NCBI GenBank assembly: GCA_012840015.1
Contig: DUMF01000010.1
Coordinates: 1 to 64,000, forward strand
From: Bacillota bacterium
GTDB lineage: Bacteria; Bacillota; Sulfobacillia; DUMF01
Length of the DNA stretch: 64,000 nt
Direction of reading: 5' to 3'
Shown: positions 1-64,000 of the stretch, piece after piece
How positions within the stretch are numbered: the first letter of the stretch is position 1
Layout: each line of letters starts with the position of its first letter
Program-made: the position numbers and the translations under genes
Notes under the pieces: model-generated
Told to the model about the DNA's origin: nothing
The model's database searches: none
What the model saw: the letters and a program-made list of their open reading frames with translations, nothing else

Positions 1-650
1 AACCTAATGCCATGGATTGCTGCTGGTTAACTCGTTTGTAACCGGCCCAGGTTGGTTATTCCCTTGTCAAGGATCGATAAACACCATTTCACACTATTTG
101 GTCATTGACATTTCACCGTAGGTCTTCGATTAGGCCTGCCGGCCGGTGCTCTCCATTTACACACCCTTGTCCGCAGTAGCTTCATTCTCCTAACCACCGT
201 GGACTGGCTTCATCTTCTCGACGGCCAGGCCGTTATTAAAGGCAGTTCTTCCCCTGAAAACTCTTCCGGCTGCCGGGATGTTAAAGAAGGACAAATGACA
301 TCGAACCGGTAGCCCTTTCCGCAGCCCACATCTCTGTGCCAATCTAACGATCTCGCCATCAAACATCCAGCAAGAACTTTGACGGTCCATCGAACCGGAC
401 CTCGAAACCTAATAACCTCCTGCGCATAATGCCTCGGCCCGTTCCACTCTAAAATTACGACGCCACTCGGCCAAAACCTTCACCCTGTTGCCTCTCCAAG
501 GCCGCTATGCGCACTATCGGGCATGATCGAGCTCTTACCGATATTCTTCGTGACCTTGCCTCGAAGCATGGCTGGATCAAACTCGAGTACTTGACCTACA
601 TTTGTAAAGACAACTACGCTCTACCCCGGTAGGTACGAGGTAGAACTGGT

Positions 651-1954
651 CTAAATCCAAAGTGGTGTCGGGAGCTTGACTGCAACGTTTACGAAATTGC
701 GATAGCCCCGAAAAGAACGCTTCAACATGCTTATTATTTTCGGCGCCATGCACGCCAGATCCAGCTCTGCTCTCCCACAGGAACTCCCAGCTTTGCCCGC
801 GGCAAGGAACTTAGCCCCCCACGGCTTAAGCTGGGTGAGAAACTCCAGAACCATCCCGCCAGCACTCTTAGCCTTGCGAACAAGTTCCTGGAAGTACTTC
901 CCCAGCGCCCGGGTGTTGACAGATTTGCCGGATATCCTCTGCAGGGCACGGTAATAAAGATTCTCGAACTTGAACACGTTACCCATGCGCAGGGTCTCGT
1001 TCACCATCCTGCCGATAAGGCTCCTGCGGCGAGCAGCCAGCCTGCGGCCATATTTCTGCTAGGCGGGCCTGGGTCTTGAGGTACGTCCTGCTCTTCTTCC
1101 ACATGCTTCAGCCCTTTCTTTACCGTCCCGTCGGGGTTGTAACTTTTGCGGTTGTTAGCCCTGCGGGAGCGGTCGAGCTTACGCTGAAGCCCGCGTATTT
1201 CCGCTTCTTTCTCTGCAAGCTCCTCGCAAAAGCGATCCAGGCGCGCCTCCGTACCGTTGACCGGGGCAATAGTGGACGGACCAGCATCAGTGCCGACAAC
1301 ACCTTCTCCCATGGCATTTTCGGGTTTCTGGTAGGGCGTGCCCTCGCAGATGAGCTGGGCGTAAAACCTGTTGCGCACGTTTACCTTGCGCCTCACCAGG
1401 CGGACGTACTTGACCCGGCAGGAGAGGGCGTGACGGACTACCGGATCCTCGGGGTCGATGACGGCTGGTAGAACAAGGCCCTTCCAAACCACACAGCCAT
1501 TCCGCCACCGGATACCAGCCTTGTTGCTCTTGCCCTCTACGGCGTCCATCTGGTTTTTGCCTTTGAAACGCACCCTGCGGGCCTGTCCGAAGAGCACTTT
1601 TCTAGCGGCGCGGAAGGCCCTGCTACCTAGTTTCTGGGCAACGTGGACGCCCACGTGATCTCTTATCCAGCAGGAGCGCCGTATTTCTACAGCACAGTGC
1701 TGCAACGCGGCATCTGTAAAACCGTATTTGGAGCAAGCTTCCCGGATGAGAGCGTTTCTTAGGTCTTTGTCCTCTACTTTCCAGGTTTTTTGCCACAGTC
1801 TGGACTGCTGATCAGCTGTACCCGCTTCACGGTTTCCCAAAGCAGGCGTCGTAGGGCTGGCGAGCCGCCTCCAACCCGGCCAGCAAAGTCTTCTCCTGAG
1901 TGGGCGAGACCTGGAGGGGGATCTCACACACGAAACTAGGTGTCTCAGACGCAT
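651..1954 (-). pseudogene. tnpB: TnpB-like (IS200/IS605 OrfB) RNA-guided nuclease, frameshifted, atypical C-terminus
   Basis: ORFs 1001..1954 and 651..1007 join across one frameshift. RuvC-I-like GTDAGPSTIA, FKFENL and a late AELDLA; the usual CxxC..CxxC zinc ribbon is not recognisable. Confidence 0.75.
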
Positions 1955-2330
1955 TTCTGCTGCTCGACGTATTCGCGTAGGGCTGCAGGGGCACCCCCAA
2001 CCGTTGCTACGAAGTAGCTATTAGTCCAGAGGGTCGGTAGCGTCGACCTGAGCCACGGGAAATTCTACCGGAGGATGCGGGAGGAGCAGCCTTTCATGAG
2101 CTTCACAAGTCGGTGAATACCGAACTGGGGGCCACTTCCACCAGCAGGTGGACGTGGTCTGGCATTACCTCCAATTCAATAATTTCGGCCCTTCTCTCCC
2201 GTGCCACTTCAAAGAAGATCTCTTTGAGCTACACGTCCACCCCATCTTTCGGGACGGGACGCCGGTATTTCGGGTACCAGACTACATGGTATGTATTTGC
2301 AAGAATACACGATATTGTTGTTGGACTTAA
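1945..2330 (-). pseudogene. tnpA: IS200-type Y1 transposase TnpA, interrupted by in-frame stop(s)/frameshift
   Basis: Minus-strand reading YHVVWYPKYRRPVPKDGVDV*LKEIFFEVAREKG..., ...ELEVMPDHVHLLVEVAPQFGIHRLVKLMKG..., ...LPTLWTNSYFVATVGGAPAALREYVEQQK. Shows the HxH and Y-containing TnpA motifs. Confidence 0.8.
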
Positions 2331-3284
2331 ATTGGCGCCCCATAAGACGGTCTCTGCGAAGTTCTTCTGTAAGCACCGGAATCGGCACTACCTTTGTTTC
2401 GAACATCTCGGAGTAGCGCGGTGGCCTTGCCAAAATGGCCGCCGCGCTGCACCTCCTTTCTCCTGTTACCAGGAGACGATCAACAATGCAGCCCAAGCTG
2501 CAAGCTCCAGCGCCAGCAGGCCACTCCCCTGGCAATAACAAATGATATCGGAACAACCCGTATCTCGGGGCTCTCACGTTCTGCCCGCAGTCATCCCATG
2601 GGCCGAGCCTTCTCTTTTAATTAAGAACTCTGTGAAAACGACATGCACAATGGCTGGAACTCCTGAAAGTCCCAGCCCTACAACTCTTGCCTCTCTGCCC
2701 TTCTGCCGGCGCTTTTCTCAACGCGCGAGTTCTGTTCCTGCCCGTGCTGCAAGTCCATCGCGCGCCACGCTTTTGACGGCCTTCGCTGAGTCTCCCGAGC
2801 CGTAGTGCCTCCTGGCAAGCACCGCATCTTTCACACGCAAGAGGGCTTTGCCCTATGCAGCGTCCGGCAGTTGATAATCAAGCACTCGGTAATACTACTG
2901 GCTGATGTTGCTGCAGGCCTGCAGGAGCAGCTGATTGCTCATGTTCCTCATTCGGTTCACTACCCCTGTAGGAACCACCGCAGCGTCAATACCAGCAGAT
3001 CTGCCCCACGGTCCGCGGCAGAGTTCCGCACCCAGGACTGCACTTGCAGTCGCTTCAGCTTTAGCCCTCAAGCCGCACATACTTCCAGTGGTACAGCCAC
3101 ACGGGCAGAGCAACCACAAGGTACGCCAATCCACGCCTCAAGTTCCGGTACACGGAGATAAGCTGGTTCTCTCTTGCCCTTGCCTTCTCGAAGGCTATCT
3201 GCTCATCCGTGATCTTTTTGCTTTTTAGCCCCCTAACTGATTTGGACAAGATGCTTTAAGGTTGGTAGATTGAGATGAGGGGGC

Positions 3285-4342
3285 AGTGGCTACCAAGCTG
3301 CAGATCGTGAGGGAAGTGCTCGAGACCGGGAGCGCGTTGGGCGAAGGAGCATTTGATAATGCAAGGCGTGGTGTAGAGGGCCGGGAATCGGCGGAGTACA
3401 GGGCTTTGCTACCGAGAATGAGCGGCTGAAGAGGTCGTTAGGCGAAAAAGGCCTGGAGATCGCCATTCTCAGGGATTTGGTAAAAAAACGGAGCGCAGTT
3501 GGTAGAAAAGTTAGAGCTAGCGGACAAGTGGATTCAGGATGGCCATAGGCCTGGGATATGCTACAGGGTTGATGGGGCGATCGTAAGCGATGAACAGGTC
3601 AAGGAATGGCTTTGCGAGCTGATCGAGAGCGAAGGGTACTCGTACGGCTACCTGAAACTTACGGTCTGCTTGCGGAGGAAATACGGCCTGGTAATCAACA
3701 AGAAGAAGGTTTACAGGCTATGCAAGGAACTACAGCTGTTGAGGCCACAGCGAAAGATAAGGCGTAAATACCAAAGAGATTGGCAAGGAACCTAGAAGTG
3801 ACCGGGCCGAACCAGTTGTAGCAGGCAGACGTGAAATATGGCTACATACAGGGAGAGAAGCGGTTCTTCTTCGTGCTGTCGTCATTAAATGTGTGTGACC
3901 GGTCGGTGGTCTACAATCACATCGGGCTTTCGGCGACTGCGGAGGACGAGCCGCAGCATTAGGCCATGCCCTGTGGAACAGGCAATTGGGCGGCAATGTG
4001 TCAAAGGCGGTGTTGAGGACGGATAACGGACCACAGGTTCATAGCCGGCGTATTCGAGGCTGCGTGCGAGCACTACGGCGTCGAGCATGAGAGGATACCG
4101 TGCAGGACGCCAAACAAGAACGCTCACATAGAGGCGTTTCATCGAATACTTGAGGATGAATGCCTGGCTGGGCAGGAGTTCGAAACGTTCACGGAGAAGC
4201 GTACCAGGCTGTGGCAGAGTTCACGGAATTCTACAATAAGAGGCGAATACACTCGAGCATCAATTATATGGCACCCGAGGAGTTCTACAAAACGTTCCAG
4301 GCTAACCTGCGAGATTGCTACCAATCAAGGTGTAATGTCTAA
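3285..4342 (+). pseudogene. IS3-family transposase remnant (OrfA/OrfB), multiple frameshifts/stops
   Basis: ORF 3499..3795 (YGYLKLTVCLRRKYGLVINKKKVYRLCKELQLL) resembles the IS3 OrfB N-terminus. 4160..4342 (EFTEFYNKRRIHSSINYMAPEEFYKTF) resembles its C-terminus. Confidence 0.85.
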
Positions 4343-4428
4343 AATCCGGGGGTTAATCCGGGGGTTAATCCGATGGTAATTACATGGGGACGAAAAAGGA
4401 CAGACCTCACTAGGCAAGTTGTTGTAGA

Positions 4429-5694
4429 ATGCACCGAGCAGTGCGCAATACGGAGGAGGTAACTTCCGTGGGACGCAGGCAGAAAACAACCATGACCCTG
4501 ATAACAGTTCTCGGTGTTACTGTGGTAGCTATCGGGCTGGTTGCTCTATGTGTGCTGGGACTAAGAATAGGCTATCCGGGTAACGCTCCCCTCTCCTATC
4601 GCATTAAGTGGCTGCTCACTAATAAGCCCTATTACACTGTAGAGAGAAGATTGCCAAACGGAACTATTGTAAACATTGATCCAGGTCGCGCTTACATAGA
4701 CAAGCAAGCAGAAGCAGCAGCGAGGGTACTTTCGGGCGTCAGCCCAGAAGACTTGCAGAGCGTAAACAGCTTCGTCCGGCAGGCCCATTTCCAGCTAAAC
4801 GATCTGGTTGCTTCAGGTCACCATAGGCGATTTACGGATAATTCAACGTGGGCTTCAAGTTCGAAAGAGTATCTGTGGGAAAGAAGAGTTAAGGAGTACG
4901 TGAGCGGCGAGGGTGAGATGAACCTTGTTGCCCGTGCTCGGGAGACAGCAGAAAAAGTTGGATCAAAGGACTTGAAGGCTGACTTGGAAACATTTTCTCG
5001 AACACTGCAACTTGCTTACGAGAAGAAGGACGTTCAGTTGCTGATACTAGCTCACCGCATCGTCCATGACCTTGACTATTGGGTGTTTGGTAACGAGACG
5101 TTCGAGTCTCGAGATTACTGGGGAGCCACCTTTACTCTTGAGGGTAAAAGCAACTCTGTCAATCGGCTGCTTGAAGGCATGCCTGACTACAGGGAGATAA
5201 TCCTACCAGATGACAGACAACTAGAGGACACCTCCCAAAGTTTGAACGACAAGAAACTCATTCAAGTCGTTGTAAAACGAGGCAATGACGTTTTCTCTTT
5301 TGGTACTCCATTCCAGTTCAGCGGTTTCGGAATTGTATCAGACATTCAACGCTTATTGTGGGTAGCCTCGAGGGGTGGTGCTGGCATAGAACCGGAAACC
5401 AGGCAAGTAGAGTCGAAAGAACTCGACACAGTCCTAGAAACCGGAGCTAAACTGAGGAAACCTTTTTGCTTCGTTCATCTCATTTATAAGCCATATCATC
5501 CGATGCAGGGAATGAACGATACAGCCCACAAGGACCTGATCGTCTATACAGATCCACGCAATGCAAACGACGCTTATTTAGCTGTCCAGAACCCAGATAA
5601 CGAAACTAGATGGAGTTTATACCGTTTACCGGATTACGCGCAATGGCTCAAAAAGGAGGTCGACCTCCTCTTACGGATACATACGGGACTGTAA
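4429..5694 (+). CDS. Hypothetical membrane-anchored protein with an uncharacterised conserved domain (paralogue at 36281..36903)
   Basis: 421 aa intact ORF, N-terminal TM. Conserved block VKEYVxGxGEMxLxARAR...LLILAHRIVHDLDYWVF shared with the 36.3 kb locus. Confidence 0.85.
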   Translation: MHRAVRNTEEVTSVGRRQKTTMTLITVLGVTVVAIGLVALCVLGLRIGYPGNAPLSYRIKWLLTNKPYYTVERRLPNGTIVNIDPGRAYIDKQAEAAARVLSGVSPEDLQSVNSFVRQAHFQLNDLVASGHHRRFTDNSTWASSSKEYLWERRVKEYVSGEGEMNLVARARETAEKVGSKDLKADLETFSRTLQLAYEKKDVQLLILAHRIVHDLDYWVFGNETFESRDYWGATFTLEGKSNSVNRLLEGMPDYREIILPDDRQLEDTSQSLNDKKLIQVVVKRGNDVFSFGTPFQFSGFGIVSDIQRLLWVASRGGAGIEPETRQVESKELDTVLETGAKLRKPFCFVHLIYKPYHPMQGMNDTAHKDLIVYTDPRNANDAYLAVQNPDNETRWSLYRLPDYAQWLKKEVDLLLRIHTGL

Positions 5695-5947
5695 AGCGGC
5701 CGTCGGGTAAGCCCCATCTGGGCAGAAGAAAAGTGCAAATTTATCGGGGAGGATCTAACCTCCTGACAGCAGAGAGCAGATAAAGCCGGAGTTACTAGCT
5801 GTCTCTGCACTTTGACTTCGTCCCCAGAGCCAAAGCCCGGGGGACAAAGTTAATACCGCCAAAAGAGCAGGCTACGTCGACATCCGCCCACTATACAACC
5901 ACCCCGCCCGTCCAGGACGGTGACCCGGACCCTGCTTTTCTGCTAAC

Positions 5948-7270
5948 TCAAGGCCCTGTCCCTATGCACTCGATACGCCACCCGGTAGCATCCGTCTCAC
6001 GGCGCACTTCGATGAAGAACTGCTGCCGTCTGCTGTCGTACGCGATTGGCTCCTTAGGCTCCACGTCCACCACCACTTGGTAGCACTGAGTGCCAGCTGG
6101 AAGCCCGGACTCCAGATGCTTCGCTCTTGCTACGCTGATCACCCTGAAACCTGCGATATTACCTTCCCTCGGGTAACCTGAGTTGTACAGGCTGCGGTTG
6201 TCCATGTTCCGAAAGAGATACCCAGCCAGGGCACGGCGGCTCTCGCAGGCGTGCGCCCCTGCATGGTCGCCCGCGTTCACTGCCTGAAAGTACCTCCTGA
6301 TCAAACCATCGGGCGAGAGCCGCGACAGTTCCTTCTCCACAGGGTGCTCAGGATCGATGAGGAGCGGAATCCACTCCTCCCAAGTCTCCCCAGTCACCTC
6401 TTCGAACGACCGCCCCCTTAGCGAACAGGCAAAACCCCAGTGGCGGCCAGCATCCAGCCAGGCTCCAACAATCTCGCCCCGGTACCGGACGATAACAGCC
6501 CGCCCCGCCTCCCGCCGCGGGCCCATGAACTCGGGCAAGGCCTCCGCCACCTTGTACATCCGGACCTCCACCACCCGGCCCAGGGCAGGAGTGAGGTCCA
6601 ACCCCACGTCCCGGTTGAGCTCGTTGTTGTAGGCCCAGTAGAGGACCACGGGATATTCCCCCGCCCGGTGCCGGAACTCCGCAGGCAGGGTGACAGTCAG
6701 CGTGTTGATGCGAAAAGCCGGAGTCCACCCGTACCGCCGGAGGAATGCCTCGTCCTGGGGATCCACGTCTTCAGATCCGCCAGGGTACTCCGTCAGGGCC
6801 TCCATCAGGATGTTGAACTGCCCCGGCACCTCGTACCAGCCCTGAGGAAACTCGAGATAGCCGGGGTCGCAACGGGAGAGGTCACGCACCAGGTACCTCA
6901 GCCGCACCTTCCGGCCACCCCGGAGTTCGAAAGACAGGTTGTACTCCGCCCAGTTTTCTTTTCCGGGCAGCCCTGCCGCCTTGGCCTCCTTCAGATACCC
7001 GAGCAGGCATGCCAGGATCCGCGGGTTGGCCACCCTTCTTTGGGAAACTCGCTCACCGAAGCGCGTCAGCAGCTCCCACTCCACCACCGTCGTCTCTCCA
7101 GCAATGTCGCCCAGCGTCAGCGTGGCATCGGTTCTGACAATACCAGTACAGCCGTAAACAAGGAGGGCCAACGTTACCAAGGCGCAAGCTGTGAAGTGAC
7201 TCCTTGCGTGAATGATAACCCGCTCCAGCTCTGCGCACCTCCTTCCGACGTCAGGCCCCATCGCATTCAT
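5948..7270 (-). CDS. Hypothetical lipoprotein
   Basis: 440 aa ORF. Lipobox-like LALLVYGCTG when initiated at an internal start. Confidence 0.7.
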   Translation of the reverse strand: MNAMGPDVGRRCAELERVIIHARSHFTACALVTLALLVYGCTGIVRTDATLTLGDIAGETTVVEWELLTRFGERVSQRRVANPRILACLLGYLKEAKAAGLPGKENWAEYNLSFELRGGRKVRLRYLVRDLSRCDPGYLEFPQGWYEVPGQFNILMEALTEYPGGSEDVDPQDEAFLRRYGWTPAFRINTLTVTLPAEFRHRAGEYPVVLYWAYNNELNRDVGLDLTPALGRVVEVRMYKVAEALPEFMGPRREAGRAVIVRYRGEIVGAWLDAGRHWGFACSLRGRSFEEVTGETWEEWIPLLIDPEHPVEKELSRLSPDGLIRRYFQAVNAGDHAGAHACESRRALAGYLFRNMDNRSLYNSGYPREGNIAGFRVISVARAKHLESGLPAGTQCYQVVVDVEPKEPIAYDSRRQQFFIEVRRETDATGWRIECIGTGP

Positions 7271-7342
7271 CAGGAAGAGAACAACTCCCCTCGGGGGTAC
7301 AACTGTTGCTCCAACAGCGCCAGTTGCTGGAATTGCCCGGGG

Positions 7343-7930
7343 TCACTGCCTGGGCAGCCACCTCACCTCCCACACGCCGTTTTCTTTCACGCAGGACCAG
7401 GGCTCCCGCTCAAAGGCGAGCACCTGACCGGTTGACCGGTACCTGAACTTGTGCGTCACGTACACCACTGCGTGCTCGCTGTCCACCAGCTCGTACCCCT
7501 CAACACCGTACCCCAACAATTCATCGTCAGCCCGCTCCATCTCCCACACGTATAACTCGAGGTCGATTTCATCCGGAACGGAACCAAGACACGCGAACGC
7601 CTTCGCCCACTCCTTCCTCCGGTGCGCCTCAAGATAGCGCCTCATCACCACGTCCGGTGTCTCACCCCGCGAATCGCGCTCGAACCTCTTGTTTATCTCC
7701 TGCTTAACCGGGCCCAGCTGCTGCTCTAACCTCCTGAACCTGGCCACCTCAGCGCCCAGCTCTTCCCTGAGGGCCCTGACCTCGCTTTGGAGTTCAGAAA
7801 CTCTGCGGCGCAGCTCTTCCACTCCCAACCTTGCCCTTGTCGCCTGGTATACTGCGCAACACAGGACAACCGCTGTGAACAGCAAAACAACGCCTGCCCC
7901 CGCGCACATTCTTCGTTTCAGCCCAGACAT
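7343..7930 (-). CDS. Hypothetical membrane protein with coiled coil
   Basis: 195 aa ORF, N-terminal TM then heptad-rich LGVEELRRRVSELQSEVRALREELGAEV. Confidence 0.7.
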   Translation of the reverse strand: MSGLKRRMCAGAGVVLLFTAVVLCCAVYQATRARLGVEELRRRVSELQSEVRALREELGAEVARFRRLEQQLGPVKQEINKRFERDSRGETPDVVMRRYLEAHRRKEWAKAFACLGSVPDEIDLELYVWEMERADDELLGYGVEGYELVDSEHAVVYVTHKFRYRSTGQVLAFEREPWSCVKENGVWEVRWLPRQ

Positions 7931-7985
7931 GGCAAATCAAACTCCCCCGGGAGATCCCAACAGCGCTCAGATCTGCTCCTGCAAA

Positions 7986-8630
7986 TCATTGAAGCGCAAA
8001 TTCCGCGTCCACCACAGCAGTGATCTCTTTCTCCAGGGACGACGTGTCGTTGATGCCGTAATCCGATACCTCTGTGGAATTCTTCGGCGTTATCTGGAAC
8101 ACCCCCATCTTGGTAGACCTCAGATGGCCGATCTTTGCACCGGTTGAAGCAGCAATTTTTTGTGCCCTGTTCACGGCGTCCTTCGCCGCCTCAGCAAGCC
8201 TGTCGATCTTCAGCTCGTTCAACTTCGTGTAGTAGTACTGAGGCGGGTAAGACTCAAACTCAATGCCCTTCTCTATGAGCTCTGTTGATTCTCTGGATAT
8301 CGCCGTTACCTTGTCCACTTCCTTCGACCGGATCTCTATGCTCTGCCGCAGCACGTAGCCAGATATATCCCTGGTAATCATGCCCGTCTTGGGGTCGCTG
8401 GCGTAAATCGTCTCGGTAGTAACCGGCAGGTACACTATTTCGTTTTCGCTCACGCCCTTCTGGATGAGGTAATTCTTCACCACCGCCATGTCCTGCTTCA
8501 GCGGTGCGTACGCCCTCGTCAGGTGCTGACCACGCCTTGAGAAGGACGCGCGCCACACGATCAGGTCAGATCTGATCTCTCTTTGCAGACCCCGTAACCG
8601 TTATGGACTTCTTCGCGGTCACGAACTTTC
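7986..8630 (-). pseudogene. SIMPL-domain (DUF541) protein with N-terminal frameshift
   Basis: C-terminal 190 aa typical of SIMPL proteins. The N-terminus KFVTAKKSITVTGSAK lies in another frame just upstream. Confidence 0.7.
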
Positions 8631-8758
8631 CTACTGAACCTCTCCATAAACCTCCTCACCCTTACAACGTCGTATTCTTGTTGCTCCTCCAGTTTTGACC
8701 AACCAGCTACGGCATTTGTTCTCAACCGGATGCCCGTTCAACACCCTGGTAACTGGCT

Positions 8759-10117
8759 TTAGGTCAACGAAATCCTCTCCCTGCCCGGTGTCTCGAGGTA
8801 TACGCCACTCAGCCCATTTGCTTGCAGGTACCTTACAAGGTTCCGGCGCATCTTCTCAATCAGGTCGTTATAGTTCATGTAATGTTTCAGCATCTCGTCT
8901 GCCACACCGGGCTTTGGCCTGCAGAACTCCCTTATCGAAGGCTCGAACAAAGCACCGTCCCTCGCCTCAACGTACTGGGAAAGCGCGTAACTACCATCAC
9001 CCAGCCTGCGGTACTTTATGGCAGCCGGTACCACGCCACCAGTGTTCTGAACGAGCTTCTCGCGCCCATAGAGCACATACTCCGAGTAGAACACAGTGGC
9101 CCATATGGTAAGCACATCGCCCTCTTCATGCTTGTCAAAAACGTGCGAGGCCACTAGCACTACCCCATTGGGGTGGTATCCCTTATAGTGCTCCAGAGCT
9201 GCCGCATCCACCAGGGCCTCAACGGTATTTCCTGAAGGCCTGTTCGCCGGCGGAAGCGGCGTAGTCTCAAGGGGCTTCAGCTTCGAATACCATTCTTCCC
9301 CGCTCTTCCAGCCCTTCGGCACGTTATTCCTGGGGCCAAGGATCCGTATACAGGCCTCTGCCATCAGGTCGCCCCGCTCACCTTTGCCGTTACCTTTGGC
9401 AAATTGGTCAAGCATGTAGGCGAGCGCCGGCTCCCCGTACTTCGCGATCTCCAGAAGCGTATTTTCCTTAAACGCGTTCTTGTTGTGTTCCGATTCATTC
9501 GACTTTTGCATGGCTATAATCGCATCAAGCTTCCGCTCAATAAGTGCTGCAAGTGACTCTCCCTCGGGTACTGTTGTGCCCACCTTCGAAAGAGACTCAT
9601 CAAAGCTCTTCGCAGTTCCGAGCATTTCAGCATCGGTGACCACTGCAGGGTCGAACCAAAAGTCGTAAGCAGCGTTCTTCTCTGGGAGCAGAATGAACAC
9701 GTGGTCCTGCCTAACTTCAGAAGTATCTCCAGATGCCGCAGGTTGCGTTCGGGCGACTCTTGCGTAGTACGTCCTGTGGGAAAAACCGCCCAGCTCCCTC
9801 TGCTCGAGTGTCTGCGAATGATTTGGCACGGGCAACAGGACGCCGGCTGACTTGGCTCCTCCGTCTGGATAACACCCAACCTTCACAAGCCCGCCGACTA
9901 CTTTCCCGCCAGCTCTGAACACCAGCTCCCCGTTTTCCTCCGATACCTGCCATACCCTCGGGACAGTGAAGGAGCAGCCGTCGTAAGCTGCCAGCCTCAC
10001 CACAGGAGGCTGCATTGTCCTGTTTGCCCTTGTGAGAGTGAGGGCCGAAACCACCGCAAGCGCAATAACAGCACACAGGAGCGTCATCTTCCGGAGCCTC
10101 GGGGTTGTAGCAATCAT
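8759..10117 (-). CDS. Hypothetical secreted/membrane-anchored protein
   Basis: ORF 8759..10255. A likely internal start gives MIATTPRLRKMTLLCAVIALAVVSALTLTRA, a TM/signal segment. Confidence 0.65.
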   Translation of the reverse strand: MIATTPRLRKMTLLCAVIALAVVSALTLTRANRTMQPPVVRLAAYDGCSFTVPRVWQVSEENGELVFRAGGKVVGGLVKVGCYPDGGAKSAGVLLPVPNHSQTLEQRELGGFSHRTYYARVARTQPAASGDTSEVRQDHVFILLPEKNAAYDFWFDPAVVTDAEMLGTAKSFDESLSKVGTTVPEGESLAALIERKLDAIIAMQKSNESEHNKNAFKENTLLEIAKYGEPALAYMLDQFAKGNGKGERGDLMAEACIRILGPRNNVPKGWKSGEEWYSKLKPLETTPLPPANRPSGNTVEALVDAAALEHYKGYHPNGVVLVASHVFDKHEEGDVLTIWATVFYSEYVLYGREKLVQNTGGVVPAAIKYRRLGDGSYALSQYVEARDGALFEPSIREFCRPKPGVADEMLKHYMNYNDLIEKMRRNLVRYLQANGLSGVYLETPGRERISLT

Positions 10118-10288
10118 CGCAATCCACTCCTTCGCAGTGCTCTTATGCAGGTTCACAGTCGTAGGCATGAAGCATGTTGACGCTGCCACAAGGTTGCCGC
10201 ACGAGGGAAAGCAACGTCCTGCCTGACTTGTGCACTCTTGTGCGCTCGCCCACACGGGGCAAGCCTTACCCCGCCCCGTAACACAAGG

Positions 10289-10974
10289 CTACTGTGGGAG
10301 GTACGCACCTTCGTAGGGATAGTTCACCTCTGAAACTAGCCATTTCCTGCAGCCTGCTACCTCGTCATCCCACTCGGTTACGACTACCCTTGCGCTGTAC
10401 TCCGCAGCATAGCCCGTTGAAGCCACCATCCGGAACCTGATTTCGTAAGTATAGATCCCATCCTTTGTCCCACGCACGTCACCGCATAGGACTCCACCCA
10501 CGGGCTAGACACCCCGGTGACCCAGCCGCAACGCTCGAAAGCAGACCTGCACCTGGCACGCAGTTCGGGCGAGAGCAAAGCAAACTGCAACGCGCCGTTG
10601 CGCTCCTTTGACAGCTCTCGCCCAGGTGTGCGCACCCATGCCGGGCTCTCGAGCCGAAGGCCCCTCTCCAGCATCACCGCCCTGCGCTCAGCAGCATCCA
10701 CAACGGCGCTCTTGGACTGCTGGCTTGCAACTATCACAGTGCGCGTGGTTTCATCCCACTCAACTCGAGCCCCCAGCGCCTCTGCCACCCACCTCAACGG
10801 CACCATCACGCGACCGTCGATCAGCCGCGGAGCCACATCGGGCAGGATCTCCCGCCCGTCAACCACAAGCCTGATACCTTCTTCCGCCATGGCTCCGGAC
10901 CCGGCAAAAACTACAAGCCCAACAATAACCATAGCTGCGACACCCAATGCCCGCAACCTTGCGCTTACAAGCAA
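10289..10974 (-). pseudogene. Copper amine oxidase N-terminal-like (stalk domain) protein, frameshifted
   Basis: IRLVVDGREILPDVAPRLIDGRVMVPLRWVAEALGARVEWDETTRTVIV. The C-terminal part is in a different frame (10289..10501). Confidence 0.7.
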
Positions 10975-11469
10975 CCCCTCCCCACCGCGGTATCCAGGTT
11001 TGATAGACGCCGGAAACGTGCTCGTGTTCCGATCATCAGGTGCGCTTCAGGACCCGTCCGTACTGCGCTGTCATAATGCCCAGCATCGCACCCGTTATCA
11101 GAGGAGTCCTCCGCCGCTCGTTGAACTTGAGGCAAAACGAGCGCACCCAGCCACCTTGCACCTCCTGCAGTCTGGGGCTGGTCAGGAGGCACGTCCTCTG
11201 GCCGCGCGTAGGCGCAGACATACTCATCTGTGTCCCCCTCCAGTCCTGCCGGCTCATGAGCATTTCTTTGCTATTCCCAAAATCAAAAAAGCAGGACCGG
11301 AAAGGCGATCCCCCGGTCCCGCACCCATCTCCACCGCCAGCGCAAGGTAGTGCGCATTGCCCGGTGCGCCTTGACGGAAGTAGGACCTCCCACAGCCGCT
11401 ACCAGACCATCCCGGAAACAAGGCCCCCCAGGAGAAGGCCGAGCCCTCAGCAGTGGGAAACGAGCAAAC

Positions 11470-11912
11470 CTAGCTCGGCCTGCCAGTTTACGGCCTGGAC
11501 CTGCACGTCGAGCTCGGGCAGGCCTTCGCCACTTCATCGGCACGCTTCCTCAAGGCGGCCACGTCCACGGTCGGGACGTACTTGATCTCCTGGCGGCCCA
11601 GCCCGAACTCGGTCCCGGGAGAGGGCACGGCGGCCTCCGCCAACGCCGTCAGGAAGCCGTGCCACAGCTTCAGAGGTCCCTCTCCGCTATGGCCTCCGTC
11701 AGCGTGCGCCCATCGGACAGGCACACCCGTGAATTGGCCCGGGTGATGGCCACCATCAGATCCTTCAGGTTCAAGCGCCGGCACAGGCCCTCCGCCTCGG
11801 AAAGCAGCTCCTCCGGGTCCTGGGCCGGACGGTCTCCCTCCTGCACCTTGGCGTCGGCAACCAGGCGCTTCAGAAGATCCTTCCGCTCAAGCAGAGCTTC
11901 GGCCAGCTTCAC
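11470..11912 (-). pseudogene. DIP1984-family protein, frameshifted
   Basis: MKLAEALLERKDLLKRLVADAKVQEGDRPAQDPEELL...DGRTLTEAIAERD, then IKYVPTVDVAALRKRADEVAK in other frames. Confidence 0.65.
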
Positions 11913-12231
11913 GTTCCTTCACCTCCGGCACAGCAACGTCGGACGAGACGGAGGCCGGGCGGGCTCCGCACCCCCGCCGCCACCGCCGTCCTTCCATCCA
12001 CCACACAAAGGAAAAACACACGCTTCCTGCAAGGAAAAAGCCCAGCCCGAGCAGCACCGAACCCCACCAGGGCGGCCTGAGACAACAAACGGCGCCAATC
12101 CAGCCCCACATCACCAGCAGCGAAATAAGCATTGCACGCTCATCACACATGCTCTCCACCCACCCCGGCACATACACCGCCTGCCCACGGAACACAACCA
12201 CGGGTAACACATCCGCGGGGATGCGCGCCAC
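11887..12231 (-). CDS. Hypothetical membrane protein
   Basis: 114 aa ORF with two hydrophobic segments. Confidence 0.4.
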   Translation of the reverse strand: MARIPADVLPVVVFRGQAVYVPGWVESMCDERAMLISLLVMWGWIGAVCCLRPPWWGSVLLGLGFFLAGSVCFSFVWWMEGRRWRRGCGARPASVSSDVAVPEVKEREAGRSSA

Positions 12232-12483
12232 TCACAAACCCAGCAGAGCCGCCTCTCCGCCAGCGTCCTCTCCCACAACCACGAGGGCTCGAGTACCAAA
12301 CACAACATCCGGCAGGCCCGGCGTGCCCCACCAAACCTGCATCACACATGTCCCCAATGCCTCCGAAATGTTCCGCGGCAGGAACACCATCAGACCGGTA
12401 CGCACGTATCCCCTGAAAACACCGCCTCCCCGGGCAGAATGGCCAACGCGACCCCCAACGCCCGGGAAGGCGGCAAACCGGAA

Positions 12484-13353
12484 TCACCGCCCGGAGCCCT
12501 GCCCCGAGACCACCTGCAGGAACGGCACCGTACCCCCGGTCACTTGAGGCAGCTTTCCATCCCACTTCTCAATTGCCTTCAGCATAGCCTCAATCTCCCG
12601 CAGGCGCAGCAGTTCCGGCGTGACCTCCTGCTTCTGTATCCGCAGCGCTTCAGCCTCAGCACGCGGTTGGGTCAGCTTCTGCTCGGCCTCGATCTTCACC
12701 CGCTCCAAATCCCGCTGTGCCTTCAGGGCAAGCTGCTCGGCAGCCTGCTTCGCCTCGATCGCCTTATTGAATTCCTCAGAGAAGTCGAAGTTCACAACAT
12801 TGAACCCGTCCACCACGATTCCATAAGGCTGCAGGCGTTCGGTAACGAACTGCTCCGCCGTGTACTGCGCCGTTACCGCTTTCACGCATTCCTGCACTGC
12901 CGGAGCAATGATGGTGGCTGCGTACCGCATGCCAACCCGCTGGTACAGGTCCCCCACCGCGGGAAGATCGATGTGGTAGTTGACCGCGATCAGGCTCCGC
13001 ACCGTCTGCAGGTCCCGCGACACCGCCGCAGCCTCGGTCTCCGTCTTCTGTACGCGCACGTCCACGAGTTCGACCTTTTGCACCACGGGCAACAGGAAGT
13101 GCAGCCCCTCGCCCATAACTCCCTTTACGGCCCCAAACTGCAGAACCACACCCCGGTGCCCTGCCGGCACCACCACCCAGAAGCAGTGTGTAGAAAGCAG
13201 CAGGAGCACCGCTACTACTGCAGCGGCCAGCTTAAACCCCTCGACAGATGCATGAACTTTTCCCCGGTGTACCTCACCACATGCATTCCTCCTCCCAACA
13301 ATCAGGCCAAGCGTTTGTCTCAGCGACCAGCTCAGGCACAAGGCGCAACCCAC
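12484..13353 (-). CDS. SPFH/prohibitin-family membrane protein
   Basis: PAGHRGVVLQFGAVKGVMGEGLHFLLPVVQKVELVDVRVQ...AAEQLALKAQRDLERVKIEAEQ. Confidence 0.85.
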   Translation of the reverse strand: MGCALCLSWSLRQTLGLIVGRRNACGEVHRGKVHASVEGFKLAAAVVAVLLLLSTHCFWVVVPAGHRGVVLQFGAVKGVMGEGLHFLLPVVQKVELVDVRVQKTETEAAAVSRDLQTVRSLIAVNYHIDLPAVGDLYQRVGMRYAATIIAPAVQECVKAVTAQYTAEQFVTERLQPYGIVVDGFNVVNFDFSEEFNKAIEAKQAAEQLALKAQRDLERVKIEAEQKLTQPRAEAEALRIQKQEVTPELLRLREIEAMLKAIEKWDGKLPQVTGGTVPFLQVVSGQGSGR

Positions 13354-13379
13354 CGTTGTCCTTCGCTGGGTAATTCATA

Positions 13380-14589
13380 ATGTTACCGATTCTGAGTGCT
13401 GTAGGGGCTCGGAGATGTGCTCGCCCCTTCCAGGTAACACCGAAACCAGAACGCAGGTGCCCGCCTCCCAACGGCTTTCTTGCGCCTCTCTCTGTCGTCG
13501 TCCCCTGCGACAGCGCTGCAGACCTGGGGGACCGACGACACTCCAGACGGGGCTCAGGACGGGGGGCCGGTAAACGCGGCCCCGCAGTACAACCCCCGGT
13601 CGCCGTCCATGGGAACGACCCTCCCCCTGAAGCCGAGCCGGGACCGACCCACACCTCCTTCAGCACGGCCCAGATGCCGACCTTGCGCAGGTTGGCCCGC
13701 CCGAAGGAACTCCCGTCATGGCACCCCTCACGCCTCACCCAGGGGATCTGCGCCGCATCGAAGCCGGCAGTCTCTTCTGGGACCGCAAGGGCGTGCTGCC
13801 CGCCCCCCAAAGAATCCCCGGGGCAGGAGCGGGAAGCCTTCTTGGCCCTGCTGGGGCAGCGGCACGGCTACACCCCCGCCTCCTCGGAGCGGTTCTGCCA
13901 TGAGGTGAGCGACCTCGCCTACCGGATCTCCCGCCGGCACCGGGCCTCAGGCCAGGTGGTGTACTTCGGGGTGTCGAGCGCAGAGCCCCCGGGGAAGAGC
14001 CTGCGCGACTGCACCCTGTGGGAGGTCATCCCGGACTACGTCACCCCGGAGGACTGGGCCCTGGTGAACCAGGAGAGTCCCCAGGCGCTCAAGTGGGCGC
14101 GGCTGCAGCGTCTTGCCACCTCCGCCTATGCACAGGGCGTGGCCCTGTCGCTGGCCGACCTCGCCTTCCTGCTGGGGTTGTCCACCGACGCGGTGGCGAA
14201 CTGCACGAAGGAGCACCCCAAGGTGGTGCTGCCCATCCGGGGCCGCGTGGCCGACATGGGCCCCACGCTGTCGCACGCGGAGAAGATGATCCGGCTGTTC
14301 ATGGACGGGTACACGGAGACGGACATCGTGCGCCGCACCGGCCACAGCTACGAAAGCATCGAGCGGTACCTGATCGACTTGCCCGCGTCACCTACTGCCT
14401 GAACCTCGGGATGCCGTACCCGCGGTGAGGATGGCCGTGGGCAGGTCGCGCAGGCTGGTGGAAAAGTACGCGGCCCTCTACCGGGAGTTCACGGCCACGG
14501 ACGACTACATCTTCCGCATGGCCAGGATCCGCCGGATGGCCGAGGCCCACCCCCCGGAGAAAAAGGGGCCCCCCAAGGAGATACAGTGA
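13380..14589 (+). CDS. DUF1670-like protein copy 1 (N-terminus uncertain, C-terminus frameshifted after ~14400)
   Basis: ORF 13380..14402: GRVADMGPTLSHAEKMIRLFMDGYTETDIVRRTGHSYESIERYL. Continues as GRSRRLVEKYAALYREF in another frame. Confidence 0.6.
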
Positions 14590-14670
14590 CCCGAGAGCGG
14601 AAGGGGAGCGAAAGGTACGCGACCCTTCCCGCAAGAGATCTTCTGCCAGTCCAGGTGTCCCCACCTAAGG

Positions 14671-15851
14671 GTGCGGTTCGAACTGGCTCCCCAGTCATAC
14701 CTCGCGGAAGCCGTGGCCCGGATGACCAACGAGGCCATGGAGGCTTGGGAGAAGCAGCACGGGGTCGAGCGGGTCAGGCCGGGCGAGATGCTCGTCACCT
14801 ACCAGGGCAAGAATGTGAGGCTGCCCCTGTTCGATCCCTGGACCATCTCCCGCCTGGGGGAACTGAGGGTGGAGGCGGTGAAGCGCCAGATCGAGCACCT
14901 GGAACTGGAGCGGCTGCAGGCGGAAAACCCTGGCGCCACCGTGCAGGACGTGTGGCAACTCCTGGACCAGGGCGAACTGGCTAGGCAGCGGGGAGCCAAG
15001 GGTAAGGACTTTCTCCCCGAGGAGCCCATCTCCGCCGACCAGTTGCCCCAGGTGCCCAGGAGGCCGGAGGCCGCCGACCCGCCCAGGGAGGTCCTCACCC
15101 TCCTGTTCAGCAAGCTCGAGTCGGAGTACGGGTGCAAGCCCGCCCAGGCCGAGGGACTGGTCAGGACGGCGGCCGAGGTCCGGGCCTGGTGCTGCCCGGA
15201 GGTGTCGGAGCTACAGCCCGGGCAGGTGGTGTGGCTGGCCCACGGCACCCACCGCAGCCGCCGCACCAACCCCCGCCTGTTCGTCCCCGTGGTGCTCACG
15301 CTCCTCACCCGCGAGGAGATGGAGCGCCCGCCGTCGAGCAGGGCGGAACTGAAGCGGCTCAAGATGAGACAGCTCGAGCGCATCACGGCCGAGGCGTGGC
15401 GGCAGGACGGAGTGCTCACCACCGTGGACCTGGAGTGGATATTGCACATCAGCCCGGGGCTCATCCGCGAACTCCTTGACGCGTACCAGGAGCGCTTCGG
15501 GGGGTGCTGCTGCCCACGGCCGGCACGGTGCTGGACATGGGCAGGACGCTGACGCACAAGACGATCGTGGTGGAGCTGGCCCTGCAGGGTCTTTCCACCA
15601 CCGAGATCGCGCGCAGGATATACCACGCCCCGTCCTCAGTGGACGCCTACCTGCGCCTGTTCGACCGGGTGCTGATGCTGGTGTACTACCGCATCCCCGA
15701 AAAGGCCATGCACCGCATCACCGGCACCAGCCCCGGTCTCGTGAAGGAGCACCTGGAACTGGCGAAGAAACACTTCCCCGACCCCGACGCCATCAAGAAC
15801 TACCTGGTCAGCCGCGGCGTCAAGGTCGAGGAGCTTGCTTCGGGAGTTTAG
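14671..15851 (+). pseudogene. DUF1670-like protein copy 2, frameshifted at a G6 tract
   Basis: ORFs 14671..15552 and 15504..15851 join as ...YQERFGG/VLLPTAGTVLDMGRTLTHKTIVVELALQGLSTTEIARRIYHAPSSVDAYLRLFDRV. Confidence 0.7.
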
Positions 15852-16065
15852 CTGTAATCCCTAGAAGGGCCGGGAACGTGTCGAGTCCGAGGTGCTCCCC
15901 GGCAGGGTGAGGTAGCCCACCGGCAACCCCTCCCCCGCGTGGTCATTACCCCCAGCACCAGCTGCCTCGAGTCAGGCCTCCTGTCCCGGCTGTGGCCGAA
16001 GGCGCAAAGCTGCTCGGGACCATCCCCCTCGAAGTACACGCTGGTGGTGTCAAAGACGCATCAGG
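15850..16065 (-). pseudogene. IS1634/IS4-like transposase fragment
   Basis: FDTTSVYFEGDGPEQLCAFGHSRDRRPDSRQLVLGVMTTRG resembles the DDE region of IS1634-type transposases. Confidence 0.7.
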
Positions 16066-16112
16066 GGCTTCGCCAAAGATGAAATAGCAAGGATAGCGCC
16101 GGATAACCGGTG

Positions 16113-18077
16113 CTATCCGCTGTAAGGTTGAGAAGTGTCTATTCTTATGGCGTTGTTCTCTCCATCCCAGATGACTGCAAAGTTGAGCACCTTAGCTAGG
16201 TCCCTTAGCTTAAAGTAGTTGTATCCGTCTACATTGTACGCCACAAACTTTACTTCCTGACCGTTCACATAGACCTTAGATTCTGTAGCTTTCGCCAGCT
16301 TGGGTCCCTGCGCGTTGCCTGTTTTGAGCTCGCCGCCCACCGCAGTGTAGTTCCTGTTTGAGACAATGGTTACGGAATTTGTTCGGCTGTCGTAATTAAC
16401 CTCAAACCGCTTATTTGTGCCGGCCAGGGCCATGGCAACATCCCTTAACTTGAAGTAGTTGTACCCCTGGATATTATACGCTTCGAAGCTGATCTGCTTG
16501 CCATTCACCATGACCGCTGAACTCGTTGGTTTGGCTTCGACGCTTTCTGCCTCAGTTGCCGATGTTTCTTTCTTTGAGGAATCGGTAATCAGTTTTTTCC
16601 CTGAACTGTCTAGGGTAAAACGCAGGCTTTCGCTTGCCCAGCTAAGGTCGGGCGTACCAACGTAACTCCCGTTTGGCACTGGGGTTGGATCGAACTTGAG
16701 CGTAGGTTTTGGTTCTGGCCTTTCCGGCCACCCGTTAAATTCTCGGCCGTATTTTATTAGCACAGCGTCTTGAACGCCTTCGCCGATATTATTGTTTTCG
16801 TCTATCGGTATCAGATGACCGCCGATAAGAATGCTTCCATCTGTTAGCTGGGTTGCAGCGTAAATATCGAGATCGTTAGGCCAGAGGAAGAATTTCTTCC
16901 ACTCTACAGTGCCATCGCCCCGGTACTTAATAGTGATTGCGGCATTGAAAGTAAGGCCTGTCCCTTGCATGTCTTGGTCAGGCGACCAACTTTTTCCTGT
17001 GGCTACCACGCCCCCATCACTCGTGGCTGTCACTGCATTAAATGAATCCCCCTGAAATCCACCAAAGCTTTGTTTCCACTCCATTTCTCCGTTGGGCCTA
17101 TACTTTACTATCACAGCATCGAACCATCCTTTGAACAACCCCTGCATATCGCCGTCGCGCGAGTAGGAGTTCCCAACGGCTACAATGCCGCCATCTGCAG
17201 TACTGGTTACTGCGTTAAATGCGTCCGCACCTTCGATACTGCCAAAATACCTAACCCATTCCACTTGACCATTGGTGTTGTACTTTACAACTGTCGCCCG
17301 CACATCGTCGATGATTCCCTGTGCAAGCAAATTGTCGGTAGTTGAATACCCGACAGCAACTGCGCCTCCATCCGAAGTTGTGACTACGCCATTGTAGCAG
17401 TCGTTGTTCTTGTTCCCAAGGCTCTCTTTCCACTCAATGTCGCCGTTGGGCTTGTATTTTACTATTACAGCATCGAATCCGCCTTTGCCTTTAGAGAGCC
17501 CCTGCATGTCTCCGTCATTTGAGTTTCCTTTGCCTACAGCCAAATAGCCACCGTCGGCTGTTTCGGTGACACCGTAAAAGTACTCGTAGGAACTTCCGCC
17601 GAAACTTCTTTTCCACTCTAATTGTCCGGCCGCGTTGTATTTCACTATTATGCCATCGTAACAGCCTTTGTTCATACCGCTCATATCGCCGTCTTTGGAG
17701 CATGAGTCGCCAACCACTATGCAGCCACCGTCTCGAGTAGCAGCAACGCTGCAGAACTCATCTTCAGCGCTGCCACCAAAACTTCTTTTCCATTCAATTT
17801 TGCCGTCTGAGTCGTACTTGATGATAATTGCTGTATCACTACCGTTGTTTAAGCCCTGCATGTCTCCGTCTTCAGAAAGAGAATGCCCCACCATGACGAA
17901 CCCGCCATCCCTGGTTGCGGCTAGTCCACAGCAATAATCCCAGCTATTTCCGCCAAACGTTTTCGCACTCTGAGGAAGATTAACCACTTCAGCCGAGGCT
18001 ACGCCAAATGGAACAAACTGAAACAGCACGGCCAAGATGAGGACCATCGTTCCTGCCTTTTTTGCTTTTCTTGGCAT
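16113..18077 (-). CDS. Secreted repeat protein: ~7 propeller-like DGGxxxVG repeats plus C-terminal stalk (copper amine oxidase N-like) domains
   Basis: Likely start MPRKAKKAGTMVLILAVLFQF (signal peptide). Repeats RDGGFVMVG...SDGGVVATG, then two GYNYFKLRD modules. Confidence 0.85.
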   Translation of the reverse strand: MPRKAKKAGTMVLILAVLFQFVPFGVASAEVVNLPQSAKTFGGNSWDYCCGLAATRDGGFVMVGHSLSEDGDMQGLNNGSDTAIIIKYDSDGKIEWKRSFGGSAEDEFCSVAATRDGGCIVVGDSCSKDGDMSGMNKGCYDGIIVKYNAAGQLEWKRSFGGSSYEYFYGVTETADGGYLAVGKGNSNDGDMQGLSKGKGGFDAVIVKYKPNGDIEWKESLGNKNNDCYNGVVTTSDGGAVAVGYSTTDNLLAQGIIDDVRATVVKYNTNGQVEWVRYFGSIEGADAFNAVTSTADGGIVAVGNSYSRDGDMQGLFKGWFDAVIVKYRPNGEMEWKQSFGGFQGDSFNAVTATSDGGVVATGKSWSPDQDMQGTGLTFNAAITIKYRGDGTVEWKKFFLWPNDLDIYAATQLTDGSILIGGHLIPIDENNNIGEGVQDAVLIKYGREFNGWPERPEPKPTLKFDPTPVPNGSYVGTPDLSWASESLRFTLDSSGKKLITDSSKKETSATEAESVEAKPTSSAVMVNGKQISFEAYNIQGYNYFKLRDVAMALAGTNKRFEVNYDSRTNSVTIVSNRNYTAVGGELKTGNAQGPKLAKATESKVYVNGQEVKFVAYNVDGYNYFKLRDLAKVLNFAVIWDGENNAIRIDTSQPYSG

Positions 18078-18441
18078 GTCCCCTGTTCTCCCTTCTCTTA
18101 ATGTACCTTTTCGCAACAATTGCCCTGGAGGCGATGTCCCAAAGATCGTGGAAATTGAAAGTGGCGGCCCCTCGATCCCCTGTGGTATAACAGGGGTGAC
18201 GAACAAATCCAGAAAAGAGGCAGCCGCCGCTAATGAAAGTATATCAGAAGGTGACGACCAGAGGCTATACCCGTGAGGTGCTTGGATAGTGTCAAGTAAT
18301 TGTAGCGTGATCTCTGAAGATCGCAGTTCTACCTTCAACTGGAAGCAATTCGTGGCACTACTCGGTCAGTCGTGATTGGAGGCACCGTTTACCCCTTCGT
18401 GCTATCCCTTCGAGGACCTTCATCTTCCCAGTTCGTACCTC

Positions 18442-18738
18442 TTAGCCCGTTTGAGGGCATACTTCCCCCTTTGAGCTCAGCCACTTGGCAAGCTTCTTCG
18501 CGTTACTCACTATCAGCGTCATGATCACCTGTATAGTCACTTTCTCCAAACCCCGATACCTTGCTCTTGCCATCCTGTGCCAGGTCTTCACTTCACCAAA
18601 CAGCCGCTCTATCGTCTTCCGCACTTTCATTGCTCTCTTCAGCCCACTCGCCCTGTGCTCGAAAACCTCAGGCTTCACATACACGCTCCACAGCACACCC
18701 TGTCCACCGGGGCGGGAACCTAAAGCCTGCCAATACAT
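18442..18738 (-). pseudogene. Transposase C-terminal fragment (IS1182/IS5-like)
   Basis: MKVRKTIERLFGEVKTWHRMARARYRGLEKVTIQVIMTLIVSNAKKLAKWL. Confidence 0.7.
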
Positions 18739-19017
18739 CTTCTGTCTCTTTGCAAAGGCCAGGCTGGAATCCCAGCCGCTGAAAGATGTGGTTGAAAGAC
18801 TGCAGGCTTACGGCTACAGAATACCTCATGCATCCATCAGACGCCTCATGAAGGTTTGTCCTGGGCCGTGTTAAATTTCAGTAGGTAGCGGCAGTAAAAC
18901 GGATTTGTCAAAAAGAGACCCGACTTCTTGAGAACACGGGAAGGCTAGTCCCTGGTAACGAGGGACGACCTTCCCTGATGGCAAATTCCTTCGCACAAAG
19001 GAATCGCCGTGCACTCC

Positions 19018-19374
19018 TTAACTAGGCTCTCCGCCCTGGAGCCTTATCGCATCTACTTCGTTAAGGTAGCGGCGAAGAGCCTGAATGTACTCCTCGAAGG
19101 CTTGGCGCCCCCGACTTGTTGCTTCGATCCATGTGACAGGCCGCTTCCCGCGAAAGGTTTTCTCCGTCCTCACGTAGCCGGCTTGCTCCAGCCGTGCCAG
19201 GCAAGTGCTCAGGTTTCCCGCCGATAAGGCCAAAAGCTCCTGAAGCCTGGTAAAGGCGATGCGATCACGTTCCGGCAACCCGCAAAGCACGGTCATGATC
19301 TGCAGTCGTGCTGGCTGGTGGATGATTTCGTCGAGATGTGGCAAGGTAACAGGGCCACCAATCTTATCCATCAT
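19018..19374 (-). CDS. Winged-helix transcriptional regulator
   Basis: HQPARLQIMTVLCGLPERDRIAFTRLQELLALSAGNLSTCLARLEQAGYV; overlaps the upstream gene by 4 nt. Confidence 0.85.
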   Translation of the reverse strand: MMDKIGGPVTLPHLDEIIHQPARLQIMTVLCGLPERDRIAFTRLQELLALSAGNLSTCLARLEQAGYVRTEKTFRGKRPVTWIEATSRGRQAFEEYIQALRRYLNEVDAIRLQGGEPS

Positions 19375-19976
19375 CGCGGCTCCCCGTAGTCCCTGCCAGC
19401 GCGAATCCGGTCGTGGAGCAATCCTGCCACAATCAGCCCGCCTCCCCCTAGCAACGCCATGGCCAAATCGTAGACCCCCTCACCCAGCCGCGCGGCAAAC
19501 AGGTTAGCAAGCCCGAGCCACAAACCGGTACACATCTGCAGGTTATCAAAGTACAGTGCCCCCATCATAAGATAGAGAATGCTGACGGTGTAGACAGCCC
19601 AGATGCCTACTAGCCAGTTAAAGGAACCTGTTAGGCCAACGGTTAGGAGCAGGAGCAAAATACTGATCATCCAGACCAACCAGATACGCCGTCCCGCCGG
19701 AGACGAAACGCCCCGTAGACTGGCGTAGTGGCGATAAGTGTAGCCCATTGCAACCAGGGTGGCAACCATCCAGATTGATCCAATAGTCACACCCGTCCAC
19801 GTCCCGACCCGGTCTCTATGGGACACTACCAGGTGGGTGAGGGCGAAAGCGATGCCCACCGCAAAACCCCAGCACCTGTAGACAGGACCGTCGGGAGAAA
19901 AAAACTCCCGCCGCGCCTTGACCAAGGTTTCCTGGATTAGTGCTAGGCTTTGGTGGACGTCTTCAGGCTTCATCAA
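19371..19976 (-). CDS. Hypothetical multi-pass membrane protein co-transcribed with the regulator
   Basis: 201 aa ORF with multiple hydrophobic segments. Confidence 0.75.
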   Translation of the reverse strand: MMKPEDVHQSLALIQETLVKARREFFSPDGPVYRCWGFAVGIAFALTHLVVSHRDRVGTWTGVTIGSIWMVATLVAMGYTYRHYASLRGVSSPAGRRIWLVWMISILLLLLTVGLTGSFNWLVGIWAVYTVSILYLMMGALYFDNLQMCTGLWLGLANLFAARLGEGVYDLAMALLGGGGLIVAGLLHDRIRAGRDYGEPR

Positions 19977-20210
19977 GTGTATTCCTCCTTTAGATTAGTT
20001 TGCACTGCAAAGTATATCATATTTCAAAGTATTTTGTTAAGTGGACAGTATCAGCCTCTCCCCACCAAATCTTCGATGGCTCTACTATGGTGCATCACTA
20101 GCGGTGCCAACTTTCATCAACAGTGGATGCAAGCGTGCAGCCTCACAGTTACGGAATACGCCATGGTACTATAATGACGGAATTTCACCAAGCGGTAGCC
20201 TTCCCAGGGC

Positions 20211-20603
20211 TTAGGCACTGAGGAGTGAGTCAATCGAAGGCCCATATGCGGATCTTGAAGAACTTTTCTCAGGAATCACCTGGTAGATGCTCCCGTCCCG
20301 GCCAACATTAAGAAGCCTCGAGGTCCACACGGAGTAGTGGCAATCGCCATCAGAAAAAAACAGGGAGCCGAGTAGCTTCCCCTCTTCCGAAAACTTCACC
20401 ACTCCCAGCCTGACGCTTCTTCCCGGCAGTGCCTCTTCAACCCGCACACACACGTTCTCAAGACCGTCCTCCCCAACAAGGCCCGCACCGGCAATGGTTC
20501 TCTCACTCGTGTATCGCCCTACCCAAACGATAGCGCCGTCTTCAAGCCGGGAGACTTCTAGAATCCTCTCGCTTTTTCTCTCAACACGGTAGCAGTACTT
20601 CAT
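20211..20603 (-). CDS. Hypothetical protein
   Basis: 130 aa ORF, no recognised family. Confidence 0.5.
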   Translation of the reverse strand: MKYCYRVERKSERILEVSRLEDGAIVWVGRYTSERTIAGAGLVGEDGLENVCVRVEEALPGRSVRLGVVKFSEEGKLLGSLFFSDGDCHYSVWTSRLLNVGRDGSIYQVIPEKSSSRSAYGPSIDSLLSA

Positions 20604-20675
20604 GAACTCCCCGGCCCTGAAGGAGTAAAAGCGTTCTCTTTTTCGGTAGCCACAAAACCACTTGCCCTTCTCGAG

Positions 20676-21244
20676 TCATGACAAGTTTATCCAGCCCAAA
20701 ACCACAGGCGGGCTCTCCACCACCTCTCCCGGGATCGGATAGACTGCCTGCACGTTGCTAGCATCGTCAAACGCAACTGCGCGCATAGTCCAGTCGGGAG
20801 CAATTGCCAATATTAAACAATTCCGTTTTCGTCGACCGCAAGATCGGCAAGGTCGGTGCCCGAGCCGATTACCTCGCTGGGGAGCTCCACCACCTTCATG
20901 AAGGGCGGCATCGGTTCTCCGCAGAACCTTGACGTTGCAGTTGACCACATCAAGGACATACAGGTTCCCCTCCGCGCCTCCAGCGGAAACCCGCCGTGTG
21001 CAATGCCGCCGGAAATCCGATCTATCGCGAAACTGTCCGGGTCAGACCCATAAAGATAATCCTTACATACCACAAGGCGGTTCCCGCTCCCAAGGCCTTT
21101 CTCATCGAGCAACGAAGAAGCGGAATCGGTGGAACCCTTTTCATCACGTTTTAAGATCCAGGCCATGAACCAAGGCCCGCGTTGGCTGTTTGCCGTCACC
21201 CATGCCGCCCGCTCCGGGAACTCCCAAGACGCCCCCGGAGCCAC
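20676..21244 (-). pseudogene. Hypothetical protein, frameshifted
   Basis: Overlapping ORFs 20813..21244 and 20676..20948 look like one gene in two frames. Confidence 0.4.
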
Positions 21245-21249
21245 GATTC

Positions 21250-22619
21250 TACCTCGCCAAAACTCCCTTCATGCCCGCCAGCGAAAAATAGTTCAGCCAG
21301 CCACAAAGCTACGAGTTGATCCGCGCGATTCGTTCGTCCATGCTGACCCCACACGTGCGTGAAAACCCTTGTAAAAACTAAAGCCCGGGAACTCCCGATT
21401 CCATGCCCGGTCCACGGCGCTCTTTTGCTGGTTCACCTTCAGCCTCAGTCGCCTCTCGAGAACCCGGCTCGCCGGCTCCGTACGTGAATGTTAACATCGC
21501 CCGCATAGCGTACGAACCGGTGGCCGCGCTTCTCCAGCTCCAGTCGAGGTCGTCCAACAGGATGTTGGCAAGCAGCAGGCTCAGGGGGCCGCCCTGCGGC
21601 GTCCCTTCCCCCCGCTCCACTACCACCCCGTTGACCATCACCCCCGCCTGGACCCGCTCGTCCTGAACACTGCGGGCCACCCGGGCCATGAGAATTCGTG
21701 GTTGACCCGGTCGAAAAACTTCTCCAGGTCCACCACCCAGTCAAAGCCCGCCTCCGTGTACAGGCGCGCCATCCGAACCGCCTCCCCGGCACTCCGGTTG
21801 CGTCGATACCCATAGCTCCCCCCGAGAATGTCGGGTCAAAGATCGACGTCAGCACCTGCAACACTGCCTGCTGGATCAGGCGGCCTAAAACGCTCGGTAT
21901 CCCCAACTGCCGCACGCCTCCCCCGGGTTTCGGGATTCCGACCCGGCGTACCGGCGCGGGCTTATAGCTCCCCTCAAGCAGTCGCCTGCCGATTTCAGGC
22001 CAAACACCCCGCAGCTGTCCGCGGAGTCCTTCCACCCTCATTCCGTCCACGGCCCGCAGCGCCTTTGTTCTGCTCCACCCGCTTAAGCGCGAAAATCATG
22101 TTCTCGCGGACCACCACCTGTTCCATTAGGTCGCTACATGTTACCTCGCGGGATGATCCTCCGGTCCCCTCCCAGGGTTTCCCGCTCTCCTCGCCCGCCA
22201 CTCGAACGCACCGGCTCACCCATTCCTTCGTGTTCGGCCCTTCACGTCAGGTCATAGCCCCGCCGGTACTACGGCCTCCGCTGACGTCTGCCGGCTCAAT
22301 CGGGCCTTGCAGCCCGGCTTACCAGCCTTGCTGGCCTTCCCGGCAGACCTCCCCGGGTGAGAACGAGCACTTTCCCCGTACACCCGCCACGCCTACACCG
22401 CCGCCCTTCGGCCAATCTCGGGCTTCGCCTTGTATTGCAGGCTCACCCAGGCGACGTTGCCTCCCTCGTGGTTCGTGTTCCTCGGGTCGCGGCTTTGCCT
22501 CCGGCTCCCTTCGGATTCCGCGTTCGCCGCACACACCCTTGCACTCGGGCTAACGGTTCTACGTGGCCACTGCCCGTAAGGGACTTCCACCCTCTAGCAC
22601 TCGCCCATGCCGGGCGCAC
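21250..22619 (-). mobile_element. Truncated/degenerate group II intron with reverse transcriptase remnant
   Basis: Minus strand starts GTGCGCCCGGCATGGGCG (5' end near 22619), followed by intron RNA-like sequence. RT: MDGMRVEGLRGQLRGVWPEIGRRLLEGSYKPAPVRRVGIPKPGGGVRQLGIPSVLGRLIQQAVLQVL..., FVRYAGDVNIHVRS, LRLKVNQQKSAVDRAWNREFPGF. 3' part eroded. Confidence 0.85.
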
Positions 22620-22739
22620 AATAATACGCCACCTCCGGGAGGAAGGAGGCGAGGAAATACAAAAAACCCTCGACCGGTGCGTGAGCCACATCATTCTTTA
22701 CGACTACCGGTGCGAGGTTGTCCTGATTTTCGGATATGG

Positions 22740-22799
22740 TGGTGTCGGGAGCGGGACTTGAACCCGCACGGTGTTCACCATACGCCCCTCAAACGTACG
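22740..22799 (-). repeat. 60-bp duplicate of the tRNA-Leu(GAG) 3' end (distal attachment site)
   Basis: Identical to 29192..29251; the rest of the tRNA is absent here. Confidence 0.95.
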
Positions 22800-22943
22800 G
22801 GCAAACCGCACTTACCAACATCGCCCGCTTGTGGGCAGTTTTGCTTTGCCGCTGCCCTGCCAAGACCACACGCCTCTCACTTTTAACTTTTCATCTGCGG
22901 CGAATCGTGTGGTATACTCCGACGCCACTGGACAGAATCCTGC

Positions 22944-23171
22944 TCAAGCGAGAAGGTTTTTGAACTCGTCAACGGTTAGTCCAGCCTGTCTTAAGATAGA
23001 CCTCAAAACCTCCTGCTTTATGTCCCTGTTACCGTGATAAGGAACAACAGTCCTTCTGCCGTCTGGGTGGCGGAGAATGTAATGGCTGCCGGTCACATGG
23101 TCAACCTCAAAGCCAAGTTTCTGCAGGGCGGCAATGACTTCCCTCGCCTTAAGAACAGGTAGCTTCACCAT
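22944..23171 (-). CDS. hicA: HicA-type mRNA interferase toxin
   Basis: KAREVIAALQKLGFEVDHVTGSHYILRHPDGRRTVVPYHGNRDIKQEVLRSILRQAGLT. Confidence 0.95.
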   Translation of the reverse strand: MVKLPVLKAREVIAALQKLGFEVDHVTGSHYILRHPDGRRTVVPYHGNRDIKQEVLRSILRQAGLTVDEFKNLLA

Positions 23172-23173
23172 AT

Positions 23174-23419
23174 TTAGGCTACGTCCACTGTAATAGTCTC
23201 TACTTCCGCTTTCTCAAAGCCAAAGGGTAGCGGCTCTCCATGTTTTTTCAGACTCTCGATGTACCCTCTTATGGCGTCCTCAGCCATTGCCAAAGCTTCT
23301 TCCTTAGTCTCCCCCTGCGTGACGCAACCCGGTAGTGCCGGTACAGAAGCAATATAGCCTCCTTCTTCGGCGGGTTCGATGTAGACAATAAAGCGGGCCA
23401 CGTGCTCCCCTCCTAACAC
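23174..23419 (-). CDS. hicB: HicB-type antitoxin
   Basis: FIVYIEPAEEGGYIASVPALPGCVTQGETKEEALAMAEDAIRGYIESLKKHGEPLP. Confidence 0.95.
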   Translation of the reverse strand: MLGGEHVARFIVYIEPAEEGGYIASVPALPGCVTQGETKEEALAMAEDAIRGYIESLKKHGEPLPFGFEKAEVETITVDVA

Positions 23420-23460
23420 GTATTCCAGTCGCTACATAGTATGCCTTGGTTAAGTAAGTC

Positions 23461-24591
23461 TTAGCTTTCCTGTGGGCAAAATCCTGCACAGGTTTTAGGT
23501 TTTCGGAGTGACTTCTCCTCACGGAGCTGGTTACTCTGGTCTGTAAAACAGTCGCTGGCGTGCGGTCCCCGTATTCTCTTCATGACGTCGAAATAGGCCT
23601 TCTTCGCACCATTCCAGGTGCGAAGGGGCTTATCTGGATGCCGCTGATTGAATTCGTTCCGAATCGTCTCCCAGAAAACCGATGCACCCTCCTGACCTTT
23701 CGACGGCGGACCTCCGCAGTCGTTGACCAGCCTCCATATGGTGGCGTGGCAATCATTGAACGCTTTCTTTTTGATCTTTCCAAAGAACTCATTCAGTTGG
23801 CCTCTAAGGCTCGTCCATTCAGCTTGAGACAAATTCGCTCTGAACGTGACGGTTAGCTGCTTGGCTGTCAAGCCTGGAACTGTAACCCCTTCGTATTCAA
23901 GCTCATTACAGCAACAGAGAGACGTACGGGTGGTAACTGGCGGTACCAACGGTTTTCTGCCTGTTAGAATCCAGCCCACAACCCCAGCTTGAGAGAAACC
24001 TGTCCCCTCGCTGACCCTGCGGCTCCAATACTCGAGTAAGCTGAGAGGGGTTTTTGCCCAAATTGGGACACGATGGACCCAACCATCTTCTCCGGGATAC
24101 GGCAATGAGCGGGTCTCGAGCCATACACCAAGGTCGTACTTCAGGCTGAGTTCCCTGACTAACTCATACGCTTTACGTCGCTCCTCCCCGTACTCCGCTA
24201 GCTTTCGCTGGCGTTCTTGTTCGGCCGTCCTCTCTATCCACTCTCCTGCCTCGCGGATTGAAGAGAACGGCGGTTCTTCAGTGGAGAACAGTTTCTTGCG
24301 TAGTACCTTACATAATGGCAATAGGTCCGCCAGCAGCATCTCGCTATTGATGATTGCTGAAAAGGCCAGTGACTTGTGCAGGGGGCTACCATCCGCGGCA
24401 TCTTCATCATCATTTATGTACCGTTCCTGGTACTTCCTCGCTTGTTCTATCACTGCTGAAACATCAGAGCGATAAACCTGCCCGCCCTTCAACGAGCAAA
24501 TATCTTCGCATGCCCACTTGAGATACTCCGACCCTCTCAAATCAGGAGGTGCTTTTTCTTCCGAAAGCCTCATCAGTTCTTGTTTAGTCAT
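23461..24591 (-). CDS. Element-encoded hypothetical protein (376 aa)
   Basis: Long intact ORF divergent from the XRE gene; no recognised family. Confidence 0.8.
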   Translation of the reverse strand: MTKQELMRLSEEKAPPDLRGSEYLKWACEDICSLKGGQVYRSDVSAVIEQARKYQERYINDDEDAADGSPLHKSLAFSAIINSEMLLADLLPLCKVLRKKLFSTEEPPFSSIREAGEWIERTAEQERQRKLAEYGEERRKAYELVRELSLKYDLGVWLETRSLPYPGEDGWVHRVPIWAKTPLSLLEYWSRRVSEGTGFSQAGVVGWILTGRKPLVPPVTTRTSLCCCNELEYEGVTVPGLTAKQLTVTFRANLSQAEWTSLRGQLNEFFGKIKKKAFNDCHATIWRLVNDCGGPPSKGQEGASVFWETIRNEFNQRHPDKPLRTWNGAKKAYFDVMKRIRGPHASDCFTDQSNQLREEKSLRKPKTCAGFCPQES

Positions 24592-24685
24592 AAGTCAGCC
24601 CCCCGTGAACAGTCTGCACTTTTCTTTTGTTCACTATTCCATGATCATTGGCACGAGCACAATCACTAAAGCAGGAGGGGAAGAC

Positions 24686-24901
24686 ATGCTTACAAATCTT
24701 CGAGTGCTGCGGGTCCGGTCAGGCCTCAAGGCATCAGAGCTGGCCAGGAGGCTGGGACTCGCAGAAACCATGCTGATTCGGATCGAGCTGGCCCAGGCGT
24801 ATGTTCCGCCCAAGTGGCGTCGTCCTCTGGCGGAGGCCCTGGGAGTAGAACCGGAGGCGATTATGGACCCCGCGACGGGGTGGCCGAAGTTGGCCGCCTA
24901 A
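24686..24901 (+). CDS. XRE-family HTH regulator
   Basis: MLTNLRVLRVRSGLKASELARRLGLAETMLIRIELAQAYVPPKWRRPLAEALGVE, preceded by AGGAGGGG. Confidence 0.88.
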   Translation: MLTNLRVLRVRSGLKASELARRLGLAETMLIRIELAQAYVPPKWRRPLAEALGVEPEAIMDPATGWPKLAA

Positions 24902-24934
24902 ACGTAACCTAACCACAAAAAAGAAGAGGCCGGG

Positions 24935-25333
24935 TTGCCGCCCGGCTTGGAGGAGAGCCTAAATGGAGAGATCACCAAAAAGATTCCTGTCCATGCTTGT
25001 GTTGCCGGTCGTTGGGTCGTCGTCGGATCCCTCACCCCCGGCGACCCGCCGGTCTTCACCCAGAAGGTTGGCCCCAGCGATATTCTCCGCATCCGGGGCA
25101 GTGCGGGGATCGATCTCCGATATGATCCCCCTCTGCCTGAAAGCTGCCTGATCCGCCACATCGTCGGCAGCACGGCCTACGAGATCCGGCTCAGTGCACT
25201 CAAAAATCATCCGAAGACCTCCATTGCCCAAATCGGCCCGATGCACCCACGTAGAGCCTATCTGCCATACCGGTACTGGCGTTGCCTAGGCGAACCCGAA
25301 CAGCTCTCGTTCTTCGGGGGGTTTGCGTCATGA
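24935..25333 (+). CDS. Hypothetical protein
   Basis: 132 aa ORF; its stop overlaps the start region of the primase-like gene (ATGAGTG). Confidence 0.55.
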   Translation: MPPGLEESLNGEITKKIPVHACVAGRWVVVGSLTPGDPPVFTQKVGPSDILRIRGSAGIDLRYDPPLPESCLIRHIVGSTAYEIRLSALKNHPKTSIAQIGPMHPRRAYLPYRYWRCLGEPEQLSFFGGFAS

Positions 25334-27085
25334 GTGCCGTTGCCCCGTGCGACCTCCCCCGCGGTCGTGTCACATACCGCGGTCCTTGGTGGACACCCAG
25401 GCGTTCCGCCGTCCGCACAAAACGGAAAGTGGATCAACCTCCATGATCAGTATGTCCTGAAGGTCATGGAAGGTCAAACCCTGAACGTTTCGCCTGTGGA
25501 TGCGAAGGGAAGATGTCACGCACTAGTTTGGGACATAGACGCCGGTGAAGAAGGGAACGTGCAAAAACTCCTCTCCGTGCTTCCCGAGGGTTGCCGTCCC
25601 CTCGTGTCGCTCAGCGGGAAAAAAGGCTGGCACGTCTGGTTACTTCCCGAACGGCCCATCTCGGTCAGTGATGCCCTCATCATCGGAAAGGGACGTTCGA
25701 GAAAGAAGCGGTGTCAAATGCGAATTCTTCCCAACCGGCAGAAACTCAAGACTGATAAAGTGGCCGGGGTCCCTACATCCCGAAACAAGAGTGCGGGAAG
25801 TGTTCGTGCCCCCGGATGTATTAAACGGCGAAGAAACATTTGACACGGCGTTAGTCTTCCAACTCTTGTCCGAAGGGAAGTACCGAACCCCCGTCAAGTC
25901 TCTTGTCGTATCTCGCTCGACGACTATTCGACGACTATTCGACGAATCGTCAACCGGTTGCCAGCAAAGCGAAAGTGATCCCATGCCTACAGAGCCCGAA
26001 GAGACGGTCCTGGGCAAGCCACTGCCTCCATCTGTCGCAGATGATACTCCGGTCATGCTCGTGGAAAGCCTTGGGGCTCTCACTCGGAGCGAAACAGTTG
26101 TCAACGCGTTGATGCAGCTGGCGGGAAGAGAGCTCGTGCGTTTGGGCAAGAGTTTCAGGTGCATACTCCACAAGGAAAGCAGCCCTTCTGCATCGTGGTA
26201 CAGGGAACCCAAAAACGGGACCATTGTTTATCGTGACTGGCATGCCTCAAAGTATGGTACTCCAGAGGTTCTGCTCCTCGGTGAGGTCTTTTGCGCCTTG
26301 TGCACCGGCGAGGTAAAGAAACTGAAACCACATGAAACTGGGAGGTGGCTGGCGAAACTGGCATTGAGACTCGGATACAGGACACCTCTGGCACTTGAAG
26401 TTGAAGCATTGATGGCGACAGCGACGACCAAAATTGACGCACTCTCCCTCAAAAAGCCTAAAACCCCCCGCCCGAACAATATATTTACCAGTTGTTTGTA
26501 CAACCCGAAGTGGAGATTGAGAAAGGAGATGACGGGGATCCCCAGGTCATTGAGAAAGTATGGCGGGTTTTCTGTGATGAAGCCCTTCTCTCCGCCATGT
26601 CAGGCTTCGGTGAAGTGAAACTAGCCGGCAGGTGGCTTTCAAAACGTGCACGGGTCCCCTTGGATATGGCTAACCGTGCGGTGAACCTCCTGTGTGCCTT
26701 AGGCATCCTCTCAAAAGTGCCGGGGACAGGAGGAATGCGTGGAGACAGGTTTATTTTCGGAGACGCTGATATCAGCGAGGTCGAGAGACGTTGGAAAGCC
26801 TTGGGTAAGCCGTCCCTCAGACGTTTTAACCGAACCCTGGTAATCGAAAGGCTTGGTGAGGACATAGCAAATAGCCTCTTCAGGAGAACTCCCGATGGCA
26901 AACTGATTCGGCCCAAGGCCGTTCGCGATCAACCGGCATCAGGCGATGTCACGCGGGAAGATACCGTCATACCCTCCGAGGACATACCAAGGCTTTCCGT
27001 CTTGGTCCCGGCGGCCACCGGAAAGGTCCTGAATAGTTTTGGTGAGACACTGGTAAGGGTCCGCCATGGGTTTGCTATGGGTTAA
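25334..27085 (+). pseudogene. Archaeo-eukaryotic primase (AEP/PrimPol-like) replication protein with downstream zinc-finger-like and C-terminal parts, split in three frames
   Basis: ORF1 ALVWDIDAGEE (hhhDhD) and SGKKGWHVWLL (SxxxxxHxW). ORF2 KWPGSLHPETRVREVF. ORF3 26492..27085 continues in the frame of ORF1. Confidence 0.7.
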
Positions 27086-27088
27086 GTG

Positions 27089-27127
27089 ACCGTTCCCGAA
27101 CGGTTTGCCAAACTGTTCGGGAACGGT
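27089..27127. repeat. 18-bp inverted repeat/hairpin downstream of the primase-like gene
   Basis: ACCGTTCCCGAACGGTTT-GCC-AAACTGTTCGGGAACGGT, one mismatch (G-U compatible). Confidence 0.85.
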
Positions 27128-27613
27128 TGTACGAACGCTTAAGCTAACCGTGTGCAACTCAGATGCACTCCTTCTGCACCCCTTATGATCTCAATAGACT
27201 ATGTGAAGTCATCGGACGCAAAGCGTACCCCCCCCTTTGCGGAAACTTGCGGCCGCGTACGCGTGACTGGCCGCACGGTCTCGGAAGGCTGAGCTCCAGA
27301 GTTTTTGTATCCCCCATATTCCCAGGAGTAACCACTCCTCTAAAATGCCCTGAGAAAGGCTTTTTCAAGAGCGGCTGAAAAAGGGGCTCTTACCCCATCA
27401 CGGAAACCGAATCTAGACCCCTCTGCGTGGGTTCTGGACGGCTTAGAGGTTGCGGTGAGGCTGAATTCCTGATCGTTTTTTACATTCATTTCTCCAATCT
27501 TTCCGCTATTTTGGGGAAGGCTTTCTCCAGACCTTTTGTTCGTCCTTATCGGGTAGGAGGCGGTGTCTCTCCAAGGACACCGCCTCCCCCGCTTACCAAT
27601 CCTCAAGCGAACC

Positions 27614-27916
27614 TCAAGCGTCTTCCGCCTTGACGTTGGGAAAGGCTTCTTCAAACGGGACCTTTTTCTCGGGAGGGTCTTCGAACAGCCTGATGGCCTC
27701 CTCCTGGCTGACTGGTTCGAGGTAGTCCCTCTCACCCTGCCAGCAGTGTTGATGTTGGACGAAGTAGTTTCCCCTGGGAGTCTTGAAAAGGAACGTGTTC
27801 CTGCCTTGTCGTTCCCAATTGTGGCCGTCCCAGTAAGCATCCGAAGCAAGGAGTGTAGCTGTCTCCGTCTTATAACGCTTCCCGCCGATTACCACATTCA
27901 TCATGATGGGGTTCAT
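27614..27916 (-). CDS. Conserved hypothetical protein
   Basis: GRNTFLFKTPRGNYFVQHQHCWQGERDYLEPVSQEEAIRLFEDPPEKKVPFEEAFP. Confidence 0.7.
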   Translation of the reverse strand: MNPIMMNVVIGGKRYKTETATLLASDAYWDGHNWERQGRNTFLFKTPRGNYFVQHQHCWQGERDYLEPVSQEEAIRLFEDPPEKKVPFEEAFPNVKAEDA

Positions 27917-28083
27917 CTTCTATGCCTCCCTTCCCGGGCCCTGCCGGGTTTAGTCGGAACGGAACCATGCCGTAACTGCTCGTTGCCTAGGTGCTCTTTT
28001 CCTTCAATCCTTCCACCTCTCTTGAGAAACCCTGCTTCGATAACAGCCATAGTGCTTCCGTTTACACCTCCTTTTAGTAAGCG

Positions 28084-29006
28084 TCAATAGAGACCCCCTT
28101 TTATCTTGCGGACCCGGTTTCTCCGGGGTAGCAACGCGTTCACGGGTGATGCCAGCGAGTGCTGCTGCCTCAGGTCGTCCTGAGTTATGGCAATGTAACA
28201 ATGCTGAGGTCCGAATGGCCCATTATCCGCTGCAACGCAAAAGCGTTCCCTCCACAACGGAGGAATTGCAGTGCAAAGGCGTGCCGTAGGTCGTAAGGGT
28301 GGATGCGGATACCCAGGGCCTTGCTGTACTTCTCCAGCCTGTCGTCCCAGGTATCGTTGCGTAGCGGGGTTCCTTCCGAAGAGCAGAAGACTGGGACATG
28401 CTCTCCCCACGAAAGGTGCCTCGCAGCAAGCAGCAGGCGTAGGGCCTCTGCTGTCGCAGTGGATACCGGCAAAGTTCTGGAGACTTTGGTCTTGGCAACG
28501 TCTGAACGGACATAGACTTCCATTGAACGGAGGTTTATGTCGTCCTGAAGGAGCGAAAACGCCTCCTTAGGACGAATGCCGGTATCCAGCGTAAGCAGAA
28601 TCAAGGCATAATCCCTGAGGCCGGCAAAAGTATTCTTGTTGGGGAGGCTGATGAGCCTGGAGAGGGTCTCGGCGTCGAGAGGTACGATTCTGCCCTCGTC
28701 TTTCCGCTTCTTGAAACCGTCCAGAGGGTTATCGGCGAAGAATCCCTCCTTAACGCACCAGTCAAAGAATTGCTTCAAGTAGTTACGCCGGATGTTGTAG
28801 GTGGCGGGCTTTATATCCTCCCCGAAAAAGCAATACACCGCTTGCTGGAGTTTTTGCCCTCCCTGCCACGCTTCGGGGTGACGCCTGAAGAAAAGTCTTG
28901 TCACGTCTCCATGTCCCTTGAGAGTGATAGGCCTCAGGCCTTGTGCCTGCTTGAACTGAAGGTACAGCTGCACGGCTTCTTCCCAGGTGGCAGGGACGCG
29001 TTGCAA
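28084..29006 (-). pseudogene. Tyrosine recombinase/integrase with frameshift at the catalytic Tyr segment
   Basis: ORF 28185..29006 has RPKEA, YDLRHAFA and MGHSDLSIVTL then stops. The C-terminal YIAITQDDLRQQHSLASPVNALL is in another frame (28084..28410). Confidence 0.88.
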
Positions 29007-29191
29007 AGCGGATTACTCTTGCCCTTGGCATGAAACATTCCTCCTGCGATCCTGTCACCGCAGGAGACGTGTGGTGTTTGGGGATCTCGCCACCACCATA
29101 CGTCTGGAATGTTCCCAGCGAGCTGGCACGATTCTTGCGTGGAGAATAATTGAACCCGCAATCCTTGGCAGGAGCGGGTTTTCGCTCGTTA

Positions 29192-29276
29192 TGGTGTCGG
29201 GAGCGGGACTTGAACCCGCACGGTGTTCACCATACGCCCCTCAAACGTACGCGTCTGCCAGTTCCGCCATCCCGAC
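29192..29276 (-). tRNA. tRNA-Leu(GAG)
   Basis: Reverse complement GTCGGGATGGCGGAACTGGCAGACGCGTACGTTTGAGGGGCG...GGTTCAAGTCCCGCTCCCGACACCA; CCA encoded. Confidence 0.95.
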
Positions 29277-29413
29277 ACGCATTTTATTACTTTCTGTGAC
29301 TAAGCCTTAAACCGTCGTAGCAGTTCTTCATTATAAACGGATCCTGGTGCCATGTCAATCAGCACAGCTCTCAGTTGCTGCGGCTCGCTGCGCTGCTGCC
29401 GACTCGCTGCGAA

Positions 29414-31354
29414 TCAGCTTGCCGGAACAGGACTAGGCAAGCACGTCACGCCGGCCTCCTCGCCCTTGCGGCCGGGCCCCTTTTCTCCGTTGCCCGTATT
29501 CTGGCCGGTCGGCGCCTGACCAACCATCCCTCCGGTTTCACCAGCTTCCACTTGCTTGAGGAGCTCCTCCAATTCGTCGCCTTCCAACGACTCCTTCTCC
29601 ATCAGCACCTGCGCGATCCGGTCTAACTTTTCCCTGTTAGCCTCCAATACCGCATGGGCTTTCTGGTAACATTGCATCACGGTGTCTTTGACGTCCTTGT
29701 CAATGGCCGCCGCCACTTCCTCGCTATAGTTACGGTCCCTCGCTATGTCGCGTCCGAGAAATACCAGGTCTTGCTTATTGCCGAAGGTGAGCGGGCCGAG
29801 TCTCGAGCTCATCCCAAATTCCATAACCATCTTCCGTATCATCTTCGTAGCCTTCTCGAGATCGTCTGAAGCCCCGCTCGAAACCTCCTTAAACACCATT
29901 TCTTCAGCTACACGTCCCGCCAGAGCAACCGTAACTCGGTCGAGGATCTCACTGCGTGTGACCAAGTACCGATCTTCGATTGGCAGCTGCAACACATACC
30001 CCAAAGCGGCTCCACGGGGTATTATGGAAACCTTATGCACTGGGTCGCTGTTGGGCAGGCTCTTCGCCACCAGGGCGTGCGCGGCCTCGTGATAGGCAAT
30101 CATCCGTTTCTCTTTTTCGCTGATTACCCTGCTCTTCCGTTCCGGCCCAGCTACCACACGGTCGATGGCCTCTTCAAGCTCCTCCATCCCTATCCTCTTC
30201 TTGCGCTTCCGCGCCGCCAACAGAGCAGCTTCGTTAACCGTATTCTCTATGTCCGCTCCGGTAAAGCCAGGAGTGCGCTTGGCCAGCGTCTCGAGATTCA
30301 CGTCCTTTTCCAAGGGTTTGCCTCGAACGTGTACCTTAAATATGGCCACGCGCCCCTTCAAATCGGGCTTGTCTATAACTATCTGTCTGTCAAAACGACC
30401 AGGCCTTAGCAACGCCGGGTCCAAAACGTCCGGCCGGTTGGTTGCCGCCATGACTATGATTCCCTCGTTGACCGAAAACCCGTCCATCTCCACCAGCAGT
30501 TGGTTCAATGTTTGTTCCCGTTCGTCATGCCCGCCGCCGTAGCCTGCACCTCGCTGCCGCCCAACTGCATCGATTTCGTCTATAAACACTATGCACGGAG
30601 CATTCTTCTTCGCTTGGTCGAAAAGATCCCGCACTCTCGAGGCTCCGACACCTACGAACATCTCCACGAAATCGGACCCGCTGATTGAGAAGAACGATAC
30701 GCCCGCTTCCCCCGCAACTGCCCTCGCCACGAGGGTCTTGCCGGTTCCCGGGGCACCGTAAAGCAGCACGCCCTTGGGTATACGAGCGCCCATTTCCAAG
30801 TACCGCTTGGGGTGTTTCAAGAAATCGACGATTTCCTGAAGCTCTTCCTTCACCTCATCGCAACCAGCTACGTCTTCAAAGGTCACCTTGCGTTTGTCTC
30901 CCGTATACAGGCGTGCGCGCGCTTTTCCGAACTGCAATACCCGATTTCCGCCGCCTTGTGTCTGCTGCATGATGAAGTAGAACGCTCCAAGCATCAAGAC
31001 GGCAGGTAATACCGACGATATCATCGATGTCCACCAGGGGGTCTGCTGATACTCGAATACCGCCTTAACCCCGTGGCTTTCAAGCCTGCTGTAGAAGCCC
31101 GGGTCTTCTGGCACTCCCGCCTTCACCTCGGAACCATCATCTAGCGTGGCGATCGCCATCGTCTTGTCCACAATCGTGACTGACTTCACCTTGCCCTGAT
31201 CTATCAGGTTAAGGAGGTCGGTGTAAGCGATACTCTTGCGCGAAAACCCCTGGGAGGGCAGCATCTGCGCGAACATGAGCGTTAAAATTAAAAGAAAAGC
31301 ATAGAACAAAAGGCTGCGAGTATTTTTGCTCATGTTCCCCCTCCTTTGATACAT
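29414..31354 (-). CDS. ftsH: ATP-dependent zinc metalloprotease FtsH (likely start at 31333)
   Basis: [19 protein letters not shown], Walker [15 protein letters not shown]. Confidence 0.98.
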
Positions 31355-32760
31355 TCGAGAACAAGCACCTCTGTGGTACTCGGTAACACCTTGAACCTAT
31401 CGTCAAGAGTGTGTTCGACAACCCAAACGATCTTTCCACTCGCCGTAGTTATTATCGGCACTCGATCTCTGCTTTCACTCTCAGTCTTTTTCTCTCTAAA
31501 AATGTCGCCTAGTTTCTTAGAGCCGCTCATACCGAGCGGCTGCATACGATCGCCTTTTCTTCTAGCACGAGCTACCAATGGCATTTCTAAGCTATTATAG
31601 TCAAGATAGGCTACCCTAGCAAGTTCGTTTTCGAGGGGTTGATTCCCTAGCGCTTCCCTCGGAACGATGATGGCAGAAATCGTACAGTTAGCCCATGGAA
31701 TCTTCGTCGTACCCGGTATTTCAAGCCTTACGGCCAGGGGCTCCTCTGCCTTAGAAACATGCGCGAAACCGATCCCGCTGAAGATAAGCTCGTCGCCGTC
31801 CCTCCACACGCATGACTTCCCTGGCAACATGAGTCGCCATTTTCGTCCCTCTTTTTCTAGAGCCGCCAATATTTCAGAAACGTGGTGGAAATCTAAGAAC
31901 GGAGGTCCGCCTGCCCTGGATACCGCGAACCTTACAACGCGCCGCCTTATCGGCAATTCCAACTGCGCAAGTGCATTTGCAGGCAAAACCACCGACCCAG
32001 TAGCTTCTACTGCTATCTCGAAATACTTTTTTCTTGCTATTGCAGACATGTAGGCGTTTTCTTCTCTCATGAGTTCTGCAGTCCTTGCGAGAATCCGAGA
32101 TATGTTGGGGTTGTACTCGCTCTGAAGCAACGGTATAAGCTGTCTCCTTATCCTGTTTCTGAAATACACCTCTTCCAGGTTGGTAATGTCAAGTCGCGTA
32201 TCTAGGTTCCAGCTACGGCAGTAAGCCTCAATATCCGACCTAGGAGTCTCGATCAGCGGCCGCACTATCTTCCCTCTGACCGGCGGAATACCTCCCAATC
32301 CTTCCGTACCGGCGCCCCTTATCAGCCGCATCAGCACTGTCTCGGCCTGGTCATCCATGTTGTGTCCAAGCGCTATCCGGGTACAACCGTTCTCCTTCGC
32401 TGCTCTATAAAAGAAGCCATATCTGGCCATGCGCCCTGCCACTTCTTCGCCTACGCCCAGACGTTTGCCGAGCTGTCTCACATCGCACCTCTCCATTACG
32501 AAAGCAGCACCCAGCTTGAGGGCGAATTGCCGTACGTACTCCGCATCCGACTCGGCATCGGGCCTGATCAGGTGATTAAGGTGGGCGACGTACAGATTCA
32601 GCTCATATTCGTCCCGGAGCTGACTCAATATGTGTAGCAGCGCGATTGAATCCGGTCCACCCGAGACTCCTACGAGCACTCTGTCGCCCTTTTGGAGCAT
32701 CTGGTATTTTTCTATAGTCTTGCGAACCTTAAAGACGAGCATAGATCCACCTAATCCCAT
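31330..32760 (-). CDS. tilS: tRNA(Ile)-lysidine synthase TilS
   Basis: [18 protein letters not shown]...[20 protein letters not shown]. Confidence 0.97.
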
Positions 32761-32780
32761 TTTAGTCTTTCCGCGCCCGC

Positions 32781-32807
32781 AAAAAAAGGTGTGGCAATTG
32801 CCACACC
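32781..32807 (-). terminator. Rho-independent terminator after spoIIE
   Basis: Minus strand GGTGTGGCAATTGCCACACC perfect palindrome followed by T7. Confidence 0.9.
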
Positions 32808-32836
32808 AAGTGCAGGGGTTGGGAGAGGCAAGATTA

Positions 32837-35287
32837 TTAAAGATTGACCTTAGCAACTAGCACAGTCATATCGTCGGGAATGTCCTGCAACCCGGATCTC
32901 CGCCAGTTCTCTAAGGCTTTATCGAGAACTCGCTTAGCGATATCCTGTGGATTCTCGCTTTTTAGTCTGGAAAGAAAAACGCATATCCATTGTTCCGGGG
33001 GGTCGATGTCTTTCCTTGAATCTACGACCCCATCAGTTGCCATCAGTATTATGTCGCCATTGCTGATTAGCTTCTGTATTGTTTCCACCTCAATATTGGA
33101 TACTATGCCCATCGGCAGGGTCTGCGATTTGATCGCCGTTACCTCGTGGGATCTCTTGAGGAAGCTCGGTGCCGCCCCGATCTTCATGAACTCCGCCTCG
33201 CCAGCTTGGAGGTTTATTATAGCTATGTCCAGAGTGGCAAACACCTCATCCGGCGAACGCATTACCATGATCGAATTTGCCGTGCGCAACGCGGATTCCC
33301 TGTCGAATCCTGCGTCGAGCAACTTCTCCAGCAAGGCGATGGTCGCCCTGGACTCCATGGCAGCTCTTGGCCCACTGCCCATTCCGTCACTCAGCACCAG
33401 AAGCGTGCGGGCCTTATCAAGCTCCTTCACGAGGTAGCTATCTCCCGATACGACACCTCCGCTTCGCGTAACCCTCGCTACACCGGTAACGCACCTTGGC
33501 AAGGTTCCGGTGGAGGGCTCCTGGGCTTCCTCCGGCTGCTTGATTTCGGCCGCAAGCCTGTCAATAGCTACGGCAACCCCCTTAGCTTGGCTAACAAGCG
33601 CTGCCCGGCCTTCCTTGAGCCTTTCCCGCCAACCTGCATTTAGTTTATTCAACTCCAGTACGTAATTGACGGCCGCTGTCAGCTCTGGTAAACGCCTGCA
33701 ATTCAGCCTGATCTCGTTGGGGATTTCGTCCATGATCAGCCCACCTGCTGTCTCACCTACCGTCATCATGTCGAGCAAAGAGCGGTATGTTTTAAAGAAT
33801 TCTTTTTCCCAACACGCCGTATATCCAGGACAGGATCGGCATACTCGTGATGCCAGATCAGCGAACGCCGGTGGCACTGAATCCTTTTCAATAGAAGCCG
33901 TCGGGGCCACCTGTTCGTATGCTCGAGACAATTCCCTCACCACCATGGCCAATTGCCGCAAGCGTCCGCTCAACTCTTCCCGCAGCTTCTGTTCGCGCAC
34001 ACCTAGAAATTCCGCGGAAGCCGGTCGCACAGATGGTATGGCCAGCGCCACCATCTCCAGCACGGTATGAGGCACGAGGAACAGCACGGCGCTACCCAAC
34101 GCTGCCGCGGCAATATCCCGCCCTGCCTCTCCTATTGGTGCAGCATATATGGATATAGTTCCCGAGCCAAGCAAGAACCCGAGAACCGCCCCTGCCTTCC
34201 CTGCCTGCCGGAAACTGCCCCCAACCAGCCCACCAAAGGCATATCTGGCCATCGCAGTGGTCAGCCTACTCCCGTTCAGCAGGGGTACGGTGCCAGCCAA
34301 AACCCCCGTAATCGCCCCAAAACCCGGACCACCTGCAGCAGACGCTATCGTCGTCAAACATGAGGACAGGCTATCGCGGAAACCAACCCCGAACACACTC
34401 AAGCCGTTCGTACCGGAGAGCAAGCTGATCGCCAGCACGCCCAGTGAGCTTGCTTCAGCAGAGTCCACTGGCCCCATTTGAGGCTTACCTCGCGCCCAGC
34501 GATCCCAGAAGCTTATGCCAGGAGCATACAGCACTGATAATATTCCTGCGCACAAAGCTTCGGCGGCACAGCTGACCACTTGCCCAGGGGGGACAAAAGT
34601 AAACGCATTTTGCATTATGCTCACGGACCCGGAGGCCGCGGCAATAACCACTGCCTGCCAAAGGCTGAAATCACCCTCGCCCCGCTGGCCCCGTTTTTTC
34701 CTGGCGGTCACTACCGAATATCCCTTTACGCCGGGACCGGAACGTGCTCTGTTTCTCAGGTCCAGCGCATATAGCCCGGCAGCAGCGAAGCATAGAATCG
34801 CGCCTGCTCTGACTAGCCCCCTCCATCCGTCCCTGATCATTGTCCCTACCAACACGCCGAAAAGGGCGGCCAGCCTTGCGCCCGGCAGCGCACTCCAGCT
34901 CGCCGCAAAAAACGCGGGCCCTTGAGGAGCTATTCCCGAGAATAGGGCCGCCTTTCCCATGACTATAGAAAACAAAAGCACCAGAGCGAGCTGCCCCGCG
35001 GCAACCGCTTGAGTCCTTAAGACGCGTTCCGCTACATTTGCTTTTAGCCCTGTTTTAATCACTGGCTCATGCCTGCCCGATTCTCTCTGTACTAAATTGT
35101 ATGAACATAACACCGCGCCTCTTGTCGATGAATGGAGAGAACATGCTCGTTCACACGCGACGTATATCGACTGCCCTCGTTCGTATTCGGATCCCCGGCC
35201 TCCGAGAGCAAATCCTTGGCTAATTAGTTTTACTTCCTGAACAGTCACGCTGGCCTTAAGTTTATTGACACCCTTTCGAGCACTCAC
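32837..35287 (-). CDS. spoIIE: Stage II sporulation protein E (true start probably near 35062)
   Basis: Multi-TM N-terminus plus C-terminal PP2C phosphatase LVLSDGMGSGPRAAMES...LMATDGVVDSRKD. Confidence 0.95.
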   Translation of the reverse strand: MSARKGVNKLKASVTVQEVKLISQGFALGGRGSEYERGQSIYVACERACSLHSSTRGAVLCSYNLVQRESGRHEPVIKTGLKANVAERVLRTQAVAAGQLALVLLFSIVMGKAALFSGIAPQGPAFFAASWSALPGARLAALFGVLVGTMIRDGWRGLVRAGAILCFAAAGLYALDLRNRARSGPGVKGYSVVTARKKRGQRGEGDFSLWQAVVIAAASGSVSIMQNAFTFVPPGQVVSCAAEALCAGILSVLYAPGISFWDRWARGKPQMGPVDSAEASSLGVLAISLLSGTNGLSVFGVGFRDSLSSCLTTIASAAGGPGFGAITGVLAGTVPLLNGSRLTTAMARYAFGGLVGGSFRQAGKAGAVLGFLLGSGTISIYAAPIGEAGRDIAAAALGSAVLFLVPHTVLEMVALAIPSVRPASAEFLGVREQKLREELSGRLRQLAMVVRELSRAYEQVAPTASIEKDSVPPAFADLASRVCRSCPGYTACWEKEFFKTYRSLLDMMTVGETAGGLIMDEIPNEIRLNCRRLPELTAAVNYVLELNKLNAGWRERLKEGRAALVSQAKGVAVAIDRLAAEIKQPEEAQEPSTGTLPRCVTGVARVTRSGGVVSGDSYLVKELDKARTLLVLSDGMGSGPRAAMESRATIALLEKLLDAGFDRESALRTANSIMVMRSPDEVFATLDIAIINLQAGEAEFMKIGAAPSFLKRSHEVTAIKSQTLPMGIVSNIEVETIQKLISNGDIILMATDGVVDSRKDIDPPEQWICVFLSRLKSENPQDIAKRVLDKALENWRRSGLQDIPDDMTVLVAKVNL

Positions 35288-35363
35288 GTATAATGATCGT
35301 GGTCAAGTAGCCTCGGATCATTTGGGGCAAGTTTATGAATATCATGGGAGGAATCCTGGATAC

Positions 35364-35768
35364 ATGGCGATCGAAGTTGGCAGCATCATCGAGGGAGTAG
35401 TTACCGGCATCACGCATTTTGGCGCATTTGTGATGCTGCCAGACGGCAAAACAGGCCTCGTTCATATTTCTGAAGTTGCAGATGCGTATGTCAAAGACAT
35501 CAAAGACTACGTCAAAGAAAATGACCGGGTAATGGTAAAAGTACTGTCAATGGACGAAAAGGGCAAGGTAGGCCTTTCAATCAAGCAAGCTCGGCCGGAC
35601 TACGTGCCGCGGCCCCGCGATGTTCGGAAGAACCGTAACTCCTTCGAGGAAAAGCTTGCGCGCTTTATGAAAGAGAGCGATGAGCGTCTGCAGGACCTGC
35701 GCAAGAGTGCCGAATCCAAGCGTGGTGGCCGAGGTAGCAGTCGTAGGAACGAGATGGCCTGGGACTAA
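35364..35768 (+). CDS. S1 RNA-binding domain protein (YabR-like)
   Basis: MAIEVGSIIEGVVTGITHFGAFVMLPDGKTGLVHISEVADAYVKDIKDYV; ATG at 35364 after GGGAGG. Confidence 0.93.
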   Translation: MAIEVGSIIEGVVTGITHFGAFVMLPDGKTGLVHISEVADAYVKDIKDYVKENDRVMVKVLSMDEKGKVGLSIKQARPDYVPRPRDVRKNRNSFEEKLARFMKESDERLQDLRKSAESKRGGRGSSRRNEMAWD

Positions 35769-35914
35769 AGGTTCTCTTTTATGTATTGACAATGCCGCGC
35801 GCTCGTTATAGTCTCTGCGAGAAAACGATGTGCGCGTTTTGTTTTCCTCAAGCTGGATGCATCGATCGTTTTGCGCTATACTATGAGTACTGCGATAATA
35901 CCTCAGCACGACGT

Positions 35915-36002
35915 GCCGGGGTGTCGGAACAGGCAGACGATGGGGACTTAAAATCCTCTGGGCCTTCAGCCCGTGCGGGTTCGAGCCCCGCCCCCGGCAC
36001 CA
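35915..36002 (+). tRNA. tRNA-Leu(TAA)
   Basis: GCCGGGGTGTCGGAACAGGCAGACGATGGGGACTTAAAATCC...GGTTCGAGCCCCGCCCCCGGCACCA. Confidence 0.95.
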
Positions 36003-36073
36003 TGTTAATTAGCAAAGCTTTCTGGCTGGAGGAAGATACCACACGCGATTAGTAAAACACCTCGTAGGATCCA

Positions 36074-36119
36074 CCTCTTTCGGTAACCCGTTAGGACGGC
36101 GAAAGAGGCGATTTGTTTT
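36074..36119 (+). terminator. Probable terminator downstream of tRNA-Leu(TAA)
   Basis: CCTCTTTCG...CGAAAGAGG stem followed by CGATTTGTTTT. Confidence 0.65.
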
Positions 36120-36280
36120 GGCTAAAGGCAAAGCGCATTTCAGAAGTGATATACGGGCCACTGGGAAAACGCACTGCAATTTCTACTGGAAGCACTCCGG
36201 GAAATTCTTTTGTTAGGCTCTTGTAAAAAACCCCGTAAACTTACAGGCGCGTGGATCGTTACCCTGGGAGGAACTTACCG

Positions 36281-36903
36281 ATGACTAATGTTAAACTATT
36301 CCTACTATTCCTCGTCCTCTCCTTGTTCCTCACCGCCTGTAGAGAACAGACGGGAAATCGAATACTACCTGATGGAAGCAAAGTTCAGGTAGACGCGAAA
36401 GCTAACGTTGTGAAAGATAAGCGGACGGAAGCAGCGGAGAAAGCAATCTCCAGCATCAAACCGGAAGACCTTCAAGCAGTAAAGGGAGAGATTCGTTGCT
36501 TCCATTTTCAACTGAACGACTTAATTGCGTGGGGTCACTACCGGAGGTTCAAGGACAACGGAAACTACTTGTGGGAAGAGTAAAAGAGTACGTACGTGGC
36601 CAAGGTGAGATGAGCCTGGCTGCACGCGCTCGAGATGCAGCATCGAAAGTAGAGTCCGGGTCTCTCAAGCGGGACCTCGAAGCCTTCGCTCGAGCAATTG
36701 AACTCGCATACGAAAGGAAGGATGTCAAGCTGTTGATACTGGCTCACAGAATCGTCCATGACCTTGACTATTGGGTGTTTAATCACGAGACGTTTTACAG
36801 CAGTAGTAACGAATTTCTAAGAGGTTCACGTGATTACTGGAGAGCTACAGTGACGTTGGAAGGGAAGGAAGTTAACTCCTCACTTGAAAGTTCCAGGTGG
36901 TGA
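36281..36903 (+). pseudogene. Lipoprotein paralogue of 4429..5694, frameshifted and C-terminally truncated
   Basis: Lipobox LFLTAC. ORF 36251..36583 followed by 36496..36903 in another frame, matching the upstream paralogue over ~180 aa. Confidence 0.85.
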
Positions 36904-37114
36904 ACCAGCACTGCGATGAGATAGACTTCCGGCAACCACGTGCAGATTGAGCGGCTGAAGGCAAGGTCCGGGCCTGGCAGCCTGGAAGTGGTCCGTCTGG
37001 TGGACGGCCTCGTTAACGTGGCCACGCTGGAGATAGAACACCCTAAACCTCCGGCAGGTCGGATGCCCTGAAGCTCCTGTCCAAAATGCTTATCGGGCTC
37101 TGAGCAGGATTCCG

Positions 37115-37786
37115 TTAACGAGGCACAGTACCAACATCCAGAAGAGTACCTGCATTCATGCGTATGATCGTTTGCCCCATCGCCTCGGCTTCTTCGCGGT
37201 CGTGAGTCACCGTGATTAAGCCAGCCCCAGTCTGCTCGACCCATTTGAGCAAGTCCTGCATTATGTCAGCCTTCGCTTGTCCGTCTACCGAAGCGAAGGG
37301 TTCGTCAAGCAAAAGGGCCTCCGGCTCGAGCGCAAAGGCCCTCGCAAGCGCTACCCGCCTTGCCTCGCCGCCGGAAATCTGCCAGGCGTGCCTCCGTGCT
37401 AGGTGTGCGATCCCAAACCTCTCCAGCCATTTATCCACCCTTGTCCGCACTTCCCTCGGATCCATTTTCCTCAGCCTCAGTCCTAGCGCCACGTTATCCC
37501 AAACTGAGCCATCGATCAGCAGGTTCTCCTGGAACACTAAAGCCAGCCGCCTCCGAAACGATACGAGGCGCCGGCCATAGTCTACCTTCTCGCCGCCGAC
37601 CCATATCGTCCCGGAAGACGGCCTCAGGACTAACCCGAGCAAGCTCAGCAGGGTGGATTTCCCGGCACCATTAGGCCCAACGATGGTCAAACGCTCCCCC
37701 CTACGGAGGCTAATGTTTATGCTGTCTACAATACGTCTCCCGTTGACACAATATGAGAGATTCTCAGCGGCCAGACACTCTCGCAT
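37115..37786 (-). CDS. tupC: Tungstate ABC transporter ATP-binding protein
   Basis: GPNGAGKSTLLSLLGLVL, SGGEARRVALARAFALEPEALLLDEPF, adjacent to permease and TupA-like SBP. Confidence 0.88.
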   Translation of the reverse strand: MRECLAAENLSYCVNGRRIVDSINISLRRGERLTIVGPNGAGKSTLLSLLGLVLRPSSGTIWVGGEKVDYGRRLVSFRRRLALVFQENLLIDGSVWDNVALGLRLRKMDPREVRTRVDKWLERFGIAHLARRHAWQISGGEARRVALARAFALEPEALLLDEPFASVDGQAKADIMQDLLKWVEQTGAGLITVTHDREEAEAMGQTIIRMNAGTLLDVGTVPR

Positions 37787-38480
37787 GGAAACTCCTTCTC
37801 TGCTGGATGGAAGTCAGCACATAGCTCGCCGAATATGATAGGGCCAAGAGCACGAAACTCAACGCCATTGCCATTTCGAATTCCCCCCGAGAGACTTCCA
37901 TAGAAATGGCTGTAGTAAGTACCCGCGAATAACCTAAGATATTGCCCCCAACCATCATTGAGGCCCCCACCTCGGACACAGCTGCCCCAAAACCAGCCAT
38001 CAATGCAGCCAATAGCGAAAGTCTCGACTCCCGAAGTGCGAGCCACATCAGTTGTGATCTGGTCGCACCCAGAGACTGCAGCTGCATGATCAGCTTCGGG
38101 TTTATCTGCTGGATGCCTGCCAGCGTCACCCCGGCAACCACAGGTGCTGCGATTATGAATTGGGCGATGATCATGGCAGCCGGTGTGAACATGAGTCCCA
38201 GGAAACCTAAAGGGCCGTTTCGCCACAAGAAAATGGAAACCCAGAGTCCCACCACAACCGGCGGGAGACCCATAGCGGCATTTATGACACTCACTAGTAG
38301 CTTGCGTCCCGGAAAATCGTACAAACCTAAATAAGCCCCTACGGGTACCCCCACGATCAAAGCCAGAAAAGTGGCCGTGCCGGACACTTTTCCTGTCAGG
38401 GCAGTAATCCGTAGGATTTCCGGGTCCATGACCCAGAGTAAGCGGCAAGCTCCTGCAATGCCTCGCCAGATTAGATTCAA
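37764..38480 (-). CDS. tupB: Tungstate ABC transporter permease
   Basis: Multi-TM permease, EVGASMMVGGNILGYSRVLTTAISME. Confidence 0.88.
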   Translation of the reverse strand: MNLIWRGIAGACRLLWVMDPEILRITALTGKVSGTATFLALIVGVPVGAYLGLYDFPGRKLLVSVINAAMGLPPVVVGLWVSIFLWRNGPLGFLGLMFTPAAMIIAQFIIAAPVVAGVTLAGIQQINPKLIMQLQSLGATRSQLMWLALRESRLSLLAALMAGFGAAVSEVGASMMVGGNILGYSRVLTTAISMEVSRGEFEMAMALSFVLLALSYSASYVLTSIQQRRSFHARVSGR

Positions 38481-38481
38481 A

Positions 38482-39342
38482 TCAGTTGAACTCCTTCTTG
38501 CCAGCGTCTGGGATAAAAAGCGGACTCCCGAACTTATCCATGCCGAATTCGCCTACGATCTTCTGGCCTTCTGGAGACACGATAAAATCTGCGAAAGCCT
38601 TTCCGCCAGCAGCGTTTATCTTTTTGAACTTCTCCGGATTGACCTCCATGACGTGGTAAATGTTGAGCAGTATCGGATCACCCTCAACTAAGACTTCAAG
38701 GGAAAGCGATTTCCGCTGCGCAAGGAAAGTACCCCTATCGGTCAGCGTGTATCCCGATTTCTCAGAAGCAATTCTAAGCGTCTGCCCCATTCCCGCACCT
38801 GCGCTGAGGTACCATGAGCCCTCGGGTTTGAGCTTCGCTTGCGCCCAGATCTCTTGTTCTTTCTTATGGGTCCCAGAATCGTCGCCTCTTGACACGAATA
38901 CGCTCTTAGTCTGGGCTATTTTAACGAAAGCCTCGCTGGCCCGTTTGAGCCCCTTTATCCCAGCAGGATCCGAGGAGGGCCCGACAATTACGAAGTCATT
39001 GTGCATCACGAGTCTGCGATTGATAGCGGCGCCTGACTCCACCAGCTTTTCTTCCGAGCTTGGAGCGTGAACCAGAAGAACGTCCGCCTCGCCTTTTTCC
39101 CCCATGGCAAGAGCCTGGCCAGTTCCCACTGCGACCACTTTGAGAAGATAACCCGTCTTCTTTTCGAAAGCGGGCTTCAAAACGTCCAAAAGGCCGGTGT
39201 CCTGAGTGCTGGTCGTAGTGGCCAGTATGACCTCTTTCTTCTTGGAAGAGCACGCGCTGACCAGAGGAATTAGCGACAATCCCACGACTACCACAGCAAT
39301 GAGCCTGAAAATCCGTTGCACCGCGAACCGCCTCCTCTGCAT
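38482..39342 (-). CDS. tupA: Tungstate-binding lipoprotein
   Basis: LIPLVSACSSKKKEVILATTTSTQDTGLLDVLKPAFEKKTGY...VGTGQALAMGEKGEADVLLVHAP. Confidence 0.92.
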   Translation of the reverse strand: MQRRRFAVQRIFRLIAVVVVGLSLIPLVSACSSKKKEVILATTTSTQDTGLLDVLKPAFEKKTGYLLKVVAVGTGQALAMGEKGEADVLLVHAPSSEEKLVESGAAINRRLVMHNDFVIVGPSSDPAGIKGLKRASEAFVKIAQTKSVFVSRGDDSGTHKKEQEIWAQAKLKPEGSWYLSAGAGMGQTLRIASEKSGYTLTDRGTFLAQRKSLSLEVLVEGDPILLNIYHVMEVNPEKFKKINAAGGKAFADFIVSPEGQKIVGEFGMDKFGSPLFIPDAGKKEFN

Positions 39343-39497
39343 TTTAATTATGTTCGGGGAAGCATAGCGACTATATTATATACCAGTCCATCGCTCCTGG
39401 AAGGAGAAAGGGCTCTCTGGGTAGAATAGACTTATCACCACATTGTAGTGGTAATAGCTACAAGGGAGTAGCCACTTCACGGAGGTGGCTTCCTTTT

Positions 39498-39932
39498 ATG
39501 GAAAAGAGCGAGCTGGAGCAGGTAGTCCGCAACGTCGTGCAAAACGTGTTGGGCCAAAAGCAAGAGGAAAGAAAGGATGTGAAGAAAGCCTGCGTTACGC
39601 TGGTCAAGGGCACTGAAGTCGGTCTCAAGCTGTTCGAGGCGGTTCCGGGCGTAGACGCTCGGTTGGCGGACTATATCAATTCGCGCCACGGCTGTTCCAT
39701 GGCGGCAGGCCTCATGGAACTGCGTAACTGCACGTTCGACTGGACTCTTAATTACGAAGAAGTAGATTTCGTCGTTGAAGGGACCTTGGACATCATCGTC
39801 GGGGATAAGACTTACCGTGGCCACAAAGGCGATGTCGTCTATATACCGAAGGGCACCAGCATTAAATTTAGCACACCCGACAGAGCCCTATTCTTCTACG
39901 TGACCTATCCAGCGGACTGGGCTAACCAGTGA
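39498..39932 (+). CDS. EutQ-like cupin protein
   Basis: DWTLNYEEVDFVVEGTLDIIVGDKTYRGHKGDVVYIPKGTSIKFSTPDRALFFYVTYPADW. Confidence 0.85.
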   Translation: MEKSELEQVVRNVVQNVLGQKQEERKDVKKACVTLVKGTEVGLKLFEAVPGVDARLADYINSRHGCSMAAGLMELRNCTFDWTLNYEEVDFVVEGTLDIIVGDKTYRGHKGDVVYIPKGTSIKFSTPDRALFFYVTYPADWANQ

Positions 39933-40693
39933 GAGGTCGCAACACATCCTGGGACCGTTTCGCGGGTTGGTACGACGATCTTCTCGAAAACCGCGAAGGC
40001 ACATACCAGGAAGAGCTGATCCTGCCCAATCTATTGAGGCTGCTTAGGGTCAAGAAAGGCCAGGTGGTACTGGACCTGGCCTGCGGGCAGGGTTTCTTTT
40101 GCCGAGGATACCAGCAAACCGGCGCTACAGTGATCGGTGCAGATATCTCGAAGAGGCTCATTCAGCTCGCGCGCGCCCGTTCGCCTGAAGGGATACGGTT
40201 TGAGGTGGCCCCTGCAGACCGGCTTTCGTTCCTCGAAAACGAGACCATAGACGTCGTTACCATCGTGCTAGCCATACAAAATATCGAAAACGTTCATGGC
40301 ACATTCGCCGAATGCAGCAGGGTGCTCAAACCGTGGGGCCGCTTGCTCATGGTACTGAACCACCCTGCCTTCCGCATACCCGGAGCGAGTGACTGGGGCT
40401 GGGATGAAAATGGGAAACAATATCGTCGAGTATACCGATATATGTCGGAAACGAGAGTAAAGATCCGCATGCATCCCGGGATAGACCCGGAGGCTTATAC
40501 CATTTCCTTTCACAGGCCCCTGCAATATTACTTTAAGCTGCTGGCAAAGTATGGTTTCTACGTTTCTCGCTTAGAAGAGTGGATTTCCCACAAACGGAGT
40601 CAGCCGGGCCCCAGGGCTGAAGCTGAAAACACCGCGAGGAAAGAGATCCCTTTGTTTCTTTTCATCGAGGGCACAAAAATGGGGCCACACTAG
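39929..40693 (+). CDS. SAM-dependent methyltransferase
   Basis: VVLDLACGQGFFCRGYQQTGATVIGADIS; overlaps the cupin gene by 4 nt. Confidence 0.92.
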   Translation: MRGRNTSWDRFAGWYDDLLENREGTYQEELILPNLLRLLRVKKGQVVLDLACGQGFFCRGYQQTGATVIGADISKRLIQLARARSPEGIRFEVAPADRLSFLENETIDVVTIVLAIQNIENVHGTFAECSRVLKPWGRLLMVLNHPAFRIPGASDWGWDENGKQYRRVYRYMSETRVKIRMHPGIDPEAYTISFHRPLQYYFKLLAKYGFYVSRLEEWISHKRSQPGPRAEAENTARKEIPLFLFIEGTKMGPH

Positions 40694-40713
40694 GTAGCCC
40701 CAAAAGAAAACAA

Positions 40714-42252
40714 TCAGAGGAAAATCGAGCCTCCTGGCCCCAGTGGAAGGCCGAGCAGCGTCCAGATCGTGAATAGCACACACCACACGATCAAAAACAC
40801 TATGCTGTAAGGCAACATACCCGCGATCAAAGTGCCCATGCCGATGTTTTCATCGTACTTCTTGGCGAACCCCAGCAGGATGACGAAATATGGTAATAGC
40901 GGTGTGATCGCGTTGGTGCAGGAATCGCCAATCCTGTATGCCACTTGCGTGAATGCCGGTGAATAGCCCAACAACATTAGCATTGGCACGAATACCGGTC
41001 CGAGTACCGACCACTTGGCAGAAGCGCTCCCGACGAACAGGTTGATTAACGTTGACAGCACAATAAACCCAAGCATAAGTGGCAGGCCGGTTAACCCGAT
41101 GCTCTTTAGGAAGTTGGCACCGCTAATGGCGAGGATCAAACCGAGGTTACTCCAGTTGAAGTATGCAATGAACTGACCGATTACGAAAGCCAGAACGATA
41201 TAACCACCCATGGTGGCCATGGACTGGTTCAGTAGCTTAGCCAAGTCGTGGTCAGTTTTTATGGTTCCCGCTTTCTTACCGTAAACGTAGCCGGGAATAA
41301 AGAATAACAGTGTGACAAGCGGAACAAGGCCGTTCATCAACCCGCTATCGACGATAAGAGAACCAGTCTTCGGATTTCTCAGCAACCCGTTTGGCGGTAT
41401 GCACAATGCCACTATTATTGCGATGTAAACCAGTGTCCAGATACCAGCCGCCTTGAGAGCTTTCTCCTCTTCAGGTTTCAAGGGTTCGAGCTTTTCACTT
41501 GATCCCTGATAGCGCCCAAACCTTGGCTCCACTATCCTTTCAGTAACCAGAACCCCAGCCACCGTAAGCACAAAGGACGATACCGCAAGGAAATACCAGT
41601 TAACCGCCGGGTTCACAACAATATTGGGATCCAGCAGCCTGGCCGAACTCTGAGTGATCCCAGCGATCAGTGCATCTAAGGAGTTCACCGTTAAGTTCGC
41701 CGAGAAGCCTGCCGCCACGGCTGCGTAGCCGGCCATCATTCCTACGAGCGGGTGCCGCCCAAAGGAGGCATACACCGCGCCTGCAACAGGGGGAAGCACC
41801 ACGAAGCCGGAGTCTCCGGCAGCGTTGAGTTGGATCCCCATGAACACGATCACCCAGGTGGCCAACCATGTAGGGGTTGATAGCACCACCTTGCGCAGCA
41901 AGGCGGCGAACAAGCCGGATCCCTCAGCAAGGCCTACGCCAAGCACTATCACCAGCACGAGGCCCAACGGGGGGAATCCAGTAAAGTTCGTAACTGCGCT
42001 CGCTAGAATCTTGCGGATTCCATCCGCCGTCAATAGGTTGACTGCTGCTACGGGTTTCCCGGTACCTGGGTGTATTACAGATAGGCCCGCTCTACCGGCA
42101 AAATAAGAAATGATGAGTACAGCCACCGCTAGAATCGCGAACAGGGTCAAAGGATCAGGGAGTTGATTTCCGACACGCTCGATGAAGTCTAGAAACCGGA
42201 AGAAAAGGCTTTTTCGCTCCGGCCCGGTCTGTCGGGGTATTTCCAGGCTCAT
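40714..42252 (-). CDS. AbgT-family transporter
   Basis: RVGNQLPDPLTLFAILAVAVLIISYFAGRAGLSVIHPGTGK..., GDSCTNAITPLLPYFVILLGFAKKY. Confidence 0.92.
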   Translation of the reverse strand: MSLEIPRQTGPERKSLFFRFLDFIERVGNQLPDPLTLFAILAVAVLIISYFAGRAGLSVIHPGTGKPVAAVNLLTADGIRKILASAVTNFTGFPPLGLVLVIVLGVGLAEGSGLFAALLRKVVLSTPTWLATWVIVFMGIQLNAAGDSGFVVLPPVAGAVYASFGRHPLVGMMAGYAAVAAGFSANLTVNSLDALIAGITQSSARLLDPNIVVNPAVNWYFLAVSSFVLTVAGVLVTERIVEPRFGRYQGSSEKLEPLKPEEEKALKAAGIWTLVYIAIIVALCIPPNGLLRNPKTGSLIVDSGLMNGLVPLVTLLFFIPGYVYGKKAGTIKTDHDLAKLLNQSMATMGGYIVLAFVIGQFIAYFNWSNLGLILAISGANFLKSIGLTGLPLMLGFIVLSTLINLFVGSASAKWSVLGPVFVPMLMLLGYSPAFTQVAYRIGDSCTNAITPLLPYFVILLGFAKKYDENIGMGTLIAGMLPYSIVFLIVWCVLFTIWTLLGLPLGPGGSIFL

Positions 42253-42267
42253 TTTCAGTTCCTCCTT

Positions 42268-43422
42268 TCATTGATTCAGGTAATCTTCGACTATTTGGAC
42301 CAACACTGATACGGCAGCTGGAATAGCGTCCTCACACACGTCGAAATTGGGGCTGTGCAATGGATACGACGGCCTTTGCTTGGAGGGGTCTGACACTCCG
42401 ATCCGGAAGAAAGCGCCGGGAATTTTCTGCGTAAAGTACGAAAAGTCCTCTCCTCCCATAGACGGGTAACGGCTCCACAGCGCTTTCCCAGGCCCGAGCG
42501 CCTTTTCCGCGGCCTTCAATACCATTTGCGCAACCTTCGGATCGTTTATCGTAGGAGGATAAAGGTTATAGTAATCCATTTCGTAAGTCGCGCCATAAGC
42601 AGACGTGACTCCTTTTACAACCTGTTCGATGATCCTCGGCAACTTCTCATGGGTTTCAGGTGAAAGAGACCTTATGCTGCCTTTCATCAAGACCTCTTGC
42701 GCGATAACGTTTGGTGCAGTGCCTCCGCTGATAGAGCCTATCGTCAGTACGACCGGGTCAAGCGGATCGCTCATTCGGGATACTACCTGCTGCAAAGCCA
42801 CGCCCACCTGGAACGCTACGGCAATCGCGTCTACAGTAGTATGAGGCATTGCACCATGGCCGCCTTTGCCTATGATTTTCAGGGTAAGTACATCCGGAGC
42901 GGCCATGACAGGCCCTTCCCCTACCTCGATACAGCCAGCAGGCAACCCAGGCCAGCAATGCCCGCCCACAATTACATCCACCTTGGGATCTTCAAGCACC
43001 CCCTCTTCTATCATGGGTTTCGCCCCGCCCGGAGCCTCTTCCGCCGGCTGAAAGATGAACTTAACGTTCCCACGCAGCGCATTTCTGCGGTTGGACAGCA
43101 CTATGGCAGCACCTAACAGGCAGGTCACATGCACGTCATGGCCGCAGGCGTGCATCTTCCCGGGGATCTTGGAAGCGTACTCCACTTGATTAAGCTCCTG
43201 GATGGGCAGGGCATCCATGTCAGCCCGGAGCGCGATCGTTCTCTCTCCGTTTCCCCTCAGCAGGCCGACAACTCCCGTCTTGGCCAGACGCTTTGTTTCG
43301 ATACCGTACTTCCTCAGCGTCTCCTCGATAAGCTTAGCGGTTTCAAACTCCTCAAAACCGAGCTCCGGATGCTGGTGGATCCTTCTTCTGATTTCGATTA
43401 GCTGCTGCTTCAATTGCATCAC
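42268..43422 (-). CDS. M20-family amidohydrolase/aminoacylase
   Basis: IRRRIHQHPELGFEEFETAKLI...ALRADMDALPIQE...MHACGHDVHVTCLLGAA. Confidence 0.95.
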   Translation of the reverse strand: MMQLKQQLIEIRRRIHQHPELGFEEFETAKLIEETLRKYGIETKRLAKTGVVGLLRGNGERTIALRADMDALPIQELNQVEYASKIPGKMHACGHDVHVTCLLGAAIVLSNRRNALRGNVKFIFQPAEEAPGGAKPMIEEGVLEDPKVDVIVGGHCWPGLPAGCIEVGEGPVMAAPDVLTLKIIGKGGHGAMPHTTVDAIAVAFQVGVALQQVVSRMSDPLDPVVLTIGSISGGTAPNVIAQEVLMKGSIRSLSPETHEKLPRIIEQVVKGVTSAYGATYEMDYYNLYPPTINDPKVAQMVLKAAEKALGPGKALWSRYPSMGGEDFSYFTQKIPGAFFRIGVSDPSKQRPSYPLHSPNFDVCEDAIPAAVSVLVQIVEDYLNQ

Positions 43423-43599
43423 CTATTGCGTCACCTCACGATGCTCCGGATATTAGGGAGGATTTTTCGCTAAGACTCCTAATAAATCCTGCTAAAGCGC
43501 TAAATTGGTAATTGCCTTACTTGTCGCAATACGATGGCAAGCCTCACCATGACGGTAAATGGTGGCTGTGAACGGGGTAAAAGAAGGGAGGACTCTATC

Positions 43600-44946
43600 T
43601 TACGATTGGCCCGCTACAGTAACTATCTGAGGCTTTGGTTGGTAGACGTCGACGCTCAGGAGTTCTCTGGACACTTCCTGACCGTCGATCAAGACAATTC
43701 GGTAGGCCCGGGACTTATAGCCAGGGATGCCCTTGTCCACACTGCTATACCCTTGAGGCTTAGATGGATCTACCACCGTTTTCACTGGGAAATCTTTGCG
43801 CTCGAGTATTTCGGAGACGATTTTCACTGTCTGGCCTTGCGGCGCATCGCCAAATACCTTTACAGTGATCACTCCGTTGGAGGCGCTCGCCTTAAACATT
43901 ACGTGGTGACTCAATGAGTTCTTTAAGACCAGGTCCGGGCCATTCCAGGCTACCGTGGCGTCTCTGCTGAGAGGCACATAATCCACTGCGAAATAGTGGT
44001 TATACCGTTGAACCACTTTAAGATTGGCCAATAGGGCGGCATTGTACAACGTCGAGGAAACCTGGCAGACCCCGCCGCCGATACCGGGAACTATCTTCCC
44101 ATTGATAAAGACATTCGCTTCCTGGTAGCCACCAGTTTCATCTCTCGGACCAACTACCTCGTTGAAGCTGAACGTTTCTCCGGGGCTGAGCAGCAGGCCA
44201 TCTATTTTGGAGCATGCCAGTTTTATGTTACCAGATCTCTTCCCATCCTCCACGTAACGGGTAGAATACGAGCCTATCAACTTCTTTATGCCTAGCATAG
44301 AAATCGACTTCTCCGTAACGAGAGGAGCCACCGAACGTAATGGAACCGTGATTTCCGAAGGAATCTCGGTCCAAACACCTTTGTTCAGGAGCAGCTCCCT
44401 CAAGCCGTTCTGGTCTACCCGCTGTCCCGGGGTTTCCTTCTTTATGAGCACTCTGTCATTATTGTCGATCTCCAACCTGGCTGGTACTGGCTCTATTTGG
44501 ACGTCATGTCCGATACCCGCCACAGCAGAAGCAAATACATCTTCCTTAATAGTCACATAGAGCGGCAACCTCCTCGGCGACTTCGCCAGCTTCCACCACA
44601 CGACGGCTGGAGCCTGCGCTATCGTCTCGGGTATCATGGGTTCCACTCCGAGGGCAGAGAGCTTCAGGTTATACTTCTTCTCCGCTACCCGTACCGTGAC
44701 AGTGCGTAAGTCCCACTTCAGCCACGAAGCGAGCTTTTGCTCGGCTTCCTCGGGCGTAAGACCTCCGACTTCGAGGTCAAGCACCGTAGTTCCAGATGGG
44801 ATCCGGCTACCCCCGGCAGTCGCAATCGCACCGGCAGTTGTCACACTCACCAGGATGAGGCTGGCAATCAGCAGCGTGAGCCGCCGTTTCTTACGGTTCC
44901 GTTCTACTCTACTACCTGTCATACTCGTCTCCTCGTCGCCCTTCAC
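43600..44946 (-). CDS. VanW-family protein with PG-binding-like N-terminal domains
   Basis: GGYQEANVFINGKIVPGIGGGVCQVSSTLYNAALLANLKVVQRYNHYFAVDYVPLSRDATVAW. Confidence 0.93.
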   Translation of the reverse strand: MKGDEETSMTGSRVERNRKKRRLTLLIASLILVSVTTAGAIATAGGSRIPSGTTVLDLEVGGLTPEEAEQKLASWLKWDLRTVTVRVAEKKYNLKLSALGVEPMIPETIAQAPAVVWWKLAKSPRRLPLYVTIKEDVFASAVAGIGHDVQIEPVPARLEIDNNDRVLIKKETPGQRVDQNGLRELLLNKGVWTEIPSEITVPLRSVAPLVTEKSISMLGIKKLIGSYSTRYVEDGKRSGNIKLACSKIDGLLLSPGETFSFNEVVGPRDETGGYQEANVFINGKIVPGIGGGVCQVSSTLYNAALLANLKVVQRYNHYFAVDYVPLSRDATVAWNGPDLVLKNSLSHHVMFKASASNGVITVKVFGDAPQGQTVKIVSEILERKDFPVKTVVDPSKPQGYSSVDKGIPGYKSRAYRIVLIDGQEVSRELLSVDVYQPKPQIVTVAGQS

Positions 44947-44950
44947 TCAG

Positions 44951-45577
44951 CTAAGCAAGGGCTTCCATCCTGTGTAAGGAGGCCTTGGGTCTTACGTCAG
45001 TTTGGACGTATCCAGCCTCCATGAGTTTCATTCGCAATGCCATCCGCGCTCGGTTTAGCCGCGATTTCACGGTTCCCACAGGGCATCCCAGGGCCTCTGC
45101 AATCTCCTTGTACTTCATCTCGTGTACGTCATGCATCACGAGCAACACCCGATATCTCGGCTGCACCTGCATAAGTGCCTGCTCGACCATGGTACGCAAT
45201 TCCCTTCGCTGTACCAAATCACAAGGATCGCTTTCAACGGAGACAGGATCCACAAAGGGCTTGCTGTCTCTGCCAGGTTCGGTATCGTCTAAAGAAAAGA
45301 ACTTCAACCTCGCTTTACGTCTGAGCTTATCTATAAACACGTTATTCGCGATCTTAAATACCCATGAAGAAAACGGACAGTCACCGCGAAAATTTTTTAT
45401 CGAGGATATTACACGAAGTAGTACTTCCTGAGACAGGTCGCGCGCATCGTCGGCATTCCCAGTCAGGTGATATGCGAAGGAGTAGACCTTGCCTTCATAC
45501 GCCTGGATCAATACTTCAAGAGCTCCGGAGTCTCCATCAACAGCTCTATTCAGTGCCTCCTCTAGACTCACCAGCAC
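44951..45577 (-). CDS. ECF-type RNA polymerase sigma factor
   Basis: VYSFAYHLTGNADDARDLSQEVLLRV...EMKYKEIAEALGCPVGTVKSRLNRARMALR. Confidence 0.95.
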   Translation of the reverse strand: MLVSLEEALNRAVDGDSGALEVLIQAYEGKVYSFAYHLTGNADDARDLSQEVLLRVISSIKNFRGDCPFSSWVFKIANNVFIDKLRRKARLKFFSLDDTEPGRDSKPFVDPVSVESDPCDLVQRRELRTMVEQALMQVQPRYRVLLVMHDVHEMKYKEIAEALGCPVGTVKSRLNRARMALRMKLMEAGYVQTDVRPKASLHRMEALA

Positions 45578-45643
45578 TCCCCTCCCACCTATACCTTACG
45601 ACGCTGGGGAGCCTGGTACTATTGGCTTCTTAGCTTAGTAGAG

Positions 45644-47236
45644 CTAAGCATTTTGACTTAGTGGCACGCTCGCCGAGACTCTCGTGCCGCCACCTTTCAC
45701 CGAATGTAGCTCCAGCTTTCCTCCGGCGATTTCGGCCCGCTCCATCATCCCCGCGATACCCAGCTTACCCATTCTCCGCAACTCTACGTTTGAGGCCGGC
45801 ACGTCGAAGCCGCATCCGTCGTCCTGGATGGTTAGGACAGCCATGCCATCTTTGACATTGAGACTAACAACTACGTTAGCTGCGGAGGAATGCCTGCCCG
45901 CATTGTTGAGAGCTTCTTGGGCTATTCGAAAGAGAGTTACTTCCACCGTCGAAGGGAGCCTCCCGACTCCTTCGTCCACGTCCAGTTTCACTTTGAAGCC
46001 GAAGTTGCGCGCGGCCTGCTTGGTCAAAAGATCAAGTGCGGCACCCAGACCCAAATCATCCAGCACAGAGGGCCTTAAAGCGCGTATGAACTCTCTGAGG
46101 TTCCTTATAGTCTGGCTGAGAAGATCCTCAAGCTCGCCCAGCCTGCGTGTGAGAATCGCCTGGTTACCCATCGCGCTCTTGCACAACTCCACCTTTCTGG
46201 AAAGAGCGATGAGGGCCTGTGCAGTATCGTCATGGAGCTCCCGTGCAATCCGGCGTCGTTCCTCTTCTTGCACTTCGGTCACGAGGGCTAGATAATCCTT
46301 CATTTCACTGACCCGACGCTTAGTAGCTCTGACTTCGGTGATATCTCGAGCTATCCCGTACTGCCCGATGAACTGTCCTCCTGCGTAACTAAGAGCTGCT
46401 CTCACATCGAGTATCACTGACCGCCCGTCTTTTGCACGGGCCTCCCACTCATATCCTGCTGTACTCCGTGCAGACCGGCGGCACTCCTCTAGCACTTGCA
46501 TAGTAGCCTGCCAGCTTTCCTGCGTAACGATTTCGCTGAAATACTTGCCCAGGAGTTCCTCCGGCAAGTACCCCAGCGTCTCGTAAATGCGGGAGTTCAA
46601 AAATGTAAACCGGCCTACCCTATCCAAACTGAACACCACATCTAGAACGTTCTCAGTCATGGTCCTGTATTTAGCTTCGGAAAGCTCCAGTTCATGGAAT
46701 AGGCGCGCTTTGGCGATCACGACGGCAGCCTGGTCCGCAGCCGCAATCAGCAGCCGCTCCCTCGACTTGTCCAGCCAGTTCGTTTTTGTGGTCCTCACGC
46801 CTAGAACTATTAAGCCAACCACACCGTCATCGGAACGCATGGGCACCGCAGCAAGCTCAGATAAGCCTGAAAAATCGATGATATCGCTGCCTGTCTTGCT
46901 ACAGTCTACCCGCAGCACGCTACCATGCGCCTCTAGGCAACGAGCGAATAGACTCTGAGGGCCCATTCTCAAAGTGATCTTTTCAGATACTAGAGGCACG
47001 TCCTTGCGTCTGGATGCCATTGCCTCGAGGGTGACGCTCTTGAACCCCTCACTGCAAAGGAAGATGGCAACCGTGTCTGCACCGAAGACGCTCAAAAAAT
47101 AACGCGCAACCCTGTTCAGCAGCTGCTCCAAGGTGGGTTTCCCCGAAGAGGTTATCCGGGCCAACCCGAGCAACACGCTTTCCGCACCTAGCTGCCAGTA
47201 CTTCGAACTACTTTTCTTTTCGTTCAGGTCCTCCAC
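45644..47236 (-). CDS. NarL-type sensor histidine kinase with GAF and PAS domains
   Basis: GAF-like N-terminus, PAS YRTMTENVLDVVFSLD, HisKA_3 ERRRIARELHDDTAQALIALSRKVEL, ATPase TIQDDGCGFD. Confidence 0.95.
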   Translation of the reverse strand: MEDLNEKKSSSKYWQLGAESVLLGLARITSSGKPTLEQLLNRVARYFLSVFGADTVAIFLCSEGFKSVTLEAMASRRKDVPLVSEKITLRMGPQSLFARCLEAHGSVLRVDCSKTGSDIIDFSGLSELAAVPMRSDDGVVGLIVLGVRTTKTNWLDKSRERLLIAAADQAAVVIAKARLFHELELSEAKYRTMTENVLDVVFSLDRVGRFTFLNSRIYETLGYLPEELLGKYFSEIVTQESWQATMQVLEECRRSARSTAGYEWEARAKDGRSVILDVRAALSYAGGQFIGQYGIARDITEVRATKRRVSEMKDYLALVTEVQEEERRRIARELHDDTAQALIALSRKVELCKSAMGNQAILTRRLGELEDLLSQTIRNLREFIRALRPSVLDDLGLGAALDLLTKQAARNFGFKVKLDVDEGVGRLPSTVEVTLFRIAQEALNNAGRHSSAANVVVSLNVKDGMAVLTIQDDGCGFDVPASNVELRRMGKLGIAGMMERAEIAGGKLELHSVKGGGTRVSASVPLSQNA

Positions 47237-47903
47237 CTATATCTATCCAACCCTTCTGAGCCGCCTTGATGACGGCCTCCGTTCTCGAATCTACATCCAG
47301 CTTGCTGAAGATGTTGTAAAGGTGTACCTGTACCGTCCTGGCACTTATACCCAGCTGGCTGGCGATCTCCTTATTTCCCAGGCCGCTTGCTACCAGCCGC
47401 AGCACCTGAACTTCACGCGTGCTGAGCCGCACCTGGGGTTCCTCCCTGGAAGCTCCCCGATTCAAGGCGCGCTTCACTACTTTGGCAGTTATGACTTTAT
47501 CGAGCACGGTCTCGCCTCTGGCCACTGCTCGAATGGCCGAGACCAGTTCCGAACCGCTTGCGCTCTTCAGCAAATACCCAGCCACACCCGCATCCAACAG
47601 CGCAAACACGTAAGGATCGTCATCGTACGCGGTGAGGGCCAGCACTGCAACCCCGGGGCAAGCCTGTTTGATCTTAGCCGTGGCCTCGATGCCGTTCATC
47701 CCAGGCATCGAGACGTCCATCGTGACGACCTTGGGTAGCAAGGAAGCCGCCAGGCGTACGGCCTCTTCTCCGTCGGCGGCTTCACCAACAACCTTTATGT
47801 CCGATTCTTGTTCGAGCAACTCCCTGGTGCCTTCCCTAACCAGGGCATGATCGTCCACCAACAAAACTGTTATCGGTTTAGTCCATTCCTGCACAGGCCT
47901 CAC
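47208..47903 (-). CDS. NarL/LuxR-family response regulator
   Basis: [21 protein letters not shown]...[42 protein letters not shown]. Confidence 0.96.
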
Positions 47904-48724
47904 TTACCCTGCAGCGCATTTTTAACCGCTTCCATTATGCCCTTGGAAGTGAAAGTGGCTCCGGTCACCGCATCTACGGACGTCGACTGTTTAGCGATTA
48001 TTGCCTCAGGTATCCTGCTTAAAGCCGGGTCAGATATTATCGGGGTCTCCTTATGCTCCAGGATTTTCACTTCGGTAATCTTACCGCCCTTGACAGTTAC
48101 GCTCACCTTAATGCTGCCGTTCATCCCCTGGCCTTCCCCTTCATATGTCCCGTCTTTGGGAACCCCGGCAATCGGAGCTGCCTTCCCGGGGCCGATACCC
48201 AACACGCCCTGCAACTCAGTTAGAGCAGCCTTCACGGCCGCTGTAAATGCCCTGGACGAAATCGTAGCGCCTGAGATAGCGTTAATGTCCTTGCCCACGC
48301 TAACGGCATCTTGAGCGGTCTTGCCGATAAACTGATCCTGGAAAGCCTTGCTATCGACACGTGCACCCAAGCCCGGGGTTTCGGAATGGCTCACTACTTT
48401 TACGCCGGTGAGCTTACCTTCGTTGTCTGTCCCAACCACTATAACCATAGGCTGCGAGCCATATCCTCTCGCTTCGGTAACGGCGGCCGCTCCCACCTGC
48501 TTACCGCCTTTTATGGCCTTGTAATACGTTTTCCCGCCCGACTGGACCTTTTCAAACGTCTCAGCCTCAGGTACCACCGTTCTCAGCGAAGCGTTAAACT
48601 CCTCTACAGCTCTCTTTTCGATAACCGGCCGGGTAACCCCGTACACCCACGCAAGGCTCCCCGCCGCAATCCCGCACACCAATGCGAGTGTTATGGCAAG
48701 CTTCGTAGTTTCTCGCACGGCCAC
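47900..48724 (-). CDS. Membrane-anchored protein with two FMN-binding domains (RnfG-like)
   Basis: Two candidate flavinylation motifs, DINAISGATISS and DAVTGATFTS; N-terminal TM. Confidence 0.9.
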   Translation of the reverse strand: MAVRETTKLAITLALVCGIAAGSLAWVYGVTRPVIEKRAVEEFNASLRTVVPEAETFEKVQSGGKTYYKAIKGGKQVGAAAVTEARGYGSQPMVIVVGTDNEGKLTGVKVVSHSETPGLGARVDSKAFQDQFIGKTAQDAVSVGKDINAISGATISSRAFTAAVKAALTELQGVLGIGPGKAAPIAGVPKDGTYEGEGQGMNGSIKVSVTVKGGKITEVKILEHKETPIISDPALSRIPEAIIAKQSTSVDAVTGATFTSKGIMEAVKNALQGK

Positions 48725-48827
48725 CCCCCCATTCCATCCGACTTATTATAACTCACCGTTGCTAGGATTTTAGAGTTTCGTCGTCATAATGCGCCAGCCC
48801 CGGGTAAAACGTTGAACCAAAAGTGGG

Positions 48828-49226
48828 TTATAGTATCGCTACATTGATCTGCGCTTTCCAGAACACCTTTGAGCCTACATCCAAAGACCCGCCCAGTGCA
48901 CGCCCGTCCTTATCCGTTACAGCAATATGAACGTGCACTTTACCGTGTACTGTATCGCCCTTGACGGCAACTTCCCCGATCGTTCCCGTAATAGCTACCA
49001 TTTCATAGGGCCCGGTCCCTTTGGTGGATGCCATAGGGGGAGGGAAATTTCCTCCAACAGGATTCTTGACAGAGAGCGTGGAAAGTGAGCCGAAACCCGA
49101 TAATATGAGGCCGTTTGAGACTCCGCGCTCTTCAGCCATCGTCTTCAAACCCTCTAGCAGGTCCTCACCTGCATCGAGCAGCCAAACCTCCATGCCTTTT
49201 ACCTTTAACGGAACAGCATGCCCCAT
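48828..49226 (-). CDS. PPC/PCC-domain (DUF296) protein
   Basis: AGEDLLEGLKTMAEERGVSNGLILSGFGSLSTLSVKN...GTIGEVAVKGDTVHGKVHVHIAVTDKDGRALGGSL. Confidence 0.85.
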   Translation of the reverse strand: MGHAVPLKVKGMEVWLLDAGEDLLEGLKTMAEERGVSNGLILSGFGSLSTLSVKNPVGGNFPPPMASTKGTGPYEMVAITGTIGEVAVKGDTVHGKVHVHIAVTDKDGRALGGSLDVGSKVFWKAQINVAIL

Positions 49227-49352
49227 AACAAGCCCCCCGTTGAATGAGTTGTCGCGTGCATACGGGTGAGATGTGGCTAATATCTTTTAATCAAGGTTGC
49301 TTCGGGCCCTGGAGCTGCAAACACGGCGCCGACGGGCCACGATTCTACATCC

Positions 49353-50078
49353 ATGATAATTATAATCGACCTTGACGCCCTACGCAGAAGGCTCCACAAC
49401 CTCTTGTGGCTAGTCGTGAGCGCGCTCACGTTAAGCCTCGCACTCGTGCGGCCATTTCTAACTGTCTGGGTGACCAGCTTGCAGGACCAGCCCATTCGTC
49501 GAGGCAATCCCGACCGGCCATATGTAGCACTTATGTTCAATGTGGACTGGGGTAATGAGTATGTGCCCCAACTCTTGGAGATCTTAAGACAAAGCCACGC
49601 CAAAGCCACGTTCTTTGTCACGGGAAGATGGGCTGGGGAAAACCCCGACCTTCTGAGGCTGATCGCCAAGAACGAGCAGGAAATCGCCACTCACGGGCAG
49701 GAGCACCTGCTTCCGTCAAAACTACCTGACCAGGAAGTCGACTGGCTTATTCGTGAGGGAATCGCCACCCTGCGAGACATCCTGGGGAGAGAACCTGCTC
49801 TTCTTTTCTCGCCTCCTTCCGGTGACTGGGATGAACGAACTATAAGGGCCGCCAGTCGTTATGGCTGCAAGACTATCCTTTGGACCGTCGACACCGTAGA
49901 CTGGCGGTGCCCCTCACCCGACAAAATCGTGGCCAGAGCCACCGAGTCCGTCAAGCCTGGTTCCTTAATTCTTATGCACCCGACCGCCCCCACGGTACTC
50001 GCCTTACCCAAGATCATAGAGCTGCTACGCCGCGCAGGGTTGGAACCCACCACCGTTTCCCAGGCCATCGGAGCGTAG
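49353..50078 (+). CDS. Polysaccharide deacetylase family protein
   Basis: VALMFNVDWGNEYVPQLLEILRQSHAKATFFVTGRWAGENPDLLRLIAKNEQEIATHGQEH. Confidence 0.93.
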   Translation: MIIIIDLDALRRRLHNLLWLVVSALTLSLALVRPFLTVWVTSLQDQPIRRGNPDRPYVALMFNVDWGNEYVPQLLEILRQSHAKATFFVTGRWAGENPDLLRLIAKNEQEIATHGQEHLLPSKLPDQEVDWLIREGIATLRDILGREPALLFSPPSGDWDERTIRAASRYGCKTILWTVDTVDWRCPSPDKIVARATESVKPGSLILMHPTAPTVLALPKIIELLRRAGLEPTTVSQAIGA

Positions 50079-50085
50079 CCCGTTC

Positions 50086-51201
50086 TCAAGCCACCCGGAA
50101 CTGTTCTACGATCTTCTCGTTCAATTCGATGCCAAGCCCGGGCCCCTCAGGCACCCGCACGTATCCATCAACGCACTCGATGGGGTCCTTCGCTACGAAG
50201 CGTCTCAGAGGAGTTGGCCATACGCAGAACTCCAAGTACGGTATTTCGGGTTGACTCACAATAAAATGTAGTGTACTCGCCACGAGGATATCAGTACTCC
50301 AACAATGGGGAATGCACAGAGCCCCTTTGGCACTGGCCAGAGATGCTATTTTCTTGGCCTCGGTGAAACCGCCGACCCGGGAAATATCTGGTTGGATCAC
50401 GTCTACTTTGCCCCGCTCAATCAAATCGCGAAAACCAAAATAAGTAGTTTCCTTTTCCCCTGTGGCTATCCTTATATCGACCCTGCTGCTGAGCTCGGCA
50501 AAGCCGTCAAGGTCGTCTGGGCTAAGAGGTTCTTCAAGAAAGTATATGTTTAGCTCTTCCAAGAGCCGGGCGAGTTCGAAGGCTTTACGCCTGTCTCCGC
50601 CATACCCTATGTCCACCATGAGATCGACATCATCGCCCACCGCTTTGCGGCATGCCTTCATGAACCGGTAATCCTGTTCTACTGAATGGCCAAGCGGCCC
50701 CCATCCCACCTTCACCGCCTTGAACCCCTTCTCAACCCATCTGATGACCTCTTTTACGGCTTCCTCTTCAGCTTCCGGCATGAGGGTGCTCGCGTAGGCC
50801 TTTACCTTATCCCTGAACTTTCCGCCCAACAATTTATAGACAGGTATACCCAGAGCCTTCCCCATAATATCGTAGAGCGCCATATCTATGGCACTCATGG
50901 CATGGATGACGACTCCCCTCCGCCCGTACACGGAAGTCTCGGAATACATCTTTTGCCAGATTCTCTCCACGTTGAAGGGGTCTTCCCCTAGTATGATACG
51001 GGCCAAGCCCCTGCTCCGGACATGGGAATCAGGGGCATCGATTATCGCCTTTATAACGAAAGGAGAGGTCTGGGATTCGCCAATCCCCACTATCCCTTCG
51101 TCGGTCTTCACTTTGACTATGCAGCAGTCTTGAGTCCCGTCACCGATTAGCCTGACCTCCGGCTGGCGCAGCACCATCGCTTCAACCTCTACGATTTTCA
51201 A
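50086..51201 (-). CDS. Mandelate racemase/muconate lactonizing enzyme family protein (enolase superfamily) A
   Basis: SAIDMALYDIMGKALGIPVYKLLGG...GFKAVKVGWG...LEEPLSPDD...CIPHCWSTD. Confidence 0.93.
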   Translation of the reverse strand: MKIVEVEAMVLRQPEVRLIGDGTQDCCIVKVKTDEGIVGIGESQTSPFVIKAIIDAPDSHVRSRGLARIILGEDPFNVERIWQKMYSETSVYGRRGVVIHAMSAIDMALYDIMGKALGIPVYKLLGGKFRDKVKAYASTLMPEAEEEAVKEVIRWVEKGFKAVKVGWGPLGHSVEQDYRFMKACRKAVGDDVDLMVDIGYGGDRRKAFELARLLEELNIYFLEEPLSPDDLDGFAELSSRVDIRIATGEKETTYFGFRDLIERGKVDVIQPDISRVGGFTEAKKIASLASAKGALCIPHCWSTDILVASTLHFIVSQPEIPYLEFCVWPTPLRRFVAKDPIECVDGYVRVPEGPGLGIELNEKIVEQFRVA

Positions 51202-51222
51202 AGCTTACACCTCCGGCTAGTC

Positions 51223-52368
51223 TCAGAATGCGGTACTACCCTTGTATGCGTAATGCTTTACCGCATCTTCGTCCAATTCCAAACCGTGCCCCGGCCCATC
51301 GGGTGGACGGACGAATCCATCGGACGCCTTCACCGGGTTCTTAAGTAAGCGCTGAAAATTGAATACATCACTTTCGAGTTCGAAGTATTCTATGTACAAT
51401 ACCTCGGGTCTAGCAGCGCCAACCTGGACGTTGAGATCGTGCGTCCAGTGCGGAGCCAGAATCAAACCATATGTTGCGGCCACACCTGCCAGATTTAGCC
51501 ATTCCGTGATGCCTCCCATCAGGGTAGGGTCGCCCTGAAGTATGCTGGCCGCCTTTCTGTCCACGATCTCTCGGAAATCCCACCTGGTGAAATGATTCTC
51601 TCCGATAGCCACCGGCATCGGGACGTTTGCAGCCACCCTGGCACAACCGACCAAATCGTCGATCGCAACGGGCTCCTCCAGCCACCTAATCCGGTACTTT
51701 TCCAATTGCCGCGCTATGGCGATCGCGGTGTCAGGGTCCCAAACGTTGTTCGCATCTATCATGAGATCGGCCTCGTCACCGATAATCTTTCGTGCGAGCT
51801 CAATCCTTTTCAAGTCGAGGCTCAGTGACACCCCTCCTACTTTCATTTTGAATGCCTTGAAGCCCTTCTGTACGTATGTGCTGAACTCTTTCTCTAGATA
51901 CCCCAGAAGCTCCGCATCAGTGCTGCAATTAACAGGATAATAGCCCCCACTGTAATACGCAGGTACCTTATCTCTGAATCCGCCCAGCAATCGGTATATC
52001 GGCATGCCACACGCCCTACCGAGTAGGTCCCAAAGAGCGATGTCAATCGCAGCTATGGCCCGACTCGAAATCCCACGCCGGTCCCACACAGCCATTGCCT
52101 TATACATCTTGTTCCACAAGCGGTTGATTGCGAACGGATCTTCTCCAATTAGTACTTCTCTCAACAACTCCTCGATCGCAATGCTCACGAGGAGCGTCCC
52201 CCAGCAGTAGCCCCATCCCACAAGCCCCTCGTCTGTAAAGACAGTGGCTATTGTATAGTCCCTGTAGCTTACGGTCCTTGTGGCGAAACGCTTGGGCACT
52301 TTAAGGGGTATCCTCACCGTCACAACTCGAACATCAGAGATTTTCATTGCGCGCCTCCTCGGTCTCAC
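51223..52368 (-). CDS. Mandelate racemase/muconate lactonizing enzyme family protein B (ATG probably 18 nt downstream of the ORF start)
   Basis: AAIDIALWDLLGRACGMPIYRLLGG...GFKAFKMKVGG...LEEPVAIDD...LAPHWTHD. Confidence 0.93.
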   Translation of the reverse strand: MRPRRRAMKISDVRVVTVRIPLKVPKRFATRTVSYRDYTIATVFTDEGLVGWGYCWGTLLVSIAIEELLREVLIGEDPFAINRLWNKMYKAMAVWDRRGISSRAIAAIDIALWDLLGRACGMPIYRLLGGFRDKVPAYYSGGYYPVNCSTDAELLGYLEKEFSTYVQKGFKAFKMKVGGVSLSLDLKRIELARKIIGDEADLMIDANNVWDPDTAIAIARQLEKYRIRWLEEPVAIDDLVGCARVAANVPMPVAIGENHFTRWDFREIVDRKAASILQGDPTLMGGITEWLNLAGVAATYGLILAPHWTHDLNVQVGAARPEVLYIEYFELESDVFNFQRLLKNPVKASDGFVRPPDGPGHGLELDEDAVKHYAYKGSTAF

Positions 52369-52887
52369 TCAGCGGAAGAACAGCTCGAGTCCCTGGGTTT
52401 CAGGGTCTTTTAGCCTTAAGAGCTCTATCCCATCGAGCCTAGCGATAGCGATCTCGGCCGTAGAAAGCACTTCGCATCCCTCTACGAGATGTCCACCATA
52501 GGAACGCCCATTTTCGGCCCCCGACGATACGCAAATATGCGCGTGAACCCAAACCCTCCCCTCAAATGTAGAGATGTTGCCATTTAGAGAAAGCATCTCA
52601 AGAGGACTACCTTCGATCTTTACGAACTGCCTATCTGCATCAGTAATTGGAAAGTTCGGAAAGCGCGCGAGGTTTCTGAGCACCGCCTTCCGGAGACTGG
52701 CTGCTCCCCCCAGAATAAGGCCTGACCGAATCCCGTGTTGCTCCACTATCATTCGGATGGAATTGTAAACATCACTTCCGGGGGCCAACCTCGCGACGAT
52801 GACCTCACCTAGCCTTCCTGTTCCCGACCTCATTTTCATGTATGTCCCCTCCCTTTTAAGAGGAGCCCGACACCGGGCTCCTCTCAA
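52369..52887 (-). CDS. PPC/PCC-domain (DUF296) protein, second copy
   Basis: RLAPGSDVYNSIRMIVEQHGIRSGLILGGAASLRKAVLRN...GNISTFEGRVWVHAHICVSS...YGGHLVEG. Confidence 0.85.
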   Translation of the reverse strand: MRGARCRAPLKREGTYMKMRSGTGRLGEVIVARLAPGSDVYNSIRMIVEQHGIRSGLILGGAASLRKAVLRNLARFPNFPITDADRQFVKIEGSPLEMLSLNGNISTFEGRVWVHAHICVSSGAENGRSYGGHLVEGCEVLSTAEIAIARLDGIELLRLKDPETQGLELFFR

Positions 52888-52907
52888 GTGCGTTAAAAAC
52901 CATGGCC

Positions 52908-54449
52908 TTACGGAAGGTAAACAGGCCCCCCGGGTCCGAGAGGTATTCCCAATGCGGTCCAGATGAGGAAGAGGATTGTCCAGCCTATCAAGTTTGCGAT
53001 CGAGTACGGCACAAGTGCTGCCAACATAGGGCCAACTTCCTCTCGGCCCGAGTAGCGTTTAACATAGCCCAGCAGGATGGGGTAATAATTGAACAAAGGA
53101 CTAATGCCGTTGGTCACAGAGTCACCTATCCTATATGCCATTGTGGTCGTGGCAGGATGGTACCCCAAGGCCATGAGCATCGGCACGAAAATCGGAGCAA
53201 ATGCGAACCATTTCGTATTGGAGCTACCGATGAGCAGGTTTAGGAGCGTGGTAAAAAGGATGAATACCGTCCACAACGGAGCCCCCGTGAAACCAACGCT
53301 CTTTAGGAACTCAGCTCCTTTCACGGCGAGAATCGTTGGAATGTTGGAGTAGTTGAATAGAGCGAGGAATTGGCCGACGATCAAGCACATCAGTATGAAC
53401 GGTGCCATACTCTCAATCGCTTTGTAGATGTACTTTGGGGCATCGCCCTGCTTCTTAATAGTACCGACTACCCGACCGTAAACGTAAGACGGAATGAAGA
53501 ACAAGAACATCATGATGGCCACGAGCCCATCAATGAAGGGCGAAGGCATGATAGTACCGGTTTTCGGGTTGCGGAGAGGGGCATTGGGCGGGAGTAAGAG
53601 TATTAGAATGACTGCGATATATACGAGAGCCGCGATTCCCGCGTACTTGAGTCCTTTGGATTCCAACTCGGTTACCTGCCCCGACTTGTTGTCCAGTGCA
53701 TCTTTGACGTAAGGTTCGTTCTGAAGTCTGGGTTCAACGTATTTGCGTGTCACAAAAGTAGCCGTAATAGCTGTGAGGATGGCAGCGGCAACATTGAAAT
53801 ACCAGTTGGCCACCACGGGTACAGCCACAGGTTTGAACGGTTTAGCCACTTGCTCCGCAAAACCTAGAAGCACTACGTCGTTGGTCGCAGATATGCCCAG
53901 GTTCGCCGCCCACGCGGTACAAGTCACCCCGTATCCTAGTGCGACCCCTATCAGCGGGTTCTTATCCTGTGCTGCAAAGATTGAGGCGAATAAAGCTGGC
54001 AGAAGAACTATTGCTGGATCGCTGGCCGCATTGCCACATACCGCCACCAGGCAAGCCACCGGTATAAACAGGTTGGCTGGAACGGCAAGAATGGTCTTTC
54101 TCATCAACGCGCCCAGAAGACCGGTCCCTTCGGCCAAACCTACACCCACCATCATCGAGAGAATATTGGTGAGGGGTAGGAAATCTCGGAAGTTCTTCAC
54201 GAAATCCCTCGTCACAATGCGTAAACCTTCCGCAGAAATCAAAGGCATGGCTTGCACGACTTTATTGTTAGAAGGGTTGACAGCAGAAACACCAAGGGCA
54301 GCCAAAATGTTTGAGATGATCAATAGAATTGCGATGATATACAGGAACAGCCAGAACGGGTGTGGCAGCTTGTTCCCCATCACTGCAATCCAGTCAAGCA
54401 TCCCCATCCTTTTACGTGAGGGGCCTACTTGGTTTGGATGGTCGCTCAC
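52908..54449 (-). CDS. AbgT-family transporter, second copy
   Basis: MGNKLPHPFWLFLYIIAILLIISNILAALGVSAVNPSNNKVV...GDSVTNGISPLFNYYPILLGYVKRY. Confidence 0.92.
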   Translation of the reverse strand: MSDHPNQVGPSRKRMGMLDWIAVMGNKLPHPFWLFLYIIAILLIISNILAALGVSAVNPSNNKVVQAMPLISAEGLRIVTRDFVKNFRDFLPLTNILSMMVGVGLAEGTGLLGALMRKTILAVPANLFIPVACLVAVCGNAASDPAIVLLPALFASIFAAQDKNPLIGVALGYGVTCTAWAANLGISATNDVVLLGFAEQVAKPFKPVAVPVVANWYFNVAAAILTAITATFVTRKYVEPRLQNEPYVKDALDNKSGQVTELESKGLKYAGIAALVYIAVILILLLPPNAPLRNPKTGTIMPSPFIDGLVAIMMFLFFIPSYVYGRVVGTIKKQGDAPKYIYKAIESMAPFILMCLIVGQFLALFNYSNIPTILAVKGAEFLKSVGFTGAPLWTVFILFTTLLNLLIGSSNTKWFAFAPIFVPMLMALGYHPATTTMAYRIGDSVTNGISPLFNYYPILLGYVKRYSGREEVGPMLAALVPYSIANLIGWTILFLIWTALGIPLGPGGPVYLP

Positions 54450-54468
54450 TAAAAATACCCCCCTGCTT

Positions 54469-55890
54469 TCAGAATCGGTTTTCTCTCCGGTAAAGCATAC
54501 TTTGACCCAGGTCTACGACCTGATAGGGTATCCCCCGCTCCTTGCAGGCCGTTACCCCGCGCTCGGTGCAAAGTATCGTACCGCCCCGCCCCGTAACAAC
54601 CCCGTTACTACATACCACTTCACCTCCTACTATGGTGGCTACCGCCTGTCGCTTCTCGAGGTCGGCAATAGTTATATCGGCGTCAGCTCCTGGCGACAGG
54701 TGGCCCTTGTTTACCAGACCCAACATCTGGGCTGGAGCTCTGCTAGTACGCTCGACGAACTCGCTCAGAGTCCAGGAGCCCCACTCAACTAAAAGAAGTC
54801 CGAACTTCAACAAGAAGTTGCGTGGAATACCTCCCCCGTCAGTACCCAGTGCGTCGATTACGAACTTACCCTCACTGTCTCTGCCCGTGGCACACAAGAA
54901 AGCAGTGGTACGATTATTAACTGGGAATCCTACCGTGCAGTCACCCCCGCGAGACTCCCAGTATTCAAGCGCTTCGCGTCCTGTTAGATATACGTTTTCG
55001 CCGTCAATATTTTCACCAGTACAATAGCCCCAACCACCTATGAAGGCGCTTTTCAGCCCTTCCTCCGTAGGTGGGTACCCTCCCATCTTAAGTGCGGTCC
55101 TGGTGATGTGGCTCTCTGGTTCACCGTTAATACATTTGCCACTTGTCCCGTTAATGATCGCGAGATGAAACTCGGAAATGATCTGAGGGTTTCGTTCCAA
55201 AGCCTCCAGTAGCTGTATAACCTCTACGATTGGGTCTCCCAGCACTAGCCCTCGGCAATAGGCGTTTACGTGAGCAAGGTGAAATGGCCGCCCCTCAGAA
55301 AACTCGATGGCATCCATGGCACCTCTTATATTTGAGCCATTTTTCTTGCTCCCAGCATGAAAGGCGACGTAAGCACGTTGTTCATTCGCCGCCCTGATGA
55401 CATTTCGCGTGGCCTCTGGCGTCAGAGGATAATGGCCTCCAAGCACCTTAACTCCAAGTGCCCCTGCTTCGAGAGACTTTTTTACCATGTCCTGTAGCTC
55501 CGCAAATGAAGGGTTGTCACTTGAGACCGTATTGCCAGGGTGTACCGCATTCAAAACGGCCATATTTATGCCCGATCCACGCGTCTTCATGTTCTCGATT
55601 ACATCGGTGACTGGCCCGGCCAGATCGACTGCTGTCGTTACGCCCGCTTTCGCCAGCATCCCGAAGCCCAGCGAACCGCCAAGCCAGGAAGAACAATGCA
55701 CGTGTATATCGATCATGCCAGGTATGAGCAACTTGCCCGGGAAGCGCAAGACTCGCATTGCGTCACTACCATCCAGATCCGGCGCGACCTCAACGACCTT
55801 GCCCTGCTTGATGCCCACACACGCCGGGCCGTCTAGCCGGTTTTCAGGGTCTACGACGTGACAGCCCTTGATCACCAGGTCGTATTTCAT
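54469..55890 (-). CDS. Metal-dependent amidohydrolase
   Basis: LVIKGCHVVDPENRLDGP...GKLLIPGMIDIHVHCSSW...LSPGADADITIADLEKR. Confidence 0.93.
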   Translation of the reverse strand: MKYDLVIKGCHVVDPENRLDGPACVGIKQGKVVEVAPDLDGSDAMRVLRFPGKLLIPGMIDIHVHCSSWLGGSLGFGMLAKAGVTTAVDLAGPVTDVIENMKTRGSGINMAVLNAVHPGNTVSSDNPSFAELQDMVKKSLEAGALGVKVLGGHYPLTPEATRNVIRAANEQRAYVAFHAGSKKNGSNIRGAMDAIEFSEGRPFHLAHVNAYCRGLVLGDPIVEVIQLLEALERNPQIISEFHLAIINGTSGKCINGEPESHITRTALKMGGYPPTEEGLKSAFIGGWGYCTGENIDGENVYLTGREALEYWESRGGDCTVGFPVNNRTTAFLCATGRDSEGKFVIDALGTDGGGIPRNFLLKFGLLLVEWGSWTLSEFVERTSRAPAQMLGLVNKGHLSPGADADITIADLEKRQAVATIVGGEVVCSNGVVTGRGGTILCTERGVTACKERGIPYQVVDLGQSMLYRRENRF

Positions 55891-56167
55891 TGCCGCTCAC
55901 CCTTTCCTTTTAAATGCGTAACAGTACCTCCGTCACTCATTCTCACATGATGCATTTCATCCACCACCCGGGATATTGGGGTATTAATACGCTAACGTGT
56001 TCAATAATCCTTCAAGATTTTTAAGATTTTTTACTTTTAATGCTTTACAGTTTTATCCGGCCCAGCTTCTTGACATCACACCTATTCCCACTTCAGGCCC
56101 TCCCACTGATATCCGTTCCCCCTTTCAAAAGCACAATAAACCCCGAGCAGACATACGATGGGGCAGC

Positions 56168-56914
56168 ATGAGTTATGTAAAGACAGGAGATAAGGGCATG
56201 GATGCAAAAAAGAAGCTCGTGGGATACGTATTCGATATAGCTTCTTTACCGGCCAACAGGATTGAAGAGATCTACTCTCTAAGGAATCGGTTCTTTTCCC
56301 CTATTTCGCGAATAAACTTTGACGCCGACCTGGCCAAAAAGCATTGGGTCATTCTGCTCGTCGATGTCCTTACCGGTCGAGCCCGCGGGTTTTCTACCAT
56401 ACGGAAGGTTGATGTCGATTTTGAGAGGGAAAGCTCCATAGTTTTCATCTCTGGGGAAACCATTATTGACCCGGACTTCTGGGGGCAATTGGAGTTGCCC
56501 CGCATTTGGGGACGTTACGTACTTCAGATGGCCATGCGCCAAAAAGACGCAAAAGCTTACTGGCTTCTCATAACTTCCTCCTATCGCGTGTACCGTTTTC
56601 TTCCCCTTTTCTTTCGGGAATATTATCCACGCCGTGACCGTCCGACTCCCCCCAAAATCAAAAGGCTGCTCGACTACCTGGCTTCGCGGGAATTCGGGAG
56701 TGAATATGACCCAGGACGAGGTATCGTCCGCTTTTCCGAACCGGCACCTTTAAGACGCGACCTAATTAGCATCAGTAAGCGCCACCTAAAGGACCCAGAG
56801 GCAGTATTCTTTGCCAATGCTAATCCTCACTATGCCGAAGGCGACGAGCTAGTGTGCCTCGCAGCGCTGAACAAGCAGAATCTGACAGCCGCTGCTTTAC
56901 GCATTCTAGAATGA
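56168..56914 (+). CDS. Hypothetical protein (possible acyltransferase-like fold)
   Basis: Intact ORF with ATG at 56168; no confident family. Confidence 0.7.
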   Translation: MSYVKTGDKGMDAKKKLVGYVFDIASLPANRIEEIYSLRNRFFSPISRINFDADLAKKHWVILLVDVLTGRARGFSTIRKVDVDFERESSIVFISGETIIDPDFWGQLELPRIWGRYVLQMAMRQKDAKAYWLLITSSYRVYRFLPLFFREYYPRRDRPTPPKIKRLLDYLASREFGSEYDPGRGIVRFSEPAPLRRDLISISKRHLKDPEAVFFANANPHYAEGDELVCLAALNKQNLTAAALRILE

Positions 56915-57292
56915 GCCTCCAGATCATTCAGAGGCAAAACCCACCGGCTGCTATGCCGTCAACGTGGCTCACGAGTGGCTAACCTTTAGCGTAATTCTGC
57001 TCGGTCAGGCCGAAGTGTGCTCGAAAAGAAGATACAAAGGATAGATAAAGGCCGATAACCGGCGGCCTTTCCGGCATGGACATCTGGATATCCTTTCACG
57101 AACCCAGGAAGCACAAGCCTCACGTCAATGTCTCAATGATCATTTCGCTGACATAATGCATCAATTCCCCGTAGACCGAGCCTTTTTCAATGTGACCCAT
57201 GTGATCGGCAATGCTCGCGATAAACAACGCGAACTCTCCGTCTGAGCCTGGTAAAGCACGGGCTGTAAACAAGTCTTGATCAGGCAATAAAA

Positions 57293-57368
57293 TGGTGGGC
57301 CATACAGGACTCGAACCTGTAACCGCCCGATTAAGAGTCGGAAGCTCTACCAATTGAGCTAATGGCCC
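57293..57368 (-). tRNA. tRNA-Lys(CTT)
   Basis: GGGCCATTAGCTCAATTGGTAGAGCTTCCGACTCTTAATCGG...GGTTCGAGTCCTGTATGGCCCACCA. Confidence 0.95.
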
Positions 57369-57390
57369 ACGAACTTATTTCCTTATTAAT

Positions 57391-57467
57391 TGGTAGCGGC
57401 GGCTGGATTCGAACCAGCGACACTGCGGGTATGAACCGCATGCTCTGACCAACTGAGCTACGCCGCC
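57391..57467 (-). tRNA. tRNA-Met(CAT)
   Basis: GGCGGCGTAGCTCAGTTGGTCAGAGCATGCGGTTCATACCCGC...GGTTCGAATCCAGCCGCCGCTACCA. Confidence 0.95.
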
Positions 57468-57803
57468 ATGCAGGTTGTATTCTAGCACCAATTTTGAGCG
57501 TAATCAATATGGTGCACTGTTTACATCGTGTGAGATACTTATATTCCGATTACGGTATATTTTGCTACTCCCGGAGCGAGGAGAACTATAATGCACCGTT
57601 AACTCCGAATACCAGTTGCGTTAAACGAATCTACTATTGGCCTCGAATTCGATAGACTTCATGGCAGGAAAGATGGGTTCGTCATCTGAACCAAAGGATA
57701 AATCCCTTCGCGAAATACCAGCAAGATCTATCTCTTGGCTTGAATTCAATAATAACCTCCTCGGCGTTCGCTAGTTTGCCATCTCCAGCGCGCCTGAGTA
57801 CTG

Positions 57804-59243
57804 TTATTTCGATTTCGCAGTTGCAGCGGCGTTTTGCCCAGCAATCCGCCCGAACACGATGATATCCGCAACGGCATTACCTCCGAGACGATTACCTCCG
57901 TGTACGCCGCCCGTGACCTCGCCTGCAGCGAACAGGCCCGGTATCGCTGTTCCGTCTTCTTTTAGCACCTCAGCCCTAGTATTGATTCGGACCCCTCCCA
58001 TGGTATGGTGCACTGCAGGAGTAACCTCAACTGCGTAGAACTTGCTCTTGGTCAACGCCCCTTTCATGTGTTTCCGCCCGAATTCGGCATCCTTCTTGGC
58101 TTTAACGAATCCGTTATACGCAGTTACTGTGGCGGCCAGGGCTTTCTCGTCGATCTTTAGCGCTTTGGCCAGCTCCTCGACCGAGTTGGCTTCTGTGATT
58201 AATCCCTGTTTGACATACGTCTCTATCGCCTTGAGGTTATCCCTCACCTGCTGGTCGAATACCAGGAACGCCGTTCCGCCTTCCTGCTTCAAGATCGCCT
58301 CCGATACCACGTCACGCGTCTGAAGCTCGTCCACGAATCGCTTACCCTGACGGTTTACAAGAATAGCACCTTCACCACGTACTCCTTCGGTGATCATAAT
58401 GCCCTTCTTCGGCACAACCGTGGGGTGCGTTTGGATTTCTTCCATCTGGATCAAGGCGGCACCGACAGCTTGTGCCATGGTAATGCCATCGCCCGTGGCC
58501 CCGGGCTGGTTGGTGGTGTCAAACCCCTTCAGTCGGGGTTGGTACTTGGCTACCATGTCGGGGTTTGCACCGAAGCCACCGGTCGCCAATATCACGGCTT
58601 TGGCATTCACTTGAATCTCGCCGTTCTTGCCCTGTGCCTTGATGCCCACCGCCTTGCCGTCTTTCATCAGGATTTCGGTTGCCCTGGTCTCGAGTAGGAT
58701 CTCGATTTGGTCCTTCTTGGCGTCGGCCGCGGCCTTTAGTGCCTTCATGATTTCCGGACCGACTGCAGATCCGTCTTTGGGTCCATGCGATCGGGCATTC
58801 GTCGAACCGCCAGAGATACCCACGCGTGTTAAGTCAGCGCCGAGCGAGATCAACCAGTCGACTGCCTTCGGTGCTTCGTTAACCATGGTGCGAACGAGCT
58901 CCGGTATGTTCTTGTTATAGCCGCCCTTCATCGTGTCCTGGTAGTGAATCTCGGGCGAGTCGCTGATGCCCATGGCCTGCTGGTATTTCGTCCCTGCAGC
59001 GTTAACGCCACCGGTAGCTCTGAGGGTGTTCCCACCTATCATGGGCATCTTCTCCACTACAATCACTCTGGCACCGTTTTCCGCGGCGGTGACCGCTGCG
59101 GCGAGCCCCGCGCCGCCAGCGCCTACAACCACCACGTCAGCCTCCTTGACCTCTACCCGGGGCTGTGCTTCTGGTTTTTGAGGTTTAGGTTGTCTGGCAC
59201 AAGCGCTTAAACCCATCGCAGCGACGAGTAAGATCCCCGCCAC
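57804..59243 (-). CDS. Lipoprotein fumarate-reductase-like flavoprotein (FAD-dependent, flavocytochrome c/UrdA type catalytic domain)
   Basis: GLSACARQP lipobox, VVVVGAGGAGLAAAVTAAENGARVIVVEK, GLFAAGEVTGGVHGGNRLGGNAVADIIVFGRIAG. Confidence 0.93.
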   Translation of the reverse strand: MAGILLVAAMGLSACARQPKPQKPEAQPRVEVKEADVVVVGAGGAGLAAAVTAAENGARVIVVEKMPMIGGNTLRATGGVNAAGTKYQQAMGISDSPEIHYQDTMKGGYNKNIPELVRTMVNEAPKAVDWLISLGADLTRVGISGGSTNARSHGPKDGSAVGPEIMKALKAAADAKKDQIEILLETRATEILMKDGKAVGIKAQGKNGEIQVNAKAVILATGGFGANPDMVAKYQPRLKGFDTTNQPGATGDGITMAQAVGAALIQMEEIQTHPTVVPKKGIMITEGVRGEGAILVNRQGKRFVDELQTRDVVSEAILKQEGGTAFLVFDQQVRDNLKAIETYVKQGLITEANSVEELAKALKIDEKALAATVTAYNGFVKAKKDAEFGRKHMKGALTKSKFYAVEVTPAVHHTMGGVRINTRAEVLKEDGTAIPGLFAAGEVTGGVHGGNRLGGNAVADIIVFGRIAGQNAAATAKSK

Positions 59244-59444
59244 ACACGATATAAGGCTTTTGTGTCTGTGCTTCAGCCTTTTTTCACCTCCATTTATTCC
59301 GTTTATCTCTTTCTATTATATAGGCAATTTTTACAAAAATCTCGTCCCGGGTCCGAATTTAGGTCCGTAAATATGTCCTGAAAGGAATTCTCGTCAGACA
59401 AAGCGAACTATAGGTCTAACCCATGAAAGGAAGGCGGCTCAAGG

Positions 59445-60617
59445 ATGGAAAAGCTTTTTCAGCAATTCACGTTTTCACTGCCCACACGCATAGAGTTCGG
59501 TGCGGGTGCGATCAAGCGCACCGCCAGCCTAATGAGTGAGACAGTCAAGGGTACTAGGACCTTCGTAGTGACGGATCCAGGGCTCGAAAAGGCAGGGCTT
59601 GTCGAACCTGTAGTCAAGCAGCTTTCCGAGGCAGGCTATAAAGTCCGAGTATTCGACGAGGTCCAACCCAATCCGAAAGACATAGATTGTGAACGTGGAG
59701 GTGTTGTGGCCCGCGAGTTCGGCGCTGATCATATTTTAGCGCTGGGCGGAGGCTCGGTAATCGATTCGGCCAAAGCTATTGCCCTTTTGAACACTCACGA
59801 AGGGGCCATAGCCCAATATGCCGGGCGCGGCAAAGTGTCGAGGGAGGTTACTCCCGTGGTGGCTATCCCCACCACCGCAGGCACTGGCTCAGAAGTGACA
59901 CGTTCTGCGGTGATCACTGATACCGTAAAGAAGTTGAAGTTTACCGTCAAGGACATCCGTCTGGCTCCAAAACTCGCCATCATTGATCCTGAGACCACAT
60001 ACTCACTGCCAGAAAGCCTCACTGCTTCCACGGGCATGGATGCCTTGGTACACGCAATCGAGGCTTTCACCTGTAAAGCCGCGACTCCGTTTTCTGATGT
60101 CTGGGCTAAGGAAGCCATAAGGCTCATCTTCTCAAGTCTGAGGGCAGCGGTGCACCGAGGTACACCCGCAGCGCGTACCGCGATGATGCTTGGGTCCGTC
60201 ATGGCGGGCATCGCCTTCTCGCATGCAGATGTGGCCGCCGTCCATTGCATGGCGGAGGCACTAGGCGGGCTCTATGATACTCCGCACGGCGTAGCCAATT
60301 CGATATTCTTGCCTGTAGTCACACAGTTCAACGCAGAAGCAGCTCCTTCGAAGCATGCAGAAGTGGCAAGGCTTTGTGGGCTGCCGGTGAACGGTCTGTC
60401 TGAAGCGGAAAGCGCTCGGCTACTGGTTTCGGAGCTGGAGCAGCTCGCTCGCGATATTGGCATCCCTCGCTTTAGCGAACTAGGATATGTTAACCCTGCG
60501 GACTTTCAAGCACTAGCCCAGGTCTCGTTTGAAAACGGGTCAACGCCGACCAACTGCCGCGATATAACATGCGAAGATTACCTGGCCCTTTTCCGCAAGG
60601 CGTATCAGAGCGCTTGA
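59445..60617 (+). CDS. Iron-containing alcohol dehydrogenase
   Basis: ALGGGSVIDSAKAIALL...PTTAGTGSEVTRSAVI...GMDALVHAIEAF. Confidence 0.95.
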   Translation: MEKLFQQFTFSLPTRIEFGAGAIKRTASLMSETVKGTRTFVVTDPGLEKAGLVEPVVKQLSEAGYKVRVFDEVQPNPKDIDCERGGVVAREFGADHILALGGGSVIDSAKAIALLNTHEGAIAQYAGRGKVSREVTPVVAIPTTAGTGSEVTRSAVITDTVKKLKFTVKDIRLAPKLAIIDPETTYSLPESLTASTGMDALVHAIEAFTCKAATPFSDVWAKEAIRLIFSSLRAAVHRGTPAARTAMMLGSVMAGIAFSHADVAAVHCMAEALGGLYDTPHGVANSIFLPVVTQFNAEAAPSKHAEVARLCGLPVNGLSEAESARLLVSELEQLARDIGIPRFSELGYVNPADFQALAQVSFENGSTPTNCRDITCEDYLALFRKAYQSA

Positions 60618-60636
60618 GCGCTAGAGCGTACCCGGT

Positions 60637-60882
60637 TCAGCCTCCGACCGCGGGCGGTAGGATATCGAGTACATCTCCGTCCTTCAGAGTTTGATCGAGC
60701 TGGGCTATTCGGTAGTTCACCGTGATGATACACTGGTCCGGTAGGGCAGAAAGCCCATACCCGGACCAGGAACCTGCAACCAGCTCTCTTAGCGTAGTAC
60801 CCTGACGGAGTCCATTTATCTCAAAGGCGTTTTCCCTGAACTTGTCTTCCAGGTAGCCATGCACTCTTACTGATACCTTCAT
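60637..60882 (-). CDS. MoaD/ThiS-family protein
   Basis: Short beta-grasp-like ORF ending DGDVLDILPPAVGG; overlaps the aor gene by 4 nt. Confidence 0.93.
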   Translation of the reverse strand: MKVSVRVHGYLEDKFRENAFEINGLRQGTTLRELVAGSWSGYGLSALPDQCIITVNYRIAQLDQTLKDGDVLDILPPAVGG

Positions 60883-62714
60883 GCCAGGCCCAGCTCCTTG
60901 AGCTTCTCAGGCTTGGGCACTCCGAACTCATCCCAACCACGATGCTCGTAGTACTGACTAAGCAACTCGCCCAGAGGCGGAAGGTTCGTCGCAGCACCGC
61001 CTTCTTTACGCCGCGAGGTTAAGATCCGGTAAGGCAATGTATCGTCTTTCCGGCTTGTCCCGTGTTTCACGTTATACATTCGTTTCATGTTGAAAAGCCT
61101 TTCGCCAGTTCTCATAAATTCTTCCGCGCTCACGTCCCAGCCTGTCACTATATTGAGCCACTCTACACATTGGGTCAGTTTGATCCCGGCACTGAGCGAA
61201 AACTTACATAGCTTAAGAGAGTCCATCATGCACATGAGATCTTGAAGGAGCGCTGTAAACCTCCCTTTGCCTTCAACGCCGAACCTGTCTTGCACTTCGG
61301 GGTAACCCAGTTCTGGCATATTGAGGGTTTTCTCGAAATTGTGGGTGAATCCCGAAAGATGACAAGCCCCTCTGGCGGAGGTGGCATAAGCAAGCCCCAC
61401 GCTGTTGTATGCGCGCGGATCATGGGCCGGGAAATCCAGCCCTTTGGTCTCGACGGCGAACTCGATAGCCCGAGGCCCTAGACTCCTGGCAAAAGCTCTG
61501 GTCCCTTCTGCCATCCGGTCACCCAGCCCCTCTCTTCGAGCAATCTTATCAATCAGGGACAGCAAGACGTCCGCCGAACCCCATTCCAATCGAAGCCCGT
61601 CCGTATCTTCGATCGTTAGAAAACCGCGCTCGAAGGCCTCGAAGGCGTAGCCAATCACGCCGCCAGTGGAAATAGTATCCAACCCGTAACGGTTACACAT
61701 TTCGTTTGCCTTGCAGATAGCCTCCAAGTCATCCACTAATACGTTGGCCCCAAGCATTGCCAGCGTTTCATATTCCGGCCCGGCACCTTCCACTGGAGCG
61801 TATTTGCCCGAGTCAATCCTCACTTCGCGGCCACAGCCTATGGGGCAGGCAGCACAGTGGTACCTTCCCGTAAGCATCCTTTCAGCCACCGCCTGTCCGG
61901 AGATCCTTTTCGCCTGCTCTTCCCATTTGCCCAAGGACCAGTTCTTTATGGGAAAGTCGCCCAAGAACTCCATAGTCGGTAACCCGCCAGCAGTACCGTA
62001 AGTGCTCAGTCCCTTGGCGTTTTGCACCATCTTGGGTACGACTTCCTTGAGGGAACGTGTCAGAGCTTCCTCGTCAGCGCATTTCACACGACTATTTCCC
62101 CGCACGGCTATAGCTTTGAGTTTCTTCGATCCCATAACAGCGCCCATACCGCACCTTCCAGCCGCTCTAGCATCCTTGCCGTCGGTCATTACAGCCGCGA
62201 ACTTGACCAGCCGCTCCCCGGCCTGTCCGATACATGCCGTCACGGCTTTCTCTCCGTGAAGGTGTTTAATGGCTTTATCCGTCTCGTAAGTATCCTTGCC
62301 CCACAGCTCCCGTGCGTCCAGGATCTGGGTACCGTCCTCATCAATCAGGAGGTAAACTGGAGTATCTGAAATACCACTCACGATGATGCCGTCGAAGCCT
62401 GCCCGTTTCAGAGTCGCGCCCCATGTACCTCCTACGTCAGATTCTCCCCAAATCCCGGTGAGAGGCGATTTCGCCACGATCGCATGCCGTCCTGACGTAG
62501 GTACTCGTGTACCGGTCAAAGGCCCTGCCATCATAATCAGGAGGTTTTCGGGCCCGAGAGGATCGGTTTCAACACCGGTCTCGTTAACCAAAAAATATCC
62601 TGCAAGCCCGCTACCTCCGATGTATTTCCTTGCCGTCCCTTCGTCTAGGCTCTCTATCTCTATCTTTCGATCACTGAGATTAACCCGAAGCAATCTGCCG
62701 GCGTAACCGAACAT
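60879..62714 (-). CDS. aor: Aldehyde ferredoxin oxidoreductase (tungsten enzyme family)
   Basis: MFGYAGRLLRVNLSDRKIEIESL...YIGGSGLAGYFL...CPIGCGREVRIDSG...AGPEYETLAMLGANVLVDD. Confidence 0.96.
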   Translation of the reverse strand: MFGYAGRLLRVNLSDRKIEIESLDEGTARKYIGGSGLAGYFLVNETGVETDPLGPENLLIMMAGPLTGTRVPTSGRHAIVAKSPLTGIWGESDVGGTWGATLKRAGFDGIIVSGISDTPVYLLIDEDGTQILDARELWGKDTYETDKAIKHLHGEKAVTACIGQAGERLVKFAAVMTDGKDARAAGRCGMGAVMGSKKLKAIAVRGNSRVKCADEEALTRSLKEVVPKMVQNAKGLSTYGTAGGLPTMEFLGDFPIKNWSLGKWEEQAKRISGQAVAERMLTGRYHCAACPIGCGREVRIDSGKYAPVEGAGPEYETLAMLGANVLVDDLEAICKANEMCNRYGLDTISTGGVIGYAFEAFERGFLTIEDTDGLRLEWGSADVLLSLIDKIARREGLGDRMAEGTRAFARSLGPRAIEFAVETKGLDFPAHDPRAYNSVGLAYATSARGACHLSGFTHNFEKTLNMPELGYPEVQDRFGVEGKGRFTALLQDLMCMMDSLKLCKFSLSAGIKLTQCVEWLNIVTGWDVSAEEFMRTGERLFNMKRMYNVKHGTSRKDDTLPYRILTSRRKEGGAATNLPPLGELLSQYYEHRGWDEFGVPKPEKLKELGLA

Positions 62715-62721
62715 GAGATTT

Positions 62722-62797
62722 CCTGGCTTCTGCCAGGCCTACCCCCTTTCACGCGGCTCCTTTGGGCCAACTTTATTAAAGTATCTCATGGCCTGGA
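62722..62797 (-). promoter_or_regulatory. Putative RBS-sequestering leader of aor with mutually exclusive pairings
   Basis: Minus strand CCTGGC-AGAA-GCCAGG overlaps the AGGA RBS; an upstream CCAGGCC can instead pair with GGCCTGG. Confidence 0.4.
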
Positions 62798-63331
62798 TCC
62801 CTTTGAAAAGAAGAGGCGAACCCACCTAAAGGCGGAGCGCAAAGGCATGGATCTATGAGCGGTACCTCCCAATGGAATACCAAGGGAGGGAGGAGACCTG
62901 CAAAAGCGCAAATTTTCGCGCCATCATGTAAAGGTGAGGGTAAATCGACCACTTTCGGACAGCAGCGAGTACCTTCGTCGTTACTGGCACGATAAAAGCC
63001 AACACGCTCAACATTTCACCCGCCGCTATGATCCGGCAAAGTTGGTCGACATCGACCTTCGCCACCGCTACCCTCCAGTCCCTTTGAACATAACATGGTC
63101 GGCATCGTCGCCTGGCCAAGTACACTAATAAATTAGGCCCATCGCTACCGGAAAACTGCCAAGTATAGCCCTTCAGCGTAATCGTTTTTCTTTTTCTGTT
63201 CCCTACAGGTCTGTTACAAGAGAGGCATATATGTCTATCTGCAGTAGAAGGCAGACCAACCCCATACCCCGGGAAAGTTGACTCAAACGAGCCCACGCTC
63301 CGATAATTAGGATTGAAGAGGGGTTCAGCAA

Positions 63332-63886
63332 ATGTCCAATCCGCCTACATACAGCATTGTCATCATTCCGCCTCAGTCAGTTCGAAATCAACTTATCCGT
63401 TTGAGACGAATGAGCCTGTTGATGGATGGGATGTATCCTCCTCATATTACGGTAAAATCGCCCTTCTTCCTAAGGCAGACTGGGGCGAGGGTACTAGACC
63501 AAATCCAGCTCATCAGCCGCAACCACAGTCCGTTTCCGTTGGTGCTCAGCGGCCTGGCCAGCTTCGATGAGAGTGTAATCTATGTGCCGGTGGCAAATAA
63601 TCCATCCCTAAAGAAACTGCACGAAGAACTGGTAGAAGGGCTAGCCGGCTACGTTGAGACTATATCGGAGGATTTCGACGGTCCAAACTATTCCCCTCAC
63701 CTGACATTGGCACACAGGTTGACCCAATCAGAGTTTGCACGGATCTGGCCCCGGTTGATAACGCAAAATTTCCATTGGGAGTTTTTGGTGGACAAACTAT
63801 ATGTATTGGGGAGTATGCCCAAGTCCAAGCTCCAGTGGAAAATAGAATTGAATGGTTCCTCGTGCTTTAGTTCTGAACCTCTTTGA
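63332..63886 (+). CDS. 2'-5' RNA ligase/cyclic phosphodiesterase-like protein
   Basis: Two HxT-type motifs: YPPHITVKSPF and YSPHLTLAHR. Confidence 0.9.
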   Translation: MSNPPTYSIVIIPPQSVRNQLIRLRRMSLLMDGMYPPHITVKSPFFLRQTGARVLDQIQLISRNHSPFPLVLSGLASFDESVIYVPVANNPSLKKLHEELVEGLAGYVETISEDFDGPNYSPHLTLAHRLTQSEFARIWPRLITQNFHWEFLVDKLYVLGSMPKSKLQWKIELNGSSCFSSEPL

Positions 63887-64000
63887 TGATGAACTGTATT
63901 TCTCCAGGTTTAACCAGCCCTAGCTGCTGGCGCGCTTCTTTTTCTATAAACTCCGCTGAATTAACCTCGTCTATCTTGGCTTTGAGCTGCTTTACTTGTT
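63867..64000 (-). CDS. DivIC/FtsB-like septum formation initiator (C-terminus only, runs off window)
   Basis: VKQLKAKIDEVNSAEFIEKEARQQLGLVKPGEIQFIIKEVQN*. Confidence 0.85.
   Translation of the reverse strand, partial: QVKQLKAKIDEVNSAEFIEKEARQQLGLVKPGEIQFIIKEVQN

Follow-up and report, generated by a model that had tools for sequence, protein, structure and literature searches.

The locus raises the question of what occupies the 6.5 kb between two copies of the 3′ end of a tRNA-Leu(GAG) gene within the 64,000-nt stretch of Bacillota DNA analyzed here (the window). We infer that this 6.5-kb stretch is very probably a small, decayed integrative element belonging to a family that occurs in several Bacillota-type genomes (Table 1).

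Table 1. Features of the element and of its attachment sites, in window coordinates.
Feature	Position	Strand	Evidence or remark
Hairpin and T-run past distal tRNA fragment	22650–22725	-	Sequence; whole fold z -0.94, no better than shuffles
Distal attachment copy, displaced 3′ fragment of original tRNA-Leu	22740–22799	-	60-nt perfect direct repeat
HicA toxin, intact cargo	22944–23171	-	PF07927, 3.6e-22
HicB antitoxin, intact cargo	23174–23419	-	PF15919 (HicB-like), 2.5e-11
orf376, divergent from XRE	23461–24591	-	Occupies slot of zinc-finger/other proteins in relatives
XRE/Cro-type regulator	24686–24901	+	HTH_31, 5.9e-8; ATG at 24686; conserved in six loci
orf132, conserved core protein directly 5′ of primase	24935–25333	+	Start uncertain; homology from near 24959
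AEP primase pseudogene	25331–27085	+	Three frames, 25334–25843, 25545–26618 and 26492–27085; PF22548, 2.3e-4
Long palindrome right after primase	27087–27128	.	Inverted repeat; fold -33.7 kcal/mol, z -6.9
orf100, conserved small protein	27614–27916	-	PHROG 38278, 1.4e-6
Integrase C-terminal piece, catalytic Tyr region, other frame	28102–28200	-	Profile positions 279–311, E 1.3e-7
Tyrosine recombinase pseudogene, main ORF	28185–29006	-	Pfam Phage_integrase, 1.2e-26; PHROG integrase, 3.1e-38
Hairpin just 3′ of intact tRNA	29153–29180	-	Fold -16.1 kcal/mol, z -2.9
tRNA-Leu(GAG), intact	29192–29276	-	ARAGORN, Rfam; 5′ part chromosomal, 3′ 60 nt from element
Integrase-side attachment copy, within intact tRNA	29192–29251	-	60-nt perfect direct repeat

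Attachment Site and Element Boundaries

The intact tRNA-Leu(GAG) was identified by ARAGORN and matched by the Rfam tRNA model over 29195–29276, and a perfect TTGACA-17-TATAAT promoter lies upstream of it (29358–29330, reverse strand). As the initial annotation had described, the right copy of a perfect 60-nt direct repeat forms the 3′ end of this complete tRNA, whereas the left copy consists of the tRNA 3′ end only; a repeat search found the two copies to be identical, in the same orientation, and spaced 6452 bp from start to start. A perfect 60-nt repeat within 64 kb is far beyond chance expectation. The tRNA 3′-end repeat at both element ends, with one copy completing the tRNA, is the arrangement characteristic of tRNA-targeting elements, in which the tRNA stays whole because the element carries a copy of its 3′ end. 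The span first proposed (22740–29276) holds for its left end and its repeats, but its right end includes the 5′ portion of the tRNA, which derives from the host; the element proper comprises the interior plus one repeat, about 22740–29191 or 22800–29251.

The hairpin just 3′ of the intact tRNA is probably a terminator supplied by the element. Another genome (G085) has a similar hairpin after its tRNA-Leu(GAG); there, tRNA and hairpin match the window at 86% DNA identity and no such integrase was found near the tRNA; positions 29124–29191, considered as host sequence common to G085, were reduced to this shared terminator hairpin. The hairpin and T-run past the distal fragment are a weak candidate for the original tRNA terminator, possibly displaced. 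Against the plasmid collection, the element DNA matched in the tRNA region only. Several loci show, by eye, a sigma-H-like motif (CTTGAGCAGGATT...GGCGAAT) at their distal end; strict patterns, possibly mis-spaced, had no match in the loci or in the element's own genome.

Gene Content and Decay of the Window Copy

Just inside the intact tRNA, and on the same strand, lies the tyrosine recombinase gene, and profile matches likewise upheld the XRE regulator and HicAB named in the initial annotation. The primase it reported is present, but is of the archaeo-eukaryotic type (AEP; PF22548) and not DnaG. Both integrase and primase are frameshifted, which had gone unrecorded and bears out the earlier suggestion of a relic. 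The main integrase ORF, aligned with intact relatives, ends before the catalytic Tyr, which is encoded in another frame in the window copy and is in frame in the G035 and G101 relatives; its loss from the reading frame marks the window copy as a remnant. The primase carries approximately three frameshifts: those near 25420 and 25691 involve a single base each, and an indel near 26470 also breaks the frame. Its pieces separately match the intact protein of another relative (G053) and show the AEP motifs DxD, SGKKGWH and WPGSLHPET, and the substitutions separating the window and G053 genes (21/16/40% by codon position) indicate that the window AEP evolved as a protein gene. Excision of the window copy by its own integrase appears very unlikely, given the displaced frame of the catalytic Tyr and the broken primase.

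Assembly errors may account for some of the frameshifts, two of those in the primase being single-base changes. If all were sequencing or assembly errors the element would be active, and the open frames of HicBA, XRE, orf132 and orf100 would fit; we regard this as improbable, given that several shifts affect two genes, one of them at the catalytic Tyr region, while the flanking FtsH, TilS and SpoIIE genes are intact. The integrase C-terminal lesion is also unlike a homopolymer change.

The sequence-only match of the window AEP fragment is weak, and the AEP of G035 (PF22548, 7.3e-8) is the sole one above the Pfam cut-off. In an alignment of five of these proteins, D68/D70, S95/H101 and H149 are invariant, as are the motifs DxD and SGxxGxH; together with WPxxxHP, a candidate motif III recognized by eye, these are the motifs of the AEP superfamily. 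PADLOC assigned no defence family and returned weak PrimPol matches only. The palindrome that follows the primase is a candidate terminator or replication-origin hairpin. The orf132 product is 54–66% identical across five related loci and has no Pfam or NCBIfam match; AlphaFold models from single sequences were uninformative (mean pLDDT 34 for orf132 and 41 for orf376). The orf100 product, present in just 3 of 154 genomes of the class, is 90% and 68% identical to proteins of the G053 and G035 elements, respectively.

Related Elements in Other Genomes

The window primase recurs at six other loci, spread over five genomes of the same phylum, and wherever contigs allow they present a single gene order. 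The family core consists of the XRE regulator, a protein of ~125 aa (orf132), the AEP primase and then the integrase, with the 100-aa protein also encoded in three loci. Two relatives are complete and are bounded by 3′-end repeats of different tRNAs: that of G035 (L047; 8266 bp) by a 75-nt repeat at tRNA-Glu(UUC), and that of G101 (L048; 5599 bp), the smallest intact relative with five recognizable genes, by an 83-nt repeat at tRNA-Leu(UAA). The same gene set at other tRNAs, which the initial annotation had proposed to look for, strongly supports integration at tRNA-Leu(GAG) in the window. The remaining loci are that of G053 (L023), with orf100, a 628-codon open AEP frame, orf132, XRE and a tRNA-Glu 3′ fragment; two in G311, with a tRNA-Phe-like fragment (L068) and a tRNA-Glu fragment (L069); and that of G398 (L067), in which the integrase adjoins tRNA-SeC. 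Each relative's end that a contig reaches is a tRNA or tRNA fragment; the same genes lacking flanking tRNA repeats, which would have spoken against an integrative element, were not encountered. The genomes compared, all from other taxonomic families than the host, showed no excised circle, attP or empty syntenic site. A CRISPR-like unit in G035 has a spacer with no convincing viral match. As judged from these sequences, the window element and its relatives look like an undescribed family of minimal mobile elements.

The closest IMG/VR integrases (50–60% identical; L071–L074) are encoded on prophage-like contigs of 13.5–69 kb. On visual inspection, one such contig has ORFs resembling terminase and capsid genes. 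The shared integrase subfamily and the visible decay of the window copy could suggest a truncated prophage, or a larger element stripped of its structural genes. This origin, now very remote and largely excluded, was rejected on the evidence of the complete relatives (G035 and G101), which are equally small, retain both ends and share the compact gene order; small size is thus the state of the family.

Cargo and Variable Genes

The window HicBA genes are 92–95% identical in DNA to pieces in G311 and 87% identical to those of G053; these genomes represent two other genera, and the cargo has therefore moved recently. HicBA is possibly kept intact because toxin–antitoxin loss is selected against. 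For orf376, no homologue was found within the class.

Proposed Replication and Transfer

Comparison of the loci indicates an element that sits at a tRNA 3′ end and brings its own copy of it, with the recombinase beside the intact tRNA; XRE, the ~125-aa protein and AEP lie on one strand, the variable gene is divergent and, in the window, HicBA is distal. In intact relatives, the recombinase would cross over within the tRNA repeat and excise a circle, and XRE would control the divergent operons. On this circle the AEP may prime (and possibly polymerize), a possible site being the repeat-rich DNA that separates the primase and integrase genes, and host helicase and polymerase would complete replication of the circle. 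Transfer of the circle would need a helper. Replication, regulation and the origin are here read from gene content only.

The initial annotation recognized no capsid or conjugation genes, which is supported for the window copy and the 5.6-kb G101 relative; capsid, packaging and relaxase genes were not recognized with Pfam and PHROGs on the window ORFs or with Pfam on the main ORFs of relatives. Two readings each specify the transfer step that the preferred explanation leaves open. It is possible, though doubtful, that the family consists of minimal, PICMI-like phage satellites, which would excise, replicate with the AEP and depend on a helper tailed phage for packaging; the window copy would be a dead one. 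In size (5.6–8.3 kb) and in the genes carried (integrase, regulator, primase, small unknowns and cargo) they resemble PICMI (PMC10803314), and the related IMG/VR integrases, with the one contig noted above, point the same way; however, no terminase, capsid-size or AlpA-like gene was recognized, and a shared integrase by itself proves nothing. Furthermore, searches of phage, plasmid (72,556 plasmids) and IMG/VR collections yielded, at their level of sensitivity, no AEP homologue; nor was there an orf132 homologue in the same plasmids or in phage and viral collections, or an orf100 homologue in the plasmid, phage and viral collections searched. We hold equally tentatively that the family comprises mobilizable plasmid-like elements, replicating as episomes and relying for transfer on a conjugative element that acts in trans through an oriT. 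Integrated conjugative and mobilizable elements frequently encode AEP primases (PMC5862659), and the G101 element has iteron-like 12-bp repeats (L048, 10537–10632) in the interval separating its primase from its integrase, but no relaxase or oriT was identified and the plasmid searches bear against this reading too.

Beyond the integrative element itself, we offer as a conjecture, and a rather unlikely one, that the family is a new minimal hitchhiking group of Bacillota (at least five recognizable genes, 5.6 kb), built on an AEP, swapping integrases across at least four tRNA genes (Leu-GAG, Leu-UAA, Glu-UUC and Phe-like, with SeC a likely fifth) and moving as phage satellites. The family is a compact, comparable set whose replication core is conserved and whose integrase and cargo are exchangeable; it offers a tractable test of the minimum size of a self-replicating integrative element and of what moves it. 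The exchange of HicBA between genera suggests a toxin–antitoxin pair that travels at the ends of such elements, and in the window it has survived while the mobility genes decayed.

Comparison With Known Systems

The IMG/VR prophage-like contigs resemble the window element in their integrase, but are longer, and no other element protein matched in the stretches examined. CRISPR-associated Prim-Pol (CAPP; PDB 7nqf; PMC8211822) shares the AEP catalytic core and is the best solved-structure match by sequence (E 1e-5); in contrast to CAPP, the window-family gene sits in a tRNA-integrated element, and among the ORFs scanned (a subset of all ORFs) no cas families were found, with NCBIfam PrimPol_Msp far below cut-off. 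Pfam scans found neither the relaxase or conjugation genes of integrative conjugative/mobilizable elements nor the AlpA and DUF3987/DUF5906 primase that characterize PICMI, a six-gene phage satellite of Vibrionaceae that lacks capsid-remodeling genes (PMC10803314). The window family is like PICMI in its minimal size, its integrase, regulator and primase, and the absence of capsid-remodeling genes, but has XRE, AEP and tRNA sites where PICMI has AlpA, a DUF3987/DUF5906 primase and a fis site, and is known from its genes rather than from packaging. The nearest known kind, as compared by features, is class iii of Kazlauskas et al. (2018), the cryptic integrated mobile elements that encode PrimPol-PV1 AEPs (PMC5862659). 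Both have an AEP primase, an integrase and direct repeats, often at tRNA genes, and both lack phage and conjugation genes. Unlike class iii, the window family has an AEP that is closest to the AEP-TOTE and CAPP models, with no recognized helicase domain, and a fixed XRE–orf132–AEP core.

Integration site and gene content

Searching the window for repeats recovered both coordinates of the 60-nt direct repeat of the initial annotation, with no mismatch and a spacing of 6452 bp; the right copy forms the 3' part of a complete tRNA-Leu(GAG), and a tyrosine recombinase lies just inside this tRNA, as had been proposed. GC content is 54.1% within the element versus 54.6% outside, and thus the element would not have shown by composition. 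The hairpin downstream of the intact tRNA is similar to that following tRNA-Leu(GAG) in another genome (G085) and lies on the element side; thus, the element probably supplied a terminator along with the tRNA end. A hairpin and T-run past the distal tRNA fragment, where the whole fold is not significant, may be the old tRNA terminator. The sigma-54-like sequence (chance expectation 0.02 in the window) is directed at the tRNA. To the left of the group II intron domains are broken reverse-transcriptase-like ORFs, recognized by eye; the single ORF scanned had no Pfam match. Neither orf376 nor orf132 matched any Pfam or NCBIfam family.

Features of the window copy and its flanks, in order from the intact tRNA inward
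Feature	Position	Strand	Detail
Sigma-70-type promoter	29358-29330		perfect; upstream of tRNA-Leu(GAG)
tRNA-Leu(GAG), intact	29192-29276	-	
Right repeat copy	29192-29251		
Hairpin	~29153-29180		-16.1 kcal/mol, z -2.9
Sigma-54-like sequence	29124-29138	+	TGGCACGATTCTTGC; fits -24/-12 consensus
Integrase (tyrosine recombinase)	28185-29006	-	Pfam 1.2e-26, PHROGs 3.1e-38
Integrase C-terminal part	28102-28200		profile positions 279-311
orf100	after integrase	-	
Long palindrome	27087-27128		between orf100 and primase
AEP-type primase	25331-27085	+	
orf132, then XRE regulator	upstream of primase	+	
orf376	past XRE	-	
HicB and HicA	past orf376, before tRNA fragment	-	
Left repeat copy	22740-22799		tRNA 3' fragment alone, oriented as right copy
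Group II intron domains	22237-22533	-	RF01998, RF02001; adjoin left side of element

Decay of the window copy

The main frame of the integrase stops shortly past MGHSDLSIV, where aligned intact relatives read MGH.....MTKRYV (Y being the catalytic tyrosine); the C-terminal part including this tyrosine is in a different frame, and alignment gaps near 29000 suggest that the N-terminal residues are likewise out of frame. Three frames are needed to read the primase, which, relative to the intact gene of genome G053, is shifted by a single base near 25420 and again near 25691, and by an out-of-frame indel near 26470. Substitutions between these two genes (21% at first, 16% at second, and 40% at third codon positions) indicate protein-level constraint during the gene's evolution. 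Sequencing error is a poor explanation for the frameshifts, given several shifts restricted to two genes; the flanking FtsH, TilS, and SpoIIE genes are open, with family matches along their length. The frameshifted integrase and primase thus bear out the suggestion that the window copy is a relic.

The AEP primase

D68/D70, S95-G-x-x-G-x-H101, and W144-P-x-x-x-H149 are common to five open archaeo-eukaryotic-type primase (AEP) proteins in alignment, and fit AEP motifs I-III, the last as a candidate by eye. The Pfam AEP-TOTE cut-off is exceeded in G035 only (7.3e-8), and among solved structures a CRISPR-associated Prim-Pol (7nqf, 1e-5) ranks first by sequence. By eye, the alignment shows a C-x-x-H-like stretch past the motifs that is similar to a CHC2-type zinc finger, and a winged-helix-like appearance of the C-terminal third; the AEP gave no match to a helicase domain. 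At a further locus (L050, 1-14096), two identical tRNA-Lys copies 14 kb apart surround an integrase and a protein that has only the zinc-finger-like part in common with the AEP.

Related elements in other genomes

The intact AEP was searched against 154 genomes from the class to which the window belongs and against 399 sampled from the phylum, with partial matches (G085, G109, G111, and G467) left out of the count. Strong homologs within the class were confined to G053, G035, G101, and the element's own genome; the phylum sample added G398 and two loci in G311. The same four class genomes are the only ones of the 154 to encode orf132, which is 54-66% identical in five other loci. As the initial annotation had suggested checking, the core genes recur at other tRNAs, namely tRNA-Glu(UUC) and tRNA-Leu(UAA), and wherever contigs permit comparison the relatives keep the window gene order. 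The window element is a real, decayed member of a family of small tRNA-integrated AEP elements, apparently undescribed as far as the collections and papers searched here go.

Related loci (tRNA fragments of L023, L068, and L069 identified by eye from sequence)
Locus	Boundary	Content
L047 (G035)	75-nt repeat, tRNA-Glu(UUC), spacing 8266 bp	tRNA-int-orf100 / AEP-orf132-XRE / zinc-finger ORF / tRNA fragment
L048 (G101)	83-nt repeat, tRNA-Leu(UAA), spacing 5599 bp	five recognizable genes
L023 (G053)	one end a tRNA-Glu 3' fragment	contig stops past orf100
L068 (G311)	one end a tRNA-Phe-like fragment	no integrase found up to contig end
L069 (G311)	tRNA-Glu fragment adjoining spoIIE	contig stops within AEP
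L067 (G398)	integrase adjoins tRNA-SeC	AEP near opposite contig end; orf132 and XRE not found there

Certain relatives contain internal repeats. Between AEP and integrase, L048 has iteron-like arrays (10537-10632 and 10725-10896; units of 12, 10, and 12 bp), a candidate replication origin, and L067 (4711-4810) has two 31-nt repeats (GTTTCTATTCCNGCAGTGGGTGCGGTAATAC) 69 nt apart that occur nowhere else in the genome. Within L047 (13391-13489), one spacer lies between two CRISPR repeats, type I-C-like by eye; an 18-nt pattern from this repeat is absent elsewhere in the G035 genome.

Exchange of cargo and, apparently, of integrase

The integrase closest to that of the window (68%) is also beside a tRNA-Leu(GAG), on contig C7 of G035, with no match to other element proteins in the 20 kb examined around it, whereas the G035 AEP element (contig C2) is at tRNA-Glu and has an integrase 47% identical. 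Similarly, the integrases of G398 and G101 are 62% identical versus 35% for their AEPs. From these mismatches, based on identities rather than trees, integrase and core (XRE regulator, orf132, and AEP) appear to have been exchanged. Judging from DNA identity, the HicBA toxin-antitoxin cargo is exchanged too: the window pair is 92% (23218-23493) and 95% (22933-22988) identical to that of L069, the middle of which is a different HicBA, and 87% identical to a G053 pair, with HicB differences predominantly at third positions (5, 4, 29). In L024 (6340-7758), two copies of tRNA-Gly(CCC) with a spacing of 1344 bp enclose the latter pair together with possible integrase remnants, perhaps a collapsed element.

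Mobility and nearest known systems

Beyond the demonstrated site, boundaries, conserved core, and decay, we infer that crossover within the tRNA repeat would lead to excision, that intact relatives would replicate by means of the AEP under control by XRE, and that transfer would depend on a helper. Relatives of the integrase occur in IMG/VR contigs of 13.5-69 kb, and also in Paenibacillus and Heliobacterium; the latter two, together with the presence of SpoIIE, point to a host within Bacillota. No relaxase was found, nor any sign of packaging, in the loci analyzed; for PICMI phage satellites, as few as six genes are enough (PMC10803314). The nearest precedent for the family is provided by the cryptic integrated AEP elements of Kazlauskas 2018 (PMC5862659).
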